Positions 1 through 33,855 of a stretch of DNA of 33,855 nucleotides are shown one piece after another. The DNA comes from Deltaproteobacteria bacterium (lineage in GTDB: Bacteria; Desulfobacterota; Binatia; HRBIN30; JACQVA1), in contig JACQVA010000188.1 of NCBI GenBank assembly GCA_016210005.1, positions 1 through 33,855 on the forward strand, given 5' to 3'. The position numbers and the translations under genes are program-made. Position 1 is the stretch's first letter. Every line of letters begins with the position of its first letter. The notes under the pieces are model-generated. The model was not told the origin of the DNA. It ran no database searches and was given only the letters and a program-made list of their open reading frames with translations.

Positions 1-54
1 CCGCAGCTCACTCAGTCGTGCCAGTCCCTGCGTTGCGCTGTTCTCCCTTGCCAT
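1..54 (-). CDS. Start of an unidentified gene, cut by window edge
   Basis: Reading leftward, an ATG at 52-54 opens 18 codons (MARENSATQGLARLSELR) that run off the window edge. A good ribosome binding site, AGGAGG, lies eight bases upstream, which is the main reason for the call. Nothing in 18 residues identifies a family. A longer overlapping frame in the same direction (start at 428) ends at 12 and looks like the readout of the neighbouring repeat unit, not a gene. The stretch from 55 to 307 holds nothing else I recognise. Confidence 0.35.
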   Translation of the reverse strand, partial: MARENSATQGLARLSELR

Positions 55-312
55 TCGACCATCCTCCTCTCGTCGAGATGGCCGGGGAGGTTAGTCGAAC
101 GCGACGTCAGCGCGCATGCATGCTCACCGGAAGGACACAAACAATCCGGGCAATGGCTGGCAGGCGTCATCCGCCGCGGCGTTCTCGACCCCGTTGATCT
201 GCCGGGGTAGGCAAGGCCTGGGGCTGGTGGGTCTTGATGCGAACGCGGCGTCGCCGAGTTGCTCGCCATCGGCCACCGCGTCGCCCAATACCCGGCCACC
301 CCAATTCCTACT

Positions 313-321
313 TTCGTCTTC
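313..321. repeat. Left 9-bp target-site duplication
   Basis: TTCGTCTTC directly abuts the left end of the repeat unit at 322. The identical nine bases occur at 750-758, directly abutting its right end. A flanking direct repeat of this size is the usual footprint of transposition. Confidence 0.8.
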
Positions 322-377
322 GGGTGTGCGACAAATCTGTGGGTAACGTGCAGCCGACCGGGCAAATCCTCACCAGT

Positions 378-400
378 CTGACAGTACTGTGTACTGTCAG
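378..400. repeat. Perfect 10-bp-arm palindrome in the GIY-YIG unit
   Basis: CTGACAGTAC and its exact reverse complement GTACTGTCAG are separated by TGT. The site lies 56 bases inside the left end of the mobile unit and overlaps the 3' part of the nuclease frame. It is conserved without change in the second copy (33768-33790). Possible roles are a protein-binding or cleavage site for element movement, or a transcript hairpin near the 3' end. Confidence 0.75.
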
Positions 401-684
401 GCCGAGGCCCATGCCGAAAGGGACGCAATTTGTCATCTTCCAGGCGCGGCGCCGCTTCTTCAGCTGCTTCTCCCGCACGATTGCGGTCTCTGTGGAGCCG
501 TGCGCTTCGTAGTAGACCAGCTTGGCAACGCCGTACTTGGCCGAAAACCCTCCACTACCTTGCTCTTATGCTGCCACCCCCGCGTTGCCAGCTGTGAGGT
601 CACCCCAATGTACAGCGTGGCGTTCCGTTTGCTGGCCAGGATGTAAACGCAGAACTGCTTGTCCATAGCGCCAAACGCCAAACT

Positions 685-709
685 GGATTCCCACTTTCGC
701 GGGAATGAC
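685..709. repeat. REP-like hairpin (ATTCCC...GGGAAT type)
   Basis: GATTCCC and GGGAAT flank a short loop containing CTTTCGC, followed by GACGG. This is the dispersed palindrome that translates as FPRKWESS or VIPAKVGIQ in many high-GC genomes. Here it lies inside the mobile unit between its right end and the nuclease start codon. A related pair lies at 14607-14710. Confidence 0.7.
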
Positions 710-749
710 GGCCATAACACCGAACCACGTTACCCACAAATTTGCACCC

Positions 750-758
750 TTCGTCTTC
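750..758. repeat. Right 9-bp target-site duplication
   Basis: TTCGTCTTC is identical to 313-321 and begins at the base after the right end of the mobile unit. Removing 322-758 would restore a single uninterrupted target sequence. Confidence 0.8.
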
Positions 759-802
759 CCGCCGGTTGACGTAGCTCCGTCACGCCCGTAGGCTGCAGGC
801 AC

Positions 803-1525
803 ATGTTACTGCTAGCTCTAGTTCTGGTGGCTGGCGCGTTTGCGCTGTATACGCTGGTGCCCGCGCTGTTGCTGTACTGGATCTATCCGTGGCCGGTTTA
901 CGTGCTGCTAGCGGCGGCGGTGGGCGCCGCGGTGATGAGCCGGCGGCGCGGCTGGCTGCGCCCCGCCGCTATCGCCACCACCGCGCTCTTGGCTGGGTTG
1001 TTTGTGGTCTACTCGTTGCTCCAGTCGCAACTCCATCCCGCACCGCTTGCCGTCCGCGCCGGCGACGTGTTCCCGGAATTCACGCTCAAGACCTCGACGC
1101 AGGAGAGCTTTTCGCCGGCGCAGCTCAAAGACCGGCAGGCGGCGCTCTACATCTTCTATCGCGGCGACTGGTGACCCTTCTGTCGCGCCGAGCTCGGTGA
1201 GCTCGGGAAATACTACCAGCAGATCGAAGCGCAGCAGGTGAGACTGTTCGCCGTCAGCACCGACCTGCCGGAGGTGGCCGAGGCATTACGCCGGCGGCTG
1301 CATTGCAACTTCACCTTTCTCACTGACCCGGAAGGCAAGGTGCTCGATCTGCTCAACATCCGCCATCGCGGCGGCCGCAGGGCGGACCACGGCGACATTG
1401 CCTACCCGACCCAGGTGCTCGTCGGTCGCGACGGGATCGTGCGCTGGACCTACCAGTCCGATTACTACCGCGTCCGTGCCGCGCCCGAGCAGATCTTCGC
1501 CGCCATCGCTGCTCTACCACGATGA
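803..1525 (+). CDS. Membrane-anchored peroxiredoxin-like selenoprotein (TGA = Sec124)
   Basis: Read through one in-frame TGA at 1172-1174, the frame gives 240 residues. Residues 1-72 hold two or three hydrophobic segments. From about residue 85 an AhpC/TSA-type thioredoxin fold follows: GDVFPEFTLKTS, then YRGDW-TGA-PFCRAEL, then LFAVSTDLPEV, FLTDPEGKVLDLL, YPTQVLVGRDGIVRW. The family motif is W-C-P-F-C, so TGA falls exactly on the first, redox-active Cys and gives a UxxC centre. Reading frame and homology continue unbroken to the TGA at 1523-1525. A stem-loop just after the codon fits a bacterial SECIS. Selenocysteine Prx-like proteins are known in bacteria; a simple nonsense mutation or base error is the alternative. 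The expected role is thiol peroxidase or reductase activity at the membrane. The Shine-Dalgarno is weak, so the start is less certain. No selA, selB or selC is present in the window. Confidence 0.75.
1172..1206 (+). promoter_or_regulatory. Candidate bacterial SECIS element
   Basis: After the TGA and 13 spacer bases, CCGAGCTC (1188-1195) pairs perfectly with GAGCTCGG (1199-1206) around the loop GGT (1196-1198). The loop starts 22 bases after the TGA and has G in its first two positions. Both match the general bacterial SECIS description of a UGA-to-loop distance of about 16-37 bases with an early loop G. A caution: the stem comes from a tandem GAGCTCGG that encodes ELGEL, so it could arise by chance in GC-rich coding DNA. 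Confidence 0.55.
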
Positions 1526-1559
1526 GGGGCGGGCCAACCGCTCTGTCTGGGAGCGCAGA

Positions 1560-1880
1560 TCAACCGTAGCGGTAGCTGATTCCAAAACCGCCCGCCGGGT
1601 ATTTCCAGGAGATATTCCCGAAGGGGCAGATCACGCGGCAGGTTCCGCATTCGATGCAGCTATCCCAGTAGATCGTGGTCCGGCCGTCGGCCTCCACGCG
1701 GTAGTTCTCCACCGGGCAGGTCACGGTGCAGGGCTTCGCCGTGCAGCGCAGGCACACGGCTTGGTCAGTGATCTTCAGATGCGGATCGTGTTCGTTGACG
1801 CGAATGACATCGAGCGCCAGCTGGTCGTCACGGCCGAGGATCTTTGGCGGACCGAGGTAGTCAGTCAGATTTACAGGCAT
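1560..1880 (-). CDS. fixX: FixX-type ferredoxin-like protein
   Basis: A 106-residue iron-sulfur protein. C43, C46, C51 and C55, with C75, C78, C81 and C85, form two clusters (CLRCTAKPCTVTC and CIECGTCRVIC). The C-terminal GGFGISYRYG is typical of FixX. In the family, FixX partners FixC and passes electrons between electron-transfer flavoprotein and quinone. The gene starts 15 bases after the fixC stop, with a GGGG-rich stretch just before the ATG, so the two are very likely cotranscribed and translated as a pair. Its 3' end faces the peroxiredoxin gene 34 bases away. The second cluster has the full CxxCxxCxxxC spacing. The first, CxxCx4CxxxC, is the degenerate kind often seen in FixX. I see nothing unusual in length. 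Confidence 0.9.
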   Translation of the reverse strand: MPVNLTDYLGPPKILGRDDQLALDVIRVNEHDPHLKITDQAVCLRCTAKPCTVTCPVENYRVEADGRTTIYWDSCIECGTCRVICPFGNISWKYPAGGFGISYRYG

Positions 1881-1895
1881 CGCTCGCGCCCCATT

Positions 1896-3218
1896 CTATA
1901 GCAGCGCGCGGCCGAAGTCGGCGACGTCGCGCATGAACGAGAACACGCCGATCTCCGCCAAGAAGTGATCGAGCACATCGAGCTCGAGTTGGCGCTTGGG
2001 AATCTGGTAGTCGGCGTCCGTGGCGGCCACGGTCATCAGCTTCCTGGCCATCGCCGCCAGCTGCTGCGGATAGGAGCCGAACAGTCGAGGATGTTCTTCG
2101 GCCATAAGTGTCAGCCGCTGGTAGCGCTCCATATCCTGCCAGGCAAAGCTCTGGCGCAAGCGCTGCTCGTAGCGCCCGAGCGTGTGGGCGGAGAAGTCGC
2201 CGCGCTTGTGCGCCTCGATGATGGCCTCGGCGGCGAGCAGCCCCGAGGCCATCGCCATGTTGGTGCCCTCGTGGAATATCGGGTTGGCGTTGACCAATCC
2301 GGCGGCACCGCCGATCACCACCATGCCGCCGGTCACCAGTCTGGGAAGGTCTTGCGGTCCCAGCTCCGGGATCAGGTGCGCCGCGTATTCCTCCGGGCTG
2401 GTGCCACGCAGCAGGCGCCGTACGCACGGGTGCTGCTTGAAGGCATTGAGCAACTCCCGCGGTTGCTGCTGGCTTTGCTTGAGCGCGTGCAGCGGGCAGC
2501 CGAAGCCCACCGATAGGGTATCTTTGTTGGTGTAAATGAAGGCCGCACCCATGAGGCCCTTCACTGCCTCACCGCCGATGTATTCGATGGCGGCGCCCTC
2601 GTCGCCTTCGAGATTGAAGCGGTCTTCGATCACTTCTCGCGGCAGGGACACCACCTCTTTGACTCCGAGAATCACCGACAGTGGCAGCTCGCGGCGTAGC
2701 CCGGCCTGCTTGGCTAGCAACGAGTTGGCACCGTCGGCGGCAATCACCACGTTAGCGTAGACCTCGCCGCCCTCGCGCCGCGCACGCACGCCGACGATCT
2801 GCTCCTCTTTGCGCAGCACCTCGTCCACGACCGTCGCCGTTATCAACATCGCCCCGGCTTCCTCGGCTCGGCTCGCCAGCCAACGATCGAAGCGCGCGCG
2901 CAAGGCGGTGAACGAATGGTTGAAGTACGGCGGCTCGAAGTCGCAGAAGCGGAAGCCGGCGGACACCTCGTTGCTTTCCGACAGCAGCGCGAAGCGCTTC
3001 TCGACCACGTGCCGCTCGACGCAGCCCGAAGTGTGAAAGTCGGGGAACAGACGCGCCAGGATCGGGGTGTAGAGCACGCCCCCGAACATAGCCTTCGAGC
3101 CCGGCGCGTCGCCGCGCTCGAACATGACGACGCTGAGCCCAGCCTTGGCGAGCGCGTAGGCGGCGATGCAGGCGCCCGGACCGGCTCCCACGATCGCGAC
3201 ATCGAAGCGCTCGCTCAT
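1896..3218 (-). CDS. fixC: FixC-type flavoprotein-quinone oxidoreductase
   Basis: A 440-residue FAD protein of the geranylgeranyl reductase/ETF-QO superfamily. The N-terminal Rossmann motif VAIVGAGPGACIAAYALAKA (about residues 8-27) is followed by the FERGDAPGSK loop and the mid-protein VIAADGANSLLAKQAGL motif. The C-terminal FAD motif VIGGAAGLVNANPIFHEGTN is also present. In the family FixC takes electrons from FixAB (ETF) and works with FixX at the membrane. The pair here has no fixA or fixB upstream or downstream within the window, so it may serve an ETF encoded elsewhere or another donor. The start at 3218 follows the first plausible ATG; the only purine-rich stretch (GAGATAG) lies some 12 bases upstream, so the start is moderately certain. 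Confidence 0.88.
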   Translation of the reverse strand: MSERFDVAIVGAGPGACIAAYALAKAGLSVVMFERGDAPGSKAMFGGVLYTPILARLFPDFHTSGCVERHVVEKRFALLSESNEVSAGFRFCDFEPPYFNHSFTALRARFDRWLASRAEEAGAMLITATVVDEVLRKEEQIVGVRARREGGEVYANVVIAADGANSLLAKQAGLRRELPLSVILGVKEVVSLPREVIEDRFNLEGDEGAAIEYIGGEAVKGLMGAAFIYTNKDTLSVGFGCPLHALKQSQQQPRELLNAFKQHPCVRRLLRGTSPEEYAAHLIPELGPQDLPRLVTGGMVVIGGAAGLVNANPIFHEGTNMAMASGLLAAEAIIEAHKRGDFSAHTLGRYEQRLRQSFAWQDMERYQRLTLMAEEHPRLFGSYPQQLAAMARKLMTVAATDADYQIPKRQLELDVLDHFLAEIGVFSFMRDVADFGRALL

Positions 3219-3412
3219 AGCGGCACGCTATCTCGCCCGGAGCCAAAGTTGAAGCGCCGCCGCCAAGATGTCCCGGCGGGGCGGCATGAAAACGCGCACA
3301 AGTGAGGTGACACTGGGCGCCGCACGATTGCGAAGCTGCCAATCAAACGCCTAGGTGAGCCGCACGAGATCGAAGGCGCCGCTTCTACGCCGAAACCGGC
3401 TTGCGGTCGGCC

Positions 3413-3556
3413 TTATCGACGAGGCCGTCGGCTGAGCGCAGGCTTCACCTCAACTCCCCAGCTGCATTGCCGCACTAGCCATCGCGGCTTGCAGTCGGCG
3501 CCCAAGCCGCTCGACGCCCCGGTGATCAGCGCGGTCTCGCCGTTGAGTACGGACAT
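3413..3556 (-). pseudogene. Truncated short-chain dehydrogenase N-terminus
   Basis: The ATG at 3554-3556 has a strong upstream ribosome binding site (AAGGGGAAG). It opens MSVLNGETALITGASSGLGA, the cofactor-binding start of a classical short-chain dehydrogenase/reductase (TGxxxGxG). After about 22 residues the similarity ends. The frame turns into an Arg/Pro-rich tail and stops at codon 48, against about 250 for the family. The downstream DNA to about 3330 holds no clear remainder, only a possible C-terminal scrap, so an internal deletion is more likely than one frameshift. Together with the surrounding 3219-3412 and 3557-3682 it fills the space between fixC and the lipoprotein gene. Confidence 0.6.
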
Positions 3557-3682
3557 GCTTTTCTTCCCCTTCCCGTCTCGCGTTACCGTTCAGCTTTCAT
3601 ACCGATGGACCAATGGATGCGCATACTGTATGCACATGCTGCTTCTGGAGCAAGGACGACAGCGCTCGGCGAGGAGGGGAAA

Positions 3683-4360
3683 GTGCGAAGAAGGCAGAGC
3701 CGGCAGGGTACGGTCGCTAGCCGGCGAATCGCGGCGTACGCTACGGGCATTATAGCGATGGCAAGCGGCTGCGGCTGCGGCACGGTATATCTCGGCCGCA
3801 CTCAGACGGTAACGCTCACCACTTCACCGGCGAGCGCGGTGGTATCGCTGGCAAACCTGGGAATGACGACGCCGGGCGAAGTGCGACTGCCGCGCAATCA
3901 ACCGGGCGGGTGGGTTGTTTTTCGCGCTTCGGCTCCGGGCTATCAGCCCGCCTGCATGCTTGTGGGTGGTCGGCTTAAAGCTGCCTACATCGTTCTAGAC
4001 GGGCTGTTCATGGGACTTCCCATGCTGGTCGATTTCATCGGCATGGGATCGCTCAACGCGTTGCGCCAGTACCCTGAGAGGGTGGCCCTAAAGCTGCGTC
4101 CGTTGGAACCGGGTGAGACGCCACAACCGTTACCCTCGGATGCTGAAGCCATCCGCTTTCGACGCCTCACGTGGGTCGACCTGTGCCAGCCTGACTACCT
4201 CACCTACGTGTCGGCACGCGCCGCACGCTGTGATTCACGGGCAGCGCGCATCGCAAGCGCAGATGGTGATGCCGCGAAGGTCTGGTGGACGTTCTATTGC
4301 GGCGAAGGGAGCTTCACCTGCTCCTCGGACCGCCGCTTCAGGCAGGTCACCTGCAACTGA
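3683..4360 (+). CDS. Putative lipoprotein with PEGA-like beta domain
   Basis: I chose the GTG at 3683 because AGGAGGGG lies just before it; an ATG-led extension to 3605 has no such site. The 225-residue product starts VRRRQSRQGT and has a hydrophobic stretch ending in ASGC (Cys30), an acceptable lipoprotein signal. Next come about 40 residues resembling a PEGA-type surface domain (VTLTTSPASAVVSLANLG, then GEVRLPRNQPGG and FRASAPGY). A Gly/Met-rich hydrophobic hairpin follows (IVLDGLFMGLPMLVDFIGMG, about residues 105-125). The C-terminal 60 residues hold five Cys, suggesting disulfides in an exported domain. No specific function can be assigned. It lies alone between the broken dehydrogenase and the restriction system. 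Confidence 0.65.
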   Translation: MRRRQSRQGTVASRRIAAYATGIIAMASGCGCGTVYLGRTQTVTLTTSPASAVVSLANLGMTTPGEVRLPRNQPGGWVVFRASAPGYQPACMLVGGRLKAAYIVLDGLFMGLPMLVDFIGMGSLNALRQYPERVALKLRPLEPGETPQPLPSDAEAIRFRRLTWVDLCQPDYLTYVSARAARCDSRAARIASADGDAAKVWWTFYCGEGSFTCSSDRRFRQVTCN

Positions 4361-4579
4361 TGGGATGATTCAACCACGGAGCACGCGCCAGACGCGGCGA
4401 GCCGCCACAGCCCGACGCCCCACATGCCGAACTAGCCAGGCGTTTGCCCGCTTCTCGCCTTCGGGATAACCAGGGCACTCTATGAGCCGAACAAGTAAGC
4501 TTTATGACGACTGCCCGAACGCTGCGAGCGGCCCGCAGGCGAGCCCGGCGAGTCACGCACGAGCATCAACTGGTGTCGC

Positions 4580-5539
4580 ATGAAGACACGACGGCTCAAC
4601 GCCGATAAGCCGCATCTCTGGAAGGCCGACATCGCGGCATCCGTTGACCGCTTCAACCAGTGGTTCATGCGCTTTGCGCCTGAGGCGTTTCGTTCAACGC
4701 GGGTGGAAACGACCGAACACGTCAAAGCGGCTCTCCTGGCAACCAACGACCTACGTGCCCTAAATGCGGCCACCCTGAAGGCGAACCCAGGCGCGCTCCC
4801 CACACTCCGCATGTGCACTGCCCCGCCGCTCGCTGTCGATCGCCTCGTCGGATTGGCCGATGTGAGCAAGAATCTCGTTGGCCGGATGGAGAAAGGCAAA
4901 CTGCCAGCGAAGATGTCGGACGCCGACCTCGACGCGGAGTTGGCGAAGGTATGCCGCATTCTCTCGCGGCTATTGGACCGGGACATGTTTCCGTGGCTGG
5001 CTAATCGGATGGCCCCGACCGGCCACGAGCGCGACCGGGCCTCAACGATTGTTGCCGATCGCCTTTGCAGTGCCGTGGCGAACCCGATCGTTCGGAACGC
5101 CCAAGAGCAACGACAGCTCGCGGCCATTGGCGAGTACCTCGACCACCGTGGGTACCGGAAACAAGCGCACCCGCCCTGCAAGCTGCTTATGGAGATGGAG
5201 CCGGGCACGTATGCCGTCCGCATGAATCTGGCCGTCGGAAGAGCCCTCAAGGTCAACCTCCCGGTCGACGTCGTGATCCAGCCCAGGCAACTTCGCAAGG
5301 ACCGGCTACCAGTCCTCATTGAAGCGAAGTCAGCAGGCGATTTCACAAACACAAACAAGCGCCGGAAAGAGGAGGCGACCAAGATTCACCAGTTGCAGGC
5401 TGCCTACGGGAAGACCGTGACCTTCGTGCTATTCCTTTGCGGATACTTCGGCAGCGACTACCTGGGTTACGAAGCCGCGGAAGGGATCGACTGGGTGTGG
5501 GAGCACAGGATCGACGACCTGGCGAAGCTGGGATTGTAG
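4580..5539 (+). CDS. XamI-type type II restriction endonuclease
   Basis: A 319-residue protein matching the XamI restriction enzyme family along its length, beginning with KPHLWKADIAASVDRFNQWF. The likely nuclease core is PVD (Asp230) followed by LPVLIEAKSAGDF, with Glu248 and Lys250 forming a PD-(D/E)xK-like centre. Characterised XamI cuts GTCGAC, like SalI; that this protein cuts the same site is inference. The start ATG lacks a clear Shine-Dalgarno. A 33-codon frame from 4481 ends at the ATGA that overlaps this start and could couple translation, but it has no other support. The methyltransferase follows five bases after the stop, so the pair is one operon. I see no controller-protein gene. 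Confidence 0.88.
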   Translation: MKTRRLNADKPHLWKADIAASVDRFNQWFMRFAPEAFRSTRVETTEHVKAALLATNDLRALNAATLKANPGALPTLRMCTAPPLAVDRLVGLADVSKNLVGRMEKGKLPAKMSDADLDAELAKVCRILSRLLDRDMFPWLANRMAPTGHERDRASTIVADRLCSAVANPIVRNAQEQRQLAAIGEYLDHRGYRKQAHPPCKLLMEMEPGTYAVRMNLAVGRALKVNLPVDVVIQPRQLRKDRLPVLIEAKSAGDFTNTNKRRKEEATKIHQLQAAYGKTVTFVLFLCGYFGSDYLGYEAAEGIDWVWEHRIDDLAKLGL

Positions 5540-5544
5540 GGCCA

Positions 5545-7179
5545 ATGCTCGCGGGACCCGAGAACCTCGTCGAAGCCCGGCGACAAGCCGTCCAGGCAGC
5601 ACTCGATTCGAGCAAGTCAGCTGCCGAGAGGAACCGCCTCGGTCAATTCGCGACGCCCAACGCGCTCGCAATCGATATCGCTCGTTACGTTCGGCTCGTC
5701 GCGGGCCGTCTCCTGTCGCCGGTCCGGTTCGCCGATCCGGCGATCGGCACGGGCAGTTTCTATTCTGCCGCCCTCGCAGTCTTCGGTCGTCAGCGAGTCG
5801 AAAGCGCGGTGGGCGTGGAACTCGATGCCGGCTTCTGCGATGCCGCACGCGACCTCTGGGCGCAGGCGGGTCTCAAGGTCGTCCAGGGGGACTTCACTCA
5901 TATCGTCGCCGGACCTCGCCGCCCGGTGGCGCCTAACCTGGTCCTCACCAACCCTCCCTACGTGCGACATCATCACTTAGGGCGTCAGGACAAGGAGCGC
6001 CTGCAAGCGCTGGCATACCGGATGACCGGCGTCAGAGTGAACGGGCTTGCGGGCTTGTACGTGTACTTTCTCCTTCTCGCCACGGCGTGGATGGAAGATG
6101 GCGGCTATGCGGCGTGGCTTGTCCCCTCCGAGTTCATGGACGTCAACTATGGCGCGGCGCTCAGACGATACCTGACGGACTGTGTGACGCTGATCCGCGC
6201 TCATCGCTTCGATCCCGACGATGTGCAGTTCGGAGACGCCTTAGTGTCTTCGGTAGTTCTGGTGTTGCGCAAGGCGCTGCCCCCGCCCGCGCACGCCGTC
6301 CAGTTCACGTTCGGGGGCACGCTTGGTGAGCCGCACGCGAGCGACGCGATTCCGCTGCAGCAACTCCGCGAGTCTCGGAAGTGGACCGGGTACCCCAGCC
6401 ACGCGCGCAACGACCGACGCCGGTCGAGCAATGGCGACGGATCTACTCTTGGAGACTTCTTTCGCATCCAGCGCGGCATTGCCACCGGCAGCAACAAGTT
6501 CTTTGTGCTCGATCGCTGCGACGCCGAGCGCCGCCGCATCCCGAAGCGCTACCTGCGGCCTATCCTGCCCAGTCCGCGTTTTCTCACGACGACGGTCATC
6601 GATGCCGACAAAGACGGCTACCCGCTCATCGAACGCCAGCTCTGCGTTGTCGACTGCGATCTCCCCGAAGCGGTCGTCCAAACCCGGCACCCGGCTCTGT
6701 GGGAGTATCTTCAGACCGCCGAGGCGCTGGGCATCAAGCGCGGCTATCTCGTTGGTAAGCGCAGCCCGTGGTACAAACAGGAGCGGCGCGATCCGGCCCC
6801 GTTCCTGTGCACGTATATGGGACGCGGCTCCGACCAGAAGCGGCCGTTCCGGTTCATCTGGAACCGCTCGCAGGCCATCGGAACCAACCTGTATCTCATG
6901 TTATATCCGAAGGCCGGTCTCGCGCGGCTCTTGCTGAGCCACCCCGATCGTGCCGCTGACGTGTTTGCTCTGCTCGGGCAGGTGACCGGTCACGAACTTC
7001 GCGGCGAGGGCCGAGTCTACGGTGGCGGTCTCAACAAGATCGAGCCGGGTGAACTCGCGCGCATTTCCGCGGTGGCGTTTGTCGAGCGGTGGCCGGAGCT
7101 CGGGTCCGCGGTGCCGCGACAGGGAGAGCTCTTCGGCGAGCGGGGGCGCGAAAGCAGTCCCCAGCGCCGAGCGGGTTGA
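5545..7179 (+). CDS. Type II N6-adenine DNA methyltransferase, partner of XamI-type enzyme
   Basis: A 544-residue protein, starting at the ATG five bases after the nuclease stop; an in-frame extension to 5437 would overlap the nuclease by over 100 bases and is unlikely. Motif order is that of gamma-class N6-adenine methyltransferases. RNRLGQFATP (about 29-38) is motif X-like, FADPAIGTGSF (62-72) is the S-adenosylmethionine site and LTNPPYVRHHH holds the catalytic NPPY (136-139). About 300 further residues contain the target-recognition region (GDFFRIQRGIATGSNKFFVL, then KRYLRPIL). This matches the TaqI/XamI-type layout. It would protect the site cut by the upstream enzyme, expected to be GTCGAC. 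Domain order and length look complete. Confidence 0.92.
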   Translation: MLAGPENLVEARRQAVQAALDSSKSAAERNRLGQFATPNALAIDIARYVRLVAGRLLSPVRFADPAIGTGSFYSAALAVFGRQRVESAVGVELDAGFCDAARDLWAQAGLKVVQGDFTHIVAGPRRPVAPNLVLTNPPYVRHHHLGRQDKERLQALAYRMTGVRVNGLAGLYVYFLLLATAWMEDGGYAAWLVPSEFMDVNYGAALRRYLTDCVTLIRAHRFDPDDVQFGDALVSSVVLVLRKALPPPAHAVQFTFGGTLGEPHASDAIPLQQLRESRKWTGYPSHARNDRRRSSNGDGSTLGDFFRIQRGIATGSNKFFVLDRCDAERRRIPKRYLRPILPSPRFLTTTVIDADKDGYPLIERQLCVVDCDLPEAVVQTRHPALWEYLQTAEALGIKRGYLVGKRSPWYKQERRDPAPFLCTYMGRGSDQKRPFRFIWNRSQAIGTNLYLMLYPKAGLARLLLSHPDRAADVFALLGQVTGHELRGEGRVYGGGLNKIEPGELARISAVAFVERWPELGSAVPRQGELFGERGRESSPQRRAG

Positions 7180-7206
7180 CTCGCCGCCGCCTCTTGCGTC
7201 GCCGCC

Positions 7207-7225
7207 GCCCTTGACGGATAAGGGC
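7207..7225 (+). terminator. Weak hairpin after the restriction-modification operon
   Basis: GCCCTT pairs with AAGGGC around a 7-base loop, 27 bases after the methyltransferase stop. There is no T-run behind it, so a role as an intrinsic terminator is only possible. Confidence 0.25.
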
Positions 7226-7293
7226 TGCGGCTCTTGCCGCCTTGTGGTCACAAATCGCGGCGGCCGAGACCATCATTCGGAAAGGAACATCCT

Positions 7294-8148
7294 ATGGAGT
7301 TGAGAGAGGCGATCGGACGCAGGCGATCAATGCGGTTTCTGCTGCCCCACAAACCGGTCGAGCGCGAGAAGATTCAGCTCATGCTGGAAGCGGCGACGCT
7401 GTGCTCGTTCTGGGGCAACGTCCAGGCCCTGAAGGCGGTCGTGATCGAGCGCGCTACCGCACCCAAGGACGTCATCGAAGCGCTGCCGCCCGGGTCGGCC
7501 ATCGCCGGCTTTCAGCTGCGCCTCGCCCCAGTGCTCATCGTTTGGTACTGCGACTGGAGCCTACTGGCGGTGCAGGGCGAGCGCTTGCACGAACTGGTCG
7601 AAGCGGGCGCCGTCGGCGTCGACAAGGAGCAGAGCCATCGGTTCCTCAACGAGACCCTGGTGCCGTTCTTTCAAGCCGGCATGGAGGGCATCAAGGCCGG
7701 CGGCATGACCGAGATGGACTGCGGGCAGGGCATTGCCCAGGCGACGCTGATGGCGTTCGAGCAGGGGCTCGGCACGTGCCTGATCGGCGTGCCGGCGCAA
7801 AAGAAACTCCGCCGCGCCCTCGCGCTGCCCGCCGACTGCAAAATCCTCGCGGTGCAGACCGTGGGCTACCCGGCCGAATCGCCTGAAGCCGGTGGCCAGC
7901 GCCCGCGCCTGCCGTTCGAGACCAAGTTCTTCCTCAACAAGGTGGGCCAGCCGTTCCCGCGCGACCTGGAAGTGGTCGAGGGCCTCAAGCGCGACAAGAT
8001 GATCCAGGCGCAAGCGCCGCTGCCGTGGCGCCAGGAGGAGCTCGCCTATCTTTCCCGCGCGCTGGAGATCTCGCCGATCTTCGGCAACGAGGTCGCCGAG
8101 ATGACGGAACACATCATGAAGGACATCATGGAGTCGTCGGAGTCCTGA
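7294..8148 (+). CDS. Nitroreductase-family flavoprotein
   Basis: The start is set by GGAAAGGAAC shortly before the ATG; an in-frame extension to 7234 lacks this. The 284-residue product begins MELREAIGRRRSMRFLLPHK, the usual nitroreductase opening with the FMN-contacting Arg stretch. SFWGNVQALKAVVIER then takes the place of the common SxxNxQPW. A central insertion with KAGGMTEMDCGQGIAQATLM precedes the GLGTCLIG motif. Family members use FMN and NAD(P)H to reduce nitro groups, quinones or other acceptors. Fused extra C-terminal residues (about 200-284) are unlike short nitroreductases, and the substrate is unknown. It heads a same-strand group with a thiolase and a CoA ligase, so a redox step in a CoA-ester pathway is a reasonable inference. 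Confidence 0.8.
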   Translation: MELREAIGRRRSMRFLLPHKPVEREKIQLMLEAATLCSFWGNVQALKAVVIERATAPKDVIEALPPGSAIAGFQLRLAPVLIVWYCDWSLLAVQGERLHELVEAGAVGVDKEQSHRFLNETLVPFFQAGMEGIKAGGMTEMDCGQGIAQATLMAFEQGLGTCLIGVPAQKKLRRALALPADCKILAVQTVGYPAESPEAGGQRPRLPFETKFFLNKVGQPFPRDLEVVEGLKRDKMIQAQAPLPWRQEELAYLSRALEISPIFGNEVAEMTEHIMKDIMESSES

Positions 8149-8250
8149 ACAGGACTTCCCACCACCAAGGGGGCGCGGAGGGCACAGAGTCGGAGGAACG
8201 CTTGCCGGCCAGCTCCGCGTCTCCATGCGTTGTTCCACCGGGAGGGTTGC

Positions 8251-9387
8251 ATGGCTGATCCGTTTCCACGAGAGGTCTACATTGCCGGCGTCGGCATGAC
8301 GGCGTTCGGGCGGCACGAGGGCAAACGCGTCGCCGAGTTGGGGCAGGAGGCGGTCAAGGCCGCGCTGGCCGATGCCGGCCTCGATTACTCCGCCGTCGAG
8401 ATCGCGTACTGCGGCCACGTGCTACAGGGGACCACCGCCGGCCAGAAGGTCCTCTATGGCGTGGGCATGACCGGCATTCCGATCTTCAACATCGAGAACG
8501 CCTGCGCCAGCGGCACCAGCGCGTTGCGCGCCGCCGCGATGGCGGTGGGCTCGGGGATGGTGAAGGTCGCGCTCGCCGTCGGCTTCGAGGTGATGGGCCG
8601 CGGCGCGATTCCCACTGGTGGCGACGAACGGCTGGCCGCGGTCGGCCGCCAAGGCGTGCCGGCGCTGCCGGCCCTGTTCGCCAATCTCTTTCTCGAACAC
8701 TCGCGCCGCTACGGCACCACCATCGAGCAACTGGCGATGGTATCGGTGAAGAACCGCAACTACGGCGCGAAGAACCCGCGCGCGCAATTTCACGACCCGG
8801 TCACGGTTGACGGCGTGATGGCCTCGCGTGAGGTGGCGCCGCCGTTGCGGCTGTTCATGTGTTGCCCGACGTCGTCCGGGGCAGCGGCTGCGGTGGTGAC
8901 CAGCGCCGACGTAGCCCGCGGCACGCGCAAGCCCATTCGGATGATCGCCTCCGCCTTGCAGTCCGATCCGGCGCTCGATGGCAGTGATTCGCTCGCCGGC
9001 ATCACCGCGATCAATACCAGCACCGCTCGGGCGGCGTACGCGCAAGCCGGCATCGGCCCCGAGCAGCTCGATTGCGCCGAGGTGCACGACTGCTTCTCGA
9101 TCGCCGAGATCGTTCACTACGAGAACCTCGGCCTGTGCGCGCGCGGCGAAGGTGGCCGATTCATCGAGCAAGGGCTAGCCAAGGCACGAGTGAAGATGAG
9201 TACGAGCGGCGGCCTGCTCGCCAAGGGGCATCCCCTCGGCGCCACCGGCGTCGCCCAGGTGGTCGAAGCCACCGAGCAGCTGCGCGGCGAATCGGGCGAG
9301 CGACAGGTGCCGAACGCGCGCCTCGCGCTGACGCATTGCCAGGGTTTCGGAGGCGCCGTCGGCGTGCACATCTTCACCCAGGGATGA
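8251..9387 (+). CDS. SCP-x/lipid-transfer-type thiolase
   Basis: A 378-residue thiolase-fold protein; the ATG at 8251 follows GGGAGGG at good spacing. NIENACASGTSALRAA carries the nucleophile Cys85. AEVHDCFSIAEI (about 275) is the SCP-x-type replacement for the usual NEAFA motif, GHPLGATGVAQ holds the catalytic His, and LTHCQGFGGAVGVHIF ends the protein. Members of this subgroup (sterol carrier protein x thiolases and nonspecific lipid-transfer proteins) cleave or bind bulky acyl-CoAs such as steroid side chains, but many are uncharacterised. The ligase gene starts 22 bases after the stop, indicating an operon. The 102 bases before the gene contain a purine-rich dispersed-looking sequence (around 8158-8200) and no gene. 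Confidence 0.88.
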   Translation: MADPFPREVYIAGVGMTAFGRHEGKRVAELGQEAVKAALADAGLDYSAVEIAYCGHVLQGTTAGQKVLYGVGMTGIPIFNIENACASGTSALRAAAMAVGSGMVKVALAVGFEVMGRGAIPTGGDERLAAVGRQGVPALPALFANLFLEHSRRYGTTIEQLAMVSVKNRNYGAKNPRAQFHDPVTVDGVMASREVAPPLRLFMCCPTSSGAAAAVVTSADVARGTRKPIRMIASALQSDPALDGSDSLAGITAINTSTARAAYAQAGIGPEQLDCAEVHDCFSIAEIVHYENLGLCARGEGGRFIEQGLAKARVKMSTSGGLLAKGHPLGATGVAQVVEATEQLRGESGERQVPNARLALTHCQGFGGAVGVHIFTQG

Positions 9388-9409
9388 AGTTCCCACGCGG
9401 AGCAGGGGC

Positions 9410-10975
9410 ATGACATTTGGTGAGTTGCTGGAACTGCGCGCCGCGGAGAAGGGCGGCGAAACCTTCCTCCTCTTCGACGATCAGCGCATCAGCCACGCCG
9501 AGCTGAACCAGCGCGCCAACCGGATCGCCAACGGCCTGGCCGATCTGGGCGTAGGCCCAGGGGTTGGCGTAGCGATCATGATGGGCAACTCGCCGGCGTG
9601 GCTGGCGGCCTTCTTCGCGGTGCAAAAGCTTGGCGCCTACGCGGTGCCGGTCAACATCGGCCTGAAAGGCGACGGGCTCCAGTACGTGGTGGATCACTCC
9701 GAGTCGCAGGTGATGATCATCGGCGCCGAGCTGCTCGGCAGCTTCGCCCCCGTGCGCGCCAACTTGCCGCGCCTGCGCCACGTGATCGTGGATGCCGGCG
9801 AAGCTCCCGGCACGGCGCTGCCGGCCGATGCGATTGCCATCGAGCGCCTAGCGACGGCATCGCCGGAGCGCCCGCCTTCCAATCCGCCGGCCGATGCGAC
9901 TTGTCTGCTGCTCTACACCTCGGGCACCACCGGGCTGCCCAAGGCAGTGGTCATGCGTCACGGCGCGTTCAGTTTTGCCGGCGTCGGTATGTTCGCCCAG
10001 CTCGGCTATCGCCCCGGCGACATTCTCTACACCTGCCTGCCGTTGTTCCACGCCAACGCCCTCTTCCTCACGACGATGCAAGGCTTGTACAGCGGCTTTG
10101 CGGTGGCGCTCAGCCGCCGCTTCAGCGCCAGCCGGTTCTGGGACGAGATCCGCCGCTACGGCGCAACCAGCTTCAACGCGCTCGGTGCGATGATTCCGAT
10201 CTTGCTCAAACAACCGCCGCGCGCCGGCGATGCCGACAACCCGGTGCGCCTGGTGTTCAGCGCGGCGACGCCGAAGTGGGCGTGGGAGGAATTCGAGCGC
10301 CGTTTCAACGTCACGATCTGGGAAGGCTACGGCGCGGTGGATGGCGGCGGCTTCATGTTGTTCAACTTCGGCAACGGCCCGAAGGGCTCGATGGGCTTGC
10401 CGCCGCCCGGCACCGAGGCCAGCGTGTTTCGCGACGACGGCAGCGAATGCGAAGCCAGCGAGGTCGGCGAGCTGGTGTTCAAGGTCGACGACGCAGCGGC
10501 CCGGCGCGTGACCTACTTGAAGAACGCACAGGCCTCGGACGCCAAGATTCGCGGCGGCTGGTTTCATACCGGCGACCTCGCCTGGCGCGACGCCGAGGGG
10601 TACTTCTACTTCGCCGATCGCAAGAGCGACTCGATTCGCCGCCGCGGCGAGAACATCTCGTCGTTCGAGGTCGAGAAGATCATCAACCAACATCCCGCCG
10701 TGCTGGAGTCCGCGGCGTTTGGCGTGCCGTCGGAGCTGGGCGAGGACGACGTGATGGTCGCCGTGGTCTGCCGGCCGGGCGCAACGGTGGCGCCGGATGA
10801 ACTGGTGGCTTTTTGCACCGAACGCATGGCCCGCTTCATGGTGCCGCGCTACCTCGACTTCCGCGACGAGATCCCGAAGACCGAGACGCATCGAGTACAG
10901 AAGCAGCTGCTCAAGCGCGCCGGCGTAACCGCGACCACCTGGGATCGCGACGCCGGGCAGAAGCGGTCGGGATGA
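9410..10975 (+). CDS. AMP-forming acyl-CoA (CaiC-like) synthetase
   Basis: A 521-residue ANL-superfamily enzyme that makes an acyl-adenylate and then an acyl-CoA. The P-loop-like TSGTTGLPK is at residues 170-178. The A5 region is IWEGYGAVDGGGFMLFN, A7 is GWFHTGDLAWRDAEGYFYF and the hinge is DRKSDSIRRRGENISSFEVE. The ending PKTETHRVQKQLLKRAGV aligns with the A10 motif PKTxTGKxxK, so the usual catalytic Lys appears as Arg. This THRVQK form recalls carnitine/crotonobetaine-CoA ligase relatives. The gene follows the thiolase closely, with AGCAGGGGC before the ATG, so activation and thiolytic cleavage are probably part of one degradation route. The substrate cannot be read from sequence. Confidence 0.9.
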   Translation: MTFGELLELRAAEKGGETFLLFDDQRISHAELNQRANRIANGLADLGVGPGVGVAIMMGNSPAWLAAFFAVQKLGAYAVPVNIGLKGDGLQYVVDHSESQVMIIGAELLGSFAPVRANLPRLRHVIVDAGEAPGTALPADAIAIERLATASPERPPSNPPADATCLLLYTSGTTGLPKAVVMRHGAFSFAGVGMFAQLGYRPGDILYTCLPLFHANALFLTTMQGLYSGFAVALSRRFSASRFWDEIRRYGATSFNALGAMIPILLKQPPRAGDADNPVRLVFSAATPKWAWEEFERRFNVTIWEGYGAVDGGGFMLFNFGNGPKGSMGLPPPGTEASVFRDDGSECEASEVGELVFKVDDAAARRVTYLKNAQASDAKIRGGWFHTGDLAWRDAEGYFYFADRKSDSIRRRGENISSFEVEKIINQHPAVLESAAFGVPSELGEDDVMVAVVCRPGATVAPDELVAFCTERMARFMVPRYLDFRDEIPKTETHRVQKQLLKRAGVTATTWDRDAGQKRSG

Positions 10976-11340
10976 CGCTCCACAAGCATTGAGCGGGTTA
11001 CGCAGCGCGGCCTGTGGCCGCAGCCAAACGTGCCGTCAGAGGAGATGGATAGCGTTCTTCCAGCGCGGGTGGAGTGTGTCCGCTCGGAGCACCGTCCCCC
11101 CGGAGGGCGGAATGCCATGAGGTGGTTCCCACAGCGGCGGCAACGCCATCCAGACCCAGCGTGAACAATGTCCGCCGTTCACCCAGAGGCGGGCGCAGCG
11201 TCATACAAGGGGCGTTCCTCTGCAGCTAGTCAAATTGCTGACAGACGACAGCGTGTGGCATGCGAAACGGTCCGCGGCCAGTCCTGTCTCTGCCTTAGGG
11301 GCATGGTACGTGCACAGCGAGGTGAGGCAGCAAGCCTCCA
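10976..11340. other. Intergenic stretch, no gene recognised
   Basis: This 365-base gap separates the CoA-ester operon from the first kinase. A GC-rich hairpin lies near its left end (11007-11021). Short frames on both strands (for example minus 10998-11204) have no family resemblance and no good ribosome binding site. The kinase promoter presumably lies in the right half, but I could not pick convincing -35 and -10 boxes. Confidence 0.5.
11007..11021 (+). terminator. GC-rich hairpin after CoA-ligase gene
   Basis: GCGGCC, loop TGT, GGCCGC form a perfect 6-bp stem 31 bases after the ligase stop. No T-run follows, so termination is possible but unproven. Confidence 0.3.
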
Positions 11341-14466
<3,126 letters not shown>

Positions 14467-14606
14467 GCCGGCCCCGCTGGCGCACCGGCGGACGCGTGAC
14501 TCTGCCCGGCAGCGCCATCGGTTGCTCGGCAGCAATCGCAGCAGCACCGATCCGACTTGTCTTAGCGCGGGCTGACGCCCGTAACCCAAAGCTCGACAGG
14601 GGTATT

Positions 14607-14710
14607 CCGTCATGCCCGCAATCCTTAGAGCCTGCCCCCGCGAAGGCGTGGGGCGGGCATCCAGGGGCGGTGGGGCTCCGGATGGATTCCCGCCTTCGCG
14701 GGAATGACGG
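14607..14710. repeat. REP-type palindrome pair
   Basis: CCGTCATGCCCGC (14607-14619) and GCGGGAATGACGG (14698-14710) face each other as imperfect inverted ends. Between them are GCGAAGGCG and GGCGGGCATCCAGG, and GATTCCCGCCTTCGCGGGAAT forms its own hairpin at 14685-14705. This is the dispersed intergenic palindrome often mistranslated as MDSRLRGNDGG. It is related to the hairpin at 685-709. Confidence 0.75.
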
Positions 14711-14755
14711 AGGGGAATCTGCGCGCCGCGACAAGACTTTGGGCCATAGTAGTAC

Positions 14756-14898
14756 AGAGCCTGTGAGGAAATTGGTGGCTTGGTGGCGCAGGCGCCCCCG
14801 CCTGCGCGGTGAGGCAGGCACGGGGGCCTGCCCCACCATGGTCTGGTTCTTGAGCGGGTGGCGTATTGCTCCAGTCCGGCGATTTCCTCACAGGCTCT
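14756..14898. mobile_element. 143-bp MITE-like unit with 17-bp perfect inverted ends
   Basis: AGAGCCTGTGAGGAAAT at 14756-14772 is matched exactly in reverse complement at 14882-14898. The interior has two more palindromes: GCGCAGGCG/CGCCTGCGC at about 14787-14808, and a GGCAGGC/GCCTGCC stem to its right. It contains no gene. I found no target-site duplication at its borders, so it may be old, or the true ends may differ. It lies 125 bases before the second kinase and probably affects its upstream region. Confidence 0.6.
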
Positions 14899-15023
14899 CC
14901 AGCCTTGTTGTTGACGGATTCAGGGAGTATCGTAAGCTAAAAGTCGGCACAGTCGCGGGGCATCAGATCGCTGTCACTGCCAGCCAGGATATCCCTTGCC
15001 CCGCCGTTGGCGAGGTAACACCG

Positions 15024-17423
15024 GTGAAAGCTCGGAAACGGCATGATGCCAGGCGCTCAGCGAATGCCACCACCAGGACCGCTGTAACGCCGACGAAACC
15101 TTCGGGCCGAGCCGACGAGAAACCGCGCACACGCAACCAACGGTTGCGCCTCGGGCGGCAAGCCGGCCTCACCCGCAAGCGAGCGGAGGAGCAACCGGCG
15201 GAGAGCGAGCGGCTGCTACGCGCGATCGTGGAATCGGAGCCCGAATGCGTGAAGCTGGTCGCCGCCGACGGGACGGTTCTGGCGATGAACCCGGCTGGTC
15301 TGGCCATGGTCGAAGCCGACAGGGAAGAACAGGTTGTTGGTAACTCCATTTATAGCCTGGTGACCCCGGGGCATCATGCGACCTTCCAGGCGCTGAATGA
15401 AGCGGTATTCCGAGGGGAATCCAGGATCACGGAATTCACGATCGTGGGCCTCAAGGGCGCCCGGCGCTGGGTCGAAAGCCATGCCCGCCCATTGCGCAAT
15501 GCGGAAGGCCAGATCATTGCGCAGCTGGCAGTCGCCCGCGACGTCACCGAGCGCAAGCGGGCGGAAGTGGCGCTCCAGCGTTCGGAGGAACGATACCGGT
15601 CACTCGTCGAGAACCTGAATGACGTTATCTTCACGGCCAACACGCTGGGAAATCTGACTTACATCAGCCCGGCGGTGGAGAGCGTGTGGGGTTATACGGC
15701 CCAGGAAGTCATCGGCGAGCCCTTCAGTCGCTTCGTCCACCCCGATGATCTGCCCGCCATACGAGTCAGCTTTGCGGCGACGCTGGTCGGTCTGCCGGAG
15801 TCAATTGAGTTCCGTGTCCTCGACAAAGACGGAGGGCTTCGCTGGATTCGCACCTCCACTCGCGCGCAGTTCGACAGGGATCACGCCGTCGGCTTCATCG
15901 GCATTGTCACCGACATCACCGAGCGCAAGCGCGCCGAGGAGGCGCTGCAAGAGAGCGAGGCGCGCTATCGCCAGCTGGTCGAGCTCTCGCCCGACGGCAT
16001 CGCCGTTCACAGCGAAGGCAAGGTCGTTTTCGTCAACAACGTCGGTGTCAGCATGCTCGGCGCGACCGAGGCCGCGGATTTGATCGGGAAGCCGATCTTG
16101 GACTTCGTGCACCCCGATTATCGCGATCTTGTCACGGAACGGGTTCGCCACACGGCGTACGAACACCAACCCGCCAGCCCGGTCGAAGAGAAATTCATCC
16201 GGCTCGATGGTAGCGTGGTCGACGTCGAGGTGGTGGGCATGCCGCTCACGTACGGGGGCAAGCCCGCGGTTCAGCTGGTCGTTCACGACATCACCGAGCG
16301 CAAGCGGGCGGAGGAGGCGCTGCGGGCGAGCGAGGAGCGTTATCGCGAACTGTTCGAGAATGCCAACGACATCGTGTATACCCATGACCTCACTGGCAAC
16401 TTCACCTCCATCAATAAAGCCGCGGAGCGAGTCACCGGCTACGGCCGTGAGGAAGCCGTTGGACGGAACATAACGGAACTCGTCGTTCCGGAGCACCTCT
16501 CGGTTGCCATCGAGGCGACCGCGCGCAAGCTCGCCGGAGAAGCGACTCCGCCCTATGAATTGGACATTCTCACCAAGGACGGCCGCAAGGTGCCGGTGGA
16601 GGTCAGCACGCGCCTCGTCCTGCGGGAGGGTAAGCCCGTCGGAGTGCAGGGCATCGCGCGCGATATCACCGAGCGCAAGCGGACCGAGGAGGAGATCCGC
16701 AGGCTCAACGCCGAGTTGGAGGAACGCGTACGGCAACGCACCGCCGAGCTCGAGGCGGCCAATCGGGAGCTGGAGGCATTCAGCCACTCGGTGGCGCACG
16801 ACCTGCGCGCCCCGCTGCGGCATATTGATGGCTTCACCAAGATGCTGCTGGAGGACTGTGCACCACAACTCGACGCGCAGGGTCGGCAGTACTTACAACG
16901 CGTGCGAGAGGGCAGCCAACGCATGGAGGCGCTGATCACCGACCTGCTCGCGCTCTCCCGGGTTGCGCGGAGTGAGATGCATTGGCAGGACGTGGATCTG
17001 AGCGCCCTGGCGCGCACTGTGGCGGCCGATCTCCAGAAGACGCAGCCGGACCGGCAGGTGGAGTTCGTTATCGGCGACGGCGTGGTTGTGCACGGGGACG
17101 CCGGGCTACTGCAGGCGGCGTTGGAGAACTTACTCGGTAATGCGTGGAAGTACACCAGCAAACATCCGCGGGCACGGATCGAATTCGGCCGCACCGAGGA
17201 GCATGGGCAGCCCGTCTACTTCGTGCGCGACGACGGCGCGGGCTTCGACATGACGCACGCGAGTAAGCTCTTTGCCGCCTTTCAGCGCTTGCACTCCAGC
17301 GCCGAGTTCGAAGGCACCGGCGTCGGGTTGGCCACCGTCGCCCGCATCGTTCACCGTCACCGCGGCCGTATCTGGGCTGAGAGCGCGGTCGGACGGGGCG
17401 CCACATTCTTCTTCACGCTGTGA
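15024..17423 (+). CDS. Soluble multi-PAS sensor histidine kinase
   Basis: The frame is open upstream as far as 14316, but that part overlaps the previous gene, a REP element and a MITE. I therefore start at the GTG at 15024, which follows GAGGT at suitable spacing, giving 799 residues. After a basic N-terminus (1-60) come four PAS domains (about 62-180, 185-305, 310-425 and 430-550), each closed by an ITERKRAEE-type linker. A coiled coil rich in Glu and Arg (550-585) follows. HisKA has SVAHDLRAPLRHI with His592, and the ATPase domain has ENLLGNAWKY (Asn702, Asn706), RDDGAGFDM and EGTGVGLATVARI. This is the phytochrome-like kinase class. It has no membrane segment or receiver domain, so it should sense in the cytoplasm and phosphorylate a separate regulator. 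Several PAS stretches are nearly the same as in the next kinase. Confidence 0.87.
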   Translation: MKARKRHDARRSANATTRTAVTPTKPSGRADEKPRTRNQRLRLGRQAGLTRKRAEEQPAESERLLRAIVESEPECVKLVAADGTVLAMNPAGLAMVEADREEQVVGNSIYSLVTPGHHATFQALNEAVFRGESRITEFTIVGLKGARRWVESHARPLRNAEGQIIAQLAVARDVTERKRAEVALQRSEERYRSLVENLNDVIFTANTLGNLTYISPAVESVWGYTAQEVIGEPFSRFVHPDDLPAIRVSFAATLVGLPESIEFRVLDKDGGLRWIRTSTRAQFDRDHAVGFIGIVTDITERKRAEEALQESEARYRQLVELSPDGIAVHSEGKVVFVNNVGVSMLGATEAADLIGKPILDFVHPDYRDLVTERVRHTAYEHQPASPVEEKFIRLDGSVVDVEVVGMPLTYGGKPAVQLVVHDITERKRAEEALRASEERYRELFENANDIVYTHDLTGNFTSINKAAERVTGYGREEAVGRNITELVVPEHLSVAIEATARKLAGEATPPYELDILTKDGRKVPVEVSTRLVLREGKPVGVQGIARDITERKRTEEEIRRLNAELEERVRQRTAELEAANRELEAFSHSVAHDLRAPLRHIDGFTKMLLEDCAPQLDAQGRQYLQRVREGSQRMEALITDLLALSRVARSEMHWQDVDLSALARTVAADLQKTQPDRQVEFVIGDGVVVHGDAGLLQAALENLLGNAWKYTSKHPRARIEFGRTEEHGQPVYFVRDDGAGFDMTHASKLFAAFQRLHSSAEFEGTGVGLATVARIVHRHRGRIWAESAVGRGATFFFTL

Positions 17424-17441
17424 GGTGCTCGAAAGATGGTG

Positions 17442-17463
17442 AGGCAGGCCTCCGTGCCTGCCT
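17442..17463. repeat. Short palindrome AGGCAGGC/GCCTGCCT
   Basis: AGGCAGGC, loop CTCCGT, GCCTGCCT form a perfect 8-bp stem 19 bases after the second kinase stop. A related GGCAGGC/GCCTGCC pair lies inside the MITE-like unit near 14813-14833. It may act as a terminator-like hairpin, but no T-run follows. Confidence 0.5.
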
Positions 17464-17573
17464 GGTTGCGCAGGGAAGGATGCATTTTCTTCACGCCAAT
17501 TGCTCCACACCAATTCGCCAAAGCCGCGGCACTTGGTGTATGAAGCGTCTGGTGGGCGCCGCTCACATTGAAG

Positions 17574-20500
17574 ATGGCTGGCCCTGACCTTGAGGCCGTT
17601 CGCGCGCAGCTGCGTGAGGAGACCAGTCGTGTGCTCCTGCAGCGGATCCACGCTCTCCTCTGGATCGTTCTCTGCGGTCTCTTCCCCTATTCCCTCATAG
17701 ACCCGTTCGTTTCCCCCGAGCTGGTTTTGCCCCTCTACCTGCTCAGAGCCATACTGGGCGCGGTCCTCATCGCGGGTTTGCTGATCTTACGACGTCATCC
17801 GACGAACGAGTGGGTAGTGTGGGTTGGGATGGTCAGCATCGCCGCCACGTGCTTCACGGCAGCGGTCTCGGGAGTGATCGTCAACGATGACAGTGTAACA
17901 CCCATCCTCGCTGTCACCCTGGTGATGAGCTCTGCCGCCCTGCTTCCTTGGGGCATGGCGCCGCACGTCGTCACTATCGTGGTCACATTGGTGGCAAGCC
18001 TGTGGAATGTGTACGAGGCGCACGGAACGCTCCCCGGACCGAGTACGTATGTCGTCGGTGCGCTGGTCGGGGTCTGGATCGGGTCAATCTACCTCGCCCA
18101 CCAGCTCGATCGTGACCGCTTCGCCCTAGCGGAGCACGATTGCGAACGCAGACGGGCGGAACAGGCCCTCGAGCATCGCGCGGAGTTCGAGCAGCTCGTC
18201 ATCGACATCTCGCGGAATTTCATCAACGCGGCGCCGGCGGAAATCGAGAGCGGCATCACCACCGCCTTGAAGGCCGTGGGCGAATTCGCCGGCGTGGACC
18301 GCAGCTATGTCTTTCTCTTCTCCAACGAGGGTGCCACGATGGACCTTGCGTACGAGTGGGCGGCCAGCGACACCGACCTGCATCTAGAGGCCTTTCGCGG
18401 GTTGCCCGTCATGGCGTGGCCGTGGTTCATGGAGAAACTCCGGCGGTTCGAAGTGGTCCACACCCCGCGCGTGGGTGACCTGCCGCCTGAGGCCAACGCG
18501 GAGCGGGAGATCCTTCAGTCGCGGGGAACGCAATCGACGGTCAACGTGCCCATGGTATCGGGGCACTCGCTCGTTGGATTCCTTGGGCTCCGGTCGATGC
18601 GGTCGGAGAAAGCTTGGGAGCCCGAAAGCATCGCGCTGCTCAGAATCGTCGGGGAGATCTTCGTCAACGCGTTGGCGCGCAAGCGCGCGGAAGAGGCGTT
18701 GCGGGCGAGCGAGGAACGGTACCGTTCGCTGGTCGAGAACCTGAATGAAGTGGTGTTTGCGATGGACCGCGACGGCACGTTCACATACTTCAGCCACGCC
18801 ATCGAGCGCGCGGGATATGCGCCTGAGGAAATCATCGGCCAGCCCTTCTCGCGCTTTATCCACCCCGACGATCTGTCCGCGCTGCAAGCCAGCTTTGCAC
18901 GCACCTTGGCGGGCCAGCTCGAGCCAGCTGAGTTTCGCATCTTCGGCAAGCAAGGTGAGCTGTGTTGGTTTCGGACCTCGAGCCGCCTGCAGTTCGACTC
19001 CGGCGCAATGGTCGGCGTGACCGGCATCTTGACTGACATCACCGAGCGCAAGCGGGCGGAGGATGCCCTGCGGGCGAGCGAGGAGCGCTATCGCGAGCTG
19101 TTCGAAAACGCGAACGACATCGTTTACGTGCATGACCTGCGGGGTAACTTTGTTTCGATGAATTGGGCGGCCGAACGGGTCACCGGATACTCTCGCCACG
19201 AAGCGGTCACCATGCACGTCTCCGACGTGGTCGCGCCGGAGTACCTCCAGGCGGCTACCCTGGTCACCGAGCGACAACTCGCTGGAGAACGGGGCCCCAT
19301 CACGTACGAGCTGGAAATCCTTGCTAAGGATGGCCATCGGGTGCCGCTGGAAATCAGCAGCCGCGTGGTTCTGCAGGACGGCAAGCCGATTGGGGTCCAG
19401 GGTGTGGCGCGCGATATCACCGAGCGCAAGAAGGCAGAGGCGGCGCTGGTGGCCTCGCGTGAACAGTTAGAACAGGAAGCGCAGATCTCCGCCGCGCTCG
19501 CCCGAGTGGGGCAGGAGTTGATCGCGTCGCTCGACGCGGCCGCGCTGCTCGACCGTTTGTGCCGGATCACCACCGAGGTGATGGGATGCGACTGCTGCCA
19601 CACCTATTTCTTGCAGCCGAACGAGGATGTGTTCGTGCCGGTAGCGGGCTGCGGCGACACGCCGGAACAGTGGGAGGCGATCCGGGTCTTCAAAGTGCCC
19701 CGCGCCCTGCTCGCCGGCCTGGAGCAGGGGCTGGTGCACGGCGTCATGGCGCAGCTCCCAGGGACAGCCGCTGCTCTCATCGCAGCGCGGTACGGTGTCA
19801 CGGTGGGTTTGGCCGCGCCGCTGCGGCGGGGCGGAGAAATCATCGGCATACTGGCCGCCGCCTATCGCGGTCGGCAAGAGCCCTTTACGTTGGAGCAGGA
19901 ACGCATCGCGCGCGGTGTCGCGCAACTGGCCTCCTTCGCCTTGCAAAACGCGCGACTGGTTGCAGAACTCGAACACGCGAACCGGGTGAAATCCGACTTC
20001 GTGGCCACCATGTCGCACGAGTTGCGCTCGCCGTTGCACCAGATCATCGGCTACACGGGTCTCCTGCTCGACGGCGAGTTTGGCGGCCTGGCACCGCAGC
20101 AAGAAGACAGCCTGCGGCGGCTGGACAAGAGCGCGCGTGAGTTGCTCAATCTGATCAACAACACGCTCGATCTCAGCCGCCTCGAGACCGGGCGGGTGCC
20201 GCTGGAGTTGAAAGAGATCGGCGTAGCGGCCCTGCTCGATGAGATTGCGGCGGAGATGCGGCGGGTGATCGAGAAGCCGGGCGTCAGCTTCGAGTGGCAG
20301 GTGGACTCGCAGCTCCCGCGCTTGCGGACGGACCCCGTCAAGCTGAAGTTGATCATCAAGAACCTGATCGGGAACGCCGCGAAGTTTACCGAGCAGGGCC
20401 GCGTGACGGTCGCGGTGCGAGGCCGCAGGGACGGGGTGGAATTCGCGGTCACCGACACCGGGATCGGCATCACCGCCGAGGCGCGGGCGATCATTTTCGA

Positions 20501-20729
20501 GCCCTTTCGGCAGGCGCACGATACCACGGCACGCTACTACGGCGGCGCCGGCCTGGGCCTCTACATCGTGCGCCGGTTGCTCGACATGCTCGGAGGGACC
20601 ATCGCCGTGGAGAGCGAGGTCGGCCACGGCTCGACGTTTCGTGTCTGGCTACCGCTCGACGCCGGGCCGACCGGCGGCGCGGCAAGCGTGGCTTCAGGAC
20701 GGAACGACGTGACACCGGCGCGTTGCTGA
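17574..20729 (+). CDS. Membrane sensor histidine kinase (6TM-GAF-PAS-PAS-GAF-HisKA-HATPase)
   Basis: A 1051-residue kinase from the ATG at 17574; a TTG two codons earlier is the only near alternative, and the ribosome site is weak. Residues 25-185 hold about six hydrophobic segments with AALLPWGMAPHVV and SLWNVYEAHGTL, matching the first kinase. GAF 1 (about 205-365) is followed by two PAS domains (385-620) ending in DITERKRAE-type linkers, then GAF 2 (635-795) with a Cys-rich CDCCHTYFL. HisKA has ATMSHELRSPLHQI with His815. The ATPase domain has LIIKNLIGNAAKF, TDTGIGITAEARAIIFEPF and GGAGLGLYIVRRL. There is no receiver or Hpt domain. The signal is unknown. Its last part faces the efflux operon, transcribed from the opposite strand, with 261 bases between the stops. 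Confidence 0.88.
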   Translation: MAGPDLEAVRAQLREETSRVLLQRIHALLWIVLCGLFPYSLIDPFVSPELVLPLYLLRAILGAVLIAGLLILRRHPTNEWVVWVGMVSIAATCFTAAVSGVIVNDDSVTPILAVTLVMSSAALLPWGMAPHVVTIVVTLVASLWNVYEAHGTLPGPSTYVVGALVGVWIGSIYLAHQLDRDRFALAEHDCERRRAEQALEHRAEFEQLVIDISRNFINAAPAEIESGITTALKAVGEFAGVDRSYVFLFSNEGATMDLAYEWAASDTDLHLEAFRGLPVMAWPWFMEKLRRFEVVHTPRVGDLPPEANAEREILQSRGTQSTVNVPMVSGHSLVGFLGLRSMRSEKAWEPESIALLRIVGEIFVNALARKRAEEALRASEERYRSLVENLNEVVFAMDRDGTFTYFSHAIERAGYAPEEIIGQPFSRFIHPDDLSALQASFARTLAGQLEPAEFRIFGKQGELCWFRTSSRLQFDSGAMVGVTGILTDITERKRAEDALRASEERYRELFENANDIVYVHDLRGNFVSMNWAAERVTGYSRHEAVTMHVSDVVAPEYLQAATLVTERQLAGERGPITYELEILAKDGHRVPLEISSRVVLQDGKPIGVQGVARDITERKKAEAALVASREQLEQEAQISAALARVGQELIASLDAAALLDRLCRITTEVMGCDCCHTYFLQPNEDVFVPVAGCGDTPEQWEAIRVFKVPRALLAGLEQGLVHGVMAQLPGTAAALIAARYGVTVGLAAPLRRGGEIIGILAAAYRGRQEPFTLEQERIARGVAQLASFALQNARLVAELEHANRVKSDFVATMSHELRSPLHQIIGYTGLLLDGEFGGLAPQQEDSLRRLDKSARELLNLINNTLDLSRLETGRVPLELKEIGVAALLDEIAAEMRRVIEKPGVSFEWQVDSQLPRLRTDPVKLKLIIKNLIGNAAKFTEQGRVTVAVRGRRDGVEFAVTDTGIGITAEARAIIFEPFRQAHDTTARYYGGAGLGLYIVRRLLDMLGGTIAVESEVGHGSTFRVWLPLDAGPTGGAASVASGRNDVTPARC

Positions 20730-20740
20730 GATAGATCACG

Positions 20741-20932
20741 ATGCCAATGGCGCGTTTCGTCCCTGCGGCCGTGTTGGCCATCTCCCTCGATCAGGCAGCT
20801 GGCGCCTGGGCTGTGGTTGCCGAGTGCAGCTGCCACGAGCAGTGTCCGACCGAGCAACGCGGCGGGCCGTGCCTTCCGGGGTGCCCGGATTGCCTGTGCA
20901 GCGTCGAACTGGGCAAGGCCCGGGCCGCCTAG
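20741..20932 (+). CDS. Small Cys-rich secreted protein, possible
   Basis: A 63-codon frame with a hydrophobic start (FVPAAVLAISLDQ), then ECSCHEQCPTEQRG and PCLPGCPDCLCSVELGKA. The eight Cys with a His are arranged like a metal-binding or disulfide-rich periplasmic peptide, and third-base GC is high as in real genes here. It overlaps no stronger candidate and lies next to a metal-efflux operon, though on the other strand. The ribosome binding site is poor. It could also be chance, since GC-rich DNA gives Cys/Arg-rich frames. I would keep it as a candidate. Confidence 0.4.
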   Translation: MPMARFVPAAVLAISLDQAAGAWAVVAECSCHEQCPTEQRGGPCLPGCPDCLCSVELGKARAA

Positions 20933-20990
20933 CTGCGAGCGCGGGCACAGGCGCAGCTGCTGCCGAAGGAGTCGAGCCTCCGAGACGAGG

Positions 20991-23900
20991 TCACTTCTCA
21001 CTTTCTGCCGGAGCGGACCCACAGGCAACATCCGCATCCACAGACACCCTCCGCTGGCCGCCGAGCCACACGTACAGCGCCGGCAGGACGAGCAGCGTCA
21101 GCAGGGTGTTGCTCACGATTCCGCCGATGACCACCGTTGCCAGCGGGCGCTGCACTTCCGCACCGACACCCGTATTGACCGCCATCGGGATGAAACCGGC
21201 TGCGGCAACCAGCGCCGTCATCAACACCGGGCGCAAACGGAGCCGACAACCGCCGCGCACGGCGGCCTCGAGCGGCGTCCCAGCCTGTAGCCGCTGTTTG
21301 ATGAACGTGACCAGAACCAGCCCGTTCAGGATGGCCACGCCGCTGAGCGCAATGAAGCCGATCGCCGCGCTGACCGTGAAGGGCATGCCGCGCCAGGCGA
21401 GTGCGGCGACTCCACCGACGGCGCCCAACGGAATGCCCGTGGCGACGATCAGGACGTCCCGCAAGGAGCCGAGGCTCACGTAGAGCAGCGTAAAGATGAG
21501 CCCGAGGGTGAGCGGCACCACAAACATGAGCCGGCGATTCGCTCGTTCGAGGTTCTCGAATTGACCACCCCAGTTGATCGTGTATCCGACCGGCAGCTTC
21601 ACGTCAGCCGCAATGCGCCGCTGGGCTTCAACAACAAAGCCGCGGATGTCGCGCCCCCGCACGTTGCACTGCACGGTGATCCGGCGCCTCCCCCATTCGC
21701 GCTGGATGGTGGCCGGGCCTTCGGTGCGGGTGATGCGGGCGACGCTCTTCAGCGGCAGGATCGGCCCCAGCTGGGTGGGAATCAGCGTGGCAGCAAGCGC
21801 GTCCGCATCCGTGCGCTGGCGGTTCGGCAACCGTACCGCCAGGGGAAATCGTCGCTGGCCTTCGCGAATCTCCCCAACGCGTTTACCGCCGACGGTCTCG
21901 ACCAGGTTCAACACGTGACGCGCGGGCACACCAAAGCGCGCGATCGCGTCGGGGTCCACGCTTACCCGTAACACCGGCTGCCCGGTGATCTGCTCGCCGG
22001 CCACATCCGCCGCGCCGGGGATGTCGAGCAGCACGCGTTGGATGTCGTCGGAGATGCGCGTCAGCGTGTCGAAATCATCGCCGAACACCTTGATGCCGAG
22101 GTCGGAGCGGATGCCGGCAATCATTTCGTTCATGCGCATTTCGATTGGCTGGGTGAAGACGAGGTTGACGCCGGGAAAGTCGCGGAGGTGGTCGTCAATG
22201 CGTGCCGCAAGCTCCTGCTGCGTGCGCGCCTTGGTCCACTGCTCACGCGGCTTCAATGCCAGAAAGATGTCCGTCAGCTCGATGCCCATCGGGTCGGTGG
22301 TGATTTCCGCCGTGCCGATGCGGCTCCACACCCGTCCGATTTCGTCGGGAAAACGCTCCAGCAAGAGCCGCTCGATGCGGGTATTCGAATCCGTCGCCTC
22401 TTCGATGGCGATGCCGGCCAACCGGACGACGTTGATCACCATCGCACCCTCGCCCAGTTTTGGAAGAAACTCCCCGCCCATGCGCAGCGCACCGATCAGT
22501 GCGAGGGCCACGAGCAGCGCCGCCCCAGCGAGTGTGACGGTGCGAAAACGCAGCGCCGCATCCAGCGCCGGCGCGTATGCGCGTTGTGCCAGTCGCACCA
22601 GCCACGGCTCCCGCTCGCGCGCCTGCTGCGGCAGACACAGACTGGCGAGCACCGGCATCAGCGTCAGCGAGAGCACCAATGAACCCAGCAGCGCGAAGAT
22701 CATGGTCAAGGCCATGGGTTGAAACAGCTTCCCCTCCACGCCCTGCAGCGTGAGGATCGGCACAAAGACGATCAGAATGATCAGCTCGCCGAACATGGTG
22801 GGCGTCCGCACTTCGATGGCGGCGTCCCGCACGACGTCGAGTCGCGAGCGGGCGCGCCGCGTGGCGAGGTGGCGCACGCAGTTCTCCACCATGATGACCG
22901 AGCTGTCGACAATCAATCCGAAATCAATTGCCCCGAGGCTCAGCAGGCTGGCGGCGATACCAGCCTGCAACATGAAACTCCCCGCGAATAGCATCGACAG
23001 CGGAATCGCCGCAGCCACGACGAGCCCGGCACGGAGCTGTCCGAGAAAGGCGAACAAGACGGCGACAACCAGCAGCGCGCCCGCCAACAGGCTGTGGGTG
23101 ACCGTCTGGATCACGCGGTCCACCAGTTCCGTGCGGTCGTACACGGCCGTTATCCTCACGTCGTCCGGAAGTGCACGCTGCACCTCGGGCAGCCGCGCCT
23201 GCAACTGGCGGGTGACGACGTGGCTGTTCTCACCCATCAACATGAACCCCAATCCCAGCACCACCTCGCCCTTGCCGTCCGCGGTCACGGCGCCGCGCCG
23301 GATCTCGTGGCCGATCTGGACGTCCGCCACATCGCGCACGCGGATGGGGGTGCCGTCGTGCGCGCTCAGCACGATGTTGCCGATCTGCTCCACATCGGTC
23401 ACCAGACCGATGCCGTGCACCAGCGCCGACTCGCCGGCGCTGACGACCTGCCCCCCACCAACCGTCTGGTTGTTCGCCTCCAGTGCGGCGAACAGCTCCT
23501 CGATGGTGAGCCCGTGCTTGATCAAGCGCTCGGGTTCCACGACGACGTGAAACTGCTTTTCGAACCCGCCCCACGAATTCACCTCGGCGACACCGGGTAC
23601 CTTGCGCAACTCGGGCTTGACGACCCAATCGTGCAGTTCGCGCAGCTCGGTGAGCGAGCGCTCAGGGTTGGTGGTCGTGAGAATGTAGTGAAACACTTCG
23701 CCCAATCCTGTAGAGATTGGCCCAAGCTGTGGCTTGCCCAATCCTTCTGGAAGGTCGACGCTCGACAAGCGTTCGCTCACCACTTGGCGTGCCAAGTAAA
23801 TGCTGGTTTGGTCGTCGAACGTGGCGACCACCTGAGAGAAGCCGAACTTGGAGACCGAGCGGACGTTGGTCAGACCCGGCAGCCCGCTGATAGCGAGCTC

Positions 23901-24107
23901 GACGGGCAGGGTGATCTGTTGCTCGATCTCCAGCGGGTTGAGCGACGGCGCGCTCGTGTTGACCTGCACCTGCACGGGCGTGGTGTCGGGAAAGGCATCG
24001 ATCGGCAAGCGACTCAAGGCTCGCCCGCCGATCGCGGCGAGTGCCACCGCGAGCAGGCACACTAGCAAGCGGTTGCGCAGGGAGAATGAAATGACCCAGT
24101 TCAACAT
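20991..24107 (-). CDS. Heavy-metal RND efflux pump, second copy (CzcA/CusA family)
   Basis: A 1038-residue inner-membrane proton/metal antiporter of the HME-RND family. It opens MLNWVISFSLRNRLLVCLLA and RLPIDAFPDTTPVQVQVNTS, with large periplasmic loops after helices 1 and 7. Helix 4 carries GAIDFGLIVDSSVIMVEN. Its two Asp and Glu are the residues proposed for proton relay in the CzcA branch, and differ from the CusA form; this points to divalent ions such as Zn, Co, Ni or Cd. VFTQPIEMRMNEMIAGIRSD and FGDDF are standard periplasmic motifs. The ending is Cys/Glu-rich and short. It is the last gene of the operon. An adaptor gene precedes it by 12 bases, and GAGG sits eight bases before the ATG. 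It is clearly diverged from the other pump in the operon, so not a recent duplication. Confidence 0.93.
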   Translation of the reverse strand: MLNWVISFSLRNRLLVCLLAVALAAIGGRALSRLPIDAFPDTTPVQVQVNTSAPSLNPLEIEQQITLPVELAISGLPGLTNVRSVSKFGFSQVVATFDDQTSIYLARQVVSERLSSVDLPEGLGKPQLGPISTGLGEVFHYILTTTNPERSLTELRELHDWVVKPELRKVPGVAEVNSWGGFEKQFHVVVEPERLIKHGLTIEELFAALEANNQTVGGGQVVSAGESALVHGIGLVTDVEQIGNIVLSAHDGTPIRVRDVADVQIGHEIRRGAVTADGKGEVVLGLGFMLMGENSHVVTRQLQARLPEVQRALPDDVRITAVYDRTELVDRVIQTVTHSLLAGALLVVAVLFAFLGQLRAGLVVAAAIPLSMLFAGSFMLQAGIAASLLSLGAIDFGLIVDSSVIMVENCVRHLATRRARSRLDVVRDAAIEVRTPTMFGELIILIVFVPILTLQGVEGKLFQPMALTMIFALLGSLVLSLTLMPVLASLCLPQQAREREPWLVRLAQRAYAPALDAALRFRTVTLAGAALLVALALIGALRMGGEFLPKLGEGAMVINVVRLAGIAIEEATDSNTRIERLLLERFPDEIGRVWSRIGTAEITTDPMGIELTDIFLALKPREQWTKARTQQELAARIDDHLRDFPGVNLVFTQPIEMRMNEMIAGIRSDLGIKVFGDDFDTLTRISDDIQRVLLDIPGAADVAGEQITGQPVLRVSVDPDAIARFGVPARHVLNLVETVGGKRVGEIREGQRRFPLAVRLPNRQRTDADALAATLIPTQLGPILPLKSVARITRTEGPATIQREWGRRRITVQCNVRGRDIRGFVVEAQRRIAADVKLPVGYTINWGGQFENLERANRRLMFVVPLTLGLIFTLLYVSLGSLRDVLIVATGIPLGAVGGVAALAWRGMPFTVSAAIGFIALSGVAILNGLVLVTFIKQRLQAGTPLEAAVRGGCRLRLRPVLMTALVAAAGFIPMAVNTGVGAEVQRPLATVVIGGIVSNTLLTLLVLPALYVWLGGQRRVSVDADVACGSAPAESEK

Positions 24108-24119
24108 CGGGTGCCTCGC

Positions 24120-25538
24120 TCACTCATCCACGCACCCGGCGCCCAGACGCGATTTGAGCAACTCGGACTTCAACACGAAGCTGTGTGCAACCACGATACG
24201 GTCCTCAGGGCGGAGCCCAGCAAGGATCTCCAGCCGGCCGTTATGCTGCGCGCCAATCCGAAGCGCGCGCGCTTCATAGAGATCTTCCTCGATCTTAACG
24301 AACGCGAAGGGCTTCCCGTCGAGTTGCTGGACCGCAGACGTCGGGATCACGAGCGCTCCCTCTGAATGGCCCGTGAGAATGCGGGCACGCGCAAACATCC
24401 GCGCCTTCAATGCCCCGTCTGCGTTCGCCACCTCGGCGCGCGCTTGCGCCATCCGCGTACGCTCGTCCAGCTGCGGCGAGAGCCAGGTGAGTGTTCCCGT
24501 GAAGGTTTGCTCGTGCAGCGCTTCGACGCTCAACTCAACCTGCTGGCCGAGCCGCACGTGCGCGAGCTCGGACTCGGGGATGTTGAGCATCGCCCACATC
24601 GCCGATCGGTCGGCCAACGTGAAGAGGGCCTTCCCTGACTCGACGAGGGCACCGCGGACGGCATTGCGCTCAACGATCTCGCCGGCAAACGGCGCGCGGA
24701 TCTCCAGTACGGAAGTCCCCCTTGCCTCGGTGGCGACTGCCTCGATCTGTTCCTCCACGAACCCGAGCGTCGTCAATTGCTGGCGCACCTGCTGCACCAC
24801 GGCGACTGCGGCGCGGTGGGCGGCCACGGCCTCCTGCAGATCTTTTTCCGAGGAGACATGCTCAGCCCGGAGCCGCCGCTCGCGTTCCAGGGTCTGCTGC
24901 CTCAAGGCGGCGTCTGCGATTGCCCGCAGGTAACTGCTCTTCGTCTCGGCAATGGCAGCCGACCAGATCGTGGCGAGCCGGGCCCCTTCTTCGACGCGCT
25001 GACCAAGATCGACTTCAACACCATGAATGATGCCGTCGACTGGTGCCGCCACGTGCGCCAGCTTGTTTAGATTGAAAGAGATCTCCGCGTAGCATTCGAC
25101 TGCGTCACCGATAGCCCCACTTTCGGGGGCTGCCGTTTGCACGCCCGCTTTGGCAGCCGACTCGGCCGAGGCAAAGCGGATCTTCAGGCCGTGACCGGGC
25201 GCCAGGGCGGACACCAATTCGGGATGGCAGATGCCGCATTCGGACTCGGGCACGCGGTGCTCGTTGCACAGGAGCGATTCTGCCGCGGGTTTCGGCTTAG
25301 CTTCTGCCAATTCCGGATGGCAGATGGTGCACTCATCTTCGTACACGTCGTGCTCATTGCACCACAGCCGTTTGGGATCGCGCGTCGGTTGGGCGTCCGG
25401 TTCCGAGTGCGCGCGCTGTTCGCGTCCATGATCGTCTGCGTGCGCAGGGGCGCCACAGTCGCACCGAGGGACAAAGGTAATGAGGGCTGTCGCCAGCAAC
25501 AGTCCGTAGCGGGCAAGGGCTATCGGCGTTGATTTCAT
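24120..25538 (-). CDS. RND periplasmic adaptor with twin Cys/His metal motifs
   Basis: A 472-residue membrane fusion protein that links the downstream pump to an outer-membrane channel. After a signal segment (YGLLLATALITFVPRCDCG) two similar motifs follow: LWCNEH...DECTICHPEL (Cys60, His63, Cys70, Cys73, His74) and LLCNEH...SECGICHPEL (Cys91, His94, Cys101, Cys104, His105). This CNEH/CxxCHPEL pattern recurs in heavy-metal adaptors and should bind metal before handing it to the pump. The rest has the barrel-sandwich and coiled-coil hairpin (GIIHGVEVDLGQRVEEGARL, then LQEAVAAHRAAVAVVQQV) and a beta-barrel ending. GGGAGGT lies nine bases before the ATG. It is 40 bases downstream of the ynfA-like gene and 12 bases before the pump. 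Confidence 0.9.
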   Translation of the reverse strand: MKSTPIALARYGLLLATALITFVPRCDCGAPAHADDHGREQRAHSEPDAQPTRDPKRLWCNEHDVYEDECTICHPELAEAKPKPAAESLLCNEHRVPESECGICHPELVSALAPGHGLKIRFASAESAAKAGVQTAAPESGAIGDAVECYAEISFNLNKLAHVAAPVDGIIHGVEVDLGQRVEEGARLATIWSAAIAETKSSYLRAIADAALRQQTLERERRLRAEHVSSEKDLQEAVAAHRAAVAVVQQVRQQLTTLGFVEEQIEAVATEARGTSVLEIRAPFAGEIVERNAVRGALVESGKALFTLADRSAMWAMLNIPESELAHVRLGQQVELSVEALHEQTFTGTLTWLSPQLDERTRMAQARAEVANADGALKARMFARARILTGHSEGALVIPTSAVQQLDGKPFAFVKIEEDLYEARALRIGAQHNGRLEILAGLRPEDRIVVAHSFVLKSELLKSRLGAGCVDE

Positions 25539-25578
25539 GCGTTGCCTACCTCCCGGGAACCATTCAGTGGTGCTAGTA

Positions 25579-29123
<3,545 letters not shown>

Positions 29124-30398
29124 TCAGTGATCATGGGTGGCGCCGGCCTTGCCGAGCTCGGCCTTCAGAACGAAGCTGTTTTCGGCGGCGTAACGTTGAC
29201 CCGCACCGAGCCCGGAGAGCACCTCCACCCACTCGCCGTCGCGCCGCCCCTGATCCACGGGTCGCACCTCGAAGAGATCGTCCACGCGGATGAACACTAC
29301 ATCCCAAGCCCGAAACGTCTGCAGCGCGCTGGCTTTTGCCGCAACCGGAACGGTCACCTCCTCGACGATCACTTCCGCACTCACGAAGAGACCCGGGCGC
29401 CATTCGCCGGTGGGATTTGGTAACTCCACGCGGGCTAGCATCGTCTGCGTGTTCGATGCGCCGAACGGCGAGAGATAAGCAATCGAGCTTTCGGCTTTCG
29501 GCAGTCCCTCACCTGCGTCCAGAACCACGCGCTGCCCGACTTTGACCCGCGCAAAGTCCTGCCGGTAGACGTTGAGGTCCACCCAGACGGTGCTCAGATC
29601 CGCGACCACGTACACGTCCTCGCCTTCGCCGACGAACTCACCCGGGCTGACGTGCTTCTTGATGACCGTCCCGGCCAGTTGCGAGCGCAGCTCGTAGGAC
29701 TGGAGACTTTCGTTGCTCTGAATGACTGCCAGCACTTCGCCGTTCTCCACCCGATCGCCCAGGCGCTTGCGCGCTTCCTTCACGATGCCGGGGAAGCGCG
29801 GGATGAGGTGCGCCATACGATCTTCATTGGCGACAATCTGTCCGGTGACCCGTAGCTTGGTGCGCAGCTTTGTCGGGCCGGCGGTCTCCACCGTGATGCC
29901 CGAGTCCCGAACCGCCTCGTCGGTGAGCTGAACGCGACCTTCGTACGAGCTGTACTCCCAGTTTGCCGTACGCCCGTTTCGCTCCGCGCTAACCTTCACG
30001 TCGAAGGAATGCGGTTCGGACACCACCTGATCGCCGAGCAAGTAGCCCTCGCGCGGCGTGAAACGGAGGCGATTCACCTCTCCACCAAGCCGGTGCAGCT
30101 CGATTGCGAGCTGCACCTCGGCGGGATCGACCGGACGATCCGCTTCGTAAGAGTAGACACGGAATTGCGGAGGTACACCGCGTTCGAAGATCGTCACCTC
30201 GACGGCAAAGTCTTTGTTCCGCAGAAGCCGCCCCCCGTGCGGTCCCTTCGCGTGATCTTCCTTCGCATGCGCGGCCTCAGCGTGCTCGCCCTGCACGTCG
30301 CGATTTCCAGTGGGCGCACCGGCTTGCAGGATGACGGCGGCGAGACCCGCCCCGACGATCAAGACAATGACTACTCCAACGAGTTGGCTCTTGCTCAT
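29124..30398 (-). CDS. czcB: CzcB-type RND periplasmic adaptor
   Basis: A 424-residue membrane fusion protein. An N-terminal anchor or signal (LVGVVIVLIVGAGLAAVIL) is followed by a His-rich stretch (GEHAEAAHAKEDHAKGPHGG), then GRLLRNKDFAVEVTIFERGV, the N-terminal beta domain typical of CzcB. A biotinyl-lipoyl-like domain (GIVKEARKRLGDRVENGEVL and AGTVIKKHVSPGEFVGEG) and a barrel (NVYRQDFARVKVGQRVVL) follow. It ends in THDH. The His clusters could hold Zn or Co in the periplasm. It differs from the second adaptor, which uses Cys-based motifs. The gene begins one base after the channel gene stop, with AAAGGGA near the ATG, and the pump starts 12 bases after its own stop. Confidence 0.93.
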   Translation of the reverse strand: MSKSQLVGVVIVLIVGAGLAAVILQAGAPTGNRDVQGEHAEAAHAKEDHAKGPHGGRLLRNKDFAVEVTIFERGVPPQFRVYSYEADRPVDPAEVQLAIELHRLGGEVNRLRFTPREGYLLGDQVVSEPHSFDVKVSAERNGRTANWEYSSYEGRVQLTDEAVRDSGITVETAGPTKLRTKLRVTGQIVANEDRMAHLIPRFPGIVKEARKRLGDRVENGEVLAVIQSNESLQSYELRSQLAGTVIKKHVSPGEFVGEGEDVYVVADLSTVWVDLNVYRQDFARVKVGQRVVLDAGEGLPKAESSIAYLSPFGASNTQTMLARVELPNPTGEWRPGLFVSAEVIVEEVTVPVAAKASALQTFRAWDVVFIRVDDLFEVRPVDQGRRDGEWVEVLSGLGAGQRYAAENSFVLKAELGKAGATHDH

Positions 30399-30399
30399 G

Positions 30400-31827
30400 T
30401 CAGTCCCTTTCGCGCTGGTCAGGGCCGTCCTCTACCTGCATCGGTTCACCGATCAGCCGCTCCACCGCCGCGAGCGCCGTGTGGTAGTCGACGAGCGCGC
30501 GAACGCGCTGCACGCGCGCGGCGATGAGCGTGCGTTGCGCGTCGAGCACGTCCAGGTATCTGAACCGCCCTTCCCGGTAACCCGCAGTGAGGATGTCGAA
30601 CGCACCCTGCGCGCTCGGCAGGACCTGCGCGCCAAGCGCCGCCACCTGATCGTGCGCCGTCGCCAGCGCCTGGTAGGCGGTCACCAGCGCCGCCGTGACG
30701 CCGACCTCGGCGGCGCGCCGCCCCTCGCCCGCCTCCGCTAGCTGCCGGCGCGCTTCGAGAATCGCTCCCTGGTTGCGGTTCAGGAGCGGCACTGGGACGG
30801 AGAGCCTGAACACCAGCGCGTTGTCGTCCGGCCCGCTCAGCCGCCGGTAGCCGGCGCCCGCCGTCACGTTCGGGACCGCCTTGCTCTCTTCCAGCGTCAC
30901 CGTGGCCTGGCGCTGCGCCAGCTCGCTCGCCCAGCGCGCCAAGTCGGGGGTCTGCGCCAGACGCTGGCGGAGATCCTCTAGGGGCGGGACCGGGTGCACG
31001 ACCTCCAGCGCTCCCTCAGCGGCCGCGAACCGCGGGGCGGTGCCGCCCCACTGCGCCGCCAAGCGTTGGCGCGCGACCTCGAGGCGCTGGCGCGCCTGGC
31101 TCCGCTCGATCTCGGCGCTGGCAAGCGCCACCTTCGCCTTCGTCACCTCGACCGGCGAGGCGCTGCCGGCCGTGACCCGCGTCGCAGCGGTCTGCACGAC
31201 CTGCTCGCCGAGCCCCACGGCCTGGCTCGCCAGCTCTAGCTGCTGCTGAGCGCCGACCACCTCGACGAATGCTTGCGCCGTTTCGGTGAAGACATCGAGG
31301 CGTTTGACTTCGTAGTCCCACGCCGCCACATCGCGCGAGAGGGCGGCTGCGCGCAAGCGCGCCGCTCGCTTGCCGCCGAGCTCTATGAGCTGGTTCAACT
31401 CGAGAGTCGTTTGCGCCTGATCCACCCCACGAAACGAGCGCGAACCGCCAATGTCCTCTGCGGTGAGCGCGGCCTCAGGGTTGGGCCGCAGCCCGGCCTG
31501 CAGCACCCGCGCTTCGCTCGCGCGGACCCGCCACGAAAACGCCGCTAGCTCTGGGTTGTGCGCCAGCGCCAGCGCGAGCGCCGCGCGCAGCGCCAGCGGC
31601 CCGGTTGGTTCCTCCGGCGCCGGCTGCGCCGCACTCGGAGGCTCCGCCAGCGGCTGGAAGGGCCCCAGCTCCCTCCCAAGCGAGCGCGGTGGTACCCCGT
31701 CTTGTCCTTCGCCGGAAGATCCCGCGGCGACCTCTCCGGCCGCCGGCAGCACCGCGAGCAGCAGCACTACGGCCGCAATCGCGAGCGCCACGAGGGGTGA
31801 GCGGTGACGAGGTGTGTGCGTGATCAC
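30400..31827 (-). CDS. Outer-membrane efflux channel (CzcC/TolC family), second
   Basis: I place the start at a GTG overlapping the stop of the upstream channel gene (GTGA, a 4-base overlap). AAGGAG lies seven bases before it, giving 475 residues; the open frame to 31899 lacks these signals. The N-terminus holds a signal sequence (VALAIAAVVLLLAVLPAAG), then a low-complexity Ser/Gly/Pro linker. Two outer-membrane efflux repeats follow: LALAHNPELAAFSWRVRASE and TLELNQLIELGGKRAARLRA, then later LAQTPDLARWASELAQRQAT and VPLLNRNQGAILEARRQLAE. The long helices form the periplasmic tunnel that docks on the adaptor. Why the operon carries two channel genes in tandem is unclear; they are only distantly alike. 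Confidence 0.9.
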   Translation of the reverse strand: MITHTPRHRSPLVALAIAAVVLLLAVLPAAGEVAAGSSGEGQDGVPPRSLGRELGPFQPLAEPPSAAQPAPEEPTGPLALRAALALALAHNPELAAFSWRVRASEARVLQAGLRPNPEAALTAEDIGGSRSFRGVDQAQTTLELNQLIELGGKRAARLRAAALSRDVAAWDYEVKRLDVFTETAQAFVEVVGAQQQLELASQAVGLGEQVVQTAATRVTAGSASPVEVTKAKVALASAEIERSQARQRLEVARQRLAAQWGGTAPRFAAAEGALEVVHPVPPLEDLRQRLAQTPDLARWASELAQRQATVTLEESKAVPNVTAGAGYRRLSGPDDNALVFRLSVPVPLLNRNQGAILEARRQLAEAGEGRRAAEVGVTAALVTAYQALATAHDQVAALGAQVLPSAQGAFDILTAGYREGRFRYLDVLDAQRTLIAARVQRVRALVDYHTALAAVERLIGEPMQVEDGPDQRERD

Positions 31828-33101
31828 TGGTGTGCTCCTTGTTCGAGCGGCTGCCCGACGGCGCGCTCCAGCGCGGTACGGGCGAGCCAGTAGTCCCACA
31901 ACGAATCGAGGTAAGAGAACTGGGCATTGACGAGGTCGTTCTGGACGACGACCAACTGCAGCAAGTCGATCTTGCCCTCACGGTAGGCGGTTTCGACGAA
32001 GCGAAAGTTCTCGGAGATGCGACTGACCGCGTCGGCTTCAAAGACCTGCACGGCTTCGGCCGCCGCCTCATAGCTGCGGTAGGCGTCGCGCACTTCGGCT
32101 TGCACAGTGAGCGCCGTGCCCGAGCGGGCGTATGCCGCTTGCGCACGCTGCCCGGCGAGGGCCGTCAGCTCCGCTTGCCGCCGGTCAAATAGCGGGAGGG
32201 GGATGCTGATCTGGCCACCCACGATGCGGTCACGGCTCCCAGCCGTTTCGGTCTCCTCATCGTATGTCCCCCGCAGGGTGGGGTTCGGCACGATCAGCCG
32301 CTTGGTGAGGCTCGTCTCCGCGTCGACACGTTCAATCTCGGCGTCGCGCGCGTGAAGATCTGGGCGAACCCGTAGAGCTGTCTCCAACAACGTGTCCACG
32401 GGGGTCTTGATCGGGTGCACGGAGAGATTCCCGGCAATCTCAACCGTGCCGAGCGGGTCGTTGCCGAGCAGACGCTCGATCTCACGCAAAGCGTTGCGAT
32501 GATCCCGCTCCGCGGTCAGGGTGTCCTTGCGCGACTGGCTGTAGCGAACGACCGGGAGGTTGGCTTCGAGCTTCGGCACCTTGCCACTGCGGAACCGCTC
32601 CGCTGAAGCGTCACGGAGCCGGCGGTTGAGATCCTCGACTTGGCGGAAGAGCTGCAGCCGGCGCTCAAGGTAGAGCACCCGGTAGAAGGCCTCTCTCACC
32701 TGTGTCAGGACCAGCCGCTCGGCGTTGGCGATCTCGGCCTCGACGCGGGCGAGATGGCGGTCTGCTTCGTCGATCCGCTTGCCGCGTTGGCCGGCGACTT
32801 CGAACTCAAGCGACACACCTCCCGTTCGCTGGGCGTCGCTGCCGCCGGCGTCGAAGCGGCGCTGCGCGGCACCGCCCTCGATCTCGGGATTGAACTGGTT
32901 CCAGTACCGAGCCTTCACCAAACGCCCGCGCGCGATCTCGGCTTCCTGTCGAGCCGACAGGAGTTCGGGGTTGTTCTGGCGAGCCATGTCGAGCGCGCGG
33001 TCCAACGTGAGCGGTTCTGCGCTCGCCGCGGCAGTGCCCACGGCACACGCCAATAGGGGTACGGTGACGAGGAACTGTATTCTTCTGACCATGCTGCACA
33101 T
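31824..33101 (-). CDS. Outer-membrane efflux channel (CzcC/TolC family), first
   Basis: A 425-residue channel protein from the ATG at 33101, which follows AGGAGAGC closely; another ATG nine bases on (33092, MVRRIQFL) is equally possible. The longer frame to 33182 begins with Arg-rich non-coding-like sequence. After a signal (FLVTVPLLACAVGTAAASAE) comes LTLDRALDMARQNNPELLSA, the usual opening of a TolC repeat. SLEFEVAGQRGKRIDEADRH follows, with the second repeat at LETALRVRPDLHARDAEIER and SIPLPLFDRRQAELTALAGQ. It should form the outer-membrane exit for one of the two pumps. Its stop overlaps the next channel gene's start by four bases. Confidence 0.9.
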   Translation of the reverse strand: MCSMVRRIQFLVTVPLLACAVGTAAASAEPLTLDRALDMARQNNPELLSARQEAEIARGRLVKARYWNQFNPEIEGGAAQRRFDAGGSDAQRTGGVSLEFEVAGQRGKRIDEADRHLARVEAEIANAERLVLTQVREAFYRVLYLERRLQLFRQVEDLNRRLRDASAERFRSGKVPKLEANLPVVRYSQSRKDTLTAERDHRNALREIERLLGNDPLGTVEIAGNLSVHPIKTPVDTLLETALRVRPDLHARDAEIERVDAETSLTKRLIVPNPTLRGTYDEETETAGSRDRIVGGQISIPLPLFDRRQAELTALAGQRAQAAYARSGTALTVQAEVRDAYRSYEAAAEAVQVFEADAVSRISENFRFVETAYREGKIDLLQLVVVQNDLVNAQFSYLDSLWDYWLARTALERAVGQPLEQGAHQ

Positions 33102-33235
33102 GCTCTCCTGTCTGTCCTGTCGCCTCGCGTGGAAAAAGAATCGCCGCGGGCGATGTGTGGGGCCGTTGCGTGGACGCACCACGGCTCCGGCGCCGGCGAC
33201 CGCAATGGTCGGGCGCCACTCAACAGCAGGGGCGA

Positions 33236-33646
33236 TCAGCAGCGATCGACGGTGGTGCGCAGGTGGCGCGGCCGCCGTTCGTGTGGAGCAGTTGCGACGG
33301 TGGAAATGCCGCTCGCAGTCAGGCGCGCGACGCCAGTGGTGACGGCATCCACTGGGAGCGATGGCATCGCCGGGGTGTGGGCGTGACGGGTAACGACTGT
33401 CTTCAACGCCGGGCCGCTACCGAGTCGGGTGTCCGTGCACCCCTGGCCGCAGCCATCACCAAGGGGATGGCCAATTTCGCTAGCCGCCGGAGCGGACCCC
33501 GGGATACAGCAGCTCGCGTCGACCAGTTCGATGTCCCAGTGCCCGCCTGGGCCGACACAGATTATCAGCCGGGGCAGCAACCCCAGGCAGAGAAACAGGC
33601 CCACGAGCACGGGCGAGAGGCGACTGACAAGACGGACTCGGCGCAT
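33236..33646 (-). CDS. Small secreted Cys-rich protein heading the efflux operon
   Basis: A 136-residue product from the ATG at 33646; an ATG at 33673 is possible, and neither has a clean ribosome site. The Arg-rich start and SPVLVGLFLCLGLLPRLIIC form a signal segment. IICVGPGGHWDIELVDASCC and GDGCGQGCTDTRL follow. This CxGxxGHxxIE...CC...CxxC pattern is one I associate with short proteins encoded next to czc-type operons, probably in the periplasm, but I know of no assigned role. It lies 134 bases upstream of the first channel gene, same strand. Its start is 38-66 bases downstream of the second GIY-YIG unit, so that unit may have displaced or supplied its promoter. Confidence 0.6.
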   Translation of the reverse strand: MRRVRLVSRLSPVLVGLFLCLGLLPRLIICVGPGGHWDIELVDASCCIPGSAPAASEIGHPLGDGCGQGCTDTRLGSGPALKTVVTRHAHTPAMPSLPVDAVTTGVARLTASGISTVATAPHERRPRHLRTTVDRC

Positions 33647-33650
33647 CCGC

Positions 33651-33855
33651 CTAATTGGATACGCTACCGCCATGCCAAGAGCAAGCAGGTCCAAGCCGAG
33701 TTGAACGCTTGGGGTGTGCGACAAATCTGTGGGTAACGTGCAGCCGACCGGGCAAATCGTCACCAGTCTGACAGTACTGTGTACTGTCAGGCCGAGGCCC
33801 ATGGCCGAAAGGGACGCAATTTGTCATCTTCCAGGCGCGGCGCCACTTCTTCAGC
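33651..33855 (-). CDS. GIY-YIG nuclease C-terminus, second copy, cut by window edge
   Basis: From the window edge the frame reads LKKWRRAWKMTNCVPFGHGP, keeping the Trp that is mutated in the first copy. One extra base near 33804 moves the tail into a different frame from copy one (HGPRPDSTQYC in place of MGLGLTVHST). The frame has no stop inside the repeat unit and ends in flanking DNA at 33651-33653. The catalytic part lies outside the window, so I cannot say whether this copy is intact. Confidence 0.55.
   Translation of the reverse strand, partial: LKKWRRAWKMTNCVPFGHGPRPDSTQYCQTGDDLPGRLHVTHRFVAHPKRSTRLGPACSWHGGSVSN
33712..33855 (-). mobile_element. Left end of a second GIY-YIG mobile unit
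   Basis: From GGGTG at 33712 to the window end the sequence matches 322-464 with two substitutions (369 C versus 33759 G; 454 G versus 33845 A) and one inserted G near 33804. The match starts exactly at the base defined as the left end of copy one, and the sequences before it are unrelated. Both copies point the same way. The nine bases before it, GAACGCTTG (33703-33711), should recur after its far end if it also made a 9-bp duplication. Confidence 0.8.
33768..33790. repeat. Second copy of the perfect 10-bp-arm palindrome
   Basis: CTGACAGTAC, TGT, GTACTGTCAG, the same as at 378-400. It is unchanged although the surrounding 144 bases carry two substitutions and an indel. Confidence 0.75.

Follow-up and report, generated by a model that had tools for sequence, protein, structure and literature searches.

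Among the repeats closest to those described here are the CGTC REPs, short hairpins to which dRS3 of Neisseria belongs and which are widespread in bacteria, and for which the available parts of a 2013 survey report that no dedicated enzyme was found (PMC3733652). Another REP system, REPIN-RAYT, joins GTAG REPs to HUH tyrosine transposases. Stand-alone GIY-YIG proteins of prokaryotes were assigned to the Slx1 family in the available text of a 2006 phylogenomic paper. We found no publication joining GIY-YIG nucleases to CGTC REPs in a literature search whose coverage left subscription papers and preprints mostly outside.

We analysed a window of 33,855 nucleotides, the whole stretch that makes up contig C188 of a 5.9-Mb assembly in 268 contigs (hereafter the host genome). 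Our main reading, to which we assign a probability of roughly 0.7, is that it holds two nested mobile units, with an ISKra4-driven MITE outside and, inside it, the relic of a CGTC-REP/GIY-YIG unit whose nuclease would nick the REPs. The features concerned are the following.

313-321, no strand: left 9-bp target duplication TTCGTCTTC, a perfect match to 750-758.
322-350, forward strand: 29-bp terminal inverted repeat at the left end, of ISKra4 type, its core matching ends beside ISKra4 transposase pieces.
379-399, no strand: TGACAGTACTGTGTACTGTCA, a second palindrome, lying within the left arm (DNA fold with its neighbours, -9.6 kcal/mol).
431-436, no strand: internal-deletion scar in which TGTCAT, the start of the second CGTC-REP, is fused to nuclease codons, from by-eye comparison with the 488-bp copy L041.
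437-666, reverse strand: GIY-YIG nuclease gene remnant (PF01541) that has its start codon at 666, carries a frameshift and lacks the C-terminus.
684-710, reverse strand: CGTC-tagged REP hairpin with an imperfect stem, the upstream end of the nested unit, from its fold and sister copies.
726-749, reverse strand: right terminal inverted repeat, lacking 5 bases that sister copies have.
750-758, no strand: right 9-bp target duplication TTCGTCTTC, a perfect match to 313-321.
33712-33855, forward strand: second copy of the outer element, starting at the homologous base, its remainder cut off by the contig end.

The outer unit (322-749, 428 bp) reads GGGTG from 322 and CACCC up to 749. It begins with GGGTGTGCGACAAATCTGTGGGTAACGTG, and its right end is the inverted form minus five bases; in the family as a whole, the complete inverted repeat measures 29 bp (GGGTGYGCGACAAATYTGTGGGTAACGTG). 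These inverted ends, noticed in the original prediction, are real: a 25-bp end core (at most 3 mismatches) matched the host genome at 126 forward and 145 reverse positions, 271 in all, compared with 0 matches for the reversed pattern used as a control, so the core does not recur by chance. The perfect 9-bp direct repeat and the second copy beginning at the homologous base (33712), both also part of that prediction, were borne out. Many contigs of the host genome begin or end within the outer element, indicating that the element broke the assembly. The palindrome at 379-399, composed of TGACAGTAC-TGT-GTACTGTCA, is present in many of the MITE copies read.

Twenty-seven distinct complete copies were read in the host genome, the window copy being excluded because its right end is shortened. 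Their short length (90-488 bp), the many copies marked by the end cores and the lack of a transposase gene are those of a MITE. Comparison of the 9-base flanks showed agreement at 9/9 positions in seven copies, at 8 in three and at 7 in two, and at only 0-4 in the other fifteen, which therefore carry no duplication, a lack that the MITE reading has to explain by recombination or misassembly. Since 12/27 complete copies agreed at 7-9/9 positions compared with 5/702 cross-copy comparisons, the outer family makes 9-bp duplications; on checking every full copy for one, these 12 show it and the 15 do not. The left flank of one copy was the right flank of another (CTTTGCGGG, L009 and L130), a pattern expected if copies had recombined or been misjoined; swapped duplications as the explanation for all the missing ones were rejected, with one clear case only. 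Perfect duplications surrounded three gene-free copies of 90, 148 and 149 bp, which hold neither nuclease nor REP, and, at unrelated sites, two 244-bp copies that keep both REPs and almost no gene, indicating that the nuclease gene is not needed in cis. The junctions of the 148- and 149-bp copies do not correspond to a precise empty site, and these copies may be either ancestors free of the cassette or products of deletion. The window element DNA had no match in the plasmid collection, while 9/57 other genomes of relatives matched it, and among the matches listed these were to the REP hairpin alone, with the exception of a weak nuclease-gene match in G029, so that these matches revealed no empty MITE site in a relative.

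Beside the element, the window carries an AhpC/TSA-family peroxiredoxin-like gene (803-1525, forward strand) that matches PF00578 with 80 bits when a TGA is read through. This in-frame TGA replaces the first cysteine of the motif (DW-TGA-PFC), making the product a candidate selenoprotein, and an Rfam search of window positions 1-3500 returned nothing SECIS-like. Further along, on the reverse strand (1560-3218), a ferredoxin with an ETF-QO 4Fe-4S domain adjoins an FAD-dependent oxidoreductase, and the two presumably form an electron-transfer pair.

ISKra4 elements have ends and duplications of characteristic sizes, the duplications generally being 9 bp. We searched 148 genomes of the class, the host genome included, for the end pattern of the outer unit, and among the 147 others found six places in four genomes, compared with one hit for the reversed control. 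At four of the six places (L144 in G134; L145-L147 in G138, the latter three being copies in one genome), the 19-bp core GTGCGACAAATTTGTGGGT stood behind ISKra4 transposase pieces, and in both genomes the stop codon of such a piece lay 7-8 bases ahead of ACCCACAAATTTGTCGCACACCC. Matches of these pieces to NF033572 (E=1.8e-28 and 1.8e-32 for two pieces in G134, 1.7e-5 for a tail in G138) all scored under the whole-protein cut-off, the pieces being fragments. The ends seen beside them, which carry the 19-bp core, were right ends only, left ends not being recovered. The end-pattern search also found a TIR-like site in G063. The idea of an undescribed family was thus not supported for the outer unit, and matching ends beside a conventional transposase, which the original prediction had itself named as evidence that would overturn it, were what G134 and G138 contained.

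In the host genome, one ISKra4 element had an open transposase frame (L148; 308 bits, cut-off 205), with ends GGGCGCACGACAGG... and a 9-bp duplication (GGTTGCTAG), as in the window copy and 12/27 other copies of the MITE, and an ISKra4 relic (L152) ended in GGGCGCACGACACATTTGTGAGG. The ends of L148 are built like those of the MITE yet differ at 11/29 positions at each end, and L148 is therefore a cousin rather than the partner. Among the end matches listed for the host assembly, none belonged to a complete autonomous element sharing the ends of the MITE. When 20 stretches were checked for a transposase between unpaired ends, seven had an end far from a contig edge and without a good partner, and by eye the sequence at these seven ends departs from the MITE within a short distance. 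A weak 2.4-kb end pair at L124 had 9 mismatches on one side, and an ISKra4 search of the host genome gave no match there. A genome of the same order (G008, L143:1091-1529) holds an ISKra4-type, MITE-like unit with related ends ~430 bp apart and other contents.

Considering that the 19-bp core lies directly behind ISKra4 genes and that gene-free copies are perfectly duplicated, the outer unit is best read as a non-autonomous, ISKra4-type MITE. These same two observations support the option of a MITE moved in trans that had been raised at the outset. The mover is probably a known transposase family, and we infer that an ISKra4 transposase moved the window MITE itself. In the process we propose, an ISKra4-family transposase would recognise the 29-bp ends in trans and make the 9-bp target duplications, and the MITE would have multiplied in the host genome and decayed through internal deletions.

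The only gene of the outer unit had been described as a GIY-YIG nuclease, and PF01541 was indeed found in the remnant (26.7 bits, cut-off 22.6), but the frame breaks after 68 aa, which makes it a pseudogene. In other MITE copies read, the nuclease gene was cut short, ran on through the right end as a fusion or had lost internal sequence, with the N-terminal motifs kept in some read-through frames, and no full-length native gene was found in the copies read. The 488-bp copy L041 retains both REPs, and because the longer copies (L038, L041, L060 and L096) preserve a NPDWRDLYDEIV-type C-terminus together with the second REP hairpin, the inner unit was a gene between two REPs facing each other in inverted orientation. 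The intact REP form in sister copies, CGTCATTCCCGCGAAAGCGGGAATCCA, has the tag, stem, loop and tail of CGTC REPs and agrees with the definition of CGTC-1 REPs given in the available parts of Di Nocera et al. (PMC3733652). The GIY-YIG gene and hairpin within the MITE are the remains of a nested unit consisting of a CGTC-REP, the gene and an inverted CGTC-REP. The earlier idea of a nuclease and REP-like hairpin forming a mobile unit was a good one at this inner level, where the REP-GIY-YIG-REP arrangement is recurrent and is present or absent at sites, but is not supported at the outer level. Such a unit, in which the gene for a ~96-aa nuclease lies between two inverted CGTC-REPs with tags outward, would have been caught in the MITE and amplified along with it.

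We scanned 84,980 species genomes with an intact nuclease relative (from L073) and confirmed 266 places, retaining the best 80 for analysis. The record titles of these best 80 of 266 include Desulfobacterales, Alpha- and Gammaproteobacteria, Myxococcales, Nitrospinota, a Dehalococcoidales and a Candidatus Liptonbacteria MAG, and the CGTC-REP/nuclease unit stands without the MITE in several phyla. REPs were called by a finder requiring a tag, a stem and a tail; the nearest ones lying no more than 150 nt from the gene were taken, with other genes of the same loci as controls. An outward REP pair was found at 21/80 nuclease genes (best 80 of 266) compared with 2/263 neighbours (Fisher p=1e-12). 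Within the same best 80 of 266, 31 nuclease genes had no REP within 150 nt, the other 28 were mixed or one-sided, and the nearest downstream REP was reversed in 11. An earlier and narrower finder, replaced by this wider one, had given REPs on both sides at 30/80 in any orientation and at 16/80 outward, compared with 1/262 controls. Bare outward REP pairs ~75 bp apart start to start, the layout of a gene-free unit, were observed at L295, L296 and L291 and in genome G036.

The nuclease was also present in records of Neisseria gonorrhoeae, Sinorhizobium meliloti and Novosphingobium aromaticivorans, whose groups are named as CGTC-REP hosts in the available parts of PMC3733652. It lay within a dense array of CGTC REPs in N. 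gonorrhoeae (16 in 4.3 kb) and, in Novosphingobium, between two inverted hairpins with CGTC outward and a stem not starting with AT, which were seen by eye and missed by the finder. Across ten named records, the finder placed an outward pair nearest to the gene in two, Aeromonas caviae and Neorhizobium, and gave no REP in Planktothrix and Novosphingobium. On a Planktothrix agardhii plasmid (L365), a relative of the nuclease has a type IIL restriction gene on one side and DISARM drmA on the other, with GTCATTCTGAG-type repeats near.

An alignment of 28 subfamily members showed the motif tyrosines, the arginine, the glutamate and the C-terminal asparagine to be invariant in 28/28. The two tyrosines, Arg and Glu are those that define the GIY-YIG superfamily, and we take these residues and the Asn to have catalytic roles. 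Because 140/143 genomes of the class have some GIY-YIG protein, a count of all such proteins per genome was dropped and subfamily scoring was used instead. Scores exceeded 150 bits in 16 of the 143 genomes besides the host genome and reached 125-138 in four genomes of genus g17, the 150-bit limit following a score gap and having been chosen after the gap was visible. In these genomes, an outward REP pair was nearest at 9/19 scorable loci, with L302 left out of the count since it lies at a contig edge and the motif was not found. In the four g17 genomes, CGTC REPs of another type (CGTCATGGCCGGGCTTGACCCGGCCATCCA and CGTCATTCTCGGGCTTGACCCGAGAATCCA) occupy the corresponding place, and CGTC-1 REPs are absent. 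We infer that the subfamily belongs in the Slx1 family.

The most likely way for such a unit to spread is as follows. The nuclease, as a structure-seeking GIY-YIG enzyme, would nick at or near the REP hairpin in its cruciform or single-stranded form, and repair would then copy the REP-bounded segment elsewhere, with gene-free REP pairs as the non-autonomous form, as REPINs are to RAYTs. The nuclease is a candidate for the enzyme that spreads CGTC REPs. The broader claim, that a small GIY-YIG nuclease is the dedicated spreader of CGTC REPs including dRS3, in place of an HUH enzyme, with gene-bearing units autonomous and bare pairs non-autonomous, is held tentatively, at slightly less than even odds.

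For the association of nuclease and REPs across genomes, the host genome was excluded because the MITE had multiplied its REPs, at least in part. CGTC-1 REPs occurred in 49 of the 142 other genomes of the class, and the nuclease (>150 bits) was found in 16/49 REP-bearing compared with 0/93 REP-free genomes (p=6e-9, for genomes that are not independent and with relatedness uncorrected). The four g17 genomes (125-138 bits) sit among the 93 without CGTC-1 REPs, and when they are counted as nuclease-positive, 16/20 nuclease genomes have CGTC-1 REPs. The median number of REPs in REP-bearing genomes was 65.5 with the nuclease and 9 without (p=0.001), and in a genus with nine genomes the range was 92-745 with it versus 10-128 without (p=0.03). 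The nuclease was lacking above 150 bits in four genomes rich in REPs (91-168).

The alternative that survives best, and that we nevertheless consider unlikely, is that the nuclease is a homing endonuclease placing its gene within REP pairs that were already there, the REPs being its target and spread by another enzyme, for example a Y1 (RAYT-like) transposase. Homing endonucleases cut, at a recognition site, alleles that lack their gene; some known ones are of the GIY-YIG type, and insertion of this sort predicts an identical anatomy. Y1 transposases were associated with REPs (42/49 REP-bearing versus 39/93 REP-free genomes, p=4e-7) and occurred in all 16 nuclease genomes, but within Y1-bearing genomes the nuclease still tracked REPs (16/42 versus 0/39); the number of REPs among REP-bearing genomes showed no difference by Y1 presence (p=0.24). 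No outward CGTC REP pair, and hence no HUH Y1 gene flanked by REPs in the manner of REPIN-RAYT, was found at 20 Y1 genes taken as a sample from the REP-bearing genomes of this class; four of these genes had a one-sided REP within 150 nt with its tag inward. Nor do the available parts of Di Nocera 2013 place any CGTC REP beside tyrosine transposase genes (PMC3733652).

Sites with and without the unit were found in two groups. Among the genomes of genus g17, G022 and G076 carry the unit between genes A and B, G079 and G081 carry it beyond B, and G078 has it beyond B in inverted orientation, giving two sites and two orientations in one genus; it is absent from G077 and G080, with no REP in the 4 kb read. 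In Azospirillum lipoferum 4B, the nuclease lies between sufB and sufC with a REP pair on either side, the outermost REPs pointing outward and the nearest ones inward. sufB and sufC are adjacent, with neither nuclease nor REP in the stretch, in A. ramasamyi (97.9% identity to A. lipoferum over matched flanks), A. oryzae, Azospirillum sp. B510, A. thermophilum and A. argentinense, and these five empty sites without a REP argue against homing into REP pairs already in place. For the inner unit, neither a duplication nor an exact empty site could be resolved. The ends of the A. lipoferum insertion were unreadable because the intergenic DNA has diverged. The A. lipoferum region matched 115 plasmid records, of which one covers at least 80%.

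Less likely again is that the REPs beside the nuclease are mere terminators or insulators gathered by a horizontally moved gene, without any mechanistic link. Hairpins can end transcription. REPs also lie mostly downstream of coding regions according to the available parts of PMC3733652, but at the nuclease genes outward REPs stood upstream at 31/80 (best 80 of 266) compared with 10/263 controls (Fisher p 2.5e-14), besides 32/80 versus 14/263 downstream (Fisher p 4.5e-13). The two REPs were, moreover, identical in 9/21 outward pairs from the best 80 of 266 places, compared with 1.1 from shuffling, and the identical pairs include odd REPs (CGTCATCCCCGCGAAAGCGGGGATCTC in L177 and CGTCGTCCCCGCGAAAGCGGGGACCCA in L226), although each genome's own REP consensus could account for part of this identity. 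GIY-YIG proteins of the next tier (104-117 bits) had REPs at 1/9 loci, a single REP 22 nt downstream of the gene, which also argues against terminators gathered without a link to this nuclease.

That the outer 428-bp unit moves itself through its own GIY-YIG nuclease, as the original prediction allowed, is highly improbable, for while many longer copies hold part of the gene and some read-through frames retain N-terminal motifs, three gene-free copies are perfectly duplicated, the window copy is frameshifted, the copies read include no full-length native gene and the end core adjoins ISKra4.

Under the reading of an ISKra4-type MITE around a CGTC-REP/GIY-YIG relic, the window would record one mobile element capturing and amplifying the wreck of another. 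Should the nuclease be the spreader of CGTC REPs, then REP-enzyme systems would have arisen at least twice, from unrelated enzymes, different nuclease lineages would pair with different REP sequences, and a role would be given to genes annotated as 'GIY-YIG nuclease family protein' or 'excinuclease ABC subunit C'. With a nuclease gene lying between CGTC REPs and following their presence, the origin of these repeats is open to direct testing by means of a single ~96-aa protein and a 27-mer.

Set beside known systems, the outer unit shares with ISKra4-family insertion sequences and their MITEs the ends starting with GGG, the 19-bp core, the 9-bp duplication and transposase pieces adjoining that core, and differs in having no transposase of its own, in carrying a foreign nested unit and in that its exact autonomous partner was not found. 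The nuclease resembles the UPF0213 or Slx1-like stand-alone proteins in domain and size, the nearest solved structures being 1ZG2 (E=3.8e-6) and 1YWL (E=8.9e-4), but forms a distinct subfamily (VYILASKRNGTLYxGVTS...KKWRRAWK...NPxWRDLY) set off by the score gap of the class search. Its hairpins resemble the CGTC REPs of PMC3733652, in the parts of that paper available, in their CGTC/TGTC tag, 8-9 bp stem starting with AT, 4-5 base loop, CCA-like tail and frequent arrangement in opposite pairs, whereas here a GIY-YIG gene lies between the REPs, and those parts of the paper report no associated transposase and make no mention of UPF0213. As in REPIN-RAYT systems, short hairpin pairs occur with the gene of a DNA-cutting enzyme that the repeats can flank, but the enzyme here belongs to the GIY-YIG nucleases, which have no relation to HUH transposases, and the tag of the repeats is CGTC instead of GTAG.
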